Of a stretch of DNA of 64,000 bases, positions 1 through 64,000 are shown piece by piece. The stretch is from Exiguobacterium sp. FSL W8-0210 (GTDB taxonomy: Bacteria; Bacillota; Bacilli; Exiguobacteriales; Exiguobacteriaceae): assembly GCF_038006045.1 (NCBI RefSeq), contig NZ_JBBOUK010000001.1, positions 1,467,001 through 1,531,000 on the forward strand, read 5' to 3'. The notes beneath the pieces were generated by a model. It made no database searches, was not told where the DNA came from, and was given only the letters and a program-made list of their open reading frames with translations. The translations under genes and the position numbers were made by a program. The stretch's first letter is position 1; each line of letters opens with the position of its first letter.

Positions 1-453
1 GCACCGCATGCGTCGCTTGGCGAAAGCCGCGAAGTGATCGGGATCTTTCAAGCGTCGCCCGGCGAGTATGCCGTGACCGATAAGGAGACGGGTGAAGTGA
101 TCGGGAGTTTCGGTTTTCACTTCAATCGTCGACCGGACGAAGCGATCACGCATGACCGTCAAGTCGAAATCGGGTATGTCCTCGCTCCTAACTATTGGGG
201 AGAAGGACGGATGCCGGAGATCGTCGAAGCAATGATTGATTTCATCTTCAGGGAACTGCCGATCGATGTCGTTTGGTGCGGACACTTTGATTTCAACAAA
301 CAATCACGTCGTGTCATTGAGAAACTAGGCTTTACGCATGTCCTTGATCGACCATTCGTCTTAGAACGAATCGACGGTCGGACCGTAACGAGTCATGTCT
401 ATAACTGGACGCGTGAGCGGTATGAAGCAAAGAACGGGATGAAGAATACGTAA
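1..453 (+). CDS. GNAT acetyltransferase, RimJ/RimL type (5'-partial)
   Basis: The frame is open from the first base of the window, so the true start lies upstream and only about 150 C-terminal residues are visible. Seen: a beta-strand pair around ETGEVIGSFGF, the acetyl-CoA-loop-like region EIGYVLAPNYWGEGRMPEI, and the C-terminal FNKQSRRVIEKLGF motif typical of RimJ/RimL proteins, where the N-S-R-x-x-E-K-L-G-F segment closes the fold. Known for the family: transfer of acetyl from acetyl-CoA to amines such as ribosomal-protein N-termini or small molecules. The substrate cannot be told. A strong terminator follows at once, so it ends its transcription unit. Confidence 0.85.
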   Translation, partial: APHASLGESREVIGIFQASPGEYAVTDKETGEVIGSFGFHFNRRPDEAITHDRQVEIGYVLAPNYWGEGRMPEIVEAMIDFIFRELPIDVVWCGHFDFNKQSRRVIEKLGFTHVLDRPFVLERIDGRTVTSHVYNWTRERYEAKNGMKNT

Positions 454-459
454 TACATC

Positions 460-490
460 AAAAACGACCTCAGCGCTGAGGTCGTTTTTT
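460..490. terminator. Bidirectional intrinsic terminator
   Basis: A perfect 10-bp stem (ACGACCTCAG / CTGAGGTCGT, with GC at the centre) is flanked by an A-run on the left and a T-run on the right. It can therefore stop both the GNAT gene arriving from the left and the HAAS-domain gene arriving from the right. Confidence 0.85.
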
Positions 491-513
491 GGTATCAGAA
501 TTAAATAGATTCT

Positions 514-1272
514 TTAGAGTTTTGTATTTTTTGACTGATCTTGCTTAGATTTTCGGAGAAAGATAACTGCAATCGTAATCGAGGTCAAAACATAACTCAC
601 GAGGACGGCGGTAATCTCTGACAAATTAAATACAAACAAAAGCAGCAGTTGAGGCACGAAAAAGATGGACACTGCAATCGGCAAAATCCATGTCTTCGTC
701 TTCCGTGCCGTGACGAGAATCCAGAGAATCAATAGGGCACCAACCATCCAGCTGACGCTTGGGGATAACGTGATCTTTTGTGAATCGACAAGTCCGTTGA
801 CGATCAATAGTCCGATGATTAACAGAAAATGAATACTACCATGAATGCTATAACGCATGATACGAGGGCGCGCGCCATCACGTAAAGCATCTTGACGAAA
901 GAGAAACGCCAAGGTGGTCAGGTAAACGGCACTAATCAACAGGAAACCGCCAACGAGCAAGATACTGAACGTCGTTGTACCATTCAAGAGGTTTTGAAGA
1001 TAGAGAAAACTGGATGCGCCGAGAAAAACTTGCAAGACGATCCAAAACGCTTCTTTTGGATCAAATGACATCTCTTTAGAAATCGATTGGATGTAATCGG
1101 CGGGACTATCACCCGTGATCGCGCGAACCGATTTTCCGTCTGCTTCCGCTTCGATCAGGTGATCTTCGAGTTCGTTGACAATCTCGTTCGTCGCCAATTC
1201 ATTTTTACCCGAAGCAAGTAGGTATACCTTTAAGTCTTCCAAAAATCGTTTTGATTCCGTCGATAAGGTCAT
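514..1272 (-). CDS. HAAS-domain membrane protein (PadR partner)
   Basis: 252 aa. The N-terminal ~75 residues (TESKRFLEDLKVYLLASGK through NELEDHLIEAEADGKS) look like the HAAS alpha-helical domain that is usually encoded next to a PadR regulator. After it come about five to six hydrophobic segments (roughly residues 80-245) and a short positively charged tail. Its start codon lies 1 bp after the PadR stop codon, so the two are almost certainly co-translated. Known context: such pairs sense envelope or antimicrobial stress, the membrane protein acting as partner or target of PadR. The exact ligand is unknown. Confidence 0.75.
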   Translation of the reverse strand: MTLSTESKRFLEDLKVYLLASGKNELATNEIVNELEDHLIEAEADGKSVRAITGDSPADYIQSISKEMSFDPKEAFWIVLQVFLGASSFLYLQNLLNGTTTFSILLVGGFLLISAVYLTTLAFLFRQDALRDGARPRIMRYSIHGSIHFLLIIGLLIVNGLVDSQKITLSPSVSWMVGALLILWILVTARKTKTWILPIAVSIFFVPQLLLLFVFNLSEITAVLVSYVLTSITIAVIFLRKSKQDQSKNTKL

Positions 1273-1273
1273 C

Positions 1274-1597
1274 TCATTCGTCCTCCTTTAAAATGCTTTC
1301 GACACTCGTTGAAAGGTGATGCCATCTTTGTTTGAAAGCGGCGAGTTCTTCAACACCGCTCGTCGTGATCGAATAATACTTTCGTTTTGGACCGGACGGG
1401 GAGACGCGAGAGGTTGCTTCGATCCAGTCCAGTTTTTGCATCCGAATCAATAGAGGATAGATCGTTCCCTCACTGATGTCAGCGAATCCGTACGCTTTCA
1501 GTTTCGTCGCCAGTTCATAGCCATAAATCTCTTCTTCTGCAATCAGTGCGAGTAAGCAACCGTCGAGAATTCCTTTTAACATTTGCGTCGATGACAT
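1274..1597 (-). CDS. PadR family transcriptional regulator
   Basis: 107 aa from the chosen ATG at 1597. An ATG two codons upstream (1603) is also in frame, but the AAAGGA ribosome site sits only 2 nt before it and 8 nt before the chosen one. The winged-helix domain is complete: LKGILDGCLLALIAEEEIYGYEL, then GFADISEGTIYPLLIRMQKLDWI (recognition helix) and GPKRKYYSITTSGVEEL (wing). The short C-terminal helix is typical of PadR subfamily-2. It is translated just before the HAAS gene and probably represses their shared promoter at 1635-1663, which lies inside two direct repeats. Confidence 0.9.
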   Translation of the reverse strand: MSSTQMLKGILDGCLLALIAEEEIYGYELATKLKAYGFADISEGTIYPLLIRMQKLDWIEATSRVSPSGPKRKYYSITTSGVEELAAFKQRWHHLSTSVESILKEDE

Positions 1598-1621
1598 CCG
1601 CATCTTCCTTTCGCTACTTGG

Positions 1622-1671
1622 TATTACAAGGTAATGATACGCTATGCTATTTTGTATTGCAAGGTAGTGAG
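1622..1671 (-). promoter_or_regulatory. padR-HAAS promoter with tandem operator-like repeats
   Basis: On the minus strand a -35 TTGCAA (1658-1663) and a -10 TATCAT (1635-1640) are separated by 17 bp. Two near-identical 17-bp repeats, GTATTACAAGGTAATGA (1622-1638) and GTATTGCAAGGTAGTGA (1655-1671), lie 33 bp apart (about three helical turns) and cover the -10 and -35. This fits autorepression by PadR; binding is inferred. Confidence 0.7.
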
Positions 1672-1722
1672 TAAAATAAATCCAATGAATTTTAGGATGG
1701 TGCTTTCGCGATGAATTGATAT

Positions 1723-1734
1723 GTAATATATTAC
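1723..1734. promoter_or_regulatory. Palindrome at the GntR gene start
   Basis: A perfect 12-bp palindrome GTAATATATTAC ends 4 bp before the ATG of the GntR gene. It contains a -10-like TAATAT at 1724-1729. No ribosome binding site precedes the ATG, so the mRNA may be leaderless and the palindrome may serve as autoregulatory operator. Confidence 0.4.
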
Positions 1735-1738
1735 TTGT

Positions 1739-2404
1739 ATGAAACCTACAAATGATTTAGCCATTGCACGACTTCCTTTAAGTGAGGAAGTGTATCGACG
1801 CTTGCAACACCACATCATCACTTTACGTCTTGCACCAGGAGAAAAGGTGAACGATCAAGCACTCGCGGAAGCGTTCGGTGTCAGTCGGACACCGGTCCGC
1901 GAAGCCTTGAAACGACTCGAAGAGGAGGGATTGATTTTAGCAAAACGGGGTTCACGGACGATCGTGACGGAACTCGATGCCGAACAGGCACAGCAAACCT
2001 ATCCAATCATCGCGACACTGCATGGGTTAGCGGCGCGTTTAGCAGGACCAATGCTGACGGATGACGATCTAACGAGTCTAAAGTCGATTCATCAACAATT
2101 CACGACGGCAATTGATCAGCAGGATACAGAGGCGGCACTAGCACTTGACGATGCCTTTCACGATGTCTTCGTGCAGCGCAGTCAAAACGATCAACTACGA
2201 GAGACAATCCGTCGATTGACCCCATTGATCCGCCGGCTCGAATATGCTCAGTTTGATCGTCTCGGACGCCAGTCGATTGCCGATCATGCAGCGATTTTAG
2301 ATGCATGTCAACAACAGGATGTCGAGCAACTCGTCCAGGCGACGGAGCATAATTGGAACGGGCTCGGACGTCTACTCGTCTCGACACTAAAGGAGGAGAG
2401 CTGA
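1739..2404 (+). CDS. GntR/FadR-type (FCD) regulator
   Basis: 221 aa. Residues 10-75 form the GntR winged helix (EEVYRRLQHHIITLRLAPGEK, LAEAFGVSRTPVREALKRLEEEGL). Residues 85-215 form an all-helical FCD ligand domain with D-x-x-F-H (DDAFHDVF) and a late His (IADHAAI, EHNWN), the metal or ligand positions of the family. No Shine-Dalgarno is visible before the ATG (possible leaderless start). The stop overlaps the next start (TGATG), which places it first in an operon with an EmrE-like exporter. It probably controls that exporter in response to a small carboxylate or similar ligand. Confidence 0.88.
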   Translation: MKPTNDLAIARLPLSEEVYRRLQHHIITLRLAPGEKVNDQALAEAFGVSRTPVREALKRLEEEGLILAKRGSRTIVTELDAEQAQQTYPIIATLHGLAARLAGPMLTDDDLTSLKSIHQQFTTAIDQQDTEAALALDDAFHDVFVQRSQNDQLRETIRRLTPLIRRLEYAQFDRLGRQSIADHAAILDACQQQDVEQLVQATEHNWNGLGRLLVSTLKEES

Positions 2405-3336
2405 TGCGACCGATCATTTATGGAATTTTAGCGGCAATGTTTTTTGCTGTCACCTTCATCTTGAATCAATCGATGCAAGGGGCAGGCGGTCACTGGATTT
2501 ATAGTGCGTCGCTCCGCTTTTTCCTGATGTTGCCGTTCTTTATCGTCATCGTCATGATCCGACGGGGGATCGGGCGCGTCTTCCAGGCGCTTCGAGCCGA
2601 TATCGGCTTTTGGTTACTGTATGGAACGATCGGCTTCGGACTGTTCTACGGCAGCATCTGTTTTGCTGCTGACTACGCACCAGGCTGGTTGATTGCCGGG
2701 ACATGGCAGTTGACGATTTTAGCGGGACCGTTGCTTGCCCCCTTGTTCAACCAACGGATCCCGTGGTCAGCACTGAAGTATTCCGTCCTGATCGTCCTCG
2801 GTGTCGTCGTCATGCAACTATCGGTCGCGGGAAGCCTATCGCTGCAGTCACTGTTATTCGGTGCCTTACCGGTCCTCGTCGCGGCAATTGCCTATACACT
2901 CGGGAACCGGAAAATGATGGAACGCTATGGGAACGAGCTCGATGTGTTTGAACGGATTCTCGGAATGACACTTGCCAGTCTACCGTTTTGGATCGTTCTT
3001 TCTGTGATTGCCTACATACAGGTCGGCTTGCCGAGTGTCAATCAAGTGACCCAGTCCGGATTCGTCGCGTTGTTCTCCGGCGTCATCGCAACGTCGCTTT
3101 TCTTCTACGCGACGTCACTCGTCCGGACAGATCCGGTTCGGTTAGCAGCGATCGAAGCAACGCAATCGTTCGAGATCGTCTTTACCGTATTCGGAGAGAT
3201 TCTTTTCCTTCACGCGGCACTACCAACGGGACTCGCGACACTCGGGATCATCCTCGTCATGCTCGGGATGACGTTGCATAGTTTGAATCAGGCAGAGCGA
3301 ACCGTCGTTCGTTCCGCTAAACGAAAAATCAATTGA
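2404..3336 (+). CDS. DMT-superfamily efflux transporter (EmrE-like, 10 TM)
   Basis: 310 aa from the ATG that overlaps the upstream TGA, preceded by AGGAGGAG at 2391-2398. Ten hydrophobic segments run through the whole protein. The N-terminal MRPIIYGILAAMFFAVTFILN and the FYGSICFAADYAPGWLIAGTWQ region resemble the multidrug-resistance efflux transporter group (PF13536) of the drug/metabolite superfamily. It sits in the cytoplasmic membrane and probably exports a metabolite or toxic compound under control of the GntR protein encoded just upstream. Substrate unknown. Confidence 0.8.
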   Translation: MRPIIYGILAAMFFAVTFILNQSMQGAGGHWIYSASLRFFLMLPFFIVIVMIRRGIGRVFQALRADIGFWLLYGTIGFGLFYGSICFAADYAPGWLIAGTWQLTILAGPLLAPLFNQRIPWSALKYSVLIVLGVVVMQLSVAGSLSLQSLLFGALPVLVAAIAYTLGNRKMMERYGNELDVFERILGMTLASLPFWIVLSVIAYIQVGLPSVNQVTQSGFVALFSGVIATSLFFYATSLVRTDPVRLAAIEATQSFEIVFTVFGEILFLHAALPTGLATLGIILVMLGMTLHSLNQAERTVVRSAKRKIN

Positions 3337-3352
3337 GAAAGTAGGCTGTCAG

Positions 3353-4057
3353 ATGGTTTTAACAGGTACACTCGTCAATACCGTCCTGATCATCATCGGG
3401 ACGTTGCTTGGATTAATGTTCCACCGGATTCCGGAACGAATGAAGGAGACCGTCCTGCAGGCGATTGGACTTGCTGTCGTCGTGCTCGGAATGCAGATGG
3501 GGATGAAAAGCACGAACTTCTTGATCGTCATCGGTAGTCTTGTTCTCGGTGGTGCAATCGGCGAGTGGTTCCGGCTCGATGAGAAACTCGACCGGATGGG
3601 AGCGTGGCTCGAACGTAAAATCAGTCGCGGTCGTCCGTCGAACATCGCGGAAGGATTCGTGACAGCGACGTTAATTTTCGTCATTGGCGCGATGGGTGTG
3701 TTAGGAGCCCTCGACGGTGGATTACGCCAGGATCACGACGTCCTTTATACGAAAGGATTGATTGATGGTTTTACGGCTCTCGTCCTTAGTTCAACGCTCG
3801 GGATTGGTGTCATGTTCTCAGCGATTCCCGTCTTTCTCTATCAAGGGGCGATTGCATTAAGTGCCGTTGCGATCACGAAATTCATTCCCGACGCCGCACT
3901 GCAGGAATTTATTCTTGAGATGACGGCGACTGGTGGGGTGATGATTGCGGCAATCGGTCTTAATCTCGCTGGCATCACGAAGATTCGTGTTGCGAACTTG
4001 TTACCGGGTATCGTCATCGTCGCAGTTATCGTCACCGGTCTCCATCTGTTCTCATGA
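3353..4057 (+). CDS. DUF554 family membrane protein (YdfK/YqgA-like)
   Basis: 234 aa, beginning 16 bp after the transporter gene and ending at a strong terminator. Seen: TGTLVNTVLIIIGTLLG at the N-terminus, GGAIGEWFRLDEKLDRMG, and FVIGAMGVLGALDGGLRQDH, all hallmarks of DUF554. Five or six membrane segments. The family has no settled biochemical function. Shared transcription with the GntR-EmrE pair suggests a role in handling the same compound, but this is context only. Confidence 0.85.
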   Translation: MVLTGTLVNTVLIIIGTLLGLMFHRIPERMKETVLQAIGLAVVVLGMQMGMKSTNFLIVIGSLVLGGAIGEWFRLDEKLDRMGAWLERKISRGRPSNIAEGFVTATLIFVIGAMGVLGALDGGLRQDHDVLYTKGLIDGFTALVLSSTLGIGVMFSAIPVFLYQGAIALSAVAITKFIPDAALQEFILEMTATGGVMIAAIGLNLAGITKIRVANLLPGIVIVAVIVTGLHLFS

Positions 4058-4098
4058 AAAATCCCCACTTATCCGATAACGGACGAGTGGGGATTTTC
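4057..4098. terminator. Intrinsic terminator
   Basis: AAAATCCCCACT and AGTGGGGATTTT form a 12-bp stem around a 16-nt loop. It ends the GntR operon. The A-run on the left also allows it to work for the remains of the NUDIX gene coming from the right. Confidence 0.85.
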
Positions 4099-4101
4099 TG
4101 T

Positions 4102-4573
4102 TTATGTCTCGATCAATTCGTGTGTCTCGTAAGCAGTGATTGTATGTCCATCGTAATGGAAGTCATGCAACAACGGTTGATCCGTTGACAAAGCGATCGG
4201 TAATTAATGCCGGAGATTGCTGATGATTCCCATGTTATCATCGTTTATAATCCAGTCGAGCGATTTCCAATCGAGGATTCACTTCGACTGTCATGACCGG
4301 TGTTGGAAATGGACGCTCTTCTACATCAGTCAGGTAGAGATACATGCCAGACGTTTCTTCCCCGTGTAAGCGAACAATGCCTTTTGGTGTCACCGAATCT
4401 AACGGGATGCCGGTCTCTTCGAACGTCTCGCGGATGACAGCAACTTCCGGTGTCTCGCCCTGTTCAATCTTGCCGCCGACACCGTTCCACATGCCCATCG
4501 CTGGTCGTTTTTGGCGGTTGACGAGTAAAAAACTACCCGCGTGGCGAATTAAACAAAGCGTATATCGATCCAT
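4102..4573 (-). pseudogene. NUDIX hydrolase (8-oxo-dGTPase type), frameshifted and truncated
   Basis: The N-terminal part is intact, with a NUDIX box reading G-x5-E-x7-RETFEETGI (GGKIEQGE, then RETFEETG). After ...TPVMTVE the reading frame is lost. A one-base insertion near 4281 (GAAGTGAATC where GAAGGAATC restores the frame) would give EGILDWKSLDWIINDDNMG, the usual C-terminal continuation of MutT/YtkD-like proteins. Further on the restored frame meets a TAA where NLRHYLP is expected, then continues to a natural stop at 4102. Two independent lesions argue against a sequencing slip. The start at 4573 is chosen because AGGAG lies 8 nt before it; an ATG at 4579 is also possible. The surviving ORF ends at 4238 and keeps the catalytic box. 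Confidence 0.75.
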
Positions 4574-4578
4574 GTTCA

Positions 4579-5322
4579 TTACTCCTGTCCTAAAAAGTGA
4601 GACTGATACAGCATCTCGAATTGAGCGGGACCTGCGACCGGTAACTCGGTTGTCGTCGCTTCTTCAATTCGTAACGTCCGCTCAGTCAACGTCTTTTGTC
4701 CGTGCGACGTCCGCATCGCGACGAGGCGACCTTTATTAAATGGCGAAGCGTCGCTCTGCTGGATGATCTGTTCCATCTTCGATAAGTCATCTGTTGTAAT
4801 GGATGTCTCGCGGTCGAACCGGTATCCAGTCACAAACTCCGCTTGTCCCGTTCGCTTCATCTCAAGTGTGTCATTATTGATGATCCGGTAACTGCCGCTA
4901 GCGGAATGAACGGTCTCCCCATTCAACGGAACCGGAACGAGCGGTAAATTGACGCCGAAGCCGGTATCAAGTAGGTGTGTCTCATTCCAAATGATTGCAA
5001 CGTGTGTCGGTCCCGTCGCTGACCAGGCTGCTGATTTCTGATCATAGACGGTCGCTTGTACGAGGCGAACGGGACAATTCAGTTCTTGTAGGACACGATG
5101 CAGCAGTCCGTTCAAGTCATAACAGACACCACCACGTCGCTCCGTCAGAAACGTTTCAATGAAGCGCTCGTCGTTAAACGGACGGATTCGTTTCTCAAGT
5201 ACAGTCGTATTCTCAAACGGTAACTGGTAGGCAAAGGCTTCGAGTAAGCGAGGTAACTGATCAAACGTGATCGTCTCAAGCGGAAATCCGAGCCGTTGTT
5301 CCAAGTCCTTCATCCAATCCAT
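4579..5322 (-). CDS. nat: Arylamine N-acetyltransferase
   Basis: 247 aa. Catalytic triad of the family is visible: Cys67 in RRGGVCYDLNG, His107 in GPTHVAI and Asp119 in HLLDTGFGVN. The enzyme transfers acetyl from acetyl-CoA to arylamines and hydrazines by a ping-pong mechanism in the cytoplasm. AAAGGAGGG lies upstream of the ATG. Its stop overlaps the upstream in-frame ATG of the broken NUDIX gene by one base, so both once formed a two-gene operon, divergent from the iron uptake operon. Confidence 0.92.
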   Translation of the reverse strand: MDWMKDLEQRLGFPLETITFDQLPRLLEAFAYQLPFENTTVLEKRIRPFNDERFIETFLTERRGGVCYDLNGLLHRVLQELNCPVRLVQATVYDQKSAAWSATGPTHVAIIWNETHLLDTGFGVNLPLVPVPLNGETVHSASGSYRIINNDTLEMKRTGQAEFVTGYRFDRETSITTDDLSKMEQIIQQSDASPFNKGRLVAMRTSHGQKTLTERTLRIEEATTTELPVAGPAQFEMLYQSHFLGQE

Positions 5323-5458
5323 CTGTAATCCCTCCTTTATATACTACCTGATTATCCCATATTGCTTCAGAAAATGTGGATTTGAGCATATATTATCTGA
5401 AAATAAGGATAACCCTTTTGTTCGATGGGAATCTTTGATATGCTGAAATAGGATTAAT

Positions 5459-5473
5459 TAAGAATGATTCTCA
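5459..5473 (+). promoter_or_regulatory. Fur box
   Basis: TAAGAATGATTCTCA matches the 7-1-7 Fur consensus (TGATAAT-N-ATTATCA) at 12 of 14 positions read on the reverse strand. It lies 33 bp upstream of the siderophore-binding-protein ATG, where it would block transcription when iron is replete. Confidence 0.75.
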
Positions 5474-5505
5474 ATGTCGAATCACGAACTAAAGGAGGTC
5501 TCATC

Positions 5506-6426
5506 ATGAGACGGAAAACTTGGATGACAGCGTTGACGCTCCTCGTGTTGAGCAGTTTGATGCTTGCGGCCTGTTCAGGTCAAGCAGAACAAACAAACGA
5601 AAAGACGAGGACGATTACGCATGAGGCAGGAAAAACGAAAGTGCCGGAGCACCCGAAGAAGGTCGTCGCACTTGAATACTCATTCGTTGATGCGTTAGAC
5701 GAACTTGGGATTACACCAGTCGGAATCGCACAAGAAAATAAGACCGATGTCTCCGGATTACTCGGAAAAGAGATCGCGTTCACGGAAGTCGGTACACGTC
5801 AACAACCGAATCTTGAAGTAATCAGTTCCTTGCAGCCGGATTTAATCATCGGCGACTTCAACCGTCATAAAGGAATCTACAAGCAACTGCAAAAAATCGC
5901 ACCGACGATCATTCTGAAGAGTCGGAATGCGACGTACGAAGAGAACATCGAATCGTTCAAGACGATTGCTGAAGCAGTCGGGAAAACTAAACAGATGGAT
6001 GACCGACTTGCCCTGCATGAAGAACGATTGAATGCAGCGAAGAAAAAGGTGGATCCAAACGACGACCGAAAAGTGATGGTTGGTGTCTTCCGCGCCGATT
6101 CACTGACGGCACACGGTGAGACGTCGTTTGATGGTGAATTACTCGAGAAGATCGGTATCGAGAACGCTGTTACGAAAACAGCGGAACCTACCGTTACGAT
6201 TACGTTAGAGCAGATGGTCAAATGGGATCCGGACGTCATCTTCATGGCGGAAGCCGATCCGAAACTGCTGAAGGAGTGGAAAAACAATCCGCTCTGGAAT
6301 CAAATCACAGCGGTTAAGAACAAAGACGTTTATGAAGTCAATCGTGACCTCTGGACACGCTATCGAGGACTTGACGCTGCAGAACAGATCGTTGACGAAG
6401 CGATTCAATTGTTACAACAGAAATAA
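5506..6426 (+). CDS. Ferric-siderophore/ferric-citrate ABC transporter substrate-binding lipoprotein (YfmC/FecB-like)
   Basis: 306 aa from the ATG that follows AAAGGAGGT at 5491-5499. The N-terminus is a lipoprotein signal (RRK, hydrophobic core, lipobox LAAC). The mature part shows the class-III binding-protein pattern: HPKKVVALEYSFVDALDELG, LQPDLIIGDFNRHKG, KWDPDVIFMAEADP and a final WTRYRGLDAAEQIVDEAI, the tail typical of YfmC/FecB-like ferric-dicitrate or siderophore binders. It is anchored outside the membrane and delivers Fe(III) complexes to the two permeases downstream. Regulated by the Fur box. A hairpin after the stop probably keeps its mRNA more abundant than that of the permeases. 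Confidence 0.9.
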   Translation: MRRKTWMTALTLLVLSSLMLAACSGQAEQTNEKTRTITHEAGKTKVPEHPKKVVALEYSFVDALDELGITPVGIAQENKTDVSGLLGKEIAFTEVGTRQQPNLEVISSLQPDLIIGDFNRHKGIYKQLQKIAPTIILKSRNATYEENIESFKTIAEAVGKTKQMDDRLALHEERLNAAKKKVDPNDDRKVMVGVFRADSLTAHGETSFDGELLEKIGIENAVTKTAEPTVTITLEQMVKWDPDVIFMAEADPKLLKEWKNNPLWNQITAVKNKDVYEVNRDLWTRYRGLDAAEQIVDEAIQLLQQK

Positions 6427-6434
6427 TGAACGAC

Positions 6435-6458
6435 AAAAGCCGGAGCAATCTGGCTTTT
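6435..6458 (+). promoter_or_regulatory. Intercistronic hairpin between binding protein and permease genes
   Basis: AAAAGCC (6435-6441) pairs with GGCTTTT (6452-6458) across a 10-nt loop. Attenuating or mRNA-protecting hairpins in this position commonly give the binding protein higher expression than its membrane partners. Confidence 0.55.
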
Positions 6459-6484
6459 CGTCTTGATGAAAGGGGAACCATCCG

Positions 6485-7468
6485 GTGCAGCGGAAACGTC
6501 TGATTTTTGTACTCCTATTACTCGGTTGCTTGGCGGTTTATAGTAGCCTGTTCTTTGGCATCACACAGATGAATCCGATTCACTTAGTCCAAGAGTGGAT
6601 CAGTGGCACGACATCAAAAGCAGGGCTCGTCCTGACAAATCTGCGCTTGCCACGTCTCTTACTCGGATTGTTGCTCGGAGCGAATCTTGCCGTTGCAGGG
6701 GCAATCATGCAAGCCGTGACACGAAATCCGCTCGCTTCACCGCAAGTCTTTGGTGTCAATGCCGGTGCGTCATTTCTCGTCGTCTTAAGCCTGCTCGTCT
6801 TTCCGTCGCTCGGAACGGCAAATTTGATCTACTTCGCCTTTGCCGGTGCCTTAGTCGGTGGAGTGCTTGTCTTTTCGTTCGCCTCCGTTCGCGGGATGAC
6901 AGCATTAAAACTTGCCCTCGTCGGGATGGCGATTCATCTCTTGTTAACGTCGCTGACGAAAGGCTTGATTCTCTTTAACGACCGGATCACGAACGTCTTG
7001 TACTGGTTGTCCGGTTCGCTCAGTGACGCGAACTGGCTTGAACTCCGGATCGTCTTACCGTGGTCGATTGCCGGCTTGCTTCTTGCGTCGAGTCTCGCGA
7101 AATCGCTCGCTGTCTTCCAACTGGGACAAGACGTCGCGGTCGGTCTCGGTCAAAAAGTGACGCGAATTCGATTACTTGCTGGGATCAGCGTCGTCTTACT
7201 CGCAGGCGTCACCGTTGCCGGCGCCGGAGCGATCGGTTTCATTGGATTAATGGTTCCGCACATCACGCGGCGCCTCGTCGGGGAAGATTACCGGATTGTT
7301 CTGCCGGTCGCTGCCGTCATCGGTGGACTTCTGCTGACGTATGCCGATGTCCTCGCGCGGTTCATCGCCTATCCGTATGAGTCACCGGTCGGCATCGTGA
7401 CGTCATTGCTCGGTGCACCATTCTTCCTTGTTCTGGCGCGTCGTCAGATGAAAGGGGGATTACGATGA
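6485..7468 (+). CDS. FecCD-family iron-siderophore ABC permease (first)
   Basis: 327 aa, GTG start with AAAGGGGAA upstream. About nine to ten membrane segments. Diagnostic motifs: NLRLPRLLLGLLLGANLAVAGAIMQ near residue 60, NPLASPQVFGVNAGAS, and GAGAIGFIGLMVPHITRRLVG around residue 250 (the coupling-helix segment that contacts the ATPase). Forms the heterodimeric channel with the next gene product. The closest pattern known to me is YfmD of the ferric-citrate system. Confidence 0.92.
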   Translation: MQRKRLIFVLLLLGCLAVYSSLFFGITQMNPIHLVQEWISGTTSKAGLVLTNLRLPRLLLGLLLGANLAVAGAIMQAVTRNPLASPQVFGVNAGASFLVVLSLLVFPSLGTANLIYFAFAGALVGGVLVFSFASVRGMTALKLALVGMAIHLLLTSLTKGLILFNDRITNVLYWLSGSLSDANWLELRIVLPWSIAGLLLASSLAKSLAVFQLGQDVAVGLGQKVTRIRLLAGISVVLLAGVTVAGAGAIGFIGLMVPHITRRLVGEDYRIVLPVAAVIGGLLLTYADVLARFIAYPYESPVGIVTSLLGAPFFLVLARRQMKGGLR

Positions 7469-8433
7469 AAGACATGCGTCGGATTTTGATTGTTGCGGTG
7501 CTCGTGTTCTTCGCGAGTTTTGCCTTACTGTCGGTCGGCTCGATTCAGTTATCGTTATCGGATCTATGGCAGTCGTTCTTTGGTGGAAAGGATGCCTTCA
7601 TCGTTCAAAATTATCGTCTGCCGCGAACTGTCCTTGCTTTCTTAGCAGGTGCGAGTTTCTCACTTGCCGGAGTCATCTTACAAAGTGTCATCCGTAATCC
7701 ATTGATTTCGCCTGACGTGATCGGTGTGACGAATGGTGCGTCACTGTTCGCCGTCTTAACGATTGCCCTCGTGCCGGATGGTCCGCTCTTGTTAACACCA
7801 ATCGCTGCTTTCATCGGAGCAGCACTCGTCATGCTGGCATTGATGATGCTTGAGCGGGGCGGGAATGTCTCCCGCAGTTCGTTTGCGTTGCTTGGTATCG
7901 CGGTCAGCGCGATTTGTGCCTCCGGGACGGAATACTTGTTGATCAAGTTTCCACTTCAGACAAACGATTCACTCGTCTGGCTCGCTGGGAGTCTGTTCGG
8001 GAAAGGATGGCAAGAAATGATGATCTTAACGCCCGTGCTCGTCGTGATAGGTGCAATCATCTTCTATCGCCATCGTCAACTTGATGTCTTATCACTCAGC
8101 GAAGAAGTCAGTATCGGTCTCGGATTACCAATTCAGAGGACGCGGCACATCTTCTTGGCGCTCGCGGTCATTCTAGCTGGTGTTGCCGTCGCGACGGTCG
8201 GTGCGATTGCTTTCATCGGACTGATTGCGCCACATATGGCACGGCGTCTCGTTGGTCATAAGCATCTTGCTGTGTTGCCGATGGCGCTGTTGCTCGGCGG
8301 AGGGTTACTCGTCGTCGCGGATGCGCTCGGTCGAGGGATACATCCACCACTTGAAATACCAGCCGGATTGATCACAGCGATCGTCGGTGTGCCGTATTTC
8401 CTGTATCTTTTACGGAGAGAACGGACGGCATGA
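7465..8433 (+). CDS. FecCD-family iron-siderophore ABC permease (second)
   Basis: 322 aa. ATGA overlap (7465-7468) with the first permease, so translational coupling is expected; AAAGGGGGA precedes the ATG. Motifs: NYRLPRTVLAFLAGASFSLAGVILQ, NPLISPDVIGVTNGAS and GAIAFIGLIAPHMARRLVG. YfmE-like. No ATPase gene follows: transcription ends at the terminator at 8447-8486, so the energy-supplying ATPase must be encoded elsewhere (shared ATPases of the YusV type are known). Confidence 0.92.
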   Translation: MKDMRRILIVAVLVFFASFALLSVGSIQLSLSDLWQSFFGGKDAFIVQNYRLPRTVLAFLAGASFSLAGVILQSVIRNPLISPDVIGVTNGASLFAVLTIALVPDGPLLLTPIAAFIGAALVMLALMMLERGGNVSRSSFALLGIAVSAICASGTEYLLIKFPLQTNDSLVWLAGSLFGKGWQEMMILTPVLVVIGAIIFYRHRQLDVLSLSEEVSIGLGLPIQRTRHIFLALAVILAGVAVATVGAIAFIGLIAPHMARRLVGHKHLAVLPMALLLGGGLLVVADALGRGIHPPLEIPAGLITAIVGVPYFLYLLRRERTA

Positions 8434-8446
8434 TGTTCAATCTACC

Positions 8447-8486
8447 AAAATGGAGTCCTAGCGATTACGCGAAGGACTCCATTTTT
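8447..8486 (+). terminator. Intrinsic terminator of the iron uptake operon
   Basis: AAAATGGAGTCCT and AGGACTCCATTTTT form a 13-bp stem with a T-tail 13 bp after the permease stop codon. It lies before the left IS edge, so the operon end is original and was not cut by the insertion. Confidence 0.88.
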
Positions 8487-8565
8487 ATGAAAGGAAAGAA
8501 GTACGCACTTGACGAATCATTGAACTGCTCCCTGTCAAGTAGACAGGACAAATAATAAAAATCCT

Positions 8566-9480
8566 TTAAACGGCTTGCGCTCTGTATTCTAATGGAGCCA
8601 AGCCGTTTAATCGTTGTTGATATCGTTCTTCATTGTAGAAGTAAATATATTTCTGGATTGCGAGTCGGAGTTCGTCGAACTCCGCAAACTTATGTAGATA
8701 ATAACTTTCGCACTTCAACGCTCCCCAAAAGGACTCCATCGGTCCGTTATCAATACATCTTCCAACCCGAGACATACTTTGTGTAATGCCTGCCACGCGT
8801 GTCATATGACGAAACGCATGAGAAGTATATTGAAATCCTCGATCACTATGAAGCAAGGGACGACTTCCGGATGCGCCCTGTAGGGCGTGTTCAAGAGTAT
8901 CGAACACAAGCTGATTATTATTGGAATGCCCAAGAACGAAGGCACGGATGGATCCATCATATAGGTCCAGAATGGCGCTCAAATACGCCTTCTGAGAGGC
9001 GCCATACTTCAGTTCCGTGACATCCGTCACCCATTTTTGGTTCGGTCCTGCGGCGTTGAAATCACGGTTCAGAATGTTCTCTGCAGTCTGTTGAGGGCGA
9101 TTACGAATATACAAAGGACGTTTCCGGCGTATGACGCAATGAATACCGGCGACATGCATCAGGCGACGGACACGCTTCGCGTTGACGTTTCTTCCGAAAC
9201 GACGTTTCAGGTTCAATGTCATCCGTCGGTAGCCATAGATTCCGTTCACCGTAAGGTGGATCTCGTTCATCTCTTCGATGATTTTCATGTTCTCCGTCTC
9301 ACGAGTCTGTGGTATACCAATCCGGCGTAACCACTTGTAGTAGGCAGCGCGCGAGACTCCAGCGAGGTGACACAGGGCGATGATCGGGTAACCAAATTGC
9401 TCTACCGATGATTGAATGGCTTCATATTTATCTTGAAGACGAATTTGACTTAACGTGACCTCCTCTCGATCTCCTCTAAC
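8566..9480 (-). CDS. IS150-type transposase OrfB (DDE integrase domain)
   Basis: Read in the -1 frame relative to orfA from the slippery heptamer A-AAA-AAG (plus-strand 9480-9486). The frame is open right through VTLSQIRLQDKYEA and GVSRAAYYKWLRRIG into the HTH_21 segment (IHLTVNGIYGYRRM) and the integrase core. DDE residues: Asp in NQKWVTDVTELKY, Asp in LLHSDRGFQYTS and Glu in GPMESFWGALKCE. Expected to be made as an OrfAB fusion by programmed frameshifting. An internal ATG at 9288 could give a shorter protein. Confidence 0.88.
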   Translation of the reverse strand, partial: VRGDREEVTLSQIRLQDKYEAIQSSVEQFGYPIIALCHLAGVSRAAYYKWLRRIGIPQTRETENMKIIEEMNEIHLTVNGIYGYRRMTLNLKRRFGRNVNAKRVRRLMHVAGIHCVIRRKRPLYIRNRPQQTAENILNRDFNAAGPNQKWVTDVTELKYGASQKAYLSAILDLYDGSIRAFVLGHSNNNQLVFDTLEHALQGASGSRPLLHSDRGFQYTSHAFRHMTRVAGITQSMSRVGRCIDNGPMESFWGALKCESYYLHKFAEFDELRLAIQKYIYFYNEERYQQRLNGLAPLEYRAQAV

Positions 9481-10127
9481 TTTTTTAAGAAATCGTTCTC
9501 CATGCGTAGACGCTCATTTTCTTTCTCGAGTCGTTTCAGATCCAACGCCAAACGGTCTGTATCCGTCAATTCTTCTACTGGCTTCTGACGTCCGCGACGG
9601 TCCATCAGTGCGTCGATTCCGTCCTTCTCGAACTTTCTTACCCAGCTATAAATTTGTTGGTACGAGACCCGATGGGTCTTCATGATGCTTTGATAGTCTT
9701 TTCTGTTCTGTATACAGTCCATGACTGCCTGGACACGCTCTTCGAATGTAGTGGTTCTACCTTTAGTCATAGTGGATCGCTCCTTCAATGGTTTCCCTTG
9801 AGTACTATGACTAGTATACCTCTCTATCCACTTCGCAAGTAGGCTTCTATCCGAGATATCAAACCGTGCCGTAGCGCTAATAAGCGATTCCTTTTGGTCG
9901 AGTACTGCACGTATAGCCTTCATCTTCAGTTCTTCCGGATAACGCGTCCACTCTGTTCGATTACGAAGTGCCATGGAGCCGCCCGTACGATATTTTGTCC
10001 TCCATCTATTTAAGGTGGTGACTGAAAGCTCGAAGAGCGAGGCAATCGATTTGATCGAGTCGATTCGGTCTTCACACATCTTAATAATTCGTAGTTTTTC
10101 ATCTGACGAAAACTTAGATTTAGTCAT
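9450..10127 (-). CDS. IS150-type OrfA (two helix-turn-helix domains, leucine zipper)
   Basis: 225 aa from ATG at 10127, chosen because GGGAG lies 8 nt before it; an upstream TTG at 10145 falls inside the terminal palindrome and is less likely. Two HTH modules are visible (EKLRIIKMCEDRIDSIKSIA...LNRWRTKYR and FEERVQAVMDCIQNRKDYQ...YSWVRKF), then a heptad-rich C-terminus (LDLKRLEKENERLRMENDFL) for multimerisation. Binds the IS ends and, through frameshifting at its 3' end, is fused to OrfB. Confidence 0.88.
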   Translation of the reverse strand: MTKSKFSSDEKLRIIKMCEDRIDSIKSIASLFELSVTTLNRWRTKYRTGGSMALRNRTEWTRYPEELKMKAIRAVLDQKESLISATARFDISDRSLLAKWIERYTSHSTQGKPLKERSTMTKGRTTTFEERVQAVMDCIQNRKDYQSIMKTHRVSYQQIYSWVRKFEKDGIDALMDRRGRQKPVEELTDTDRLALDLKRLEKENERLRMENDFLKKLEEIERRSR

Positions 10128-10133
10128 AGAAAA

Positions 10134-10192
10134 AGCTCCCTTCAAAAAGTAGACAGTTTTTGTTATTTCAACTGTCTACTTTTTGGGGAGCA
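10134..10192. repeat. Doubled terminal inverted repeat covering the orfA ribosome site
   Basis: The outer arm (10172-10192) is the IS terminal repeat. An inner inverted copy (10134-10156) faces it across a 15-nt loop. The inner arm includes the GGGAG ribosome binding site of orfA, so mRNA entering from outside can fold and hide it. Confidence 0.75.
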
Positions 10193-10218
10193 TATCACAT
10201 GGCGACATCTTTCTATAT

Positions 10219-10794
10219 TTATTTGGCTTCAAGTTGGTTTGATTTTTCTACTTCCTCTTTATACTTTTCTAAAAATTCATCAACTGAAACGTTATTAGCG
10301 TTTGGATTCGATTTAATTGTTAATTTACTCGAAGAAATCGATGTGCTTTGATCGTCTACATGTGATGGAATTTCAAGTACCAACTGATCACCTAAACCCG
10401 TTTCAAGACCACTTTTTCCGAAGTTAAAAGTTCTTGTGACATACGCTTCAGCATAATTTTTTTGATTCTCTGAATAGACTTTGACATCAGAAATGTTGTA
10501 TTTGAATGAATTCAGCTGAATTTTATCGACTTCCGTAGTGGATAGAAAAATCAATACAGCCTCGTCCCCTTCAGATAACTTTGAAAGATTAGTATGCGCT
10601 AACGGAGTATTGTTTAAAAAATCTGCTTTTTGTTGCTCAAGCACTGTAGTGAAAAAATTGAAGGCTTGTTCCTCTGTGATGCTACTCTTAGATTTTTCTT
10701 GTGCAACATTAGAATCGGCAATCGCATTACTCCATAAGAAACCAGCATATAGGATGACACCTAAAGTGAGGGATGAAAAAATAGTTTTTTTCAC
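10219..10794 (-). CDS. Secreted or anchored hypothetical protein
   Basis: 191 aa, GTG start with AAAGAGGT upstream. Residues 1-27 form a signal peptide or anchor (KKT then a hydrophobic stretch ending ...SNAIADS). The rest is soluble and polar, with a Ser/Thr-rich patch near 145-165 and a Glu/Lys-rich C-terminal helix (VDEFLEKYKEEVEKSNQ). No family recognised. The gene ends 27 bp from the IS edge. Its start faces the small membrane-anchored gene at 10869, so the two share a short divergent AT-rich promoter region. Low GC relative to the flanking operons suggests accessory DNA. Confidence 0.6.
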   Translation of the reverse strand: MKKTIFSSLTLGVILYAGFLWSNAIADSNVAQEKSKSSITEEQAFNFFTTVLEQQKADFLNNTPLAHTNLSKLSEGDEAVLIFLSTTEVDKIQLNSFKYNISDVKVYSENQKNYAEAYVTRTFNFGKSGLETGLGDQLVLEIPSHVDDQSTSISSSKLTIKSNPNANNVSVDEFLEKYKEEVEKSNQLEAK

Positions 10795-10868
10795 GATCGC
10801 GACCTCTTTCTATTGTTTGATTCATGTTATTATATAACAAAAAACAAAAAAAAGGAAATGGTGTAAAA

Positions 10869-11201
10869 ATGAGTGAATCGAATTTTAAGAAAAAAAGGAA
10901 AAAGAAATTTTTGGCACTATTTTTAGGAGTTATAGCCCTCATTGTATTACTCATGCCGGTACTATCACCTATTCTGTTTACGGATGCTACGCCTAAAGGT
11001 GCTCTTAGACACGAACTATACAAACAAGGCTATTACTACCAAAATTATTTTGCGATCATTACGGAACAAGATCCTGTTGCAGAACGGTACCATATGTTTT
11101 GGTATGATTGGAAAAGTGAAACGGGAGGAACACCTTTTATCTGTTATTCAAAGAAGGTCAACGCGGAAAAGTATGCTGTTTCCTGCGGTACGGGTCCTTA
11201 A
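10869..11201 (+). CDS. Small membrane-anchored hypothetical protein
   Basis: 110 aa from the ATG at 10869 (the AAGGAAATGG segment upstream could act as ribosome site; a TTG/ATG start at 10824 is less likely). A Lys-rich cytoplasmic stretch (FKKKRKKKF) precedes one membrane helix (about residues 14-36). The outer domain contains YYYQNYFAIITEQD and FICYSKKVNAEKYAVSCG, with two cysteines that could form a disulfide. No family recognised. A terminator follows at 11222-11273. Confidence 0.55.
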   Translation: MSESNFKKKRKKKFLALFLGVIALIVLLMPVLSPILFTDATPKGALRHELYKQGYYYQNYFAIITEQDPVAERYHMFWYDWKSETGGTPFICYSKKVNAEKYAVSCGTGP

Positions 11202-11221
11202 TTGATATCATAAACAATTTG

Positions 11222-11273
11222 ATCAGGCTAGCAGTGCATCGTATTTAATCGGTGTCAGGTAGCCTGATTTTTC
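11222..11273 (+). terminator. Intrinsic terminator
   Basis: ATCAGGCTA and TAGCCTGAT form a 9-bp stem with a long 29-nt loop, followed by TTTTTC. Confidence 0.65.
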
Positions 11274-11303
11274 TTTACTTCATTGTCCGTCATAGAGATG
11301 TCT

Positions 11304-11579
11304 TTATGCAGAGCGGATTTCTGAACTTAGATTCAAGAAGATTTCTTCCAAGGATACTTCCTCGACTTCGAGTCGATAGACGTTAACCTGTTGCGAGACG
11401 AGGTAGCTATTGATATTAGCAATATCGTGTTCACAATGGACGTTGACGTCTTTCGCAAGTGTCGACAACTTGGTCTGCAGATGTTGTCGTATATCATTGT
11501 CGAGCGGTGCATGTTTTACATGAACGGTGATGTTCTTCTCATGGTGTTCCCGCAACTCATCCATCGTGCCTTGCGTCTG
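11304..11579 (-). pseudogene. C-terminal fragment of an ABC transporter ATPase (NatA/BcrA type)
   Basis: The segment QTQGTMDELREHHEK... through VYRLEVEEVSLEEIFLNLSSE is the usual tail of antibiotic- or ion-exporting ABC ATPases (…AQGTMDELR, then the regulatory tail ending in E-x-S-L-E-E-I-F-L). The ATP-binding core (Walker A, signature, Walker B) is absent. The ORF can be extended to 11657, but the extra N-terminal residues are not ABC-like. A leftover of a deleted transporter operon. Confidence 0.7.
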
Positions 11580-11657
11580 AATTGATTTATTTGCATATTG
11601 CTTATTAAAGTGTCCAAAATATTTTCTTAGTCTCGATATAGTTCCTTTAAGAGACAA

Positions 11658-12028
11658 CTTGACTTTTGAAAGAGATCGTTATTTTTCAATTTACTACTTT
11701 CGTCATTTTAAGGTCATGATTTCTAATACATTACATGAATATACGTTAATTAATATAAAACGACTCCAATTCATACGGTGATATTCTTCCACCCTTTTAT
11801 TAATAAAAGGAGCAAATGACTTTAAACACCTCATCACAGAATCTGTGAATAGATAAGGGTCATAGATGATTACATCACGCTGAATTCATAAATCTCAATT
11901 CGAAAATAACTATAAAATTGAAGTGTGAGTAAGAATAGAAAAACAGGCAGTGAAAGTATAGGAAAAGAACAAATAACATGATAATTTAAGAATATATTAC
12001 ATAATCTAAAAAAAAGTGAGTGGAAAAA
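11658..12028. other. AT-rich gene-free stretch
   Basis: About 370 bases without a supported ORF. It holds a small inverted repeat (TCACAGA/TCTGTGA near 11835) and A/T runs. It presumably carries the promoter of the secreted-protein gene at 12029, but no confident -35/-10 pair was found. Confidence 0.4.
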
Positions 12029-12640
12029 ATGAAGCGTAAAACGATGACGTTCTTAACAGCACTGAGTGTTATCTTAACCAGCTCCTTTATGTACGAGGCA
12101 TTTGCAGAGGGAAAACAAAAGGCACTGACTCCACAACAAAAAAACCAATATTATCAGCAGTATGCGGTTATTCTTCGTACTATTAATTTGCATCATCCAG
12201 ATACAAATTTAAAACTCGTCGACAAAAAATCCTTTAAGGCAAATGATTGGGTGACGCCGAACCGTTTTCGAAAGATAGCGAAAGATCGAGTCAAAGTAGA
12301 GTTCGCATCGACGTTCGATTTCTCAAAGAAAGAATCCACATCTAAATCAAAAACGATTCATGCGAAGGGGACATCATTTGCCATTTCGATCACTGGTACA
12401 TTTGATACCGCACTTCGTGAGGAGGCAGGAAGGCAAGTCTTTAAAACTGTTACGTCTATGACGTCAACCGCTTCATCGAGTAAGGGGACATGGAGACAGC
12501 TTGGCTATACCGCTACTTTGATGGATGGCGGAAGAACATACGATGTGACAGTCGGTGGAGAATTCATTCAACATGGTATTTCTTCCACACATAACATTCC
12601 TCTGGAGTTTTATTGTAGTGCAGAAGGTGTGATCAATTAG
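12029..12640 (+). CDS. Secreted hypothetical protein
   Basis: 203 aa from ATG 12029; a GTG three codons earlier is possible and the ribosome site is weak (GTGAGTGG). Signal peptide: KRK, hydrophobic core, cleavage probably after SFMYEAFA. The mature part looks beta-rich, with Ser/Thr/Lys stretches (KKESTSKSKTIHAKG, TSMTSTASSSKGTWR) and GYTATLMDGGRTYDVTVGGEF. No known family. Probably exported to the medium or wall. A terminator follows. Confidence 0.55.
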   Translation: MKRKTMTFLTALSVILTSSFMYEAFAEGKQKALTPQQKNQYYQQYAVILRTINLHHPDTNLKLVDKKSFKANDWVTPNRFRKIAKDRVKVEFASTFDFSKKESTSKSKTIHAKGTSFAISITGTFDTALREEAGRQVFKTVTSMTSTASSSKGTWRQLGYTATLMDGGRTYDVTVGGEFIQHGISSTHNIPLEFYCSAEGVIN

Positions 12641-12686
12641 TTCAAAGTAGCAGGGGAAGAGACATTGATATGTATCCTATTAAGCA

Positions 12687-12726
12687 GTAAAAAAGAAGCT
12701 TACATGATGTGTAAGTGTCTTTTTTA
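12687..12726 (+). terminator. Intrinsic terminator
   Basis: AAAAGAAGCTTACA and TGTAAGTGTCTTTT form an imperfect stem with a 5-nt loop and a T-run. Confidence 0.7.
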
Positions 12727-12840
12727 TTGCTTTTGTACGTGGAGAAGGAGATTCAATCGACTTGTGATTTCGACATTTTTTCACAAAAATCATACGTATG
12801 ATATACTAATTTATGTAAAATTGTAAAAGAGGTGAATGAC

Positions 12841-13068
12841 ATGGATGATAAAACACAAAAAATCTTACGTATGTGGCTGAGTATTCCTAGATGGATGCGT
12901 ACTTCCGTTCCGGTACTCCTATCATTACTTATTGTGCTCGATGCCATTTTTAAAGGAGTAGAGATGCTGATTCATCCTATTTCACTCTCGATCTCACTCT
13001 TGGATTTACTGATTTGTTTCATTCCTTCTCTTGTATTAACTGTAGTGATTATTAAAAATACGAAGTAA
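12841..13068 (+). CDS. Small two-TM membrane protein
   Basis: 75 aa from ATG 12841, placed 4-6 nt after AGAGGTGA; a GTG three codons upstream is also in frame. Two hydrophobic helices (about residues 20-42 and 48-70) follow a basic and aromatic N-terminus (RMWLSIPRWMRTS). No family recognised. It may be co-transcribed with the similar-sized gene at 13106, 37 bp downstream. Confidence 0.55.
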   Translation: MDDKTQKILRMWLSIPRWMRTSVPVLLSLLIVLDAIFKGVEMLIHPISLSISLLDLLICFIPSLVLTVVIIKNTK

Positions 13069-13105
13069 TCGACAGAACACTCATATGTATAAAGGAGATG
13101 AGACG

Positions 13106-13282
13106 ATGGATCCGCGTAAGAAAAAAGTATATTTTGTTGGGTACATTCTCTTTTTAATCGTGTTATTGATAGATTATTTGTTCGTCCCGAATACAGAATT
13201 TTATTCTGTCTTGTGTGTTCTGCTTGGTCTTTTCTTGATATTTAACATTTTTCTGTTCTTTTTTAAACCCAAAACGGATTGA
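13106..13282 (+). CDS. Small two-TM membrane protein
   Basis: 58 aa. The ATG at 13106 is preceded by AAAGGAGATGAGACG, a strong ribosome site, and so is preferred over the in-frame ATG at 13085. Basic N-terminus (DPRKKK), two membrane helices and a short lysine tail. No recognised family. Followed after 72 bp by a strong terminator. Confidence 0.55.
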   Translation: MDPRKKKVYFVGYILFLIVLLIDYLFVPNTEFYSVLCVLLGLFLIFNIFLFFFKPKTD

Positions 13283-13354
13283 GAACGAGCTGAAGTCATT
13301 TTTAGCAATTCGCTGATCTAAAAAATAGCTATATTCGAATAGATAGGATGTATA

Positions 13355-13400
13355 CAAAGAGGGTGATCCATTTCAATAACGGAATGGATCACCCTCTTTG
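13355..13400. terminator. Strong bidirectional terminator
   Basis: AAAGAGGGTGATCCATT pairs with AATGGATCACCCTCTTT (17 bp stem). It separates the small membrane genes from the convergent ROK fragment. Confidence 0.9.
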
Positions 13401-13438
13401 CTTTGATGAAAGATAAAAAAAGGTAAGTGATGTGTTGC

Positions 13439-14188
13439 TTACTCTACTCCATCTAGAGCAGCAGCTCCGATGATGCCTGCCTGTCCTTTCAATTCGGCAA
13501 GACGGATATCGACTGTTGAACGAAGGGACGGATATACGAGTTCGCGAACTCGTTCCACCAACGCTTCCCAGTATAAATCAGCAGATCCCGTAACACCTCC
13601 TCCAACGACGATGACTTCCGGATCAATCGTGTGAATGATGTTTGCAAGTCCAGTTGCTAAATGATTAGTAAAACGATCCCTCTCTTGCGGATGGGCGAGT
13701 AATCGCTCGATGGACGAGGCATGTCGTTCGTTAGCTCGTGACTGTAGTGCTGTACCACTGGCATATCCTTCGAGAGAACCTTTGTTCAACACAGGATGCA
13801 GTGGACCCGATGAGTCGATAATCGTATTTCCAATCTCACCAGCGTATCCATTTGCTCCACGGATTAGTTGTTTCTTATAGACATAACCTCCACCGATTCC
13901 TGTACTGACGGTTACATAGTAGACAGATGATGAGTGACGTCCCGCACCGTATAACGCTTCACCAAGAGCCGCGGCATTGGCATCGTTCTCGAGAAAGACG
14001 GGTAAGTCGAATGCGGAGGAAAGTGAGGTAACCAAGTCGACTTCATCCCATCCTGGTAAATTTGGTGGAGATAACAGAAGTCCATTCTTCGTATCGAGTG
14101 GACCAGGCGCGGCAATTCCGATGTTCGATAGGTGAAATTCCGTTGATGTTGATCGATCTGTAAAAAATCTTGAATCGTACCACTCCAT
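13439..14188 (-). pseudogene. ROK-family sugar kinase, N-terminally truncated
   Basis: About 249 residues remain where ROK proteins have about 290-310. The first ~45 residues, including the D-x-G-G-T phosphate-binding loop, are missing. Still visible: IGIAAPGPLD, VFLENDANAAALGEA, YVTVSTGIGGGYV, an E-x-G-N in place of the usual E-x-G-H (GYAGEIGN), and PEVIVVGGGV. The CxCGxxGCxE zinc motif is absent. Without the nucleotide-binding loop it cannot be an active kinase, unless it is a divergent binding protein. No good ribosome site was found for any start. An overlapping frame (to 14208) has an ATG but no ROK match. Confidence 0.7.
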
Positions 14189-14248
14189 CCAACTGACATG
14201 TTTAACACTCCAAACGATGTGAATTTTAGAAAAACAAATGTATACGTA

Positions 14249-14260
14249 GATAACGTTATC
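14249..14260. promoter_or_regulatory. LacI-family-like operator palindrome
   Basis: GATAACGTTATC is a perfect 12-bp palindrome with the central CG of LacI/GalR operators. It lies 61 bp upstream of the truncated ROK gene. Probably a relic of sugar-responsive control; no LacI gene is in this window. Confidence 0.5.
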
Positions 14261-14389
14261 GGTTCTTTAAAAATGGTCTATGAATAAACTGGACTTACTT
14301 TTTTATGGATAGATGGAAAATAAATCTATATAATTATTTTGTAGGCATTATACGATACAATCATTTCAACAATAAGGTGGTAAATAATT

Positions 14390-15367
14390 TTGAGAATACG
14401 TGTAGCGTTCTTTTTATCAATCCTCATTTGTTGTGTATCAGGATGTGTGTCCCAACCGACACAGCCGACTGAGAAACCCAAGTCCACTATTCGAGAAGTT
14501 GAACTAGCAAAAGACCAGCATGCAAAAATCATTACATTGTACCCAGTCTATATCGACTACATCACAAAAGTTCAGAAAAAGATGAAGGACACAAACGTCA
14601 CGGACGAGGACCTACAGCGAATCTTCGATAAAACCGTCCGTCGGGAACTGGATCGCATTCAGAAAGAGCAGGATATCTTTCTTGATTTCAAGGGGTTCAA
14701 TGACGTGTTTTCCGCCACTTCCTATTTGAACGATTTAAAAAGATTGACGAAACGTTTGATGCATGAAGAGAAAGAAAATATGAAAGCTGTTCATGAGGCA
14801 CTCCGAAAATCAGCTGACCACCTTCCTGGTAAAGATAAGATTATCCTGATGCTACCCTTATCGGAAGAGCATCGATACGCCGCAAAGGCGACGAGCGGGC
14901 TGATTGGTTTTACGATGAGCGATGGTAGTATGGTGATTATGTTAGGTGAAGAGTATACGCATGAGATACTGGAGTACGTTGTTGCGCATGAGTATAATCA
15001 TTCCGTAGTGAACGAACATCCTGAAATCAGACAACCAAGTTCCATCGACTATCTCATATTCGAAGGTAAAGCAGAGGTGTTTGCGAAGGAACTTTATCCT
15101 AAAGTGCCCCCTATAGAAACAGAAAAGATGGCTTTCAACGATAAAAAGAAGATACTCGAACAGGTTAAGAACAACTCCTTAAGCTACGAAGAACTTAGCA
15201 CTGGAAGTGAAGCGAAGGATGTCCCTCGATTAACTGTTTACAGTTTAGGAACGGAGTTAATGTCAGATTTCCGACAAAAAAAATCTGAGCAGACACTGCA
15301 AGAGTTTTCATTAACACCAGTTTCAGATGTCATTCAGGAAGGAAAGTTTAAATTGATTCTTGAGTAA
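14390..15367 (+). CDS. Lipoprotein with DUF2268-like zinc-protease domain
   Basis: 325 aa, TTG start with AAGGTGG upstream. Lipobox VSGC (Cys19). A helical middle region (40-145) is rich in charged residues. The HExxH motif is H200-E201-x-x-H204 (VVAHEYNHS), with a second Glu in FEGKAE (225/229) that would be the third zinc ligand. This is the layout of DUF2268 predicted Zn-dependent proteases. It is predicted to face the outside of the membrane. Substrate unknown. Confidence 0.7.
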   Translation: MRIRVAFFLSILICCVSGCVSQPTQPTEKPKSTIREVELAKDQHAKIITLYPVYIDYITKVQKKMKDTNVTDEDLQRIFDKTVRRELDRIQKEQDIFLDFKGFNDVFSATSYLNDLKRLTKRLMHEEKENMKAVHEALRKSADHLPGKDKIILMLPLSEEHRYAAKATSGLIGFTMSDGSMVIMLGEEYTHEILEYVVAHEYNHSVVNEHPEIRQPSSIDYLIFEGKAEVFAKELYPKVPPIETEKMAFNDKKKILEQVKNNSLSYEELSTGSEAKDVPRLTVYSLGTELMSDFRQKKSEQTLQEFSLTPVSDVIQEGKFKLILE

Positions 15368-15639
15368 AGAGGAGAAGGTGCATAAAAAACACTGACGTTT
15401 GAAGCGAAAAAGTAAATACTTTCAATCTAGAAGGTCAAAACGCCAAAAGCAACCGAAGATATAATAGAGAATGTGAAGAGCATACTCTCAGATAAAGTTA
15501 TGCTGAAGTGACAGCGTGACGATCTATTGGATATAAGAATGTTTTCTCTCTTACATATACTCTGAGGGATCGTTCTTTTTAGACAGTCACATCTTTGTAA
15601 GAGCTTAGACATTCGTTATCCAATTCGAACGATCCGATT

Positions 15640-15882
15640 TTATGCGAAAATCCCTAAAAAATTCAAAACAGATAGTACAAATAAAATTAAGAGAACTATC
15701 ATTAAAATAAAAGCTAACATTTTGCCTATACCTCGATTACTAAAGATAGCAGCTAATAAAGCAAGGACCAGACCACCAATGAGGATGGCGTCGCCCCAAA
15801 ATCCATTAATCGGGAATGTAAAAAGTACCAAGAAAGTAAGAACCATTAATCCGATAGAAATCCAGCCAAGTTTTGCTCTCAA
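15640..15882 (-). CDS. Small three-TM membrane protein, paralogue of 19959-20198
   Basis: 80 aa. TTG start at 15882, chosen because AAAGGAGGT lies 7 nt upstream. Shares LGWISIG, (L/P)(P/F)xNGFWG, GL(L/V)LALxxAI and GK(M/I)LA with the protein encoded at 19959-20198, so the two are paralogues. Three hydrophobic segments, no catalytic motif, no named family. Resembles small Exiguobacterium/Bacillus inner-membrane proteins of unknown role. Confidence 0.6.
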   Translation of the reverse strand: MRAKLGWISIGLMVLTFLVLFTFPINGFWGDAILIGGLVLALLAAIFSNRGIGKMLAFILMIVLLILFVLSVLNFLGIFA

Positions 15883-16184
15883 GAGAAGACCTCCTTTTAT
15901 TTGTATAAATTCCATTATCAGTATACAAAAAATGGGATGGTATCCAAACAATTAAAGGTATACGTCTCTCTTCTAAACGTCTGTCATCCTATCTCACTTA
16001 CTTAATGATAACTATGAATCATCCTCTTATACGTATCGTAAATTTTGATTAGGTTAGTTTTTTTATATTGATAAGCATTTTTGGTGAAAATCATTAAAGT
16101 AAACTTACTTTTTAATACAAATAGAAGGTCATATGGTAGAGTGATGATTGTCAACTATTAGCTATGAATAAAGGAGATTTGAGG

Positions 16185-16463
16185 ATGTTATCTTGGCTCG
16201 GTATACATAAAGTAGAGAAACAAAGACATCAATTTTTTGGGAATATCGAAAAGCGGACTATAACTTTAGTTTTACTGACGTCCGTGTTGGTTTCATATGG
16301 AATCAAGATGTTGTTGACGTATGTAATTCCATTCGCATATTTGAAGGATCCCATCGTTGCTGTTTTGCCAGGAATAATTGGAGTATTGGTTGCTGTAATA
16401 TACGTATTCGTTCTAGAGAGACGACTTCAAGAGAAACACGATGAAAACATGAAGCAATGCTAA
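16185..16463 (+). CDS. Two-TM hypothetical membrane protein
   Basis: 92 aa from ATG 16185, 9 nt after AAAGGAGA; an ATG at 16164 overlaps the ribosome site and is not used. Basic N-terminal segment (GIHKVEKQRHQFFGNIEKR), two membrane helices (about 26-50 and 56-78) and a charged C-terminus (ERRLQEKHDEN). Nothing recognised. The next gene begins 47 bp later and may share its transcript. Confidence 0.55.
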   Translation: MLSWLGIHKVEKQRHQFFGNIEKRTITLVLLTSVLVSYGIKMLLTYVIPFAYLKDPIVAVLPGIIGVLVAVIYVFVLERRLQEKHDENMKQC

Positions 16464-16510
16464 CGAATTAACAACATAAATTGATAGATTCATGCTTGGA
16501 GGTACTTATC

Positions 16511-17011
16511 ATGTTTACAGTCGAAAACTATATTGATTCAATTAAGATCCATCTTGAAAAGCAGTCAGGTTTAGTGGAGGACCAACTCCAGAAAATCTTT
16601 TCTTATCCGTTCTCTAAGGACATCGAAGTACTAGATTTCACAGCATTCATTGAACCGACTAGATTCGAACTTTCGGTCATCATGTTCTCAATGGATAAAG
16701 AAGCAAATGAAGTATTTAACGAAGGAAACAATTCAACTGTTTTTGCTGGGAGCGAAGATGTATTACAAGAAGTCGAATATCATCAAATGAACGACAGTCA
16801 ACTCGATGTTTTTTTTGAATTTCATGAGCAAAATGAAGAAAAGTTAATTCCACAAGAGCAAAGCGTTTTTGCACAATGGTTCAGATTGTGCTGGGAAAAA
16901 GCTGGTGGAGCGTCACTAAATCTTCCATCGTACTTTACGATACACGATAGTGATGATTCTCTTGATTTAAAAAACAATTGTTGGATGGATGCTGAAGAAA
17001 AATGGTCTTGA
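16511..17011 (+). CDS. Acidic cytoplasmic hypothetical protein
   Basis: 166 aa from ATG 16511 (GGAGGTACTTATC upstream). Highly acidic, no signal or membrane helix. Contains FTVENYIDSIKIHLEKQSG, LDFTAFIEPTRFELSVIMF and a C-terminal FAQWFRLCWEKAGG segment. The size, acidity and accessory setting resemble immunity-type or DUF-type stand-alone proteins, but no family is recognised and no toxin gene is adjacent. Confidence 0.55.
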   Translation: MFTVENYIDSIKIHLEKQSGLVEDQLQKIFSYPFSKDIEVLDFTAFIEPTRFELSVIMFSMDKEANEVFNEGNNSTVFAGSEDVLQEVEYHQMNDSQLDVFFEFHEQNEEKLIPQEQSVFAQWFRLCWEKAGGASLNLPSYFTIHDSDDSLDLKNNCWMDAEEKWS

Positions 17012-17024
17012 TGAAATAAGAATG

Positions 17025-17360
17025 GTAAGCTCCCTAAAAAAGTAGACAGCTTTGATATTTCAACTGTCTACTTTTTGGGGGAGCTTTTACTATAGCTACA
17101 TCTAGATTTTGATAGGTCAAAAACAATACATCATTTTCGTCACGATGGGTGAGGATGGAACAGACTCGATTAAGTCAATCGCCTCGCTCTTCGAGTTTTC
17201 AGTCACGCCCTTGAATAGTTGAAGGACAAAATACCGCATGGGAGTATTCTCTACATTTGATAATCGAACAAAGTGGACACGCTATCCAGAAGAACTAAGG
17301 ATGAAAGCTTTACATGCGGTTCTGACTCAAAAGGAATCGCTCTCTAGCGCTAAAGCATTT
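17025..17360 (+). pseudogene. Decayed IS150-like remnant (end palindrome plus orfA fragment)
   Basis: Begins with the same double palindrome as the intact IS (AAGCTCCC...AAGTAGACAG facing CTGTCTACTTTTTGGGGGAGCTT, 17027-17086). The orfA start region follows, with the ATG changed to ATA. Then come recognisable pieces: DSIKSIASLFEFSVTPL, an in-frame stop, and NRTKWTRYPEELRMKALHAVL..QKES. It then dissolves near 17360. It is opposite in orientation to the intact IS at 8526-10192 and diverged enough to be an older insertion. Bases 17361-17655 hold nothing I can support. Confidence 0.8.
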
Positions 17361-17661
17361 TTGGCAGGAGTCATATAGTAGAACGATGTTCAGCTCACTA
17401 TCTTGGTTGATCTTTGCGGTCTTTGCTCTTACTTGAGCACTTGAGTGTTATTCCTTACACGCAGATAGAATCAATAAAGGGATACAGATAATGGGTACGA
17501 TTAAGAGTTTCAACATACGATTGTTCTTTCGGTCATTTACTAAATCAACATATTACTGTTGTAGTGTATTTATGATATTTTATGAAACGCAGACTGCTTA
17601 TAGAACGTAAATGGATAAATAACATGATATCTATTAAAACAGGAAAAAGGAGCGAACGACC

Positions 17662-17985
17662 TTGAACGATTCCATCGTGTATGTCGTAATTTTAATCCCC
17701 ATGCTAGTGTTTGCGATCGTTTTATCAAGAGGAAAGGGTGCCTCATTGCTTGCAGGATATAATACGATGTCAGAAAGTAAAAAGGAAACATATGACGAAG
17801 TCGCCCTGTGTAAATTCATGGGGAAGATCATGTATGGGATTAGCTTTAGCCTATTATTGATCGCATTCAGTGAGATATCTGGATATTCGTTTTTATTCAT
17901 AGTAGGCTTCGTTATACTCGTGTTTTTTATAATTTTTGCAGGTGTCTATACGAATACGAAGAATCGATTTAAAAAAGGATTGTAA
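17662..17985 (+). CDS. DUF3784 family membrane protein
   Basis: 107 aa, TTG start 9 nt after AAAAAGGAG. Three membrane helices (about 4-24, 52-73, 76-95). The linker GKGASLLAGYNTMS followed by ALCKFMGKIMYG is diagnostic of the DUF3784 group, small Bacillota membrane proteins of unknown function. It has its own transcription unit in an AT-rich region. Confidence 0.75.
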   Translation: MNDSIVYVVILIPMLVFAIVLSRGKGASLLAGYNTMSESKKETYDEVALCKFMGKIMYGISFSLLLIAFSEISGYSFLFIVGFVILVFFIIFAGVYTNTKNRFKKGL

Positions 17986-18007
17986 GTTCGTCTAAGTCAG
18001 TATGTCC

Positions 18008-18685
18008 TTAGTCGTTTAAATCATAATGTAATTTAGAGAAAGGGCGACTAATCTTAAAATCGAAGTCAATCAACGTCTGTATATCATTTTTTTGACGATA
18101 AAGTTCTCTCATGAATTGTAAAAAGATGTAGCGACATGTGTATAAATCGTCTCCTGTATCTTCTCGCATCGCTCCGTAATTAATCTCCTCACCAAGCGAA
18201 TCATACACGATCGTCTCAAACTCCAGATTCGTATGCCACATGAAATCTAAAAACCCATGCAAGACTGCTTTTTTATAGGTATCTAGTGAAAAAGTAGCCA
18301 AGAGTTGATTTTGATAATAAAATTCTACTCGTTTTTTTCGATAGAAAAATCGAATAATGAACTGGTTAGAAATTTCTTCATTTTCATATGGAAGTGACCA
18401 ATCAAACTTTTCGATGTCATGCAAATCATTTGTGGTCACACTTTTTATTAACGCATGCCAAAATTGGAATAGCTCGCTCACGTGTGCGTTAAAGGGGAGA
18501 GGCGTGCCCTCTATACAAAAGACGACTTTTCCAGCAGGATAGCCGCCAGCTCGACCAAAAGCATAGTTAAAAATATCGTTGTCGATCGTATGGGTCATCT
18601 CTACGAATCCTGGATAAGTTTGATTCACATCATGCTCTTCTTTTTCAGGCGGAATTTCAAGATAGCTTTTAATTTTGAGATTCAT
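18008..18685 (-). CDS. Hypothetical cytoplasmic protein
   Basis: 225 aa with AAGGACG just upstream of the ATG. No signal or membrane segment. Aromatic-rich and mixed alpha/beta. Visible landmarks: FNYAFGRAGGYPAGKVVFCIEGTPLP, FQFWHALIKSV, RFFYRKKRVEFYYQNQLLA and a C-terminal LHYDLND. I do not recognise the family. It lies among other single-gene accessory units. Transcribed convergently with the DUF3784 gene. Confidence 0.6.
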   Translation of the reverse strand: MNLKIKSYLEIPPEKEEHDVNQTYPGFVEMTHTIDNDIFNYAFGRAGGYPAGKVVFCIEGTPLPFNAHVSELFQFWHALIKSVTTNDLHDIEKFDWSLPYENEEISNQFIIRFFYRKKRVEFYYQNQLLATFSLDTYKKAVLHGFLDFMWHTNLEFETIVYDSLGEEINYGAMREDTGDDLYTCRYIFLQFMRELYRQKNDIQTLIDFDFKISRPFSKLHYDLND

Positions 18686-18806
18686 AAAAACGTCCTTTCT
18701 GTTATCTCATAAGAGTAAAGCTTTAATAGTTGCTGTTGTCGCTCACTAGAACGTATTAAGCGTCATCAATATTATAAGCGAAAATATACATGGGTGAATT
18801 CGTCGT

Positions 18807-19217
18807 CTAAATCGCCTCAACTAAAGTCCATCCTAATTTTTTATAATATGCTGAAGCGTTCTCTGTTTTTAAATAGATTGTTGTGATCTGTCGTGATTTG
18901 GCGTAGACGATTAGTTGATTGATCAATTGCTGCGCGATCCCTTTATTCCGATAGACTTTTTCAACGAATAAAGAAGCGAGCCAAGGCGTATAGGCTGGTC
19001 GTTCGTTCAAGTCATTTTCAAAGAGGGAGACGGTTCCGATACACGTGACATCATCTAAGGCAATCAACGTCACAGGATACGACTCATCTGATTTTTTGTC
19101 TAAAAAGGCTTTTATTTGTTCATAGGGTGTCGTCCCTTTTTTCTTTTGAACGAATTCGGTATGAATCATTGTGGCAACTACTTCTAATTGTTCAGGATGA
19201 TTCGATAATGTATCAAT
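18807..19217 (-). pseudogene. GNAT acetyltransferase with a lost start codon
   Basis: The GNAT fold is complete (LEVVATMIHTEF, then WLASLFVEKVYRNKGIAQQLI as acetyl-CoA loop, and YLKTENASAYYKKLGW at the end). But the strong ribosome site GGAGG is followed by an ATG that is out of frame with it. In frame the codons after the site are ATC-ATC-ATT. Removing two bases from ATGAAAAGATC would give MKIIIDTL..., the expected N-terminus, so a +2 slip in an A-run is the likely lesion. Expression might survive weakly from an ATT/ATC start or an internal ATG. Confidence 0.65.
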
Positions 19218-19320
19218 GATGATCTTTTCATCCTCCTTTCTACAATTGTTATATCGATCCGTCCTGCAACAGTTATTTAAAACAATACATCTGTCCTCAT
19301 CAGAATAAAGGAGTTTTAAA

Positions 19321-19932
19321 ATGAACTTAGAACAATACTTGCAACAACATTTTGGGAAGGTGAACTTATTTGATCGTTCCTTTGTCAAGAAGGATTTAGT
19401 ATTCCACGTAGATTTAGTGAAGGATCTTTATCAGCTAAAGGATAATTTAGATGAAATCAATGAAGAATACTTCAAACAGGTATACAAAAAATCAAACGAA
19501 CTGTTTGAAGATGTATTCCGAGAAGAGGAGTCCCTTTATTTAATTGTGCATGTGAGAAGTGAGCGCGGTAAGTATCAACAGTCAGCGACGAAAGTGTTTC
19601 GTCAGTTAAGACGTAGAGCAGATAAATACAACATAAAGTTTGTAGAGAAAGTGATGGATGAGGAAGAGCAAGTGATCGAATATGCCGTGTTATTACCGAA
19701 CAAAAACGCATTAGATTACAAGCGTTTAATCAAAGCGATTTGCCATCAGGATTTCCCACCGCTGCAACCAAGATTTCGTCAAACATATACATACTATCCG
19801 GAAGTCTTTTTCGTGAACGTAGATCGAAAAATCGTCATGAATATCTATGATGATCGCGGTTGTTTCCTACTGTTCGGTGATTCAGCAACGTATGACGTGT
19901 TCAAGAAGAAATATCGTAATGATATCAGCTAA
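19321..19932 (+). CDS. DUF3885 domain protein
   Basis: 203 aa, ATG with AAAGGAG upstream. The C-terminal half shows the DUF3885 pattern: YYPEVFFVNVDRKIVMNIYDDRGCFLL with a final YDVFKKKYRN. The N-terminal half is charged and probably helical. Soluble, function unknown; family members occur singly in Bacillota genomes. Divergent from the broken GNAT gene with about 100 bp between. Confidence 0.75.
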   Translation: MNLEQYLQQHFGKVNLFDRSFVKKDLVFHVDLVKDLYQLKDNLDEINEEYFKQVYKKSNELFEDVFREEESLYLIVHVRSERGKYQQSATKVFRQLRRRADKYNIKFVEKVMDEEEQVIEYAVLLPNKNALDYKRLIKAICHQDFPPLQPRFRQTYTYYPEVFFVNVDRKIVMNIYDDRGCFLLFGDSATYDVFKKKYRNDIS

Positions 19933-19958
19933 TCGAATTTACTCGCTTTTAGAAATAC

Positions 19959-20198
19959 TCAAGCTAGTGCCAAGAAGCCGATCACTGAAAAAATAAAAAG
20001 CACCAATAGAGAAGTGAGTAATGTTAACGCAAGGATTTTCCCCGTATTTCTTAGACTAATGATGGCGCACACTAGCGCAAGCAATAGTCCAGCTAACATA
20101 TAGTTCGTACCCCAAAAACCATTGAACGGTAAGAGCTTAACAGTAAGGAAAGTAAAAACCACAATACCGATTGAGATCCATCCTAGGTGCTTTCGCAT
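19959..20198 (-). CDS. Small three-TM membrane protein, paralogue of 15640-15882
   Basis: 79 aa. ATG at 20198, 7 nt after GAGGAGG; upstream in-frame Met codons lack ribosome sites. Shares the LGWISIG start, NGFWG and GL(L)LAL..I segments with the protein at 15640-15882. Unknown function. Two diverged copies 4 kb apart suggest an old duplication or a repeatedly recruited small membrane protein. Confidence 0.6.
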   Translation of the reverse strand: MRKHLGWISIGIVVFTFLTVKLLPFNGFWGTNYMLAGLLLALVCAIISLRNTGKILALTLLTSLLVLFIFSVIGFLALA

Positions 20199-20390
20199 AA
20201 ACTGCCTCCTCTTAAAATGAATACGTATAGTCATAATTTGGTTCTTTTTTAGCATATCATTACAAATGTTTACAGCGAAAGAGTTTTGTAATCGTCACTT
20301 AAAGATAACCTGAATGAAATACGTGTCAGAAAACTGCTCGTCACGGGACATACCAACAAGCAGAAAACAATTGAACAGTCATCGACCAAC

Positions 20391-20428
20391 AAACAATCCC
20401 TCACTCTAATCAGAATGAGGGATTGTTT
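20391..20428. terminator. Intrinsic terminator
   Basis: AAACAATCCCTCA and TGAGGGATTGTTT form a 13-bp stem with a 12-nt loop. It ends the minus-strand unit that carries the VOC, MFS and ROK genes. Confidence 0.85.
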
Positions 20429-20438
20429 CGTTTCATCA

Positions 20439-20816
20439 TTAGACCGTCAACTCAATCACATTACCTTCCGGGTCTGCGATCGTACTTTCATAATACCCGT
20501 CACCCGTCGTCCGGGGACCGTCAAGGTGTTGTATACCGGCGTCCCGTAACCGAGCCGTCCAGTCGTCGACCGCTTGTTTGCTGCCAAGCGAGAAGGCGAG
20601 GTGGGCATACCCGAGCGCATTCATCGTCCGTTCCGTGATATCCGTCCGTTGCATCAACTCAAGACGCGCACCACTCGAGAACGTCAGGAAATACGACGTG
20701 AACCCTTTCGTCGGATTATGATACCGCTCGCCTGCCGTAGCATCAAAATGTGTTTCGTAGAATTGACGCATCCCTTCCAGGTCTGACACAAAGAGGGCGA
20801 TATGTTCAATCTTCAT
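20439..20816 (-). CDS. VOC/glyoxalase family protein
   Basis: 125 aa from ATG 20816, preceded by AGGAGGAATAGAG; an upstream in-frame ATG lies before the ribosome site. Two beta-alpha-beta-beta-beta modules: KIEHIALFVSDLEGMRQFYE (metal-ligand His in IEHIAL), FSSGARLELMQR (Glu ligand), GYAHLAFSLGS (His) and DPEGNVIELTV (Glu). The arrangement H-E-H-E matches metal-dependent lyases or dioxygenases such as glyoxalase I-like enzymes; substrate unknown. Last gene of a unit with the MFS transporter 17 bp upstream. Confidence 0.85.
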   Translation of the reverse strand: MKIEHIALFVSDLEGMRQFYETHFDATAGERYHNPTKGFTSYFLTFSSGARLELMQRTDITERTMNALGYAHLAFSLGSKQAVDDWTARLRDAGIQHLDGPRTTGDGYYESTIADPEGNVIELTV

Positions 20817-20833
20817 CTCTATTCCTCCTTTTT

Positions 20834-21997
20834 TCAAGACGCTTTTGCCAATCGCTGTCTGAATAACATCCGGTTCAAGCCTTCCGTAGCGACCAGCATC
20901 AAGAAAATCAGACTAATCGTGAACCAATGGAACAACGATAAGGAGTAGGACGTCGCCAGCCATCCGAACAATGGCGGCATGAAGGTACTACCGGTATAAG
21001 CGAATGCCATTTGTACTCCCATCAGCCGTTGCGCCGTAGCTTCTCCGAACCGTACTGGCGTCTCATGGAGCATTGCCGGATAAATCGGTGCGAGACCAAG
21101 CCCGACAAGTACGAAACCAAGCGGCATCCAGGAAGCGGGTACGAGGATGAAACAGGCGGCTCCGACGAATGCCGTCCATTGACCGACACGAATCAAACGA
21201 CGATTCGACCAGCGTAGCGACAGAAAACCACTGATGAATCGCCCCGCGGTGATGCTTCCGTAATAGACGGAAATCCACGTCGCTGCTGATGTTACGGAAA
21301 AGGACCGGACTTGGACAAGATAACTACTGCCCCACAGCCCGACGACCGCCTCAACCCCGCAATAAAAGCAAAACGCTGCGAGAGCGGCGACCAATCCGCG
21401 TGGTTTTCCGGATGATGTGTTCACGGTCTGAACCTGTTCAGACACCTGTTTCGGAGCCCGTTTCCAGAGCGGTAAACTGACGATCAAGACAATCATCAAG
21501 ACGAGTTGCAATGCGCCGACGACGAGGTAACCTAAACGCCAGCCGGAATCGAGCAATACACCAGCCATGATGAGCGGACCAGCCGTCGCACCGATGCCCC
21601 AGAAGCAATGGAGCCAGTTCATATGATGTGCTTGATAATGGGTGGCAACAAAATGATTCAACGCCGCGTCGACGACTCCAGCACCGAGTCCAAGCGGGAT
21701 CGCAAGGACGAAGAGCCAAATCAAGGACGGAGCAACGAAAAAACCGATCAATGCCAGTGCCGTCAAACCAGCAGAAGCTGCCGTGATCGGACCCGTTGAA
21801 TAACGTTCGATCAAGCGACCGCTAAACAGACTCGAAACGATCGTTCCGGCAGCGATCGTCATAAAGAGCCACCCTGCCATGTCGAGTGGTGCGTCGAGAT
21901 CGAGCCGCATCACAGGCCACGCTGTACCGAGTAATGCATCCGGCAGACCAAGACTGATGAAAGCGAGATAAATCAAAGGTAATAGTAAACGGGTCAT
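20834..21997 (-). CDS. MFS transporter, FucP/sugar-type
   Basis: 387 aa, 12 predicted membrane helices in two halves separated by a cytoplasmic loop near residues 185-205. Motifs such as SGRLIERYS and DAALNHFVATHYQAHHMNWLHCFWGIGATAGP resemble FucP-type sugar permeases. Translationally coupled to the ROK regulator upstream (4-bp overlap at 21994-21997), which suggests that the regulator senses the transported sugar. The downstream VOC gene may act on a derived metabolite. Confidence 0.85.
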   Translation of the reverse strand: MTRLLLPLIYLAFISLGLPDALLGTAWPVMRLDLDAPLDMAGWLFMTIAAGTIVSSLFSGRLIERYSTGPITAASAGLTALALIGFFVAPSLIWLFVLAIPLGLGAGVVDAALNHFVATHYQAHHMNWLHCFWGIGATAGPLIMAGVLLDSGWRLGYLVVGALQLVLMIVLIVSLPLWKRAPKQVSEQVQTVNTSSGKPRGLVAALAAFCFYCGVEAVVGLWGSSYLVQVRSFSVTSAATWISVYYGSITAGRFISGFLSLRWSNRRLIRVGQWTAFVGAACFILVPASWMPLGFVLVGLGLAPIYPAMLHETPVRFGEATAQRLMGVQMAFAYTGSTFMPPLFGWLATSYSLSLFHWFTISLIFLMLVATEGLNRMLFRQRLAKAS

Positions 21998-22977
21998 CGG
22001 GCGAGTCCTCCTAACGGAATTTGTTCAATGAATGACTGAATACTCAGTTGCATCAGACCATCTAAATAATCAGTTTCCCAGTCGCCTTGCCGCAACTGAG
22101 GTAATTTGTCGAGCGGAAAGCGCTTGGCGCATCGTTCCGTCAACCGTGCTAATCCGTCATCCAAGACATCGGACGCTGTAAACAAGATGACATCTGGATT
22201 CAAAGTGACGCTAAACGAGAGAATGATCCGACTTAACGCTTCATACCAGTCGTCAGAGTGCAGTGCAGTCGTCGCGAGGACTTGACCGACATTTCGATTC
22301 TCGTCAAACGGTATGAACGAGATCTCTCCAGCGAAGTGATGCGCTCCGCGGGTGACATGACCGGAAACGGCGACGCCAGCGCCCGGTCCGTTCGTCCCGA
22401 GATACACATAGACAGTCGTCTCGTTATCAGAAGCTTGGGCACGGACCGCAGTGTTCATATCATTTTCGACGATGACGGGTCGCCCGAACCGTTCCGTCAG
22501 TTCTTGTTGCAAAGGGCGACCGTCTAGCGTCGGATAATCCGGAGCGAACAGGATCGTGCCGGTGGTATCAACGGCACCGGCAACACCAATCGCAAGCGTT
22601 TGAACATCTGGATGATCGTCGAGTAATGTTGTCAGCGTTTTCAATAAAATAGATCCATGATCCGTCGAATCGAAGTTCAGGCGATCCGTTGCGATCAGAT
22701 GTCCACCGACGTCGTGGATGCGATACTGCAGATACGTGCGTTCGAGATAAAGTGCGAGTCCGTGGAAGTGATCCGCGCGATAGCGATACCGTTTTGCCGG
22801 ACGCCCTCCGCGAACCAATTCAAGTGGTGTCTCTTCAATTTCCCGAGCAGCGATCATCTGATCGATCTGTTTGCTCGCAGTCGGAAAACTGACATCCAAG
22901 ACGTGGCGAATCGCAGGGATCGTATCCAGATGCTCGACTAAAAAGGCGTGACGTGTACGTGAAATAAGTTCAGACAA
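21994..22977 (-). CDS. ROK-family transcriptional regulator
   Basis: 327 aa, TTG start 8 nt after GGAGG. Residues 1-65 form a winged helix (VLDVSFPTASKQIDQMIAAREIEE); residues 70-300 form a ROK domain (AIGVAGAVDTTG, PVIVENDMNTAVRAQA, YVYLGTNGPGAGVAV, GAHHFAGEIS). The kinase-type E-x-G-H and zinc cysteines are absent, consistent with a NagC/XylR-type sensor that no longer phosphorylates. Probably binds the palindrome at 23000-23023 and controls its own operon with the MFS transporter. Confidence 0.87.
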   Translation of the reverse strand: MSELISRTRHAFLVEHLDTIPAIRHVLDVSFPTASKQIDQMIAAREIEETPLELVRGGRPAKRYRYRADHFHGLALYLERTYLQYRIHDVGGHLIATDRLNFDSTDHGSILLKTLTTLLDDHPDVQTLAIGVAGAVDTTGTILFAPDYPTLDGRPLQQELTERFGRPVIVENDMNTAVRAQASDNETTVYVYLGTNGPGAGVAVSGHVTRGAHHFAGEISFIPFDENRNVGQVLATTALHSDDWYEALSRIILSFSVTLNPDVILFTASDVLDDGLARLTERCAKRFPLDKLPQLRQGDWETDYLDGLMQLSIQSFIEQIPLGGLAR

Positions 22978-22999
22978 ACAAAGACCTCCAATCTAAATC

Positions 23000-23023
23000 A
23001 CTTATTAAAATTATTTAATAAGT
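23000..23023. promoter_or_regulatory. Palindromic operator upstream of the ROK regulator
   Basis: ACTTATTAAA and TTTAATAAGT form a perfect 10-bp inverted repeat around ATTA, 23 bp before the regulator start. The TTAATAA-type half-sites resemble NagC/XylR-class (ROK) operators. Confidence 0.7.
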
Positions 23024-23242
23024 ATCGATTTGAGTATAGCAGATTCAGGGATGAAAACAAGTTTGAAAAAGAGGTGTAGGATATGAATATTTAGAGAAAT
23101 CACGTTTCATTCCATCGCTGTCTGGCTATATGTAAAGAAGATAAAAAAATTTTAGTCATATATCTTTAATTCATACTATTCCGATTTGTAATATCTTGGA
23201 TAGCCTGTAACAGGAGGTAGATGGCGAGAGGAGCTTGTAATC

Positions 23243-24148
23243 ATGACCACCCAATTTTCAACCGACCTAGGATCCCAAGATATTTTAGCCTCCCTGCGAG
23301 ATAATGTCGCAATGATTCGATTCGACCGACAACGTCGTGTCGTCGACGTCAATGGTTTATTCGCTAAGACGATGAAATATAAACGAGAAGAGATGATCGG
23401 GATGCAACACCATCTCTTTTGCACAACCGAATTTGCAATGAGTGACAGTTACCAGGCATTTTGGCAGAAGCTTTACAGTGGTTTCAGTACGGCAGATAAA
23501 ATTGAACGAATCGATGCGCATGGTCAGTCGATTTGGCTAGAAGCTACCTATATGCCGATTTACGATGGAACGGAAGTGACAGGTGTCTTGAAGATCGCTT
23601 CTGATATTACTGATCGTCAGCAGACGATTCAAAAGTTCGCGACTTCGTTTGATATGATTGCTAGTGATTTGAATACGCGGTCGACGCATGGCGAGCGAGA
23701 AAGTGAAGCGTTACGGCGAACGATCGAACAGATGGCCGAGACGACCCGCGATAATCATCTGACGATTGAACGACTGCAGCGCCAAGCGCAAGACATCACC
23801 CAAGTGACCGAGACGATCAAAACGATCGCCTCACAGACGAATCTCTTGTCACTCAATGCATCGATCGAGGCAGCGCGAGCCGGTGAACACGGAAAAGGAT
23901 TTAACGTCGTTGCGACGGAAGTCCGAAATCTCTCGAAACTCGTTGAACAAGCTGTCGTCGATGTCCGCCAGACGACGCAACGCATGAACGATGAACTGCA
24001 GCGGATTGCCCGTGCGATGACGCAAGCAACGAATGATGCACAAGCAAGCGTCACCGTCGTCGCAGAAACAGTCGATCGTTTCCATGACGTGCAGAGTGCG
24101 GCATCCACGTTGACGGAGACGGCGCGGGACTTTACAAAAGCCATTTAA
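23243..24148 (+). CDS. Soluble PAS-containing chemotaxis transducer
   Basis: 301 aa with AGAGGAGC upstream. N-terminal PAS domain (about 15-125): [29 protein letters not shown], ending with [13 protein letters not shown]. It is followed by a shortened methyl-accepting signalling hairpin (150-300) with the conserved tip [20 protein letters not shown]. No membrane segments, so it acts in the cytoplasm, probably sensing a small ligand or redox state and signalling to CheA. No PAS cofactor residue can be assigned. Confidence 0.88.
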
Positions 24149-24157
24149 GTGAGAGAC

Positions 24158-24186
24158 GGCATTCCGATAACCGGAGTGCCTTTTTG
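24158..24186 (+). terminator. Intrinsic terminator
   Basis: GGCATTCCG and CGGAGTGCC (one G-T pair) around a 5-nt loop, followed by TTTTT. Confidence 0.8.
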
Positions 24187-24257
24187 TATAAAAAGTCCCC
24201 CTACACTTTGGAATAATATGTTAATATACTACAAAACGAAAAGGGAGCGAACTTCTA

Positions 24258-24746
24258 ATGAATATCCGCACTGCTCGTCCTGACGATTTTCAGGCATTGA
24301 TTCCATTGTTCCAGCAAATCCACAATCAACACGTCGCCTTACGACCCGATCATTACCGTCCGCACGAGATGCCGGTTCCGGAAGACTTATTTCTGTCGCA
24401 ACTCGAGAATCCAGATTTTGCATTACTCGTTGCGGAACAAGACGGGCTTGCCGGTGTGATCGTCCTAAAGGAAGACATCGTCGAAGGAAGCGGCTTCGTC
24501 TTCGATAAGCATTACTTACGCATCATCAGTCTCGTCGTTGCGGATACGCATCAAAAACAAGGCGTCGGGAAACGATTGATGCAAGCCGCTTACGCACATG
24601 CGGAAACGATCGGCTGTGACAAAATCGAACTCGGCGTCGATGACGCCAATCAAGAAGCGATCGCCTTTTACGAGGCACTCGGAATGGCTGTCCGCTCGAG
24701 ACGAATGGAATGGAACGTGACGTCAAGCAGGGAAACGTCGACGTGA
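24258..24746 (+). CDS. GNAT acetyltransferase
   Basis: 162 aa, AAGGGAGCG before the ATG. Typical GNAT: NIRTARPDDFQALIPLF at the start, ISLVVADTHQKQGVGKRLMQAA as the acetyl-CoA pyrophosphate loop (Q/RxxGxG/A) and DDANQEAIAFYEALGM at the end. First of three GNAT genes in a row (24258-25817), 34 bp before the next. Substrate unknown. Confidence 0.88.
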   Translation: MNIRTARPDDFQALIPLFQQIHNQHVALRPDHYRPHEMPVPEDLFLSQLENPDFALLVAEQDGLAGVIVLKEDIVEGSGFVFDKHYLRIISLVVADTHQKQGVGKRLMQAAYAHAETIGCDKIELGVDDANQEAIAFYEALGMAVRSRRMEWNVTSSRETST

Positions 24747-24780
24747 TGTCAAACAACAGGTACTAGAAAGGAGAGAGGTC

Positions 24781-25359
24781 ATGTTCAGATTACAAGTATC
24801 CGATCACGTATCGCTTCAATTGTTTGAACGGCACCATGCGGAAGGATTATTCGCCCTCGTCGATGCCAATCGCGCACATCTCCGCGAATGGCTCGGTTGG
24901 GTCGATGGTGCAACAGAGGCAAGTACATATCAGGAGATCGTCATTCCAGCATGGCTGCAACAGTTCGCCGATGGCAACGGCTTTACGTGTGGCATCTATC
25001 TTCAGGACGAGCTCGTCGGAACGATTAGTTTACATGAGATTAATCGGCATCTCGGGCAAACGTCGATCGGCTATTATTTAGGAGAAAGGGGACTACGAAA
25101 AGGCGTCATGACGGACGTCGTCCGGTTCGTCACGAACTATTGTTTCGAGACGCTCGACTTGAACCGTGTCGTCATCGAGTGTGCGACTGAAAACGTCCGA
25201 AGCAGACGAATTCCGGAACGACTCGGCTTCACGGAAGAAGGTATCTTACGGGACGCTGAAAAATTGTACGGGACGTATCACGACCTGCAGGTCTATGCGA
25301 TGTTACGACGGGACTGGACGAAAACGCAGGAGGTGGCCGCATGCGCATCGAGCAAATGA
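24781..25359 (+). CDS. RimJ/RimL-type GNAT acetyltransferase (YdaF-like)
   Basis: 192 aa, GAAAGGAGAGAGG before the ATG. Starts FRLQVSDHVSLQLFERHHAEGLFALVD, with HLREWLGWVD characteristic of YdaF/RimL. GERGLRKGVMTDVVRFVTNYCF is the acetyl-CoA loop, and NVRSRRIPERLGFTEEGILRDAE the closing motif, with Pro in RIPERLGF where Ala/Ser is more common. Probably acetylates an N-terminal amine of a protein. Overlaps the next gene by 19 bp. Confidence 0.88.
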   Translation: MFRLQVSDHVSLQLFERHHAEGLFALVDANRAHLREWLGWVDGATEASTYQEIVIPAWLQQFADGNGFTCGIYLQDELVGTISLHEINRHLGQTSIGYYLGERGLRKGVMTDVVRFVTNYCFETLDLNRVVIECATENVRSRRIPERLGFTEEGILRDAEKLYGTYHDLQVYAMLRRDWTKTQEVAACASSK

Positions 25360-25817
25360 GTCAAGCGACGTATGACGCTTACTTACCGGTCGCAATAGAG
25401 GAGTATGCGGCAGAGAAGTGTCGTGCTGGTACGTGGTCAGAAAACGAATCGCTCGAGAAGGCGACAGAAGAATTCGCAACATTGTTGCCAGAAGGTCTGA
25501 AGACGAAGGATCACTATTTATTTACGTTTCGTGACGAGACAGGGAACGACCTTGGAATGGTCTGGGTCCATGTGACAGAAGAATCACGCGGACGTTGCGC
25601 GTTCATCTTCGACGTCAAGATTACGTCCGATAAACAGAACCAGGGCTACGGCAAGGAAGCGCTCCGCTTACTGGAAGTAATGTTGAAGCGGATGAACGTC
25701 AAGAAGATTTCGTTACACGTCTTCGCGCATAACGAACGAGCGATTCATGTCTATGACTCGCTTGGATACGAAAAAACGGATTATTATATGTCGAAACGTC
25801 TCGATGACAGCCATTAA
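25341..25817 (+). CDS. GNAT acetyltransferase
   Basis: 158 aa. The start is inside the previous gene (19-bp overlap) with AGGAGGTGGCCGC upstream, so the two are translationally coupled. Motifs: FDVKITSDKQNQGYGKEALRLLE (acetyl-CoA loop) and VFAHNERAIHVYDSLGYEKTDYYMSKRL (closing segment). Related to acetyltransferases of the MarR-linked or TetR-linked groups; substrate unknown. Confidence 0.87.
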   Translation: MRIEQMSQATYDAYLPVAIEEYAAEKCRAGTWSENESLEKATEEFATLLPEGLKTKDHYLFTFRDETGNDLGMVWVHVTEESRGRCAFIFDVKITSDKQNQGYGKEALRLLEVMLKRMNVKKISLHVFAHNERAIHVYDSLGYEKTDYYMSKRLDDSH

Positions 25818-25853
25818 AAAGCTTCCTCTTGCGCAAGCAGGAGGAAGCTTTTT
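25816..25853. terminator. Bidirectional intrinsic terminator
   Basis: AAAAAGCTTCCTC and GAGGAAGCTTTTT form a 13-bp stem between the convergent GNAT and C45-hydrolase genes. Confidence 0.9.
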
Positions 25854-25856
25854 CGT

Positions 25857-26909
25857 TTAACGCCACGTCTGTAAGGTATTCGCGAACTGGATGTTCGTCT
25901 CCAGTTCTCCCGTAATCTCGCTTGCTGTGAAGTCATTGCCAGCGAGCCAGTCGGCAAAGTCGAATGTGACCGGTTCCTGATCACCACCAAGCGCGAACCA
26001 GACCTTCAACTCTTCCGGGAAGTAGGCAGACGTATGAATCGTTCCCGCCCACTGGGCATATAAATCAGCGAAGACGCCTTTATCGGTATCGTTGAGTAGT
26101 CGGAAAGCGGACTCCGCATCTTGAATCATGTGTTGATGGGTCTTCAACTCCATCATCCGACGTTTCGAGTCATCCAGATGATAGCGGTTTTCGTGTTGCA
26201 GCAAATCGAAGTGATTGGTGCACATGTTCGATTCCCGCACTTGGACGTCGCGTGCCGTCGCCTCGATGACGAACGAACGCGCCGATTTATCGTGGACGAC
26301 ATACGTGAACGATCCGCGATGCGGAATCTCCTTGACGAGTGAGATCGCGTCGTCGACCGACGTACACATCTCGAGGATGATCCGCCCGATCATGAAGCTG
26401 ACGAACCCGTCGCCCGGACGCCGACGGTTGATGAAGTTATAGCCCATCGCAAGCCCATGTTCATTCATCCCGTCCATCCGTCCTGTCACCCGTGAAGCGG
26501 GACCGATGATCGCGGATCCGCCATCGTTCGGTTGAAAGACGGAAAATCGACCATCGTATGTCATCGGATGGTAATCATAGTTGCGGACGAGGAAATTATC
26601 ACCTGTCATGATCGAACAACCGCTTTTCGGTCCTTCGACCCGGTAATGCCCGAAATGCAGTAACGTATCCGGCAGTGACAGTTCAAGTTCGTCTTGGAGT
26701 CCGAGTAGCTCGTCCCAAATATGCGGGGCGTAGCGGAGGAACATCTCCTTCGTCTCGACCGGATCGACTTGAAAGCGCGGAACACGGATCTTCCAGTTGT
26801 CCTCCCGGTTATGGAGCAACTGGTTTCGTTTGACGTAACGCCCTTGTTCGCGACCGAACTCATAATGACTGCCGCGGAATTGTGTGATCTCATTGGCTAC
26901 ACGTTGCAT
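25857..26909 (-). CDS. C45-family Ntn hydrolase (acyl-CoA:6-APA acyltransferase-like)
   Basis: 350 aa from ATG 26909, which has AAAGGA 8 nt upstream; in-frame starts at 26918 and 26996 are possible. The likely nucleophile is Cys98 in GPKSGCSIMTG, the G-C cleavage site of C45 peptidases, followed by LVRNYDYHP (typical N-Y/F-D) and GMNEHGLAMGYNF. Such proteins self-cleave before Cys and act on amide bonds of acylated small molecules. The Bacillus relatives have no settled substrate. Single-gene unit, cytoplasmic. Confidence 0.82.
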   Translation of the reverse strand: MQRVANEITQFRGSHYEFGREQGRYVKRNQLLHNREDNWKIRVPRFQVDPVETKEMFLRYAPHIWDELLGLQDELELSLPDTLLHFGHYRVEGPKSGCSIMTGDNFLVRNYDYHPMTYDGRFSVFQPNDGGSAIIGPASRVTGRMDGMNEHGLAMGYNFINRRRPGDGFVSFMIGRIILEMCTSVDDAISLVKEIPHRGSFTYVVHDKSARSFVIEATARDVQVRESNMCTNHFDLLQHENRYHLDDSKRRMMELKTHQHMIQDAESAFRLLNDTDKGVFADLYAQWAGTIHTSAYFPEELKVWFALGGDQEPVTFDFADWLAGNDFTASEITGELETNIQFANTLQTWR

Positions 26910-27024
26910 ACGATTCATCCTTTCTTCAACTGCTGTATGCTGATTATATCGAACGCGAGGGAGAATGTCGTATGGCAAGTCTTTACTTAAGCACATCTAA
27001 AGTATGGGAATATTGAAAAAATAG

Positions 27025-27051
27025 TCAACTTTTTCATTCTTAAACCGATAA
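27025..27051 (+). promoter_or_regulatory. Sigma-D-like promoter of the MCP gene
   Basis: TCAA (27025-27028), 15-bp spacer, ACCGATAA (27044-27051). This is one base off the motility sigma-factor -10 GCCGATAA with the correct spacing, and lies 20 bp before the chemoreceptor start. Confidence 0.7.
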
Positions 27052-27071
27052 CAAAAACGGGAGGGGATGGA

Positions 27072-28778
27072 ATGAAACATATGTCAGTCAGACGGAAGAT
27101 ACAAGCTTTGATCGCAACAGCCGTCGTTGCGATGCTTTTGATTGCGGGAGCAGGACTCTATTTCTTGAATCAGATGTCGAATGCTTCCCGAGCGATGTAT
27201 CAGCAAAACTTAATACCGATCCAGGAAGTAGCTCAAATCCGGATCGATACACGCGCGCTCGATTCGTTTTTAGTCGAGATGATGTTAGCGAAGGACGAGA
27301 CGCGGGTCACGGAACTGCAAGCTGAGATCGATACGCGTCAGGCGCAGATTCGTTCGTCGGTCACGAAGGTCGAAAAAACAGGGCATTTCGATGCCAAAGA
27401 AAAGAAACAGCTCGAAGAATTAAAGGATAATGTCCTCGCCTATGATAATTCGATGACGATCGTCCAGGATGCGGCGACGCGCAACGAAACCGAAGAAGCC
27501 TATACGGCATACACGCAAGGTCTGGAACAAGTCCGGGATAACGTCGCGGATTCTGCGAAGTCGTTGATGGCTTCGATGACGAAGCAAGCGAAGATGCTTG
27601 ACGCTCAGAATCAAGCAGAAAAACAAACGGCCTTTTACTTAATGCTCGGCATTTTTCTACTCGCGGTCCTCTTGTTTGCAGGACTTGCAATGTACATTAC
27701 ACGTCTCATCACGCGTCCGATTCGTCAATTGCAGGGATGGATGGATCAATCAGGGAACGGGGACTTGACCGTCCGTGGAACATACGACTCAAAAGACGAG
27801 CTTGGACAGTTGACGACGTCCTTCAATGAAATGATTGCATCACAGCAACAAGTCGTGCTTGAACTAACCGGTACGGCTGACCGTGTCGCTGTTGCATCGG
27901 ACGAGTTGAGCGTCAACGCCGAATCGACGACGAAAGCAACGGAAATGGTCGCCGTGACGATGGAAGAGATGGCAAGCGGTGCTAGTCAACAATTGCATCA
28001 AGTATCGGATGCTTCACGGACGATCGAAGAGTTGACGACCTCGGTCCGTTACGTCGCCGGTAATGCCCAACAAATGACGGAACGCACTGCGGATGCGATG
28101 GAAAAAGTCGCTCTCGGTGGTCAAGTCGTCGGAACACTCGGTACCCAAATGGGACGGATTCAAGAAGATGTTTCTCGACTGAGCCACGTCATTGACGGTC
28201 TTGGTAACCGATCGCAGGAAATCGGACAAATCACGGATTCGATTAAAGGTGTCGCGGCACAGACGAACTTGCTCGCATTAAACGCAGCAATCGAGGCAGC
28301 ACGCGCCGGTGAACAAGGGCGCGGATTCGCTGTCGTCGCAGCGGAGGTCAAGACGCTCGCGGAGCAGTCGGCGGTCTCGGCAAAACAGATTGAGTCGTTG
28401 ATTCGGGTCATTCAACAAGAGACGGAAGCATCGGTCGCTTCGATGGAGAAGGTTTCAACCGAGATGACGAGTGGGATTGCCGTCGCCGATCAAGCCGGTG
28501 CCTCATTCTCAGAAATCGAGACAGCGATCACCGACGTGACAGGGCACGTCGAAGAAGTGTCCGGCGCTGTTCAGGAAATGGCGGCAGCGAGCGAGCAGAT
28601 TGCCTCCGTCATGCGAACGATTCAAGCAGTGACGGAAGGGACTGCTGCCGGAACACAAAACATCTCCGCTTCGACCGAGGAGCAGATGGCGTCGATGGAA
28701 GAAATCTCATCCGCGTCGCAGTCACTCGCGACGATGGCGGATGATTTAAAACAAGTCACAGGCAGATTCACCGTGTAA
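27072..28778 (+). CDS. Methyl-accepting chemotaxis protein (4HB-HAMP-MA)
   Basis: 568 aa with GGGAGGGGATGGA upstream; an ATG three codons later is an alternative start. N-terminal membrane helix (about 12-33), an outer four-helix-bundle sensor (34-195), second membrane helix (about 192-214) followed by HAMP ([20 protein letters not shown]), then the cytoplasmic signalling domain with tip [26 protein letters not shown]. The methylated helices are Glu/Gln/Ser-rich. It reports an unknown chemical signal to CheA/CheW. Sigma-D-like promoter directly upstream; a terminator follows. Confidence 0.93.
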
Positions 28779-28787
28779 GATATTGAA

Positions 28788-28824
28788 CGACGACCATGAG
28801 GTAATTCATCATGGTCGTTTTTTT
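28788..28824 (+). terminator. Intrinsic terminator
   Basis: ACGACCATGA and TCATGGTCGT form a 10-bp stem followed by seven T residues. Confidence 0.85.
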
Positions 28825-28918
28825 ATTTGTGGTAATGAATGGAAAACAAGCAGGGGAGTAAGCGTGTGGCGTCGTATGTACAGGTTAAGTAAGAATGATA
28901 CAAAGCAGCAGATAGATG

Positions 28919-29422
28919 TTATGAAAGTGATTGAAGAAATTGTTTGACAGCACGACGGGACGTCAGATGGATGACTTGTTTATCGGACGTCGCTGTAAGC
29001 GTTGAAAGAATACTCGGTCGCTTATCGATCGGGAAACGCCAAATCCATTTCAGAAAATCGAACGATAGTTTCTCGGGACAGCCTGCCGCCATATCCGGTC
29101 GACCGGTCTTGCGATAGCGCCATGTCCTTTTCAATGCCCGGTACAGACAGAGTGTCCGTGGTAGGTCAAGGAAGATGATCGTATCGGCGGCATCAATTCG
29201 TAAATCAAGCGTTCCACCGTAATTACCGTCGATGATCCACGTGTCGCGCGTTATAAGTGTTTGTTGAATCTGGCGTTGTTCCTCAAGCGAAACTGCTTCC
29301 CAGTTCGGACGCCATAATAAGCTGTCGAGGTGATCAACGGGATAGCTGAGTTTTTTGCCCATCTCGCGGGCAAGCGTCGATTTACCGGATCCGCCGGAAC
29401 CAATCAAGATGATTTTTCGCAT
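28919..29422 (-). CDS. P-loop kinase-like protein (FlaR/topology-modulation family)
   Basis: 167 aa from ATG 29422, which follows AGGAGGTGTTGT; the longer in-frame start at 29446 is before the ribosome site. Walker A GSGGSGKST at residues 7-15, then DSLLWRPNWEAV, WIIDGNYGGTLDLRI (the NMP-like lid region) and IIFLDLPRTLCLYR. This is the pattern of the adenylate-kinase-like group often annotated as DNA topology modulation protein FlaR. The substrate is probably a nucleotide or small metabolite; the historic name is not proof of function. Confidence 0.8.
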   Translation of the reverse strand: MRKIILIGSGGSGKSTLAREMGKKLSYPVDHLDSLLWRPNWEAVSLEEQRQIQQTLITRDTWIIDGNYGGTLDLRIDAADTIIFLDLPRTLCLYRALKRTWRYRKTGRPDMAAGCPEKLSFDFLKWIWRFPIDKRPSILSTLTATSDKQVIHLTSRRAVKQFLQSLS

Positions 29423-29503
29423 ACAACACCTCCTATTTTTTGTCATAGGAATTGATCATAACATGGTTTTCTAGTCGAGGATAGAACGAAAGGAGTGAAT
29501 GAG

Positions 29504-29926
29504 ATGGTACCAAATTTCATAATCGAAGGGATGACGATCGTTTTTACACTACTCGTAATCGGTTGCGGCGTGATATTCTTGCCGCAGCGATGGAAGCGGT
29601 ATGGCTTGATTTTACTTGGGTTGGTGGCAATCGGGTGCAGTTCCTTTTGGTACATCCGACCGACGCTCGTCAATCAACAGATTGCTGAGGATGAGAAATT
29701 GCTTAAGATAGAACTAGCACGTCGATTCCCGGATGAAGTCTACACTACAAAAACACAAAAATTTTCGTATGAGTCTTCGGCGAATCCGGCTTCAATCGAA
29801 GTCGAATTTGCAAATGAACCTGACGTAACTTATTTTTTAGATATGGATGGGAACCGGATTAGGCTTTCAAGTTTTATCTTTAAAAACGGAGGATTTCCAC
29901 AGGATTTACAGCATGAATTCAAATGA
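29504..29926 (+). CDS. Hypothetical membrane-anchored protein
   Basis: 140 aa from ATG 29504, 8 nt after AAAGGAG; a GTG at 29495 is in frame but overlaps that spacing. Two hydrophobic segments (about 8-28 and 34-54) are followed by a soluble ~80-residue C-terminal domain (ELARRFPDEVYTTKTQKF, VEFANEPDVTYFLDMDGN), like the DUF3139-type outside domains of small Bacillota proteins, though not a firm match. The transcript runs directly into the structured repeat at 29931. Confidence 0.55.
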   Translation: MVPNFIIEGMTIVFTLLVIGCGVIFLPQRWKRYGLILLGLVAIGCSSFWYIRPTLVNQQIAEDEKLLKIELARRFPDEVYTTKTQKFSYESSANPASIEVEFANEPDVTYFLDMDGNRIRLSSFIFKNGGFPQDLQHEFK

Positions 29927-29930
29927 AGAC

Positions 29931-30128
29931 GCTGACTCAAAAAAAGAATGACGCGTCTTTTCACGCCCTTTCCTCAGGAAAGCGGGCTTGTTCGTCTCTG
30001 ACAGCGCATAAATGCGCTTGTTCCTGTAGGAGTGGCGTGTGACGTGTCATTCTTTTTGTTACTAAATAAGGGAGGCAGATCATTATTCTGCCACCCTTAT
30101 CTTTGTAGAGACTGACTTTTGAGTCAGC
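29931..30128. repeat. Structured dispersed repeat, copy 1 (MITE-like)
   Basis: About 198 bp. Outer inverted repeat GCTGACTCAAAA / TTTTGAGTCAGC. Inner imperfect inverted repeat AAAGAATGACGCGTC / GACGTGTCATTCTTT around an 83-bp core. Then a hairpin TAAGGGAGGCAGA / TCTGCCACCCTTA. The same parts occur at 61967-62208, but there the core is the reverse complement. It lies between two convergent genes and ends with structures that can act as terminators. Confidence 0.8.
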
Positions 30129-30137
30129 CCCTTTTGA

Positions 30138-30884
30138 TTAAGTCGATTTCAAATTTTTCATAGCAGACATCGTCTTGACAGCGAAGAAGGCAATCAGACC
30201 AAATCCGACCTTGTTGATCAAGTCAGCGAAGTTATAGATCAATTCGCGGACGAGTTGTACCTCGATGCCGGGTGCAAACAAGGTGACCGCGTAACCGACC
30301 GGATAAATCGCCCATCCGATTAAGATGAACAAGCGCATCTGCAACAAGGCTTTACGAATCGGGGCAGGCTTATCTTCAGCGGCTTTCGTGACGTTCGTGA
30401 ACAAGAGATAAATGATATAAAACCATGCGATACAACCGACGACGTATGCCCAAAGACCGAGTTGCGTGAAGCCACCCGCTAGATTGATGGACGACTCTCC
30501 GATGTAACCACCGATGATCATGATGATGTCCGCGATGACGAGTTTCGTCAGAAGCGAACGCCCTTTCCCACCCTTTAGACCGAGTAACAGCGGAAACTTG
30601 ATCAGCAAGAGAGGCGTCGTCACGAGCCAATCGATGTAGCGGATTTCAGTCGGAAAACCATCGATCTCAGACAACAAACCCGATTCCCCTACAGCTTGCT
30701 TCATGAAATAGTAATGTATCGCAGCGACGAACGTGACGAGAGCAGCGACTGTTGCGGTCGAGCGGTATTCCGGGGCAAGGGAATTTCGTTCGACGAGAAA
30801 ATAGAGCGTACCGGCGGCCATTCCGACGAATCCGACCCAGAACATGTACTGGGTCGCAAGGACGAGAAGGTTAACGTCTTCCAT
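30138..30884 (-). CDS. Retinal-binding light-driven proton pump (Exiguobacterium rhodopsin)
   Basis: 248 aa, seven membrane helices. Key residues counted directly: His57, Asp85 (proton acceptor, in RYIDWLVTTPLLL), Lys96 (donor position, where most pumps have Asp/Glu), Asp221 and Lys225 (retinal Schiff base, in NKVGFGLIAFFAVK). This is the ESR arrangement known from Exiguobacterium sibiricum, which pumps protons outward under green light. It gives membrane energy without a respiratory chain. No carotenoid or retinal synthesis gene is in the window, so the chromophore must come from elsewhere. AAAAGGAG lies 10 nt before the ATG. Confidence 0.95.
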   Translation of the reverse strand: MEDVNLLVLATQYMFWVGFVGMAAGTLYFLVERNSLAPEYRSTATVAALVTFVAAIHYYFMKQAVGESGLLSEIDGFPTEIRYIDWLVTTPLLLIKFPLLLGLKGGKGRSLLTKLVIADIIMIIGGYIGESSINLAGGFTQLGLWAYVVGCIAWFYIIYLLFTNVTKAAEDKPAPIRKALLQMRLFILIGWAIYPVGYAVTLFAPGIEVQLVRELIYNFADLINKVGFGLIAFFAVKTMSAMKNLKST

Positions 30885-31035
30885 GTTGTTTCGACTCCTT
30901 TTCGTAAGTGGACACGACCTTTCATACTTTTATTTTACTGACGATACAAACTTCAGACACCACGTCGAAACGCTCTTGATGTGCAGTCTATCAACGGTTT
31001 GACAACATTTTGACACACTTGAGGAGGAGTGACGG

Positions 31036-31476
31036 ATGTCGATTAAACGAACGGATCATATCAGCCTGAACGTCTTGAATCTATAAGAAGCGATTTACTT
31101 TTTTTCACTTTGTGGTCTCGAAGTACGCGGACGTTGGGAGATGAAAGGAGAGTTACTCGATCGTTTATTGAATCTAGAGGGAGCGGAGACGGAGTGTGCT
31201 GCACTCGGATTACCAAGTGAACCGATATGGCTCGAACTCGTTCGGTTCAAACACCCGCGCGACACGGCTTCCGTAATCCAATCCGTCCATGCGATTGGAT
31301 TGCGTCATCTCTGTTTTGAAGTAACAGAACTCGCTGCGCTCGTCGAACGTTTAGCGGACAATGGATATCAGTCGATTGGCGACGTCGCGAATTACGAAAA
31401 TGAGTATCGCCTATGTTACGTAAGAGGACCAGAAGGCGTGATCATTGAGTTGGCAGAAAAAATCGGACCCGTCTAG
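31036..31476 (+). pseudogene. VOC/glyoxalase protein with an early nonsense codon
   Basis: GAGGAGG leads to an ATG at 31036 and the frame reads MSIKRTDHISLNVLNL, then TAA at 31084 (codon 17), then the rest of a VOC protein: EAIYFFSLCGLEVRGRW, LGLPSEPIWLELVRF, GLRHLCFEVTE and GPEGVIIELAEK. Family members have Glu or Gln at codon 17, so a single GAA/CAA-to-TAA change explains it. A restart at ATG 31141 would lack the first module and its metal ligand. Divergent from the rhodopsin gene. Confidence 0.75.
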
Positions 31477-31497
31477 ACAGGTCCGATGTATATTTTT
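31463..31497. terminator. Bidirectional intrinsic terminator
   Basis: TCGGACC and GGTCCGA stem around a 10-nt loop, with A-run left and TATTTTTA right, between the convergent VOC and flavoprotein genes. The stem overlaps the VOC stop codon. Confidence 0.65.
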
Positions 31498-32764
31498 AAG
31501 AACAACAGGAAGTCGATGATTGTGGCAGGGAAACTTTGCACACACCCGTCTCCGGTAATGATAACTTGACCTGCTTGGCACGTGCCTCGTCTCCGACAAG
31601 AAAAGCAACGACTGATCGAACTTGTTCATAACCGGCCGCAAGCAGGAAGGTCGGAGCACGACCGTAACTTTTTGCACCGACCAGATAAAGTCCGAAATCT
31701 GGATGACGTAACTCCGCTTCTCCATGTGGACGGACAGTTCCGCAACTATGAAGGTTCGGATCAATCAGAGGAGCAAGTATTCGACTACTCTCGGTGGCAG
31801 GGTCGATGTCAAGCCGTACTTCCTCGAGGAACGAAAAGTCGGGTCGACTTCCTGCGTTGACGATCAACTGATCGATGTGATGAAGGGACCGACCATCTTG
31901 AGCAGTGATGTCAAACGACTTCCCTTTCGATTCAATGGATCGGGTCTTGAAGCTGGAGTGAACCCTAATCTGATTTCGTTCAACGAGCTGACGGATACGC
32001 GAACCGAGTGCTCCGCGACCTTCCAATGCATCCTTGTCTTCTCCGCCGTAGGCTTGAACTGGGTCCGATTTGCGAAGAATCCAATGAATCTCCGTTTCAG
32101 GGTGTTGCTCTTTAATGGAAACGAGTTCAAGGAGCGAGTTCAAAGCCGAGTGCCCGCTACCGATGACAGCGACGGATTGATTAGCGAAAACAACAGTATC
32201 ACGTTTCGCATCTACGATCGAATACCGGACAGATAAGTTCTGCTCAATTTCGACTCGATGACCAGAACTGATTGCAGGGTTTGGTCGCCCGAGGACTCCA
32301 GACGCATCGATGACCGCGCGAGCGAGAATATGCTTACGACCATTCGGCGTATCTATGACTAATTCGAACGGCGTTACTTCACGTGAGGCATTTGTCATCT
32401 TGTCTAGACCTGCCCGTGATATTGAGAGAATCTCATGTTGGAAATGTAGAGAGGGAGCAATTTCCGGTAATGCAGCAAGTGGGGCAAGGTATTGTTTGAT
32501 CAATTCAGTTCCGGTCGGCACAGTATCGTTTGCTGGTGCAATCCAGTCCGTCAGCTCGAGCAAGTGACGTGCTGCGTCACTAATATTGTATTGCCACGTC
32601 GAAAACATCCGAACGTGTTCCCATTGTTTGATATGGTGGGCAATCGAAGGACCTTTCTCAAATAGTAAAAACGATTGACCTTCCACTACAAGTTGAGCTG
32701 CAGCTGCAAGACCGATCGGACCGGCACCGATGATGACGATGGGGTGGGAGGAAGCGTATGACAT
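31496..32764 (-). CDS. FAD/NAD(P)-dependent flavoprotein, ArsO-like, with Cys-rich tail
   Basis: 422 aa, AAAGGAGG upstream. FAD fold IVIIGAGPIGLAAAAQL at residue 9, NAD(P) fold VAVIGSGHSALNSLLEL near 195, and the segment QWEHVRMFSTWQYNISDAAR that, from memory, is conserved in flavoproteins of arsenic gene clusters (ArsO-like). The C-terminus ends in SSTSCCS, a vicinal cysteine pair suited to As(III) or thiol chemistry. It follows a Cys-rich MarR gene by 35 bp. Probably reduces or oxidises a thiol-reactive or arsenic compound; the substrate is not proven. Confidence 0.75.
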   Translation of the reverse strand: MSYASSHPIVIIGAGPIGLAAAAQLVVEGQSFLLFEKGPSIAHHIKQWEHVRMFSTWQYNISDAARHLLELTDWIAPANDTVPTGTELIKQYLAPLAALPEIAPSLHFQHEILSISRAGLDKMTNASREVTPFELVIDTPNGRKHILARAVIDASGVLGRPNPAISSGHRVEIEQNLSVRYSIVDAKRDTVVFANQSVAVIGSGHSALNSLLELVSIKEQHPETEIHWILRKSDPVQAYGGEDKDALEGRGALGSRIRQLVERNQIRVHSSFKTRSIESKGKSFDITAQDGRSLHHIDQLIVNAGSRPDFSFLEEVRLDIDPATESSRILAPLIDPNLHSCGTVRPHGEAELRHPDFGLYLVGAKSYGRAPTFLLAAGYEQVRSVVAFLVGDEARAKQVKLSLPETGVCKVSLPQSSTSCCS

Positions 32765-32799
32765 GAATAAAACCTCCTTTTATTTGTAAGTTGCAAGTA

Positions 32800-33246
32800 T
32801 TAGAGACATGGTTTACAGCAGACGTCACTCTCGCCCATCTTCGTGTTCAGCAAGTCGATTGCCTGGAGGACATGTGCTTTTTCGAACGAAGTCATTGATG
32901 AGAAGATGGAATCAAGATACGTGTTCATCTCTTCGTCAATGGCTTGAGCAACACGCAATCCTTTCTCGGACAGGCGAAGTAGGTGAATTCGCCGATCGTT
33001 GATCGCGGGACGCTTTACGAGTAGATCCCGCTTAATCAATGTTTGCACTTGTCGGCTGAACGTAGTGATATCAAGATCGAGTTGGTCCGCAATTTCTTGC
33101 ATTGCGGAGTCAGGGTGTTTGGCAACATGATACAGCAGATGGCTTTGAACGAGAGAAATTTCTTCTTCTAGGACGGCGCAACAATTCTTATTCAATAATC
33201 CGAAGCGCCGGGTGAACGTTTGAAATAGTTCACGAGTTTCATTCAT
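32800..33246 (-). CDS. MarR-family regulator with vicinal cysteines
   Basis: 148 aa, AAGGGAGAGC before the ATG. Winged helix: SHLLYHVAKHPDSAMQEIADQLDLDITTFSRQVQTLIKRDL, wing INDRRIHLLRLSEKG. Five cysteines in two clusters: Cys22-Cys23 (NKNCCAV) and Cys143-Cys144-x-x-Cys147 at the very end (DVCCKPCL). Such pairs could bind As(III), other metals or electrophiles and release DNA. It is the first gene of an operon with the flavoprotein. Its promoter (33283-33311) carries overlapping TTGCAA repeats that may be its operator. Confidence 0.85.
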   Translation of the reverse strand: MNETRELFQTFTRRFGLLNKNCCAVLEEEISLVQSHLLYHVAKHPDSAMQEIADQLDLDITTFSRQVQTLIKRDLLVKRPAINDRRIHLLRLSEKGLRVAQAIDEEMNTYLDSIFSSMTSFEKAHVLQAIDLLNTKMGESDVCCKPCL

Positions 33247-33282
33247 GTATAGCTCTCCCTTCGTTATTTTGCTTATGAATCA

Positions 33283-33311
33283 GTTATACGATATAAACTT
33301 GCAAATTGCAA
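33283..33311 (-). promoter_or_regulatory. Promoter of the MarR-flavoprotein operon with repeated TTGCAA
   Basis: Minus-strand -35 TTGCAA (33306-33311), 17-bp spacer, -10 TATAAC (33283-33288). A second TTGCAA (33299-33304) lies just inside the spacer, giving an imperfect palindrome over the -35 that could be the MarR operator. The divergent GNAT gene starts 55 bp away and could share the control. Confidence 0.6.
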
Positions 33312-33366
33312 ATAATAAATATATGATTTTCTCATATTCAGTCGTTAATAAGGAAAGGGGAATTCG

Positions 33367-33846
33367 ATGCTTGTTCGTTCGATGGAAGAGAAAGATCGTA
33401 GCACTGTGTTAGCCATCTATCGTCAAGGAGTAGAAGAAGGGAACGCGACGTTCGAAACGATGATTCATGAGCAAGAGTGGTGGAAAACGCTGATGCAATC
33501 TGAACGATTCGTTCTAGAGCAAGGTGGAAAAGTGATTGGCTGGGCTAAACTGGGATGTGTTTCTGAACGTCATGTCTACCGTGGCGTACGAGAAGTCAGT
33601 ATATATCTAGAGCGTTCCGCTCGAGGACTCGGCAGTGGACGATTCTTACTAGAGGCATTGATCACCTATGTGGACGTCAATGGGATTTGGACGCTTCAAT
33701 CACACATGTTCCCAGAAAACATCGCAAGCAGACGGCTGCATGAGCGACTTGGATTCGAACTAGTCGGTCGACGACGTGCCATCGCACAGCATCATGGTGT
33801 CTGGCGAGACACGTTGTTATTGGAGCGACGAAATGACCTCAGGTAA
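33367..33846 (+). CDS. PAT/ArsN1-like GNAT acetyltransferase
   Basis: 159 aa, AAGGAAAGGGG upstream. The start (VRSMEEKDRSTVLAIYRQGVEEGNATFET) matches phosphinothricin/arsinothricin N-acetyltransferases, where I-Y-x-x-G-x-x-x-x-x-A-T-F-E-T is characteristic. Further motifs: REVSIYLERSARGLGSGRFLLEAL (acetyl-CoA loop) and NIASRRLHERLGFELVGRRRAI. Known members acetylate glutamine-analogue antibiotics or methionine sulfoximine. It is divergent from the Cys-rich MarR operon, which strengthens an arsinothricin-resistance reading, though methionine sulfone or other amines remain possible. Confidence 0.8.
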   Translation: MLVRSMEEKDRSTVLAIYRQGVEEGNATFETMIHEQEWWKTLMQSERFVLEQGGKVIGWAKLGCVSERHVYRGVREVSIYLERSARGLGSGRFLLEALITYVDVNGIWTLQSHMFPENIASRRLHERLGFELVGRRRAIAQHHGVWRDTLLLERRNDLR

Positions 33847-33897
33847 TGAAGTGATGTTTACACGCTTGATTGTTCATTTCAAATCTTCTAGCATGAC

Positions 33898-33924
33898 CCA
33901 CCTTCGCTGAAGCGAGGGTTTTTT
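33898..33924 (+). terminator. Intrinsic terminator
   Basis: CCTTCGC and GCGAGGG (one G-T pair) around TGAA, followed by TTTTTT. Confidence 0.75.
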
Positions 33925-34000
33925 AGTTTATCCGTCGATGGAAGAAGGAAAGTACTAAAGACGAATGATGTTACTTAAAATGACGGAGGAGGATGGATGG

Positions 34001-34618
34001 ATGTTGCACGCCTTATTTTTAAACTGCACCTTAAAAGCATCACGTGAACCATCGAATACGGAGGCGCTGATCCGTGACGTGATTGCATATTGGAAACAAG
34101 AGGACGTCACTTCAGAAATTGTCCGCATCGTCGATCACCAAGTGGCGTTCGGCGTCACGGAAGACGAAGGCAACGGGGATGAATGGCCCGTGATTTTCGA
34201 AAAGGTGAAACGGGCGGACATCGTTGTCATCGGAACACCGCTCTGGCTGGGTGAAAAAAGTAGTGTTGCGACGCAAGTCATTGAACGATTGTACGGAGGG
34301 AGCGGCCTGACGAACGATCTTGGACAAGCCATCTACTACAACAAGGTCGGTGGCGTCATCGTCACGGGGAATGAAGATGGAGCTAAACATGCGTCTGCTT
34401 CCATCTTGTACGGTCTGTCGCATATCGGCTTTACGATTCCGCCGAACGTCGATGCTTACTGGGTCGGTGAAGCGGGACCAGGACCATCGTACATCGAAGC
34501 AGGACGGAACAACGACTTTACGAAGCAGCATGCACAGTTTTTAGCTGCCAACCTATATCATTTTGCGAAGATATTAAGGGAACATCCGATTCCAGCAGAA
34601 GGGAATGTGATGGAATGA
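34001..34618 (+). CDS. Flavodoxin-like NAD(P)H-dependent FMN reductase
   Basis: 205 aa from ATG 34001, which follows ACGGAGGAGGATGGATGG; an in-frame ATG at 33965 lacks a ribosome site. LHALFLNCTLKASREPSNTEALI is the FMN-phosphate loop of the family, IVVIGTPLWLGEKSSVATQVIERL the second flavin loop, and GGVIVTGNEDGAKH the third. A cytoplasmic oxidoreductase for quinones, azo compounds or thiols. The stop overlaps the next start (ATGA). Confidence 0.85.
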   Translation: MLHALFLNCTLKASREPSNTEALIRDVIAYWKQEDVTSEIVRIVDHQVAFGVTEDEGNGDEWPVIFEKVKRADIVVIGTPLWLGEKSSVATQVIERLYGGSGLTNDLGQAIYYNKVGGVIVTGNEDGAKHASASILYGLSHIGFTIPPNVDAYWVGEAGPGPSYIEAGRNNDFTKQHAQFLAANLYHFAKILREHPIPAEGNVME

Positions 34619-35100
34619 AAAAAAAACGTTTAACAGGGTACGGTGTCGCCACATTGTTCGCGATGAGTTTAATGATTGCGGGTTGCGGAAACGACGAAGC
34701 GTCGACGGACAAGGTTGAAGAAGGATCAACGAATTCGAACACGACTGACGATACGATGCAGGACAAGGATACAGTAACGAAAAATGCCGACACCGATTAT
34801 GGCTTCAAGAGTCTGTCGATTGAAGCGGACGTTGAAGGGGATAACGATGCCATTGATATTAGTTATGACCTGGATAATGACGGAACGGAAGCGGAATATC
34901 GCTATAAAGGGGAGCAAAAGCAAGGAGACGACGCGATGACGGAACTCGACGCGAAGTTCAAGAACTTAAAGATTGATGCGGATACATCTGAAAAAGAGCT
35001 CATCAGTGAGGTTGAACGTGTGTTTGCGATCCAGGATGCTTCTCGCTTAGAGGTTGAAATCGAATTCTCAGACGGAACCGAAAAAGAATATAAAAAATAA
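34615..35100 (+). CDS. YusW-like lipoprotein
   Basis: 161 aa. Lipobox IAGC (Cys24) after a KKKR signal. The first ~35 mature residues are Ser/Thr/Asp/Asn-rich linker. The C-terminal ~95 residues (DYGFKSLSIEADVEGDNDAIDISYDLD, RVFAIQDASRLEVEIEFSDGTE) resemble the YusW domain. Very acidic, anchored to the outer membrane face. Coupled by ATGA overlap to the flavodoxin-like gene. Function unknown. Confidence 0.75.
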   Translation: MKKKRLTGYGVATLFAMSLMIAGCGNDEASTDKVEEGSTNSNTTDDTMQDKDTVTKNADTDYGFKSLSIEADVEGDNDAIDISYDLDNDGTEAEYRYKGEQKQGDDAMTELDAKFKNLKIDADTSEKELISEVERVFAIQDASRLEVEIEFSDGTEKEYKK

Positions 35101-35139
35101 ACAACAGGTCTGCGCCCGTAAGGGGTGTAGACCTGTTGT
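35101..35139. terminator. Bidirectional intrinsic terminator
   Basis: ACAACAGGTCT and AGACCTGTTGT form an 11-bp stem between convergent genes. Confidence 0.8.
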
Positions 35140-35140
35140 C

Positions 35141-35926
35141 TTAGTGTAGCTTCACATGAGCGAGGACACCGTAATGATCGCTCGGTACAAGGTGATGCTG
35201 CAGTCGATGATTTCCGATCAGCTGGACGTGCTGTAAGGTCACCTGTGAAAGTGAACGCTGACAGAGTAACCAATCATATCGAACGGGGCTTGTGATGCCG
35301 TCATTCTTCCTTACGTACGGATTCGTCACGGAATCAAGCGTCGCGGCGGCAATTTGTCCTGTACGAGCGGCAAAACTGTCAGCGAGATCGACCCACTCCT
35401 TAAGCGTTGCTTGATGCAGAGAAGAATTTGGACAATCATTAAAGTCACCACCAAGGAACTCGACCGTCGTGTCATCTGTTTGTGAGGCAATCCATTCGTT
35501 GACGAATCGAAGTTGATCGAGTCGAATGTCTGAAGCACGCCAGTTGAAATGAATGTTCGTCACGGCAAATCGAAAACCTTCAATCGAAAACGGAATCCGA
35601 ATCGCACAGTGATGGTTGATGTTTGCTGTCGCTGCGGCACTCGAATCCGTTCGCTCAAACGGCAGTTTCGTTAAAATGGCAAGTCCTTCATCCGGTGAAT
35701 CCATATAAGGATCCATCATCCAATAAGGATAACCGGTCGCCTCTGCGAGATGTTCGGCGATTGAGACGAACGGTTCATCCGGATGAAACGTCGACATCAC
35801 TTCCTGCAGAAGAAGAACATCCGGTTGATGCTGATTGATTTCCGCACACAATGCCGCAAACCGTTCCTGACGCTTGTGTGGATGATGCCAAATGTTATAC
35901 GTCGCGATCGATAATGAGAGTCTCAT
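35141..35926 (-). CDS. Endonuclease/exonuclease/phosphatase-family hydrolase
   Basis: 261 aa. EEP-fold landmarks: SIATYNIWHH (metal Asn), DVLLLQEV (metal Glu), FAVTNIHFNW, EFLGGDFNDCP (catalytic Asp-x-Asn) and a final LVPSDHYGVLAHV (S-D-H). This set marks Mg-dependent phosphodiesterases acting on nucleic acids or phospholipids; which one is not clear. No signal peptide. Translationally coupled to the GNAT gene upstream (4-bp overlap). Confidence 0.85.
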   Translation of the reverse strand: MRLSLSIATYNIWHHPHKRQERFAALCAEINQHQPDVLLLQEVMSTFHPDEPFVSIAEHLAEATGYPYWMMDPYMDSPDEGLAILTKLPFERTDSSAAATANINHHCAIRIPFSIEGFRFAVTNIHFNWRASDIRLDQLRFVNEWIASQTDDTTVEFLGGDFNDCPNSSLHQATLKEWVDLADSFAARTGQIAAATLDSVTNPYVRKNDGITSPVRYDWLLCQRSLSQVTLQHVQLIGNHRLQHHLVPSDHYGVLAHVKLH

Positions 35927-36453
35927 AACGCTAAGCCCATCAGGACGGTATCATAATAACAGCCGTCCGACAGCAACCGATCGTGGCGTAGTCGTCCTTC
36001 TTCTAGGAAACTGTGGCGCTGGTAGAGTCGGATCGCCCCGTGATTCGTCTCGACGACTTCGAGCTGAATTTTTTGCAGGGATTGCGCTTTTGCCCAAGCA
36101 ATCATTCGTTCCAGCAGTTGGGTACCGATTCCTTGCCCCCAGTCGGATTGAAGTACACCGAGTCCAAATGATGCCTTGTGCGCGAAACGTTTTAAATGAA
36201 AACCACGACATCGGGCGTAGGCGATGAGTCGTCCATCGCGCTCGACGACGAGGATACGATCCGGAACCGAGGAATCGCGTAACTGATTTGCGAAATCCGT
36301 CGCGGTCATCACGTCCTCACCAGGCATTCGGTCGAAGTATTCCGTTTCCGCATCGAGTGTTTGGCGGAGTTCGGCGAGGGCTTCAGCGTCACTGAGTCGA
36401 GCCGGTCGAATCTGGTACCGTTGTGTATCGAACGAGTGGTGCATCGTCTGCAT
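35923..36453 (-). CDS. GNAT acetyltransferase
   Basis: 176 aa, ACGGAGGATTACAT before the ATG. Motifs: YQIRPARLSDAEALAELR, FGLGVLQSDWGQGIGTQLLERMI (acetyl-CoA loop Q/G-x-G-I-G), and VETNHGAIRLYQRHSFLEEGRLRHDRL. The latter pattern is common in protein-N-terminal or polyamine-type acetyltransferases. Forms a two-gene operon with the EEP hydrolase. Confidence 0.87.
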   Translation of the reverse strand: MQTMHHSFDTQRYQIRPARLSDAEALAELRQTLDAETEYFDRMPGEDVMTATDFANQLRDSSVPDRILVVERDGRLIAYARCRGFHLKRFAHKASFGLGVLQSDWGQGIGTQLLERMIAWAKAQSLQKIQLEVVETNHGAIRLYQRHSFLEEGRLRHDRLLSDGCYYDTVLMGLAL

Positions 36454-36532
36454 ATGTAATCCTCCGTTCTAGATGGAATATGCTATCATTATGGCAGGGA
36501 TGGTATCATTTGTAAATTTAAGGAGAGAAGAA

Positions 36533-36949
36533 ATGAAAATTCAAACTGGAACGAAGGAAGATAGGACATTCATCCGCGAGCAATTGATTGCCTACAATCG
36601 GCAACATGTTCCTAAAGCCTTATATGAACAATCGGAAGAACTTTGTTTTACAGCATATAACGAGAAGGGCGAATGCATCGGAGGAATTACCGCGTCTTAC
36701 GGTTGGCAACACATTCATGTCCAGTTCATTTGGGTGAGCGATACAGCACGACAGGCAGGTATCGGAACCCGCCTGCTGCAAGCAATCGAAGGATATGCGA
36801 AGGAAGCAAGGTGTACGAAAATTCTTTTGGACACGTTTGATTTTCAAGCACCAGACTTTTACCGCAAGCATGGTTATGAAGAGTATGGACGACTGACCGA
36901 TCATCCATCGATTGGACAAACTCAATACTTCTTCGTCAAGCGACTTTAA
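36533..36949 (+). CDS. GNAT acetyltransferase
   Basis: 138 aa from ATG 36533 (AAGGAGAGAAGAA upstream); the frame is open from 36473 but has no ribosome site there. Visible: KIQTGTKEDRTFIREQLIAYN, VQFIWVSDTARQAGIGTRLLQAIE (acetyl-CoA loop) and DTFDFQAPDFYRKHGYEEYGRL. This is close to the small GNATs with the F-Q-A-P-x-F-Y-x-K-x-G-Y closing motif. Its stop overlaps the convergent membrane-protein stop by 4 bp. Confidence 0.87.
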   Translation: MKIQTGTKEDRTFIREQLIAYNRQHVPKALYEQSEELCFTAYNEKGECIGGITASYGWQHIHVQFIWVSDTARQAGIGTRLLQAIEGYAKEARCTKILLDTFDFQAPDFYRKHGYEEYGRLTDHPSIGQTQYFFVKRL

Positions 36950-37407
36950 CGCCGGACGTGCACGATCCAAGCCGACATGTACGTAAGTGTTCCGATCGAT
37001 AAGACAAGAGCGATCGCATAGAACGGAAACGCTGGAAACAGTTGCAGTAACGGCTGTTCAAACAAGAAAGCAATCATCAGGACAGGAAGGCTGATCATAA
37101 AAGCGACGTACGCTGCGCGGGTCGCTTTACCGGTGATTTGTGCCTCACGTTCATCTGAGTCGGAAAATTCTGCTGTCGCAAATGAACGCGAACGGTCTTC
37201 TCGTAAAAAATAACTGACGATCGAAAGGGCGATTGAAATCATTAAGACTGGTATGACGCCCATTAAATTTAATTCCAGCGACAGGCCCGTACCGGATACA
37301 GGATCATCTTGAAATAGTTTCAGATTAGCATGAATCGCACTAATGAGATAAGCAGCTAAAAAGTAGAGACAACAATTAAGTAAAGATTGAGTGACGACAC
37401 GTTTCAT
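36946..37407 (-). CDS. Membrane protein paired with XRE regulator (DUF2178-like)
   Basis: 153 aa, four hydrophobic segments (about 8-26, 44-68, 98-120, 124-148). The cytoplasmic loop carries SFATAEFSDSDEREAQITGKATRAA, with the D-E-R-E-x-x-I-x-G-K-A motif shared by small membrane proteins encoded next to YozG/YgzD-type XRE regulators. It overlaps that regulator gene by 4 bp. Role unknown, probably membrane stress or competence for peptides. Confidence 0.7.
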   Translation of the reverse strand: MKRVVTQSLLNCCLYFLAAYLISAIHANLKLFQDDPVSGTGLSLELNLMGVIPVLMISIALSIVSYFLREDRSRSFATAEFSDSDEREAQITGKATRAAYVAFMISLPVLMIAFLFEQPLLQLFPAFPFYAIALVLSIGTLTYMSAWIVHVRR

Positions 37408-37613
37408 TTGGAATCCTCCTCTAATTGAAATAATTCCTCCACCGGTCGATCGAAGACGCGGGCAATCTGCATCGCGAGTAATAGCGATGGGGTATAGCTT
37501 CCTTTTTCAAGCGAGATGACGGTCTGGCGTGTCACGCCGATTCGTTCAGCGAACTGCTCTTGTGTCCACTTATGCTGTTGACGATATAGGCGGACATGGT
37601 TCGTCAGTTGCAT
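37404..37613 (-). CDS. XRE-family regulator (YgzD/YozG-like)
   Basis: 69 aa, with GGAGG before the ATG. Nearly the whole protein is a Cro/CI helix-turn-helix: NHVRLYRQQHKWTQEQFAERIGVTRQTVISLEKGSYTPS, then the short dimer tail FDRPVEELFQLEED. It is translationally coupled to the membrane protein and lies next to a cluster of TTTAC/GTAAA half-sites at 37636-37680 that is its likely operator. Confidence 0.88.
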   Translation of the reverse strand: MQLTNHVRLYRQQHKWTQEQFAERIGVTRQTVISLEKGSYTPSLLLAMQIARVFDRPVEELFQLEEDSK

Positions 37614-37635
37614 CTGACGACCTCCTTTCCAGTTG

Positions 37636-37680
37636 TTTACATTGTAAAGTCTGTTTTACATTTTGTAAAGTGGACTTTAC
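37636..37680. promoter_or_regulatory. Tandem operator array of the XRE-membrane protein pair
   Basis: TTTAC-ATT-GTAAA (37636-37648), TTTAC-ATTTT-GTAAA (37655-37669) and a third half-site in ACTTTAC (37674-37680) are spaced about 19-20 bp apart (two helical turns). The array directly precedes the ribosome site of the XRE gene. Confidence 0.7.
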
Positions 37681-37784
37681 TTTTTAGACGTGAAAAAACC
37701 AATGCGTCGATTCGATGCATTGGTGTCGTCGTTCACGATGGACATTCGCTCTATCTTATTAAAGGGATGCGTCACCAGCGAACA

Positions 37785-38066
37785 TCACATGACATGCGGC
37801 GTTATAATGACAGCTAGAAGACAAGCGAACGTCGTAATGGTGTGATGACGACGTAAGGACAAGGGAAGCGAAATCAGCCCTGCGATTGTTACACCGGATA
37901 AGATCCACCCTAATAGAAATTCCGAGTCAGGAGAAGCGACTGGAATGCTCAACAAGTAAGCTGTCGCGTACGGAAATAAGCCGATGGCATCTAACAGGAT
38001 ACCGCCAAATACACCAATCAGCAGCAAGCCGATCGACAGACGAAATAGTGCGTTACGTTTAATCAT
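37785..38066 (-). CDS. Three-TM hypothetical membrane protein
   Basis: 93 aa from ATG 38066 (AGGAG 7 nt upstream); an ATG at 38072 is too close to the site. Basic N-terminus (IKRNALFRLS), helices at about 9-29, 45-66 and 74-92, and a short RRHH loop. No family recognised. Single-gene unit. Confidence 0.5.
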   Translation of the reverse strand: MIKRNALFRLSIGLLLIGVFGGILLDAIGLFPYATAYLLSIPVASPDSEFLLGWILSGVTIAGLISLPLSLRRHHTITTFACLLAVIITPHVM

Positions 38067-38072
38067 ATGCAT

Positions 38073-38279
38073 GCTCCTATTCTGTTTGGTTGACGCAAGA
38101 AATCCTACTGTTGCGCCTATTCAATATGTTTCTACAAAAAGCGAGGGATTCCTTTCTGTTATCTATCCCTGAACTTTATCAAAAATCCTCGCTTCTGCAC
38201 ATCAATCGGAATATTCAGATAATTATCGGGTATTCTGTTGAAAACGCCATCGCCGATTCAGTGGAGAGGAGAAGAGAAG
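38073..38279. other. Intergenic region with one long hairpin
   Basis: About 200 bp. AAGCGAGG (from 38138) can pair with CCTCGCTT (ending near 38191) across a long loop. No T-run follows on either side, so it is not a typical terminator. Short overlapping ORFs here have no ribosome sites. Confidence 0.35.
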
Positions 38280-38456
38280 ATGATGCCTGAACTGATACCG
38301 GATGACCGGGAGCTCGAACGAAGGATTCGGATCGTCCATCTGTTGCGAAAACTGGGGAAAACGGACGAAGCGATTGCCCGATCCTTGTATGTTTCGATCG
38401 AATGGGTTCAATCGATTTATGAAGAAGACGACTGGCAGCAAATGCAATCATCCTAA
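38280..38456 (+). CDS. Small helix-turn-helix protein
   Basis: 58 aa (57 if the second ATG is used), with GAGAGGAGAAGAG upstream. Highly charged. RRIRIVHLLRKLGKTDEAIARSLYVSIEWVQSIYEED has the length and pattern of a sigma-70 region-4-like or Fis-like HTH (helix, turn at G-K-T, recognition helix S-x-E-W-V). Could be a small DNA-binding or anti-sigma-type protein. A strong terminator follows directly. Confidence 0.55.
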   Translation: MMPELIPDDRELERRIRIVHLLRKLGKTDEAIARSLYVSIEWVQSIYEEDDWQQMQSS

Positions 38457-38457
38457 G

Positions 38458-38483
38458 GCAAGGACGTCTCGTCCTTGTTTTTT
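38458..38483 (+). terminator. Intrinsic terminator
   Basis: GCAAGGACG, TCT loop, CGTCCTTGT, then T-run. Confidence 0.85.
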
Positions 38484-38536
38484 CGCATGTTCCGGTATAC
38501 TAAAACAAGCATCTTAAATCGAGAGGATGAAGTGAA

Positions 38537-39589
38537 ATGAACGTTGCCATCATTGGAGCAGGAATCAGTGGTTTGTATCTCGCGACGCGTATGCAGGAGC
38601 TTGGACACGAAGTGACGATTTATGAAGCACGCGACCGAATCGGCGGGAGAATTGAGACGGTCGATTTCAACTTAGCAGGACAAGCATATGCCTTTGATCT
38701 TGGACCGACTTGGTTTTGGCCGGACAGCGAACCACTGATGGTTGATTTGATCCATCGATTCGATTTACCGACACTGGAACAATATACGACGGGTGCGCTT
38801 CGACTTGAACGGGCTGACGGCATCGAGTCACATATGGTTGCGAATCAACCGACGGCGCTTCGCCTTCGTGACGGAATCCGCTCCGTTGCTACGGCACTTG
38901 CTGCACGACTCAGACCGGGAACGATTCGACTCAAGTCTCCCGTCAGTCAGATTGATGTCACGAACCGGAGGGTAATCAGTTCAGGAAGGAAGAGTCAACC
39001 GTTCGATGAGATCGTTCTCGCACTACCACCACGTCTAGCGGCAAGACTATCGTATGTGCCAGCTTTACCTGAAGCAGTCCTGGATGAACTCGAAGCATTA
39101 CCGACCTGGATGGCGCAGCAAGCGAAATGTCTGATTTTTTACGAGAAACCGTTTTGGCGTGATTCGGGCTGGTCCGGTCAGGCAATCAGCTGGACTGGGA
39201 TGGTGCAAGAGATTCATGACGCTTCCCCACAAGACGGACCGAGAGCGTTGTTCGGTTTTTTCCGGACACAAGCACGTGAACGACAGTTATTGACCGAGGC
39301 GGAAATCAAGGAAACCGTACTCGCGCAGCTGGTTCGTCTGTTCGGTGAACAAGCGCGTCAGTCGATTGGTTGGGCGTATAAAGACTGGTCGACAGATAGT
39401 TGGACAGCAACACGAGCCGATGCAGCACCGCTCGTGGATTTCCCGGCATATCATGCCATCAATCTCGGAGTGGAGCATGCAGCGATTTCACTGATTGGGA
39501 CAGAGACCGATCCGAGTCATGGTGGACACTTAGAAGGCGCATTACGATCCGTTGAACGCTATTTAAAAAAGAGAGGAGCTGAAAAATGA
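38537..39589 (+). CDS. FAD-dependent amine oxidase
   Basis: 350 aa, GAGGATGAAGTGAA before the ATG. FAD-binding NVAIIGAGISGLYLATRMQELGHEVTIYEARDRIGGRIET at the N-terminus, an aromatic-rich middle region (FDLGPTWFWPDSEP) and the closing GTETDPSHGGHLEGALRSVERY that binds FAD in monoamine/polyamine oxidases. Shorter than typical MAO (about 450). Oxidises a primary or secondary amine with O2. First gene of an operon with a PhzF and a HAD gene (ATGA overlap). Confidence 0.85.
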   Translation: MNVAIIGAGISGLYLATRMQELGHEVTIYEARDRIGGRIETVDFNLAGQAYAFDLGPTWFWPDSEPLMVDLIHRFDLPTLEQYTTGALRLERADGIESHMVANQPTALRLRDGIRSVATALAARLRPGTIRLKSPVSQIDVTNRRVISSGRKSQPFDEIVLALPPRLAARLSYVPALPEAVLDELEALPTWMAQQAKCLIFYEKPFWRDSGWSGQAISWTGMVQEIHDASPQDGPRALFGFFRTQARERQLLTEAEIKETVLAQLVRLFGEQARQSIGWAYKDWSTDSWTATRADAAPLVDFPAYHAINLGVEHAAISLIGTETDPSHGGHLEGALRSVERYLKKRGAEK

Positions 39590-40497
39590 TCGAGACGCTA
39601 CATTATGATGTGTTTACATCGACGCCAGGAAGCGGTAATCCAGCTGGGGTCGTCTTAGACGCCGATCAATTGACTGAGTTGGAAATGCAACGAATCGCTC
39701 GGATGAACGGCTTTACCGAGACGACGTTCGTCCTGGCTTCCGAGCAAGCGGACTACCGCATGCGCTACTTTGCACCGGAACGAGAAATGGATTTATGCGG
39801 TCATGGTACGATCGCTGCATTAACGGCACTCGATTCAAAAATTAGTTTATCTCCAACATGTCAGATCGAGACAAAGTCAGGCATCTTGCCTGTGATGCGT
39901 TTAGCGAACGGAATGTTTCGCTTGCAACAAGGACAACCTCGATTACATCAGTTTGACGGTGACATAAAGCACGTTCTAGCCGGGATTGGTCTCGAATTGA
40001 AACATCTCGATGACCGATGGCCAATCGTATACGGCAGTACTGGGAACTGGACACTGATCCTCCCCATTCGTCGACTTGAGGACTTCCACCGGATGATGCC
40101 GGATAACCAACGCTTTGCCACCGTGTTGACCGACTTCCCACAAGCCTCGATTCATCCGATTTGTCTCGATACATATAACCGACAAGCGACGATGCGCGGA
40201 CGTCACTTCTCAGCAACGGGAGCAGGAAGCATCGAAGATCCGGTTACGGGAACGGCGAGTGGTGTGATGGGCGTCTACTACCGAAAATTCATCCAGCCAC
40301 TTGAAACGGAAACTGCGATCATCGTCGAACAAGGACACGAGATGGGTCGACCCGGTCAGGTCGGAATCCGTATTTCTGGCGAAGGTCTTGATCACAGCAA
40401 ATGGAAAGTCGAGATGGACGGGCAAGCCGTCTTTGTCGGCGTCAAGAGAGTGGGAGAGGAAGAGGCAGATGTTAAAACATTTCATTTGGGATTTTGA
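39586..40497 (+). CDS. PhzF-family isomerase/epimerase
   Basis: 303 aa, start overlapping the oxidase stop, with AGAGGAGC upstream. Two alpha/beta modules as in diaminopimelate epimerase-like folds. DVFTSTPGSGNPAGVVLD, NGFTETTFVL (catalytic Glu), RYFAPEREMDLCGHGTIAAL and ATGAGSIEDPVTGTASGVMG are the diagnostic PhzF motifs. Proposed reaction: 1,5-hydrogen shift or isomerisation of an unknown acid. Followed by a HAD gene that overlaps it by 29 bp. Confidence 0.9.
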   Translation: MIETLHYDVFTSTPGSGNPAGVVLDADQLTELEMQRIARMNGFTETTFVLASEQADYRMRYFAPEREMDLCGHGTIAALTALDSKISLSPTCQIETKSGILPVMRLANGMFRLQQGQPRLHQFDGDIKHVLAGIGLELKHLDDRWPIVYGSTGNWTLILPIRRLEDFHRMMPDNQRFATVLTDFPQASIHPICLDTYNRQATMRGRHFSATGAGSIEDPVTGTASGVMGVYYRKFIQPLETETAIIVEQGHEMGRPGQVGIRISGEGLDHSKWKVEMDGQAVFVGVKRVGEEEADVKTFHLGF

Positions 40498-41074
40498 CGG
40501 CACCTTGTTTGATACGTATCCGGTGTTAGTCGATGTGTTCGTGGAATTACTCGAGCGTGAGGGGCGAACGGTCGAACGCGAGCAAGTAGCAGAGCTGATG
40601 GCGATCTCGGCAAAAACGACGTATGAGGCGTTTGGTGTGTCCGAAGCGTTCATTCTGAACTACAAGCAACAAAAGATGATCATCGAACAAGAACAGTCTG
40701 AACCGTTTCTCGGAATCCGTGAACTGCTAGAGGCGTTATCGACGAGAGGTGCGACGCATCATATCGTCACCCATCGCGGAACATCGATTCATGCGTTGCT
40801 TGCAAAACATGGGATGACGCATCATTTTCAAGACGTGTTGACAGCACCGGATGGATTCGCCCGAAAACCGGATCCGGAAGCTGTCACGTACTTGATCGAT
40901 CGGCACCAGATGGCACGAGACGAGACGATCATGATTGGAGACCGGGAACTCGACGTCTTAGCCGGACATCGTGCCGGTATCAAGACGTGTTTGATAAGCG
41001 AACATACGAGTCAGACCGTTGCGACGTATACCGTACCGTCGCCCGGTCGATTAAAGGAATTGTTACTGACATAA
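40469..41074 (+). CDS. HAD-family phosphatase
   Basis: 201 aa from ATG 40469 inside the PhzF gene; the frame is open further upstream, but GAGAGGAAGAG is placed for this ATG. HAD motifs: I FIWDFDGTLFDT, II IVTHRG, III RKPDPEA (Lys), IV MIGDRELDVLAGHRAGI. A helical cap (about 15-85) marks subfamily IA, like phosphoglycolate phosphatase. Dephosphorylates an unknown small molecule, possibly linked to the oxidase-PhzF pathway. Confidence 0.88.
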   Translation: MLKHFIWDFDGTLFDTYPVLVDVFVELLEREGRTVEREQVAELMAISAKTTYEAFGVSEAFILNYKQQKMIIEQEQSEPFLGIRELLEALSTRGATHHIVTHRGTSIHALLAKHGMTHHFQDVLTAPDGFARKPDPEAVTYLIDRHQMARDETIMIGDRELDVLAGHRAGIKTCLISEHTSQTVATYTVPSPGRLKELLLT

Positions 41075-41116
41075 AAACAGCCCCGCTTCCAGTGATGGAA
41101 ACGGGGCTGTTTTTTA
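41073..41116. terminator. Bidirectional intrinsic terminator
   Basis: AAAACAGCCCCG and CGGGGCTGTTTT form a 12-bp stem with runs on both sides, between convergent HAD and MFS genes. Confidence 0.9.
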
Positions 41117-42295
41117 AGAAGACAATCGATCTGCTTCGGTTGCTTCAGCGCGTGGTGCACGCCAGAAATACGTCAGTAAAATGCCGACTGCGAGCATGAC
41201 TGTCGCAAAATAGAACGGATAGTTCAAATTGACGTCAAAGAGTAGTCCACCAACGATCGGTCCGAGAATGTTGCCGATGCTCGTAAACATCGAGTTCATT
41301 CCGCCGACGAATCCCTGTTCATTTCCGGCAATCTTCGAAAGATAGGTCGTGACAGCGGGGCGCATCAAGTCGAAACCGACGAAGACGACCATCGTCACGA
41401 GAATGATTGAGAGATAGTTCGTCACGAACGTCATCAAGACGACGAGCAGTGTCGAACCGATCAAGCTGTACCGGATCAAGCGAATCTCACCGAACCAGCG
41501 CGTCAAACGATCGAACAGTCCCACTTGGACGATGACGCCGACGATCGCACCGAGAGAAATCGCAAGCGCAATGTCCTTCGCCGTGAAGCCGAACTTCCGG
41601 TCGACGAACAAGGCGAATAACGACTCGAACGAGGCGAGACCGAACGACGAAATCAACAGGACAAGAAAAGCGATGAAATAGAGCGGACTGAAGACTTTCC
41701 GGAAACCGGTCTGCTGTTTGACCGTCGTTGTCTCATAATGACGCTTCGGTTCTTTAAGCGTAAAGACGGATAACACCATCGCTGTTAAACCGAACGCAGC
41801 AGCAAAGAAGAACGGCATCCGTGTTCCGAGATCTGCTAGGAACCCACCGATTCCCGGTCCGATGATGAAGCCAGTCGAGATGGCGGCAGACATATATCCG
41901 AGCGCTTTTGGACGAGTCTCGTTCGTTGTGATGTCAGCGATGAATGCCGTGACGGCTGGCATGATGAAAGCCGCACTGACACCACCGAGGATCCGAGACG
42001 CAAACAGGACTTCGACGCTTTGACCAAGACCGAATAAGAGCTCGGACATACTGAAGATGAACAAGCCGATGATGATCATCGGTTTACGACCGTACTTGTC
42101 GACGGCACGTCCTGCGAGTGGTGACAGAATCAGTTGCGCAAAGGCGAACGCGGAAACCATGTAACCGACCGTCGCCCCGGAAATGTTCAACTCGTTCATG
42201 ATCGTCGGTGTGACAGGAATGACGAGTCCGATGCCTAAAAAGGCGATGAATAAGTTGAGCAGGAGTGTACTTAAAATCAATGTATTGTTTTGCAT
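41114..42295 (-). CDS. MFS multidrug efflux pump, NorA/Bmr type
   Basis: 393 aa, 12 membrane helices. NLFIAFLGIGLVIPVTPTIM, GRAVDKYGRKPMIIIGLFIFS (motif A), SRILGGVSAAFIMPAVTAFIAD and GYMSAAISTGFIIGPGIGGFLAD (motif C) match NorA/Bmr closely. It extrudes hydrophobic cations, dyes and fluoroquinolones in exchange for protons. The gene is 17 bp after a TetR regulator that has a perfect operator at its own start, so expression is probably drug-inducible. Confidence 0.9.
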   Translation of the reverse strand: MQNNTLILSTLLLNLFIAFLGIGLVIPVTPTIMNELNISGATVGYMVSAFAFAQLILSPLAGRAVDKYGRKPMIIIGLFIFSMSELLFGLGQSVEVLFASRILGGVSAAFIMPAVTAFIADITTNETRPKALGYMSAAISTGFIIGPGIGGFLADLGTRMPFFFAAAFGLTAMVLSVFTLKEPKRHYETTTVKQQTGFRKVFSPLYFIAFLVLLISSFGLASFESLFALFVDRKFGFTAKDIALAISLGAIVGVIVQVGLFDRLTRWFGEIRLIRYSLIGSTLLVVLMTFVTNYLSIILVTMVVFVGFDLMRPAVTTYLSKIAGNEQGFVGGMNSMFTSIGNILGPIVGGLLFDVNLNYPFYFATVMLAVGILLTYFWRAPRAEATEADRLSS

Positions 42296-42312
42296 AGTTC
42301 ACCTCAATAAAA

Positions 42313-42906
42313 TTAAATCGTTTTTGACATACCGCGCCAGACGATCGGCCAGACAGCTTGCTGTCGAGCGTGAAACGCGTCGACACCGTTGTAGACGAGT
42401 TCCGTCAGCGTACCTTCCGCAACCGTCAAATAGGCGAGAGCGGCACTTTTGTAATCTGTCGAAAAGAGAATCTGTTCTGTTCGGTCTCGTTCGCGTAGTA
42501 ATCGCGTCAATAGATCGTGCAATGAATCGAAAAACGGATTGAAACGGTCCGTCATCTCTTGTTCGAGCTTTTCTGGTGGAAAATAGGCAGCCCGAAGAAT
42601 GAAGCGCATCAGGATATCGTCTTGCTGTTCCGAAATGAACCAGTCGAAGAAACCATGCAACGATTGCTCGAGCGGCTGCTTTCGCGTGTTCGTAAAATAC
42701 GTCGCGAAACGTCGTTTTTGTTCTTGCAGCGCATACGTCGTCGCTTGCAGGAATAAGTCATCCTTGCCTTTATAATGCGCATAGATCGATGGTTTTTTAA
42801 TACCGACCTCTGTCGCAATCTCTTGTAGCGATGCCCCTTCATAGCCGTGTGCGGCAAAATGATGGATGCTCGTCTGTAACAATTGCTGGGCTTTCAGATC
42901 AATCAC
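42313..42906 (-). CDS. TetR-family regulator
   Basis: 197 aa if the GTG at 42906 is used (a CTG at 42897, 8 nt after AGGAAGG, would give 194). The frame is open to 42942 but that part overlaps the operator. HTH: IHHFAAHGYEGASLQEIATEVGIKKPSIYAHYKGKDDLF. The C-terminal half is a helical ligand domain with aromatic residues (GFFDWFISEQ, RAAYFPPE). Probably represses itself and the NorA-like pump from the palindrome at 42910-42925. Confidence 0.88.
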   Translation of the reverse strand: MIDLKAQQLLQTSIHHFAAHGYEGASLQEIATEVGIKKPSIYAHYKGKDDLFLQATTYALQEQKRRFATYFTNTRKQPLEQSLHGFFDWFISEQQDDILMRFILRAAYFPPEKLEQEMTDRFNPFFDSLHDLLTRLLRERDRTEQILFSTDYKSAALAYLTVAEGTLTELVYNGVDAFHARQQAVWPIVWRGMSKTI

Positions 42907-42909
42907 CTT

Positions 42910-42925
42910 CCTAACGTTCGTTAGG
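42910..42925. promoter_or_regulatory. TetR operator
   Basis: CCTAACG-TT-CGTTAGG, a perfect 7-2-7 palindrome just before the regulator start. Upstream on the minus strand lie -35 TTGACT and -10 TACAGT with 18 bp between, so the operator overlaps the transcription start. Confidence 0.8.
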
Positions 42926-42977
42926 TAACACTGTAACAGCAAATTTCATACGTAGTCAATCAGATTGTCTTACCCCA

Positions 42978-43010
42978 CAAAAAAACTGACTCCGCGATGG
43001 CGGAATCAGT
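42978..43010 (-). terminator. Intrinsic terminator
   Basis: On the minus strand ACTGATTCCGC, CATC loop, GCGGAGTCAGT and seven T. Ends the membrane-protein gene at 43024. Confidence 0.85.
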
Positions 43011-43023
43011 TAGTGAGGAATCA

Positions 43024-44076
43024 TTATTTATTCATGACACGACCGCGTGTTGCGACGCGTGAGCCGACGATTCCTGCGAATGACGTGAAGATGAGTGTCA
43101 GAAGCAGTCCGACGAACGCCCAGATCGAAACTTTTGATGCCGTTTGTGTTGCTTGTTCCGTTTGCTCACGGACATCTTGGACCGTTTTTTTGAGGTCAGC
43201 GGATGTCTCATCAAGCGTTTGTTTCGCGTTTTCGATTTGTTGCGTTGTTTCTTTAGTTGCCGTATTGAGACCATCGACGATGTTTTGTGTCGCTTCTTCC
43301 GCTTCAGCACCTGTTAGATCAGTGTTCTTCGCGACAGCGTCAGCGATTTTATCTTCATCGACCGATTTCTCGATTTTTTCAGCTCGTGCTGTCAATGAAT
43401 CACCGAGATCCTGGACGATCGTATCGAAGTTTTCTGGTTTTGTGATTGCTTCCTTACCAGCAGCCGTGACGTCTTCTTGCACAGCGTCAAGTTCGTTTTG
43501 CAAGTAGCCTGGTTGCAATTCTTTGATGTCTGTGTCTTTTAAGATTTCGTCAACGTTACCTTCAAGTTCTTTTGTATCAATTTGTGAAACGTTTTTCGTA
43601 ATCGAATCGAATCCTTTCGTCGCAGCGTCTTGCGCTGTCGAAGCAACGGATCCGATGCCTTTACCTGTTGCACCACCGACCGTACCGAGTAGTGAGCCGA
43701 CCGATTGTAACGTATTGACCGTCGTGAACGTCAAAAGAGCGAACAAGAGGATGACGCTCGTCGACCATGTCAAGAAACCGTGGACGAGACCGGCACGTGC
43801 CGACGTCACACCGGAGACGAATCCAGCAACGAACAGCGAGATGAGCAATGAAAGGATTGCCCAGATGATCAAACCAGTACCGACACCATCGAATGGGTTA
43901 TTCGACGTGACGTCCGTGACGCCGAGTCCGATCGCTGAACCGATTAAACTAAATAAGATCAATAAAGATAGAAATGATACCACACCTGCAAAAATCGAGC
44001 TCCATGAGATGTTACGACCTGCTCCGTCCGCTTCCGCTCGGAAATGCGACGAAAAGCCTCTTTTTGTCTTTTCCAT
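43024..44076 (-). CDS. Membrane protein with coiled-coil central domain
   Basis: 350 aa from ATG 44076; a GTG three codons upstream is closer to the ribosome site AGAGG and cannot be excluded. N-terminal cytoplasmic tail, then three membrane helices (about 22-45, 67-90, 103-122). A long Glu/Asp/Lys/Gln-rich amphipathic region follows (about 145-315, many heptads such as TKETTQQIENAKQTLDE), then a last membrane helix (about 318-340) and a basic end. It looks like an envelope-spanning or stress-sensing protein similar to small Bacillus YrvD-like proteins; no firm family. Confidence 0.6.
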   Translation of the reverse strand: MEKTKRGFSSHFRAEADGAGRNISWSSIFAGVVSFLSLLILFSLIGSAIGLGVTDVTSNNPFDGVGTGLIIWAILSLLISLFVAGFVSGVTSARAGLVHGFLTWSTSVILLFALLTFTTVNTLQSVGSLLGTVGGATGKGIGSVASTAQDAATKGFDSITKNVSQIDTKELEGNVDEILKDTDIKELQPGYLQNELDAVQEDVTAAGKEAITKPENFDTIVQDLGDSLTARAEKIEKSVDEDKIADAVAKNTDLTGAEAEEATQNIVDGLNTATKETTQQIENAKQTLDETSADLKKTVQDVREQTEQATQTASKVSIWAFVGLLLTLIFTSFAGIVGSRVATRGRVMNK

Positions 44077-44324
44077 AATAAGCACTACCTCTCCCCAAAT
44101 TGGTCTTTCAAGTTGGAGATGTTCATGAATGTAAAAGCTTCATCTCAAGTTTCTTACGCGCATAGCTCTTATATAACCGGTAACTAAATAAGAGAAACCT
44201 AGTATTACAGGTACATGATTAATGGTCGTCTGAACTTCAATGAAGTGATATTGGTTGCGTTTGAAGAAAAAGCATCGTACACTCTTATCAAGTGTCACGT
44301 TATACTGTACAGTTTAAAATCAAA

Positions 44325-44361
44325 AGGAGGTGATCCCCCGCTTTTAGGGGGATACAAGTTG
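44325..44361 (+). promoter_or_regulatory. Ribosome site-hairpin-start codon arrangement
   Basis: AGGAGGT (44325-44331) is separated from the TTG start (44359) by 27 nt, too far for normal initiation. But ATCCCCC (44333-44339) and GGGGGAT (44347-44353) form a perfect 7-bp hairpin that leaves about 6 unpaired nt between site and start. The fold would bring them to the right distance. Confidence 0.65.
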
Positions 44362-45660
44362 GACATCGTCTTAACACTGAATTTGTTGTTGCTCGTCGTA
44401 TTGATTGGTTTGACCGCGTTTTTCGTCGGTTCGGAATTTGCTGTCGTTAAAGTCCGGATGTCACGTCTCGACCAGATGGTGCAAGAAGGAAAAAAGGGAG
44501 CAGTACTTGCGAAGAAGGTCGCAGGAGATCTCAATTATTACTTGTCGGCCTGTCAGCTCGGTATCACGATCACTGCACTTGGTCTAGGTGCACTCGGGAA
44601 ACCGACCGTCGAGAAATTGTTGACACCGGTCTTTGATGAACTTGGTGTCGCCGTTGCGCTGTCAACGATTCTCTCATACAGTATCGCTTTCATCTTCGTG
44701 ACGTTTCTCCACGTCGTCATCGGAGAACTTGCACCGAAGACGCTCGCGATCCAGTATGCGGAAAGGATGACGTTACTGCTAGCTCCTTCACTCTATGTAT
44801 TCGGAAAAGTCATGTATCCGTTCATCTGGATCATGAACGGTTCGGCCCGTGTCCTCTTGCGGATGTTCGGTGTGAAACCAGCCGGTCACGAACAAGCCCA
44901 TTCCGAAGAAGAGTTGAAGATCATCATGGCACAAAGTTTTCAAAGTGGTGAGATCAATCAATCGGAACTCGCCTTGATGCAAAACGTCTTTGCGTTTGAT
45001 GAGCGTGTCACGCGCGACATCATGGTGCCACGGATGAACATGATGGTCATTTCGGACGAGATGAGTTGGGAAAATCTATTACAAACGATGTCTGACAATC
45101 CGTATACACGTTACCCGGTCAGTGAAGGAACGGATAAGGACCGGATTAGTGGTTATATCAACGTCAAGGAAGTGCTCGCCCATCACGCGGTACAAGACGA
45201 ACGAGAACTCGCCTCGTTCCTTAAACCGTTGCCGGTCGTTTCGGAATTGACACCGCTGCAAGAAACACTCTTGAAGATGAAGCAGACACGGTCACACATC
45301 GCTCTCGTCATCGACGAGTATGGTGGGACATCCGGTTTGATCACGATGGAGGATATTTTGGAGGAAATCGTCGGTGATATCCGTGATGAATTCGATGAGG
45401 CGGAGCAAGCCGAAATCGAACAGTTATCGGACGGATCGTACCGCTTAGCGGGCACTGTCCTATTAGTTGAAATCGAAGAACGATTTGGTCTTCGGTTCAC
45501 TGAAGCAGAGGCGGTCGACACGATCGGTGGATATATCCAATCACGGACGGCTGCTTTTGAAGAGGGAACGATCGTCACAGATGAGGCGTTTACGCTTGAA
45601 ATCTTGCGTTCTGCCCAATATCAGATTCAGGATGTCAAGTTGACCTTGCCGTCAAGCTAA
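44359..45660 (+). CDS. CNNM/CorC-type transporter (HlyC/CorC family)
   Basis: 433 aa from TTG 44359, chosen because relatives begin M-D-I-V. DUF21/CNNM membrane domain (residues 1-190, four helices, ALTAFFVGSEFAVVKVRMSRL at the start; the NYYLSACQLGITITALGLGALG and FLHVVIGELAPKTLAIQ motifs are typical). Then a CBS pair (about 210-330, DIMVPRMNMMV, RYPVSEGTDKDRISGYINVKEVL) and the CorC_HlyC domain (VDTIGGYI...FTLEIL). Members such as MpfA export Mg2+. Which ion this one moves is not shown. Confidence 0.9.
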   Translation: MDIVLTLNLLLLVVLIGLTAFFVGSEFAVVKVRMSRLDQMVQEGKKGAVLAKKVAGDLNYYLSACQLGITITALGLGALGKPTVEKLLTPVFDELGVAVALSTILSYSIAFIFVTFLHVVIGELAPKTLAIQYAERMTLLLAPSLYVFGKVMYPFIWIMNGSARVLLRMFGVKPAGHEQAHSEEELKIIMAQSFQSGEINQSELALMQNVFAFDERVTRDIMVPRMNMMVISDEMSWENLLQTMSDNPYTRYPVSEGTDKDRISGYINVKEVLAHHAVQDERELASFLKPLPVVSELTPLQETLLKMKQTRSHIALVIDEYGGTSGLITMEDILEEIVGDIRDEFDEAEQAEIEQLSDGSYRLAGTVLLVEIEERFGLRFTEAEAVDTIGGYIQSRTAAFEEGTIVTDEAFTLEILRSAQYQIQDVKLTLPSS

Positions 45661-45663
45661 CAG

Positions 45664-45715
45664 AAAGACCCGTTTTGCTTAGTAGTTCAATCCACTAAGC
45701 AGACGGGTCTTCTTT
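45664..45715. terminator. Bidirectional intrinsic terminator
   Basis: AAGACCCGTTTTGCTTAGT and ACTAAGCAGACGGGTCTT form a long interrupted stem between convergent CNNM and GGDEF-EAL genes. Confidence 0.85.
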
Positions 45716-45737
45716 ATTGAGCGGAGGGGAGATTGGA

Positions 45738-47972
45738 TTAGGTTGACGGTAACTGTTCCTTCAAATACAGAGAAAAAGCTTCTTCCGATAAAGGACGCGC
45801 ATAGTAATACCCCTGACCGATGTGACAGCCGACGGATTTAAGATACAAGTGCTGCGCCTCGTTTTCGACACCTTCTGCGATCATCGTCAGACCAATCGTT
45901 TGTCCCATTGCGATGATATGTGGGAGTAAAGCAGCTCCACCCGTTGTTTCCGGACAATCGTCTACGAATGATTTATCAATCTTCAGCGCATGAACTGGCA
46001 GTTGATGCAGGATGGATAAAGAAGAGAAACCGGTTCCGAAGTCATCGATGGCACAGTGAATTCCCTGATCGCGCAACGAATGTAACACCTTGCTGCTATC
46101 TGTGACGTCTTGTAAGACGCTCTCGGTAATTTCGAGTTCCAGATAAGCTGGAGATAAGTTCGTCTCAGACAAGGTCTCTTCAATCATGTTTAGGAAATGT
46201 TGATCCTTGAACTGGGGAACGGAGATGTTGACGGCGACGATTAGCGGATAGCCTTGCTCATGCCAGTCAAATGTCCTGCGGCATGCCGTCTTTAGAATCC
46301 AGCGTCCGAGAGCGATGATATGACCGCTCTCTTCAGCGATTGAGATGAATTCGACGGGAGAAATCAAACCAAAGACTGGATGATGCCAGCGAACGAGTGC
46401 TTCCATACCGATCGGACGGTTCGTCATCAGATCGACTTTTGGCTGATATACCAGTTGGAATTGATCGTTCTCGATCGCTGCCGGCATATCCATTTCTAGC
46501 TGGATCTTCCGATTGAACCATTGATGGAGTCGTTCATCATACCGGACGCAGTGCATCGGTCCTTGTTGTTTCGCTTGAAGAAGTGCCGTATCAAGACAAG
46601 GAAGAATGTCCTGGTGCAAGGAAGTGTCTTCGATGAGACAACTACTAGCATGGATGGTGACTTGAATCGAATATCCGCGAATTCGGAACGGGCGCTCGAA
46701 TTGGTGTAATAAAGCCTGTTCAAGAGCGGTCAACGAATCATTTGTCGCATATGGAAGGATGAGCGCGAACTCATCCCCACCGATTCGGTAGATTTCCAGG
46801 TCATCGTGACGCAACAGCCGAAGTCGATTCGCGGTCTCGACCAACACACGATCTCCCGTCGCATGCCCCAGCGTATCATTGACGATCGTCAAACGATGTA
46901 AATCAAGCGAGACGGCCGCAAAAGAACGCGGTAAGTCGTTCGTAAGCCGTTCGATGAAGTGTTGCCGATTCGCGAGCTGTGTCAGCGAATCGTGGTAAGC
47001 GATGAATGAGACTTCGTTTAGCAATCGATTGTTGCTACGTAACGTAAAGATTTGCCGACCAAGAACAAGAAAGAATAAGAGCAGCCAACCGCTCGATAGA
47101 ATATTGAGGTACCAGTCATAAGTCGATAAGACGAACCCTGTCAGTAAACCGATGCTGACATAAGGCAAGATGAAATCGCGTTCCGTTACCGTTCGCTGAG
47201 AACGAAAGAGTCGTTCTTGTTGCGGATGCTGTCTTCCTTCTAAATGACCACTCCATCCGATGGACAGAAGCGCGATGACCCAGAAAACATCGACGAGATG
47301 TTCAAGAAACGGACTGTTGTTAAACGTAAAGACGGTAAGCATGACATCACCGCACACTAGAAACAAAAAACCAACGACGAGAAAACAGTGATGCGGTTTT
47401 CCTTGGTTATAACGAACATGGTAATACAAAATCGCACTGAAAAAGAGGAGTAACACATCAGCAATGAGAAATCCGAAGGTGGAGATCGTTCGCTCGAGCG
47501 AGGGATTCAGGATCTCAAAATAGGGTTGCAATAAATAATAGTCGCTCATGACGAAAGCCGTCGTCATGAACACGACTAAATTGAAGATGTAGTTCTTATT
47601 CGTGAAGTTCAATCCGATGCTACGCATCTTCGTGATTAGCGCTAAGACATAGCTGAAATAAGACGAACACCAAAGAATGGTTGAGGCAATCGGTGCATCG
47701 ACCCGTCCGTCTGTCAATTGAAGGAACAGCCATAGACCATTCCCGAGGACGTGTAATAGAAGACCCGCGAACAAGAAACTTAGAAAACGGAGGTGTGGAT
47801 TGCGCTGTTCAATGCGTGCGCGAATCATCCAATAGGCGGCAATCAGACCCGCCATCATATGAAAGACGTTGATTCCAATCAAGTGTGCCCACTCTTCAGC
47901 AGGTCCAAAACGAATCCAACTATAGAAAACCAGGAATACAGGAAAGACGATGAAAGAGAAGTAACGCCACAT
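45738..47972 (-). CDS. Membrane GGDEF-EAL c-di-GMP turnover protein
   Basis: 744 aa from ATG 47972, directly after AAGGAGGTCCGTTCAACTC; the frame is open to 48005. About ten membrane helices fill residues 1-310. GGDEF domain: YHDSLTQLANRQHF, RIGGDEFALI at 396-405 (intact), first metal Asp in SLDLHRLTIVND. EAL domain: GMEALVRWHHP, LEITESVLQD, IDDFGTGFSSL, KIDKSFV, AEGVENEAQ, all present. Both making and breaking of c-di-GMP look possible. A sigma-D-like promoter lies upstream, so it is made with the motility genes. Confidence 0.92.
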   Translation of the reverse strand: MWRYFSFIVFPVFLVFYSWIRFGPAEEWAHLIGINVFHMMAGLIAAYWMIRARIEQRNPHLRFLSFLFAGLLLHVLGNGLWLFLQLTDGRVDAPIASTILWCSSYFSYVLALITKMRSIGLNFTNKNYIFNLVVFMTTAFVMSDYYLLQPYFEILNPSLERTISTFGFLIADVLLLFFSAILYYHVRYNQGKPHHCFLVVGFLFLVCGDVMLTVFTFNNSPFLEHLVDVFWVIALLSIGWSGHLEGRQHPQQERLFRSQRTVTERDFILPYVSIGLLTGFVLSTYDWYLNILSSGWLLLFFLVLGRQIFTLRSNNRLLNEVSFIAYHDSLTQLANRQHFIERLTNDLPRSFAAVSLDLHRLTIVNDTLGHATGDRVLVETANRLRLLRHDDLEIYRIGGDEFALILPYATNDSLTALEQALLHQFERPFRIRGYSIQVTIHASSCLIEDTSLHQDILPCLDTALLQAKQQGPMHCVRYDERLHQWFNRKIQLEMDMPAAIENDQFQLVYQPKVDLMTNRPIGMEALVRWHHPVFGLISPVEFISIAEESGHIIALGRWILKTACRRTFDWHEQGYPLIVAVNISVPQFKDQHFLNMIEETLSETNLSPAYLELEITESVLQDVTDSSKVLHSLRDQGIHCAIDDFGTGFSSLSILHQLPVHALKIDKSFVDDCPETTGGAALLPHIIAMGQTIGLTMIAEGVENEAQHLYLKSVGCHIGQGYYYARPLSEEAFSLYLKEQLPST

Positions 47973-48019
47973 GAGTTGAACGGACCTCCTTAAGTTAAAA
48001 AGCAAGAAGTGTTATATAG

Positions 48020-48046
48020 ATATCGGTCAAATTTTCCATTTTTTGA
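48020..48046 (-). promoter_or_regulatory. Sigma-D-like promoter of the GGDEF-EAL gene
   Basis: Minus strand: TCAA (48043-48046), 15-bp spacer, ACCGATAT (48020-48027). One base from the flagellar-sigma -10 GCCGATAT. Confidence 0.75.
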
Positions 48047-48156
48047 AGGGTGATTACCTAGAATGCTTGAGGAAATGGGCGAGTGTCGCACATCAAAAGT
48101 ACCAATCATGACGGGAAATTCCATATGAAAATTTTGGATTTTCGAATGATAGCCAT

Positions 48157-48183
48157 TCAAATGTCAATTATAGGTGACGATAA
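48157..48183 (+). promoter_or_regulatory. Sigma-D-like promoter of the HemAT gene
   Basis: TCAA (48157-48160), 15-bp spacer, GACGATAA (48176-48183). It faces away from the GGDEF-EAL promoter 110 bp to the left. Confidence 0.75.
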
Positions 48184-48222
48184 AGAAAATGAAGTCCATC
48201 TATGAATGAGGGAGATAAGCAT

Positions 48223-49515
48223 ATGAAATGGTTCGCGAAATCAGCATCACCGTCCTTCGATGCGCGCATCGAAGGCGAACGCGCTCATGTCGTGTTGAAT
48301 GTTCCGACATCCTTACATGAACAATTACGTTTAATCGGTCTAGAAGCAGTCGATTTACAAATTGTCCGGGTCATCCGCGAAGATGTATCCCGTTGGATGC
48401 CGAGCATGGTCGACGCGTTCTACGAGGAGCTGGTTCGTGTTCCGTCACTCCGGCATTTGATTGAACAGCATTCGACGCTCGAACGATTGAAAGGCACCCT
48501 CGCTCGGCACATCCTACAAATGTTCGATGGTCAGGTGACGATGGACTACATCGAAGCCCGGCGCCGGATCGCTGAACGGCATGTTCAAATCGGGCTGCAT
48601 AATAAATGGTATATCGCCGCCTTCCAAAAAGTCTGGAACGTCCTCAGTGAACAGATTGACGGCAGTGATTGGCCGGAAGCAGAACGTGTCCGGATCATGC
48701 GGGCAGCAGGGAAACTCTTCAACCTTGAGCAACAAATCGTCATGACGATGTATGAGGATCAAATCGATGAGGAACGCCAAGCGATCGCGACAGCCAAACG
48801 TCACGTCGGAGATGGCGTTCAAAAATCAACGGAAGAACTTGCTGCGATGAGTGAGGAGTCGTCAGCGAACTTCCAAGAGATTGAACGGCACGCCAAACAC
48901 GTCTCGACGACGACAGACGCGATTTCGATTCAGTTGACGGAAGCGGTCAGTGAAGCAGAAGCGGGTGTCGTCCTTGTCGAAGAGGAGACACGTCGCTTTG
49001 AGCATGTCGTCGCGGATTTATCACGGACGACTGAACAAGTCGCTGAACTGTCTCGTCTGTCACAGGAAATCGAGCGGATCGCCGGGATGGTGACGACGAT
49101 TTCCGATCAGACGAACCTACTCAGCTTGAACGCCTCGATCGAAGCGGCGCGTGCCGGGGAGATGGGGCGCGGATTTACCGTCGTGGCGCAAGAAATTCGG
49201 AAACTCGCTGAAGAGAGTAAACAGTCGGCAGCGGAGACGTCGCGCATCGCCCAAGAGATCACGCAAAAGATGCTCGTCGTCTCAGAGCGGATGGGAACGA
49301 CGGAGACGGCGGTCGTCCGAACGACGACAGAGATGCAACAAGTCGTGCGTGCCTTCTCGCGGATTTCGGAACAGACAGATGCGGTCTCGCGGCAAATTCA
49401 TGAACTATCGACCGATACGAAGGATGTCGCCGGGACGATCGAAGGCATGCGTAAGATTGCAGAAGCGATTGCTGAGACAGCGGATGATTTACAAGAAGTC
49501 GCCGCGACCCTCTGA
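48223..49515 (+). CDS. hemAT: HemAT-type globin-coupled aerotaxis transducer
   Basis: 430 aa from ATG 48223 (GAGGGAGATAAGC upstream), the same length class as the 432-aa HemAT of Bacillus subtilis. N-terminal sensor globin (about 25-185). His120 in [22 protein letters not shown] is the proximal heme ligand by alignment, and Tyr67 (AFYEEL) corresponds to the distal Tyr that senses bound O2. A linker leads to the signalling hairpin with tip [26 protein letters not shown]. No membrane helix, so a cytoplasmic O2 sensor for aerotaxis. Sigma-D-like promoter upstream. Confidence 0.92.
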
Positions 49516-49518
49516 TTT

Positions 49519-49552
49519 AGTCCTCCTTTCCATGTGAAAGGAGGACTTTTTT
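49519..49552 (+). terminator. Intrinsic terminator
   Basis: AGTCCTCCTTTC and GAAAGGAGGACT form a 12-bp stem, then TTTTTT. Confidence 0.88.
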
Positions 49553-49593
49553 GACGTTTTATGGAAAAATAAAGTTGGAGGTGTGAAAGGTTT

Positions 49594-50290
49594 ATGGTGC
49601 AGAGTCTATTATTGATTGTTTTATGCTTTTTCGCTTTGATCGGACATTACCTGACGACAGGGGAACTTGCTCCACGTGAGTTTTATGGATTACTTGGTTA
49701 AACGGGCGTCGCTTTCTTGATCGGTGGAGTCGAATGGTGGCAAATCCGGCGTGATTTGCGTTATCGTGGACGAGAGGCAGGGGTGTCCCGTTCGCTTAGT
49801 GGACCGGGCGACCCAAAAGACGAATACGGTTTTTCTCGCGCATGAACAATGGCTGACGTTCTCACGACGTTATGCCACGTGGTGGCAGGCGATCCTTGTG
49901 CGCTTCAAGAAGTTTGAATCGTTTTTCCTCGATGTAACGTTCGACGGAGAAGGAACCCGTCTTCAAATTAAAGAAACGAGAACGGATCGGCTTCGCAATA
50001 CGACACATTTCGTGATTCGTAAAGATGGACGTGACGTCGGTACAATCCGTACCGATCCGGCACTTCGTCAGCAATTGCGACTACAAGAAGTCTCACTCGT
50101 CTCGTATGCCGGTCAGGAGTATCAAATTCGTTCCTCGACAGTCAAAAGAAAGATCGGCATTTATCAAAACGGGGACTGCATTACGACGGGTTCACGACAC
50201 CGGGCGCAACTTGACTTTGATTGTGAGGCGAATATACGTCTATTAGCTGTCGCAAGCATGATCGTCTTTCGACTTGTTTATTCAAAATGA
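49594..50290 (+). pseudogene. Broken two-domain membrane protein gene
   Basis: GGAGG and ATG at 49594 start a hydrophobic N-terminus (MVQSLLLIVLCFFALIGHYL) that stops at TAA 49699. Beyond it the same frame continues as TGVAFLIGGVEWWQIRRDLRYRGREAG. The downstream ~150 residues, which carry an ordered soluble domain (AHEQWLTFSRRYATWWQAIL, FFLDVTFDGEGTRLQI, TTHFVIRKDGRDVGTIRTD), lie in another frame that is open from 49724. So at least one stop and one frameshift separate an intact-looking protein of about 230 residues. No family recognised. Confidence 0.65.
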
Positions 50291-50351
50291 TTTTATTTCA
50301 AATACCTCATTGTAATAAAAATAAAATGAATCGGTTTCAAGGGAGTACGGC

Positions 50352-50877
50352 ATTACATACTAAACGGCTCCGATTACGAAAAATCCGACTGGCTGATACG
50401 GAAGTGATGTTTAGAATGGATTATCGGACAATTGTGTCATACGTCATTTGATCAAGGGACCACACGAGATGATGGCGCAAACGAAGGCACGCGTAACGGA
50501 AATCCTAACTTCTTATGATGAAGACACTTTTTGCTAATGGGGGATGAAAGAAAATCGCAGTGGTATGTTGATTAATGTCATCGATCTATTCGCTTTCGAG
50601 GCGACAACGGTTATAGTATCGGATACGACTAGTGGAACAATGGAAATGGTAGCGAGGCATTAGCTGCAGTCCTTGCCTTTGGTTTTCAAGAAATGCTCCT
50701 TTATAAGGTTTCAGTCGCCCATAATATCGATAAAGCTCCAGGAGGAATCATGCAGAAGGTCGGTATGATTCAAGAAGGACTGTATGGGTGATGATTCGCA
50801 ATGCGACTGGAAAATATAAGGATTGTGCAGTCGATGGGCTGCTTCATGAAACTTATGATCTAAAAAAGAACGAATAA
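50352..50877 (+). pseudogene. Decayed RimJ/RimL GNAT acetyltransferase
   Basis: Pieces in several frames line up with the family: LHTKRLRLRKIRLADTEVMF, then DNCVIRHLIKGPHEMMAQTK (other frame) and RVTEILTSYDEDTFC-stop-WGMKE. Next come GMLINVIDLFAFE, EALAAVLAFGFQEMLLYKVS with the usual end GIMQKVGMIQEG, and LKKNE before a stop at 50877. At least four frameshifts or stops. Clearly dead, derived from a protein of about 175 aa. Confidence 0.75.
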
Positions 50878-50895
50878 CGAATGAGGTGTGGTACA

Positions 50896-51846
50896 TTGCA
50901 AGAAATGACACTGTATCGGAATTTTAACGAACTGGCAGATGATGTATTGGAATTAGCGAAAGAGATTCTACCTGATCAATTGTTGTATTTAACGACGATC
51001 GAAGAAAACCAACAGATGATTTTACGACTCTCAAATGATCATCAACGAATCGAGATTCGAGCAGGACAAGTGTTCGAGATGGAAAAGACACTTTGTCGTC
51101 ACATCAATTTCGAACAGAATGAACCCATCTGGTATGAGTCCATCAGCGATGACGAGCGCTTAGAAGATATGCAGGACGCATTAAAAGCATTACAGATCGA
51201 GTCCTATCTCGGGATTCCGATCAGCTTAACGAATGGTCAAACCTTTGGTACGTTGTGCGCTGTCCATAATGAAGCAAGTCAATTCGAAGAGAAGAGCATT
51301 CAACTCCTCCAACGGATCGCGAAACTGTTTTCGTATTACCTTGAGCTCGAACAGTTTGCTTGGAAGGACACGCTAACACAATTGTATAACCGGCGTTATT
51401 TGACGAGACAGTGGGAAACGGAACAGCAACATTCCGGTGCGCTGTTTTATCTTGATCTCGACGGATTCAAGCAAGTGAACGACGTGTATGGGCATGTGAC
51501 CGGCGACAAAGTCTTGGTCGATGTCGCGAAACGACTACTGGATAGTACACGTTCTTATGAAGACGCGTTTTCTGTCCGGATCGGGGGAGACGAGTTCTTG
51601 ATTCGTTTCACCCATCAGAAGACGAAAAAGGAGTACGAACGAATTGCGCAGCAGCTCCTTCAGAAACTTGGAACATGGCAGACGCCATACGCTGTCTCGA
51701 CCAGCATCGGGATCGTGCTATTTGATGATGAAACCATTAAGCTAAAAACGATCATTCAACAGGCAGACCGTGCGTTATATGCCGCAAAAAAAGACGGTAA
51801 GAATACGTTTCGTTTTGCGGATGCTGTCTCACATCGCGTCCAATAA
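50896..51846 (+). CDS. GAF-GGDEF diguanylate cyclase
   Basis: 316 aa from TTG 50896 (GAGGTG 7 nt upstream); an ATG at 50881 overlaps the ribosome site. N-terminal GAF-like domain (about 15-150): DQLLYLTTIEENQQMILRL, YLGIPISLTNGQTFGTLCAVH. C-terminal GGDEF domain: WKDTLTQLYNRRYLTRQW, FYLDLDGFKQVNDVYGH, VRIGGDEFLIRF (intact active site) and ADRALYAAKKDGKN. Predicted soluble enzyme making c-di-GMP from GTP in response to a small ligand. The second IS lies 54 bp after its stop. Confidence 0.9.
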   Translation: MQEMTLYRNFNELADDVLELAKEILPDQLLYLTTIEENQQMILRLSNDHQRIEIRAGQVFEMEKTLCRHINFEQNEPIWYESISDDERLEDMQDALKALQIESYLGIPISLTNGQTFGTLCAVHNEASQFEEKSIQLLQRIAKLFSYYLELEQFAWKDTLTQLYNRRYLTRQWETEQQHSGALFYLDLDGFKQVNDVYGHVTGDKVLVDVAKRLLDSTRSYEDAFSVRIGGDEFLIRFTHQKTKKEYERIAQQLLQKLGTWQTPYAVSTSIGIVLFDDETIKLKTIIQQADRALYAAKKDGKNTFRFADAVSHRVQ

Positions 51847-51910
51847 TCAACGAAAAAACGCGATGTTTCCTCACAAGGAGGTGGGCTAACCTAAAATTTT
51901 GAGACAATAT

Positions 51911-51964
51911 AAAACACCTTCGGAGTGGTACACTTTTAAAAAGTACTAACATCGGAGGTGTTTT
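51911..51964. repeat. Inner inverted copy of the IS end covering the orfA ribosome site
   Basis: AAAACACCT (51911-51919) faces AGGTGTTTT (51956-51964), with a nested ACTTTT/AAAAGT stem between. The GGAGG ribosome site of orfA (51954-51958) overlaps the right arm, as in the other IS of the window. Confidence 0.65.
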
Positions 51965-51967
51965 TGC

Positions 51968-52285
51968 ATGGGCAAAAACGTATATTCAAGTGAAGTGAAA
52001 TGGGCAGTAGTCAAAGATAAGCTGAGTGGTAAGTTAACGACGAGAGAAATCATGGAGAAGTACGGAATCAAAAATGAATCTCAAATCAAAACATGGATGA
52101 GATGGTATCGCTCTAACGAACATTATCGATTTGATCAGCCAATCGGTAAACAATATACCTATGGACATGGTCCAGATTCTGCGAGTGAGGATGACAAGAG
52201 AGAACGACAAATGTCACATCTGAAGATGGAAAATGAAATCTTAAAAAAGTACATGGAAATCGAAAGAGAGTTGAGAAAGAAGTAG
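51968..52285 (+). CDS. IS3-family transposase OrfA
   Basis: 105 aa, GGAGGTGTTTTTGC before the ATG. HTH_28-type domain (SSEVKWAVVKDKLSGKLTTREIMEKYGIKNESQIKTWMRWY), then a coiled coil (ERQMSHLKMENEILKKYMEIERE). The slippery A-AAA-AAG lies near its 3' end, so OrfA alone is the repressor-like product and the OrfAB fusion the transposase. Confidence 0.88.
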   Translation: MGKNVYSSEVKWAVVKDKLSGKLTTREIMEKYGIKNESQIKTWMRWYRSNEHYRFDQPIGKQYTYGHGPDSASEDDKRERQMSHLKMENEILKKYMEIERELRKK

Positions 52286-53130
52286 TCTTAAAAATTGTAG
52301 AGTTTCTTCGGAGAAAGTATACAATCACCGCCATTCTTAGCGCTTTGAATGTACCAAGAGCAAGCTATTACCGTTGGATTAAGGAATCTGTGAAAGCACC
52401 TTCGGTGCTCGAAAAAACCGTCATTGAACTAAGTAAACAGACGAAGTATCGGAATGGACATCGAAAAATAAAGGCATTATTACAGCAAATCTATCAGTTA
52501 AAAGCCAATCGGAATACCGTACAGAAAATCATGCAAAAACACCATCTCCAATGTCGGATCAAGCCGAAGCGAAGATGGAAGTCTCAAGGTGAGCGCATCA
52601 TAACGGTACCGGATCTCATCAAGCGCGATTTCACAGCAAGTAAACCGAATCAAAAGTGGGTGACGGATATCACCTATATCCAATACGGCAGCACGACGAA
52701 ATATCTTTCCACCATCATGGATCTTTTTAATAACGAAATCGTCGCATACAAGTTATACGAGCATCAACAAACGTCTCTTGTGATTGATACGTTGAAGATA
52801 GCGCTTGAGAATCGAAACTATCCCGAAGGGGTCATCCTTCATTCGGACCAAGGAAGTGTCTATACGTCATACGCCTTTCAAGAATTCGTTAAAAGGAATC
52901 ACCTAACAAGCAGCATGTCTCGTAGAGGAAACTGTTGGGACAACGCAGTTATCGAATCGTTCCACTCTAATTTAAAGTCCGAGGAATTCCAGTACGTCAA
53001 ATTTAATTCACTAAGAGACCATGAGGTCTCTGAACGCGTTACTAATTACTTAAATTACTATAACGAAGAACGAATCCAAGAAAAATTAGGCTACCTGACA
53101 CCGAAAAAATACGGTGTACAGGCAGCCTAA
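52249..53130 (+). CDS. IS3-family transposase OrfB (DDE integrase domain)
   Basis: Read in the -1 frame from the slippery site: VHGNRKRVEKEVVLKIVEFL, SALNVPRASYYRWIKES, then HTH_21 (TKYRNGHRKIKALLQQIYQL) and the integrase core with DDE residues in NQKWVTDITYIQY, LHSDQGSVYTS and ESFHSNLKSEEF. An ATG at 52345 would give 261 aa alone. Complete, so the element could be mobile. Confidence 0.9.
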   Translation, partial: VHGNRKRVEKEVVLKIVEFLRRKYTITAILSALNVPRASYYRWIKESVKAPSVLEKTVIELSKQTKYRNGHRKIKALLQQIYQLKANRNTVQKIMQKHHLQCRIKPKRRWKSQGERIITVPDLIKRDFTASKPNQKWVTDITYIQYGSTTKYLSTIMDLFNNEIVAYKLYEHQQTSLVIDTLKIALENRNYPEGVILHSDQGSVYTSYAFQEFVKRNHLTSSMSRRGNCWDNAVIESFHSNLKSEEFQYVKFNSLRDHEVSERVTNYLNYYNEERIQEKLGYLTPKKYGVQAA

Positions 53131-53192
53131 TCAAGGTGTTTTATATGTGTCTCATATTGCTAGGTCAGTCTAGAGGAGCATCGCGTTTTCAA

Positions 53193-53822
53193 TTAACCGG
53201 TCTTTCGAATCGATTCGAACAAGCGTCCCTTATAGACATCAGCGATCGTATTGAGGAACGTCTCGCTCAGTTTTTTCGGGAAGAACGGTTTTGCATAGAC
53301 ATACTGGTAGGCTTTCTTCAAATCATCCCATTGTGTACACGGTTCGGTTTGACGGAACCTTGCGACATCGATGATCCGTGCTCCATTTGCCGTTAATAAA
53401 ATATTGCGTAGATGAATATCTGATGGATTAAGACCTACGGCGCGTGCTTCTGCTAGCGCTGCATCGACAGTCGTCAAGACGGATTCTGGAATATAGGTCC
53501 CGCTGACGAGGCATTCGAATAACGTTTGTCCTTCGATGTATTCGAGCACAAGGTAATCGGGTCCATATTCGAACATCCTCGCATACGTCGAAAACATCGT
53601 CAGTTGTTCATAAATGCCACCTTCTAACTCAGCGAGAGGACGAAATGACGGATAGAACTTCTTGATGACGCGGTCGGTGCCACGAACCCGGAATACATAG
53701 GCGCTACGACCGGTGCCGATCCAGTCGAGCTCTTTTGGGAGATGTTCGATCGTACAGACCGGTCCCGTTTCTTTCAACTGAATCAACTCGGCTAACTCAG
53801 CGTCTGTCTTCACTGTTGCCAC
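53193..53822 (-). CDS. Protein-kinase-like protein (YrzF type)
   Basis: 209 aa, GGAAGTG before the ATG. Shortened kinase fold: IGTGRSAYVFRV (Gly loop), VIKKFYP (Lys), YLVLEYIEGQTLFECL (hinge), GLNPSDIHLRNILLT (catalytic loop, D-I-H-x-x-N, as in APH/RIO kinases) and RIIDVARFRQTE (D of the metal site). This set matches Bacillus YrzF. Likely ATP-dependent, protein or small-molecule substrate unknown. It lies convergent to the IS on its left. Confidence 0.8.
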   Translation of the reverse strand: MATVKTDAELAELIQLKETGPVCTIEHLPKELDWIGTGRSAYVFRVRGTDRVIKKFYPSFRPLAELEGGIYEQLTMFSTYARMFEYGPDYLVLEYIEGQTLFECLVSGTYIPESVLTTVDAALAEARAVGLNPSDIHLRNILLTANGARIIDVARFRQTEPCTQWDDLKKAYQYVYAKPFFPKKLSETFLNTIADVYKGRLFESIRKTG

Positions 53823-53968
53823 TTCCTTTCGCTCTGCTTGATCGTATGTTCATTATACGCTCGTCTGACGGGAAAAGTTTCAAAAATCATTCGTGTGTGA
53901 AAGTTTTGAACATTTTGTGATATGCTAAAAATGCTACACTGTTACATACTTCAAGGGGGTCTATAATC

Positions 53969-55447
53969 ATGTCAACGACACAACAATGGCGCGACCATTT
54001 TGATGGTCTTCGCGCATACGAAGAAGCCGTCGCATTACTATACTGGGATATGCGGACATACATGCCGGATCAAGGTGCAGCGAACCGTTCCGCTTCGATC
54101 GGATTCCTCTCAACAGAGAGCTTCCGTCGCCGGACAGGAAAAACGTACCAACAATTACTGGCAGCGATGGAGCAAGAGACGCTGACGGGCATCGAAGCGA
54201 TCTCGTTCGCGAAAGCAAAAGAAGCATTCGATCGCGACTCGAAGATTCCAGAAGCCGAGTATCAAACGTTCATCACGTTGATTTCGGAAGCCGAGAGTGT
54301 CTGGGAAAAGGCGAAGGACGCGAATGATTGGTCGATGTTTGAACCATATCTCGAGAAAATCGTCGCGATGGAACGCCAGTTTGTTGAGTATTGGGGTTAT
54401 GACGCGCACCCGTATGACGCGCTCCTGCATGACTATGAGCCAGGGATGACGGTCGCAACACTCGATCCATTGTTTGCGGAACTTCGTCAAGCAATCATTG
54501 GTTTGCTCAGTCAACTCGAAGGAAAAGACTTCCCGACGCTTGATTGGTCAGCGGACCGCGAGACACAGATCGCCTTGAATCAAGAATGGCTCCGCGATAT
54601 CGGTTATGACTTCACGTCCGGTCGATTGGATGAGACGGTTCACCCGTTCCAAACGACGATCAACCGGAAGGATGCGCGGATCACGACGAAATATGATGAG
54701 AACGACTACCGGAACTCCGTCTTCGGCACGATGCATGAAGCCGGACACGCGACGTATGAGCAAGGTATCGAACCGGAACTCGATTCACTTGGTCTCGGTG
54801 AAGGTGCTTCGATGGGGATCCACGAATCACAATCACTGTTCTTCGAGAATTTCATCGGACGTAATCAAGGCTTCTTATCAGCACGTTATCATGGTCTACA
54901 ACAAGCAATCCCGTCGCTTGCTGACGTCCCATTCGAACGCTTCTACGCAGCGGTCAACGAAGTCAAGCCGTCCCTCATTCGGATCGAAGCCGATGAATTG
55001 ACATATGCCCTTCATATCATCATTCGGTACGAACTTGAAAAACGCCTGATGACGAAAGAACTCGAAGTGAAGGATCTCCCGCAAGAATGGAACCGTCTCT
55101 ATAAAGAGTATCTCGGCGTCGATGTCCCGAGTGACGATAAAGGGGTCTTACAAGACGTCCACTGGTCAGGTGGCTCGTTCGGTTACTTCCCAAGCTATGC
55201 GCTCGGTCTCGTCTACGCGGCACAATTGAACGAAGCGCTTCGTCGTGACGTCGAAAACGTCGATGGTCTGATTGCAGCTGGTACACTCGCACCGATCAAA
55301 AGCTGGCTGAAGGAAAACATTCACCGTCACGGGAAATCGAAGACACCGGCTGAACTGATCGAAGCAGCAACGGGTCAATCGATCTCGGTCGCACCCCTCG
55401 TCAACTACTTGACGAAGAAATACACGCGTGTCGTCGAGGCACTCTGA
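53969..55447 (+). CDS. M32 carboxypeptidase (Taq type)
   Basis: 492 aa, AAGGGGG upstream. Metal site GTMHEAGHATYEQG (HExxH near residue 260) and the family-specific GIHESQSLFFENFIGR. At the start, WRDHFDGLRAYEEAVALLYWDMRTYMP is typical of bacterial thermostable carboxypeptidases. Cytoplasmic, cobalt/zinc-dependent removal of C-terminal residues from peptides. Followed by a 1-bp-overlapping phosphodiesterase gene. Confidence 0.93.
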   Translation: MSTTQQWRDHFDGLRAYEEAVALLYWDMRTYMPDQGAANRSASIGFLSTESFRRRTGKTYQQLLAAMEQETLTGIEAISFAKAKEAFDRDSKIPEAEYQTFITLISEAESVWEKAKDANDWSMFEPYLEKIVAMERQFVEYWGYDAHPYDALLHDYEPGMTVATLDPLFAELRQAIIGLLSQLEGKDFPTLDWSADRETQIALNQEWLRDIGYDFTSGRLDETVHPFQTTINRKDARITTKYDENDYRNSVFGTMHEAGHATYEQGIEPELDSLGLGEGASMGIHESQSLFFENFIGRNQGFLSARYHGLQQAIPSLADVPFERFYAAVNEVKPSLIRIEADELTYALHIIIRYELEKRLMTKELEVKDLPQEWNRLYKEYLGVDVPSDDKGVLQDVHWSGGSFGYFPSYALGLVYAAQLNEALRRDVENVDGLIAAGTLAPIKSWLKENIHRHGKSKTPAELIEAATGQSISVAPLVNYLTKKYTRVVEAL

Positions 55448-56169
55448 TGTTATGGTTTGCACACCGCGGTGTCAGTGACCGTTTTCCTGAGAACACGCTC
55501 GAAGCAATCGCCGCTGCGATCGAAGACGACGTCGATGGTGTCGAGTTCGATGTCCATTTCTCAAAGGATGGTGTTGGTGTCATCATTCATGACGAGACTG
55601 TCAACCGGACGACGAACGGGACAGGGCGTGTGATCGACATGACGGTCGCTGAACTGCAAGCACTCGATGCCGGAGCACGTTTCAAAGGAGAAGCGATCAA
55701 GACGAAGATTCCGACGCTTGACGAAGTACTCGCAATCCTCGCACCAGCGACACTGCGGCTCAACATCGAGCTGAAGACGGATACGATTCGCTATGATGGC
55801 ATTGAAGCGTATGTCCTCGAGCGTTGCGCGGCGCACGGCATTGCGACGGATCGGTTGTTGTTCAGTTCGTTCAACCATTATTCGGTTGCTCTGATTCGCA
55901 AGCTTGACCCGAGCGTCGAGACGGCGATTCTGTATCCGTATCCGATCTATCATCCGGAAGAACAAGCCCTCCGGATCGGTGCGACAGGGATTCATCCCGA
56001 TTACCGACGCGTGACGGAGGCGGATGTCGCGTTCGCTCACGCACAAGACGTCACGGTTCGGGTCTATACCCCGAAGACGATCGACGATGTCCGTCAGATG
56101 CAAACGATCGGTGTTGACGTCGTCATCGTCAATGATCCAAAAGGAATGCGCGACACACTCGAAGGATGA
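55447..56169 (+). CDS. Glycerophosphodiester phosphodiesterase
   Basis: 240 aa, ATG overlapping the peptidase TGA by 1 bp. Family motifs: WFAHRGVSDRFPENTLEAI, GVEFDVHFSKDG, VIIHDETVNRTTNGTG (H-D-x-x-x-x-R-T-T), and LRLNIELKTD. Ends with V-N-D-P as in GlpQ/UgpQ. No signal peptide, so a cytoplasmic (UgpQ-like) enzyme that hydrolyses glycerophosphodiesters to glycerol-3-phosphate. Confidence 0.92.
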   Translation: MLWFAHRGVSDRFPENTLEAIAAAIEDDVDGVEFDVHFSKDGVGVIIHDETVNRTTNGTGRVIDMTVAELQALDAGARFKGEAIKTKIPTLDEVLAILAPATLRLNIELKTDTIRYDGIEAYVLERCAAHGIATDRLLFSSFNHYSVALIRKLDPSVETAILYPYPIYHPEEQALRIGATGIHPDYRRVTEADVAFAHAQDVTVRVYTPKTIDDVRQMQTIGVDVVIVNDPKGMRDTLEG

Positions 56170-56181
56170 GGAGGGGAAGGG

Positions 56182-56631
56182 ATGCGCAAGGAATACGTAT
56201 TCGTCATCAGTTTGTCGCTCGTCGCCTTATTCGTCGGTCTCCAGCTTGGCTTTGCCCGCTTGCCGGAACCAAAACCGAAGCAAGTGACGACGACACCGAT
56301 GCGTCCTGCGGATTATGAGGCAGGACTTGCATCAGCGAAACGTGAATTGAAGCAGATTCAGCGCTTCACCTTGAAAAGCACCCTTCCTGCTAATGGAACG
56401 ACGGTGACTTGGATCTATGAGACCCCATCCGATGAACGGATTGCGGTCGATTGGTACTATGTTGAGAGTTACCCGGAAGCCCAAGTCCAGATGACACGTA
56501 ATGAGACGTCCCGGATCATCTCGTATGAACGCTACTTGATCGTCATCCGACCAATATACGGGACGGTCGTTGATAGTGAACTAGAACAGTTCGCGCTCCG
56601 CTTTACAGGTTATTTCACGACACAACAATAG
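56182..56631 (+). CDS. Single-pass hypothetical membrane protein
   Basis: 149 aa, GAGGAGGGGAAGG before the ATG. A KEY-type start and one membrane helix (about 5-27) precede a soluble outside domain rich in Thr/Arg/Glu (ADYEAGLASAKRELKQI, GTTVTWIYETPSDERIAVDW). No cysteine pair or catalytic motif. Unknown, part of the peptidase-phosphodiesterase operon; guanylate-kinase-like gene 10 bp downstream. Confidence 0.6.
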   Translation: MRKEYVFVISLSLVALFVGLQLGFARLPEPKPKQVTTTPMRPADYEAGLASAKRELKQIQRFTLKSTLPANGTTVTWIYETPSDERIAVDWYYVESYPEAQVQMTRNETSRIISYERYLIVIRPIYGTVVDSELEQFALRFTGYFTTQQ

Positions 56632-56641
56632 GGGGAAAACG

Positions 56642-57199
56642 ATGTCAGGTAAAATCATTCTCTTGATTGGTGGATCGGGCAGCGGAAAGTCTTCCCTAAT
56701 CAAACGTCTGCGGACGGAATACGCACACGTCCGATTCATCCCGTCAGTGACGACACGACCGAAACGTCCGACGGAAATTGATGGAGCAAGCTATCACTTC
56801 GTCGACGTCAAGACGTTCCAGCAACTGATCCAAGAGGACGGGTTCATCGAATACGCCCATGTTCATCGCGCGTGGTACGGAACACCACGGCAAGCGTATG
56901 TCGATGTCCTCGAACAGGATCAAATCGTCATCAAGGACATCGATCCAAAAGGAGCAGCAAACTTTAAACGTCTGTTTGGTGACCAAGTCATCACGATCTT
57001 CGTCTCGGTCCCACCCGATTTGATGAAGGAGCGATTGTTGATGCGCGGTGATACACCGGAGTTCGAAGCGCGACTCGTCGATTACGAGGAAGCGTGGAAA
57101 GACCGCGATCACTACGATTATATGATCGAAAACATCGATTTCGAAACGGCGTATGCCGATCTGCTTGAGATCATTGCCAGCTATATTCCACAGGCATGA
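56642..57199 (+). CDS. Guanylate-kinase-like protein
   Basis: 185 aa, AGGGGGAAAACG before the ATG. P-loop LLIGGSGSGKSSLIKRL, GMP-binding region SVTTRPKRPTEIDGASYHFVD (S-x-T-T-R-x-x-R...Y-x-F) and AHVHRAWYGTPRQAY (Tyr of the GMP site). The loop IKDIDPKGAANFK is similar to Gmk (E/D-I-D-x-x-G-A). Shorter and divergent from housekeeping Gmk (about 205 aa), so probably a second, specialised nucleotide kinase. Confidence 0.8.
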   Translation: MSGKIILLIGGSGSGKSSLIKRLRTEYAHVRFIPSVTTRPKRPTEIDGASYHFVDVKTFQQLIQEDGFIEYAHVHRAWYGTPRQAYVDVLEQDQIVIKDIDPKGAANFKRLFGDQVITIFVSVPPDLMKERLLMRGDTPEFEARLVDYEEAWKDRDHYDYMIENIDFETAYADLLEIIASYIPQA

Positions 57200-57201
57200 C
57201 G

Positions 57202-57230
57202 AAGAGGACGCAAGTAAGCGTCCTCTTTTT
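57202..57230 (+). terminator. Intrinsic terminator
   Basis: AAGAGGACGC and GCGTCCTCTT around AAGTAA, then TTT. Also provides the end of the M32 operon. Confidence 0.88.
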
Positions 57231-57250
57231 GTCTTCAGAAAGGAGTCTTC

Positions 57251-58135
57251 ATGCTACCAGATCATCCATTACTGACCGATATCGATAGCGTTAGACGGCT
57301 TGCCGGACGCTCGCACCAAGCTGTCTGGTTCGTCAAGACAACAACAGCACACTACATCGTCAAGGTCGTGACGGACCCATTAAGTCGTCAGTTTGAACGA
57401 GAGGCGGCTTTAATGGTCCCAGAACAAAAGGGAATTTCTCACGCCTTACCGCTAGCGACCGGACGGACTGCGACGACCGCGTACGGCATTTATCCATACC
57501 TACCCGGACGAACCGTTCGGAGCGTGCTTCTCGAGTCACCAGAATTAGCTCCTCGACTCGGTCAGGAGACAGGGCGAGCGTTGAGAAGCATTCATGACGT
57601 GATAGCACCGAGCGGGACGGCGGCATGGAAAGAACGTTGTCAGGCGAAACATGACCGCTATCGCGCAGCAGTTAATGGGTTGCTTGAGCCAGAGTGGATC
57701 GAGCGACTCGATCGGTTCATCCTTTTAAGGCTTTCACTTTTAGCTGAGCGTCCGAATCAACTGCAACATGACGATGTCCATCTCGATAATCTTCTTGTTG
57801 AGAATGGACATCTCTGTGCCTTCCTAGATTACGGGAACCATGATTACGGCGATCCGTGGCATGACTTCGTCAAATGTGGATTGTTTCAAGTCGAGACGAG
57901 TCCCGTCTTTGCCCGTCACATGATCGATGGATACTTCGAGAGCAAAGTACCGTCTAACTTTTGGCAGATCTACAGCCTCTATATGGCGATGGTCGTCTTC
58001 TCGTCTCTCGTCTGGGCAAAACGGTTCGATGTAGACGGATTGGAGGCAATGCAACGACGTGTTCAGCGGATCATCCGAGACCACGATGGATTTCAGTGTG
58101 AAACACCGCTTTGGTATGAGAGGCAAAAATCATGA
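57251..58135 (+). CDS. APH-family phosphotransferase
   Basis: 294 aa, AGAAAGGAGTC upstream. Kinase-like lobe with HYIVKVVTDP (Lys), then NQLQHDDVHLDNLLVENG (Brenner motif H-D-D-x-H-x-x-N) and CAFLDYGNHDYGDPWHDF (metal Asp and the D-P-x-x-D motif). Typical of aminoglycoside/homoserine-kinase-type enzymes. May phosphorylate an antibiotic or a metabolite. Confidence 0.85.
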   Translation: MLPDHPLLTDIDSVRRLAGRSHQAVWFVKTTTAHYIVKVVTDPLSRQFEREAALMVPEQKGISHALPLATGRTATTAYGIYPYLPGRTVRSVLLESPELAPRLGQETGRALRSIHDVIAPSGTAAWKERCQAKHDRYRAAVNGLLEPEWIERLDRFILLRLSLLAERPNQLQHDDVHLDNLLVENGHLCAFLDYGNHDYGDPWHDFVKCGLFQVETSPVFARHMIDGYFESKVPSNFWQIYSLYMAMVVFSSLVWAKRFDVDGLEAMQRRVQRIIRDHDGFQCETPLWYERQKS

Positions 58136-58137
58136 CT

Positions 58138-58186
58138 AAAAAAATGGATTCGTTTCTCACTTGAAGAGATACGAATCCATTTTTTT
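58138..58186. terminator. Bidirectional intrinsic terminator
   Basis: AAAAATGGATTCGT and ACGAATCCATTTTT form a 14-bp stem between the convergent APH gene and the small protein at 58214. Confidence 0.88.
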
Positions 58187-58213
58187 GAGTGGACCTTTAA
58201 ATGAAAAGGGAGA

Positions 58214-58459
58214 TTACCATTCGAATCCTTCTTCACTATACTTGCCGTTCGAATTGAAGAACCGTTCTTCAGTTTTACCGTTTACCGTATTCGTATAAAT
58301 CAAGTAGACGTCGAGATGATCGTTTTGATCCGCCATCTTCTTAGCGGCTTTCTTAGCATCCGCTTCAGTCGTATAGGTTTCTGACTTACTTGCCTTACCA
58401 TGTTTTTCTTGCCCTTGTTCTTCATAACCTTCTACTGTCCATACTTTTTTTGATGACAT
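58214..58459 (-). CDS. Small soluble hypothetical protein
   Basis: 81 aa; ATG at 58459 or 58462 after AGGAAAG, both acceptable. Sequence SSKKVWTVEGYEEQGQEKHGKA..., then a lysine/alanine-rich helix (EADAKKAAKKMADQND) and a GKTEERFFNSNGKYSEEGFEW end. No family recognised. Its charged, repeated-K/E character resembles stress-type cytoplasmic proteins. Confidence 0.5.
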   Translation of the reverse strand: MSSKKVWTVEGYEEQGQEKHGKASKSETYTTEADAKKAAKKMADQNDHLDVYLIYTNTVNGKTEERFFNSNGKYSEEGFEW

Positions 58460-58542
58460 CATTAACTTCCTTTCCTGCCAAAAGCGAGTCCGCTTGGCTG
58501 TTACATTATGCTGTGCGAACCAATCCATCGTCAACTGTTGCT

Positions 58543-59028
58543 TTATTCCGTGTCGATCTCGTCCAAATGATCGGCATAATAACGAAGTGCCCGGTTAAAT
58601 GTCTGAATCGAGGCGTCCGACGACGTCGCAGCAAGACTCTTGAGTAACCGACCGACAGCCTGATTGACTTGACCGAGGTTGTACTCCGTCATCGCGAGGA
58701 ATGCTTGTAAGGCGTGAGCGTCTGGAAATTCAAGCAACGCGCTTCGGAAAACGCTTGATGCTTCTTTGAACTGACCGATGACGCGGTATGTACTTCCGAG
58801 CCCGATATAAGCTTGCAAGCGGTCCTCACCAGCAAGACCGAGCGCAAGTGCTTGTTCATAGTAGGGGACAGCAGCCTGTTCCTCACCAAGACTATCATGA
58901 CACCAGGCCATCTGATAGAGGACCGCCGGATCGTTAGGGGCTGTTTCGACATACTGACGGACGAGTTCCTTTGCTGCTTCATACTGCCCTGTCTTTCGTA
59001 AGTGTTGCACTGATTCGAAATCAAACAT
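58543..59028 (-). CDS. TPR-repeat protein
   Basis: 161 aa, AGGAGG before the ATG. Three clear tetratricopeptide repeats: residues 1-36 (HLRKTGQYEAAKELVRQYVETAPND), 37-70 (AVLYQMAWCHDSLGEEQAAVPYYEQAL) and 71-110 (AYIGLGSTYRVIGQFKEASSVFRSAL), plus one more at 105-140. A scaffold for protein binding; partner unknown. Single-gene unit. Confidence 0.82.
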   Translation of the reverse strand: MFDFESVQHLRKTGQYEAAKELVRQYVETAPNDPAVLYQMAWCHDSLGEEQAAVPYYEQALALGLAGEDRLQAYIGLGSTYRVIGQFKEASSVFRSALLEFPDAHALQAFLAMTEYNLGQVNQAVGRLLKSLAATSSDASIQTFNRALRYYADHLDEIDTE

Positions 59029-59052
59029 CGTGTTTCCTCCTAATCGATTACT

Positions 59053-59089
59053 AAAAAACGGATCCGATCGCTTTTGACCGGATCCGTTC
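59053..59089 (-). terminator. Intrinsic terminator
   Basis: Minus strand: ACGGATCCG and CGGATCCGT around a 12-nt loop, then T-run. Ends the MarR gene. Confidence 0.85.
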
Positions 59090-59100
59090 CATCGAACAGC

Positions 59101-59544
59101 TTAGACTGTTTTTTCAAGCTTCATTAAGAGCGAACGGAACAACTCCAGTTCCTGATCCGAGAAGTCCTCAAAGACGTCTGCAAGGTAATCCATCTTCATC
59201 GACTCGAGTTTTTCGTAAAGCTCAATGCCTTTCGGTGTTGCCCGCAGTTCGACGACGCGACGATCGAGCTCGCTTCGCTCACGTGAGATCAACTCTTTTT
59301 TCGTCAATTCGTCTGCCAGAGCCGTAATCATGCTTGCTGAAAATTGGAACTCTTGCGAGAGCGCTGAAGCAATTTGGGGACTGTTCGCACAAAGTGATTT
59401 TAAGATGAAGAACTCGTTACGTGTCAAGTAAGTCGTAAACATGCTACGCACGTCCTTTTTGATCGCGCGGTAGTTCATCCGTAATCCTTTTTCCGTATCA
59501 ACGATCAACTGATCGCGTTGTGCTACTTCTAGTGTAGTTGCCAT
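59101..59544 (-). CDS. MarR-family regulator
   Basis: 147 aa. MarR fold with YLTRNEFFILKSLCANSPQIASALSQEFQFSASMITALADELTKKEL as DNA-binding region and RSELDRRVVELRATPKGIELY as wing. AGAAAGAGTGAAGG upstream of the ATG. One Cys in the HTH region (SLCANSP). No adjacent target gene is obvious; the synthetase 71 bp upstream is on the same strand and could be co-regulated. Confidence 0.85.
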   Translation of the reverse strand: MATTLEVAQRDQLIVDTEKGLRMNYRAIKKDVRSMFTTYLTRNEFFILKSLCANSPQIASALSQEFQFSASMITALADELTKKELISRERSELDRRVVELRATPKGIELYEKLESMKMDYLADVFEDFSDQELELFRSLLMKLEKTV

Positions 59545-59615
59545 GTATCCTTCACTCTTTCTATACCGTAGTTTCTTTCACTCGTGATTTAGTATAGTGA
59601 AAAATTTTAGTTTAA

Positions 59616-60683
59616 TCAATATTTTTCTCTTGAATCATCTGACTCGACGACACGGGCGACGATTTCTTCGACGTTGCGTAATTCCGGATAGAAACGGCGG
59701 AAGAAGTAGTCAATGCGGTGCGTATCTTCACCAGCGATCGTCAATGCCATACAGATATAGGCGATCCCGATTCCTTGACGAGGCAGGAATGGATTCGGCA
59801 TGACCTTTGCACAACGTAAGGCGAGCGGACTATGTGTCGAGACCGCTTCAATCAGTTCACCGTACGTCCGGATATCGACGTAATGGAACATTCGGATCAG
59901 TTCGTTGATCAACTGTTGATCGGAATCGAGCATCATTTGTGACGTGACGAGACGTTTGTCGAGTTCGCTGATGACGGGGGAGTGGTCGATGAAGTAATTC
60001 AAGTTATCTGCTGTGATCCGGACTTGATGCGGATCAGACAAGATTTGTTGGACCGTCTCGTCTTCGAATTGTTTCAATTGCTTCTTGATGTTGACGAACT
60101 CCTGATCGGCGATCTCTAGAAGTCCTGCCACCCGACTGAAGCTACGCCGGACTTCTGCCGGGACGCTGTTCGGATTTTTATATCCAAGATCATGCTCGAT
60201 CTCGGCCCACGCATGTTGAAGGATCGAGCGGATCTGAATCTCTGCCGTATAGTCCTTGAAACGTCCATACTCGCTTAAGGCAAGCCGCTGTTCACTGAGT
60301 GACGCGACGAAGTGGACCGAGAGGTAACCGAATTCCGTCGTATCGAGCAAGGTCGACTTATCGACCGATTGATCGCGATCGATCGCAAACTCATTCTCGA
60401 TGATTCGCGCCGCTTCCCGAACGTCATCATGGAAATAGGTAACGATCCGGATCCCGGTCAAGTCATGGACGTCCTTGAGCGAACGGTATTTATTCGGTTG
60501 CCGTAAGACCTTTTGATACAGGCTCTCGGAGTCTTTCGTCCGGGCGACGATTGAGTGGTATTTGATGCCTGCCGCGTCCAACAGCTCGGACAAGAGCATC
60601 TTCAACTTGTCGGCATAGGCATCATATTCTTCCTTATCATTGACGTATTCGAGCATCATCGTATTTAAATCTTGTGATTGCAC
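59616..60683 (-). CDS. RelA/SpoT-domain nucleotide pyrophosphokinase, long small-alarmone-synthetase type
   Basis: 355 aa. Synthetase domain at 20-225: SLKDVHDLTGIRIVTYFHDDV (metal Asp), TEFGYLSVHFVA (acceptor-site G-Y-x-S-x-H), YTAEIQIRSILQHAWAEIEHDLGYK (catalytic Glu). No HD hydrolase domain. The extra ~130-residue helical C-terminus (about 225-355) has no recognised family. Longer than RelP/RelQ (about 210-230). Could make (p)ppGpp, or act like tRNA-modifying toxSAS. No obvious antitoxin is next to it. The gene is divergent from the gene at 60824. Confidence 0.78.
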   Translation of the reverse strand: MQSQDLNTMMLEYVNDKEEYDAYADKLKMLLSELLDAAGIKYHSIVARTKDSESLYQKVLRQPNKYRSLKDVHDLTGIRIVTYFHDDVREAARIIENEFAIDRDQSVDKSTLLDTTEFGYLSVHFVASLSEQRLALSEYGRFKDYTAEIQIRSILQHAWAEIEHDLGYKNPNSVPAEVRRSFSRVAGLLEIADQEFVNIKKQLKQFEDETVQQILSDPHQVRITADNLNYFIDHSPVISELDKRLVTSQMMLDSDQQLINELIRMFHYVDIRTYGELIEAVSTHSPLALRCAKVMPNPFLPRQGIGIAYICMALTIAGEDTHRIDYFFRRFYPELRNVEEIVARVVESDDSREKY

Positions 60684-60823
60684 CGTTTTGCACCTTCCTC
60701 ATCCTGTAGTCATCTAGCCATATTGTAGCACTCTGCTTCACTAAACGCACAAGAAGACCCTGTTTGAAGCAGTACGATTCGTGGGAAAAAGACAAGTAGT
60801 ATGTGTTCAGGAGGAGATTGAAA

Positions 60824-61960
60824 ATGGAAATAGTGGATGCCCGTGCTTTACCTGCCGATCATATGGATGTCTTGCATGTCACACCGTCGTCGATCTATTT
60901 TCGACGTCGCCTCGATGACGCCCGTTACCACATCAGTCGGTATGATCTTGAAGATCAAGAACAAGTCGATCTGACGCAGCAGGCTTTGACGGATCACGGA
61001 CCGACCCGACCGTTCGTGCGGCACGGAAGAGTCTATTGTTTGAATGAACATACGCAAGAGCAGGGCGGGGAGACGGAAGTGCTCGTTATCGATCTCTTGT
61101 CCGGTAAACGGGAGCAGATTGCGTCGTTTTACGTGGAAGGGGATTTGACGCTCTACTGGGTGCTCAATGACAACTATCTCGTATTCTTGCAGACGACGGA
61201 TACGACGTCCGCGTTTTTGTATGACGTCAAGGACGAATCACGGCAGACGATTCGCGATCCACGGCTCTACGGGATGACGGAGAATTACCGGGAACTCTAT
61301 TTCTTTCTCGTCACGCTCGAAGACAAGGAGTACATCGTCTGTAACGCTCGGCTCGATGAGTTCTCGTTCTATGACGCCCTTGAAAGTGGTGTCATCTCAC
61401 CAGAAGATCCGATTGATCACTCCGAAAGTCTGTTGATCGCACCACTTTCGACCTTGATTGAGGAGATTGAACAAGGTGTCGAACATTTATCGTTTGCGAC
61501 ACTATTGAAATTAGATGGGGAAGGGGATACCGTCCAGTATCTCGGGGAACAAGAAGGGCATCTCATCTTCAGTGCCTATACCGATCGTCTGAACGAAGAA
61601 ATCTTTTACCGGATTGATACGGAAGCGAGTGTCGAAGAGGTCGCCCGGATCCAGTGGAGTGACTACGAACCGCTCGATTTCACATACGATGATGTTGAGT
61701 CGACGATCTTCATCGTTAATGACCGATCCGAGCACCATCATGAAATAATCAACTTACGCAATGGTGCCCGATTCCTCGATAAAGAACCGTTCGAACGTGT
61801 CTTACGGGGACGCTTCTATCTACACGAAGCGATTGGAGACAACGCGGAACCGATGGTCACCGTCTATGATGCAGAACACAATGAACGCTATCGGTTCGAG
61901 GATGCCTATTATGTCACTGTGTCCGGGGAACTTGTCATCTTATCAGTCCATCAACTATAA
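60824..61960 (+). CDS. Predicted beta-propeller-like hypothetical protein
   Basis: 378 aa from ATG 60824, preceded by CAGGAGGAGATTGAAA; the frame extends to 60803 with no ribosome site. Very acidic, no signal or membrane helix. Repeated short beta motifs with aromatic and Asp/Glu turns (ISRYDLEDQEQVDLTQ, LIFSAYTDRLNEEIFYRIDTE, DFTYDDVESTIFIVNDR) suggest a WD40-like or YncE-like propeller, but the repeats are not sharp enough to be sure. Unknown role. Confidence 0.5.
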   Translation: MEIVDARALPADHMDVLHVTPSSIYFRRRLDDARYHISRYDLEDQEQVDLTQQALTDHGPTRPFVRHGRVYCLNEHTQEQGGETEVLVIDLLSGKREQIASFYVEGDLTLYWVLNDNYLVFLQTTDTTSAFLYDVKDESRQTIRDPRLYGMTENYRELYFFLVTLEDKEYIVCNARLDEFSFYDALESGVISPEDPIDHSESLLIAPLSTLIEEIEQGVEHLSFATLLKLDGEGDTVQYLGEQEGHLIFSAYTDRLNEEIFYRIDTEASVEEVARIQWSDYEPLDFTYDDVESTIFIVNDRSEHHHEIINLRNGARFLDKEPFERVLRGRFYLHEAIGDNAEPMVTVYDAEHNERYRFEDAYYVTVSGELVILSVHQL

Positions 61961-61966
61961 AAAAGT

Positions 61967-62208
61967 GGGACTGACTCAAAAAAAGAATGACGCGTCACAC
62001 GCTACTCCTACAGAAAAAGCGCATCTTTTCGCTGTCAGAGACAAACAAGACCCGATTTCCTGCTTGAATAAGGCTGGAAAACTGGCTTGTGTCTCGCCTG
62101 AGGAAAGGGCGTGAAAAGACGCGTCATTCTTTTTGTTACGAGATAAGGTTGGCAGAATGATGATCTGCCAACCTTATCTTTGTAAAAACTGACTTTTGAA
62201 TCAGTCCC
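61967..62208. repeat. Structured dispersed repeat, copy 2 (MITE-like, inverted core)
   Basis: About 242 bp. Outer inverted repeat GGGACTGACTCAAAA / TTTTGAATCAGTCCC, inner AAAGAATGACGCGTC / GACGCGTCATTCTTT, then hairpin GATAAGGTTGGCAGA / TCTGCCAACCTTATC. Relative to copy 1 (29931-30128), flanks keep the same orientation but the core is reverse-complemented and has about 36 bp more. It lies between the convergent genes ending at 61960 and 62306, where it can serve as terminator. Confidence 0.85.
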
Positions 62209-62259
62209 GTCTGTATGAACATATAATTATTTCAGATACCATAATTAATATAAAAAACA

Positions 62260-62293
62260 AAAAACCAGCCGAGAGTAAACCTCAGGCTGGCTA
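62260..62293 (-). terminator. Intrinsic terminator
   Basis: Minus strand: CCAGCCTGAG and CTCTCGGCTGG (one bulge) then TTTTTTG. Ends the Ohr gene. Confidence 0.8.
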
Positions 62294-62305
62294 GAAATGC
62301 TACAC

Positions 62306-62728
62306 TTATTCTGCGTCAGTCGTACGTGTGTAGACGTCGACTTGAATGTTTCCAGCAGTTGCACGTGAGTAAGGGCAGACCGTATGCGCGACTTTCGCGA
62401 GTTCAGCGGCCGCTTCTTCTGAGATCCCGCGGACGAGAACATCAAGTTCGACTGAAAGCATGAATCCGTCAGCTGCTTCGTTTAACGTCACGTGTGCTGT
62501 AACTTCACTGCCATCATGTTTGATCCCTTGTTTGCGAGCGACCATGTTTAAAGCAGAGTCGAAGCAAGCAGAGTATCCTGCAGCAAAGAGTTGTTCTGGG
62601 TTCGTTGCTTGTTTTTTCGATCCTGGTACTGGCATTGCGAGGGCGACGTCAAGGATTCCGTCCTCCGATACGACGCGTCCGTCGCGACCTCCGACAGCTG
62701 TTGCAGATGATGTGAACATTGGTTTCAT
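62306..62728 (-). CDS. ohr: Organic hydroperoxide resistance protein Ohr
   Basis: 140 aa, AAAGGGAGT upstream. Both reactive cysteines are present: PEQLFAAGYSACFDSAL (peroxidatic) and VAHTVCPYSRATAGNI (resolving). N-terminus carries the usual T-A-x-x-x-G-G-R-D-G-R. Thiol peroxidase that reduces organic and lipid hydroperoxides with lipoylated partners. Divergent from OhrR, with the operator between them. Confidence 0.95.
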   Translation of the reverse strand: MKPMFTSSATAVGGRDGRVVSEDGILDVALAMPVPGSKKQATNPEQLFAAGYSACFDSALNMVARKQGIKHDGSEVTAHVTLNEAADGFMLSVELDVLVRGISEEAAAELAKVAHTVCPYSRATAGNIQVDVYTRTTDAE

Positions 62729-62769
62729 GTGTGTAACTCCCTTTCGTTGTTAGATTCAAATAAGTAGCT

Positions 62770-62799
62770 TACAATTAGATTGTATACAATTTAAATCGA
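62770..62799. promoter_or_regulatory. OhrR operator
   Basis: TACAATTAGATTGTA directly followed by TACAATTTAAATCGA closely matches the doubled TACAATT-AATTGTA operator of Bacillus ohrA. It lies between divergent ohr and ohrR. Confidence 0.88.
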
Positions 62800-62836
62800 A
62801 ATGCAACTCGTTTGCTCACGATAGGAGGAATTTTTT

Positions 62837-63268
62837 ATGAACCCGTTAGCTTTAGATGAACAACTCTGTTTTCCGTTTTATGCGATTTCGCGTGAGATCA
62901 CGCGTCGTTATCGTCCGTTACTTGAACCCCTCGGTCTGACGTATCCACAATATCTCGTCATGCTCGTCGTCTGGGAGGAGGAGGGACAATCGCTTAAAGC
63001 CATCGGCGAACGGCTCCATCTTGACTCCGGTACGTTGACGCCGTTACTAAAGAAACTCGAAGCAGCAGATTTGTTGCGACGCGTCCGTAAGCCGGAAGAC
63101 GAACGACACATCCAGATTTTTTTGACAGATGCCGGTCGTGCGTTACGGAAACAAGCAGAGACCGTTCCGCTTGATCTCGTCCAAACACTCGACGTCGATG
63201 AAGAAGATCTTCAAGTCGTCAAAGCGGCACTGAATCGTCTCGTCATGAAAATGAGCGACCCGGATTAA
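62837..63268 (+). CDS. ohrR: Peroxide-sensing MarR-family repressor OhrR
   Basis: 143 aa, AGGAGGAATTTTTT before the ATG. LDEQLCFPFYAISREITRRYRPLL contains the reactive Cys11, equivalent to Cys15 of Bacillus OhrR. LTYPQYLVMLVVWEE and HLDSGTLTPLLKKLEAADLLRR are the family HTH. No second Cys, so the single-Cys type. When oxidised by organic peroxides it leaves the operator and frees ohr. Confidence 0.93.
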   Translation: MNPLALDEQLCFPFYAISREITRRYRPLLEPLGLTYPQYLVMLVVWEEEGQSLKAIGERLHLDSGTLTPLLKKLEAADLLRRVRKPEDERHIQIFLTDAGRALRKQAETVPLDLVQTLDVDEEDLQVVKAALNRLVMKMSDPD

Positions 63269-63281
63269 CCGGATCGCTCAT
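63251..63281 (+). terminator. Intrinsic terminator overlapping the ohrR stop
   Basis: ATGAGCGA-CCGG and CCGG-TCGCTCAT stem around ATTAA. The stop codon lies inside the loop. Confidence 0.7.
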
Positions 63282-63285
63282 TGTC

Positions 63286-63741
63286 TTATTTACGGCGGAA
63301 GCCTTCTTCTTCAAGATAGTTCGCTGCTTCCTTATACGAGTTGAATGCACCGTCTAAAAGATCACCGGCGTAGACGAGCCACGTGTCGATGTCTTCATTG
63401 AGCAACGTCAATTCGAACTGGTTATCGTTGACCCATGTTTCTTCGAGTGTTTCGACCGATTGGACTGTTGAGAGTGCTTTGATTGCATCTTCTAATAAGA
63501 GAATTAAAGCAGGTTCTGAGAATTCACGGATGTTGACGAAACCTTTTTCGTCCGTTTCATAACCTGGTAGACCAGCGGCATAGACGAAGCCGTTACCGTT
63601 CGGATGCAAATGATAGACGAGATTCTTCTTCTCATACTGACTGTCCGGAAATTGGAAATTGACGCGCTTCAGCGAGACATCTTTTCGGACGAGTTGTGGG
63701 AAGGTCTCGATAATTCGTAGTTTTTCTTCAAAAGTTAACAT
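63286..63741 (-). CDS. Hypothetical cytoplasmic protein
   Basis: 151 aa, AAGGAGGAAC before the ATG. A mixed alpha/beta acidic protein: LTFEEKLRIIETFPQLVRKDVSLKRVNF, NGFVYAAGLPGYETDEKGFVNIREF and a C-terminal helix SYKEAANYLEEEGFRRK. No membrane segment or catalytic motif. Similar small proteins occur in Bacillota, but I do not recognise a named family. Single-gene unit with a convergent terminator at 63251-63281. Confidence 0.6.
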   Translation of the reverse strand: MLTFEEKLRIIETFPQLVRKDVSLKRVNFQFPDSQYEKKNLVYHLHPNGNGFVYAAGLPGYETDEKGFVNIREFSEPALILLLEDAIKALSTVQSVETLEETWVNDNQFELTLLNEDIDTWLVYAGDLLDGAFNSYKEAANYLEEEGFRRK

Positions 63742-63867
63742 GGTTCCTCCTTGGTGTTACAGTTCTTCACTTCTATATATGCGATGAAATCAAACAAAAT
63801 GTCAACCGCTGTCTGAAACCAAGCGACGTTTTTAACCGTAAATGGAAACGAAAGGAAGTGTTTTTTG

Positions 63868-64000
63868 ATGTCTACTGTACAATGGCATACGCTGCCAGAA
63901 CGATCGATTCGAGCAGAACGGCTCGGATTGTTGCCGTTACATGGCTTGATCGCCGTCATCTTGATCGGAACGACGATCACCCAAGTCATGTGGCTCGACC
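63868..64000 (+). CDS. Membrane protein, 3'-partial (possibly PH-domain YdbS-like)
   Basis: AAAGGAAG before an ATG at 63868. Only 44 residues are in the window: STVQWHTLPERSIRAERLG then a hydrophobic helix (LPLHGLIAVILIGTTITQVMW). The P-x-R-x-I-R/A-x-R start and immediate helix fit YdbS-like bacterial PH-domain membrane proteins. Assignment is tentative because the rest lies beyond the window. Confidence 0.4.
   Translation, partial: MSTVQWHTLPERSIRAERLGLLPLHGLIAVILIGTTITQVMWLD

Follow-up and report, generated by a model that had tools for sequence, protein, structure and literature searches.

Core inversion in a family of structured intergenic elements of Exiguobacterium

Small inversions of hairpin loops in intergenic DNA, found by comparison of species, are known from the stem-loops of chloroplasts. 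As far as these inversions are described, the turning around of a loop is common to them and to the Exiguobacterium element analysed here, although the chloroplast hairpins are single-copy. In yeast, template switching homogenizes the arms of hairpins and inverts the spacer between them (PMC8604942), and in bacterial rRNA hairpins it inverts loops (PMC8794818); the published spacers are short, comprising 2-5 bp in yeast (PMC8604942) and up to 7-8 nt in rRNA (PMC8794818). The inversions in Exiguobacterium resemble these cases in that the spacer is turned around exactly, the arms are perfect and may at times be homogenized, and the outcome is a rare fixed difference between relatives. In contrast with spacers of 2-8 nt, however, the Exiguobacterium spacer comprises 121 bp, is itself a long folded hairpin and resides within a dispersed bacterial element.

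Three further systems invite comparison. Bacillus cereus bcr1 is among the stem-loop repeat families of the Firmicutes (PMC2267715), a paper from which Exiguobacterium is absent. By description, bcr1-type repeats are similarly dispersed and structured, of comparable size and without evident coding capacity, whereas the Exiguobacterium family is marked by its apparent substitution for terminators. Invertons (PMC11892184) likewise consist of a segment between short inverted repeats that exists in both orientations, but in Exiguobacterium the orientation is nearly fixed and the arms are not specific. Finally, bidirectional intrinsic terminators (PMC5381666) share the stem flanked by A/T tracts after convergent stop codons, together with compensatory changes in the stem; the Exiguobacterium 'loop', in contrast, is ~200 nt long and carries two further arms.

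A structured element at the ends of genes

The window, a stretch of 64,000 nucleotides from Exiguobacterium sp. FSL W8-0210 (genome G000), contains two copies of the element, both of which lie at the coordinates, and with the flanks, given by an earlier sequence-only reading, and both between convergent open reading frames as it had stated. That reading knew of these two copies, whereas the genome holds ~25. The element is ~235 nt long. Its outer stem (consensus GGGGCTGACTC/GAGTCAGCCCC) encloses two further arms: a long one, in which the inner stem AAAAAGAATGACGCGTC/GACGCGTCATTCTTTTT delimits a 121-nt core, and a side hairpin whose loop has 7 nt. Copy 1 (29931..30128, plus strand) has the outer stem GCTGACTC/GAGTCAGC. 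Its inner arms, AAAAAGAATGACGCGTC at 29941..29957 and GACGTGTCATTCTTTTT at 30041..30057, differ by a single C/T and enclose a core of 83 nt in the standard orientation (29958..30040), from which ~38 nt between CAGG repeats have been deleted relative to the full core; the side hairpin (30066..30100) bears the loop TCATTAT, also in the standard orientation. The gene on the 5' side, which converges on the element (29495..29926, plus strand), has no Pfam match, and from the other side a bacteriorhodopsin-like gene (PF01036; 30138..30884, minus strand) converges on copy 1 and ends right beside it.

Copy 2 (61967..62208, plus strand; outer stem GGGACTGA.../...TCAGTCCC) has the full-length core. The inner left arm AAAAAGAATGACGCGTC (61980..61996) forms 17 bp of perfect pairing with the right arm GACGCGTCATTCTTTTT (62118..62134), and the 121-nt core between them (61997..62117) reads on the minus strand. 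The side hairpin (62141..62179) has perfect arms of 16 bp and a 7-nt loop, ATGATGA (62157-62163), which matches the family loop TCATCAT exactly when reverse-complemented. A gene with no Pfam match (60803..61960, plus strand) and an OsmC-like gene (PF02566; 62306..62728, minus strand) converge on this copy.

RNA folding of the two loci, a check that the sequence-only reading had proposed, gave z values of -9.5 and -12.4 against shuffled sequences. When 72 copies were aligned, the proposed structure was paired in 95.1% of cells, and 24 pairs had changed on both sides; shuffles gave 11.0 such pairs, and sliding the structure along the alignment gave 11-17. The element is, as predicted from these folds and alignments, strongly structured, with covariation. 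Rfam covariance models identified no family at gathering level, and a permissive threshold returned only matches far below cutoff. A junction-pattern search found the standard core junction restricted to Exiguobacterium, while plasmids, phages and viral contigs contained no match to the element and we found no description of Exiguobacterium repeats in the literature. To judge from these searches, the family is one of genus-specific structured intergenic elements.

The positions occupied by the element point to a role in transcription termination. Among 97 copies, the neighbouring frames, taken as the longest open stretch within 480 bp, converge in 66 cases and share a strand in 31, and no divergent pair occurs; the element starts ~17 nt past the stop codon. 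An A-rich stretch precedes 78 of 93 copies and a T-rich stretch follows 74 of the 93, with both present in 62. At all five loci for which element-free relatives were available (copy 1, copy 2, L004, L005 and L018), the relative has an intrinsic terminator hairpin at the exact site. The terminator positions, the A/T tracts and the lack of any divergent context together make it most likely that the element acts as a bidirectional terminator.

Inversion of the core at copy 2

The sequence-only reading held that the cores of copies 1 and 2 are of opposite orientation. Indeed, the copy 1 core scores 51.6 when aligned to the copy 2 core after reverse complementation, against -2.4 for the direct alignment and -2.0 for the best of 500 shuffles, so the match is better than chance. 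The contention that the cores align along their whole length holds for the reverse-complement match itself but not for its continuity; the alignment contains one long gap because the copy 1 core lacks ~38 nt of the 121-nt core. It should be emphasized that the unusual orientation is that of copy 2, not copy 1.

The locus of copy 2 has an ortholog in another Exiguobacterium species (G012), where the flanks are identical at 319 of 330 positions and the core is standard; the other relatives read at this locus are element-free. After reverse complementation the copy 2 core matches that of the G012 ortholog at 118 of 121 positions, compared with 71 of 149 in direct alignment, and the turned segment, 121 bp inverted in place, ends precisely at the 17-bp perfect arms on either side. 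The proposal that the core had inverted across the inner inverted repeats is thus borne out in place, against an orthologous locus. The side loop of copy 2 is inverted too, relative to the family, in G000 and G012 alike; this had escaped the earlier reading.

It could be argued that the core was not inverted where it stands but was replaced by gene conversion, with the inner arms pairing it to some other copy in reverse alignment. The genome offers many near-identical donors for such an event. The G012 ortholog, however, is the closest of all sampled cores to that of copy 2, the next best matching at 115 of 121 positions, and import from another copy is therefore unlikely. These comparisons indicate that the copy 2 core was inverted once, in place, after the lineage had split from that of its close relative.

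Template switching as the probable mechanism, and rival explanations

The family occupies terminator positions, and we consider it probable that the core inversion represents the generic inversion of an inverted-repeat spacer by template switching, the mutational mechanism that best fits the sequences. On reaching one arm of a hairpin, DNA synthesis would jump to the complementary template, and it would return at the other arm, such that the spacer is turned around; an equivalent exchange of strands at a short palindrome could serve in place of the two-step switch. Folding of the core may bring the inner arms together, allowing the 121-bp spacer to act as a short loop. The length of this spacer, which far exceeds those of published cases, counts against template switching. 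The sequence-only reading had offered palindrome-templated strand exchange in a MITE family as one of its two explanations. Its strand exchange is close to the explanation preferred here, but a MITE is not established: no target-site duplication came to light, a search of the Y1 transposase family yielded no intact autonomous partner, and terminators are replaced by the element, which is more than a simple insertion.

Other hairpin loops are also inverted. The side loop TCATCAT is clearly inverted in nine of 77 scored cases, copy 2 among them, and is discordant between the orthologs L189 and L174. The 5-nt loop at the apex of the core is inverted in three copies (L158, L178 and L182), of which L182 is discordant with its orthologs L010 and L141, while L158 differs from its orthologs L161 and L186 at both loops. 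In L158 the inverted loops lie between long perfect arms of 22 and 20 bp (the medians for standard copies are 16 and 10), as template switching would give. Across all copies, arm length was rejected as a predictor of side-loop inversion, with no significant difference between inverted and standard cases (p = 0.16).

Outside the element, the inverted loops that speak for a generic process are few: an exact one of 7 nt and two more of 4-5 nt. The former is at the copy 1 site itself, which in G012 and G007 is occupied by the ordinary terminator GACCGGATG[CTCAAAA]CATCCGGTC and in G001 by the same terminator with the loop TTTTGAG between unchanged arms; the two shorter loops are inverted between G000 and G001.

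A palindrome as strong as the whole element could extrude, and the core might have been inverted independently of replication, either by recombination between the 17-bp arms or when a cruciform extruded there was resolved. Arms of 17 bp are, however, short for RecA-dependent exchange, and loops of 5 and 7 nt, in which exchange is less plausible, invert at similar or higher frequency. We regard this route as no more likely than gene conversion, that is, unlikely.

Inversion of the core is scarce. Detailed scoring of 12 Exiguobacterium genomes, the check that the sequence-only reading had suggested, found 94 of 97 full-length copies in the standard orientation and three, at two loci, flipped, in a sample that was gathered mostly with a standard-orientation query and is biased accordingly; seven other members of the genus were surveyed less closely. 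The flipped copies are copy 2, L018 in the same genome (G000:C1:1814456-1814636) and L192, the ortholog of L018 in G017. Among ~28 orthologous groups, that of copy 2 alone is discordant in core orientation. Junction patterns were also searched separately in 19 genomes, by a method that misses diverged ends such as those of G017; two flipped and 54 standard junctions were returned, and the flipped junction was found nowhere in a search across 84,980 species from which the records of G000 itself may have been omitted. Among the similarity matches listed, G017 alone was split in the way that a flipped copy should be. By these counts core inversion is a rare event, and a switch is not supported.

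The other explanation in the sequence-only reading was a recombinase-driven switch, in which a site-specific invertase would act on the inner repeats AAGAATGACGCGTC, with the 8-bp palindrome GACGCGTC inside them, and flip the core reversibly. The inner arms of the three flipped copies are perfect over 16-19 bp, which fits the 10-40 nt range of invertons (PMC11892184), and inversion exact to the arms is also what an invertase would produce. Against this, orientation is the same in 94 of the 97 copies and agrees in ~27 of the 28 ortholog groups; arms of at least 15 bp also occur in ~43% of standard copies, which are unflipped; and the inverted core sits where two genes converge at their ends, without an obvious promoter that could be switched. 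Furthermore, the hairpins that invert (inner, side, apical and ordinary terminator) are mutually unrelated in their arms, which argues against a site-specific recombinase. A switch of this kind is therefore improbable. That the inversion is an artefact of assembly, which short palindromic repeats may in principle confuse, is scarcely credible, as L018 and L192 are flipped in independent genomes, one of them metagenome-assembled, and the arms are presumably far below typical read length.

Spread of the family and significance

At the five element-free sites no target-site duplication was seen by eye, the hairpin having been replaced instead, and the element most likely spreads by replacing terminators. 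At L005 the flanks of the element-free relative are 99-100% identical, and the replacement there is therefore recent; L004 and L005 carry elements of identical sequence. The L005 locus (G000:C1:398999-400149) and its counterpart G012:C1:378745-379697 have flanks that are ~100% identical, while other loci of the two species differ by several percent, which suggests a recent exchange of chromosomal DNA.

With regard to a mobilizer, a genome search for a Y1/REP-type transposase, confined to the Y1 family, found a single broken copy, with a stop codon and an apparent frame change (G000:C1:1653830-1654182; L342, L343). We tentatively propose, as a possibility that we doubt more than we favour, that the family spreads without a transposase. 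A replication fork stalled by a hairpin would switch between terminator hairpins through their common A/T tracts, which would put a large structured element in the place of ordinary terminators across the genome, and inversions of the loops and core would be the same process on the complementary or sister strand.

The genome also contains related and derived sequences. One copy (L017, 1551-3234; G000:C1 ~638850-640533) is split by an insertion with two open reading frames resembling an IS3/IS150-type transposase pair. A second dispersed repeat (L020, L021, L024, L025, L215, L217-L219, L224, L227 and L230) has the core in common but different flanks (CAGATTGTAGACAAATGG ... GCGTTTTGTTCACTCGACATCGCTTCCTAGGGAAAAACAAGCAAGAGCGACC), as if two structured families had exchanged modules. 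At L030 (1449-1514) the outer stem is nearly core-free, apparently a deletion derivative, and diverged core-like sequences that lack the outer stem are clustered within G000:C1:2402000-2813900 (L028, L029, L032-L035).

Inversion of this type is already known; what is new is how long the inverted segment is and that it lies within a repeat family that replaces terminators. This study takes hairpin-spacer inversion beyond spacers of a few bases, to a folded core of 121 bp. The family, with ~100 naturally occurring copies across 12 related genomes and loops of three nested sizes, provides a test bed for the effects of loop and arm length. A repeat family that takes terminator positions by replacement could, in addition, rewire the ends of genes without classical insertion.
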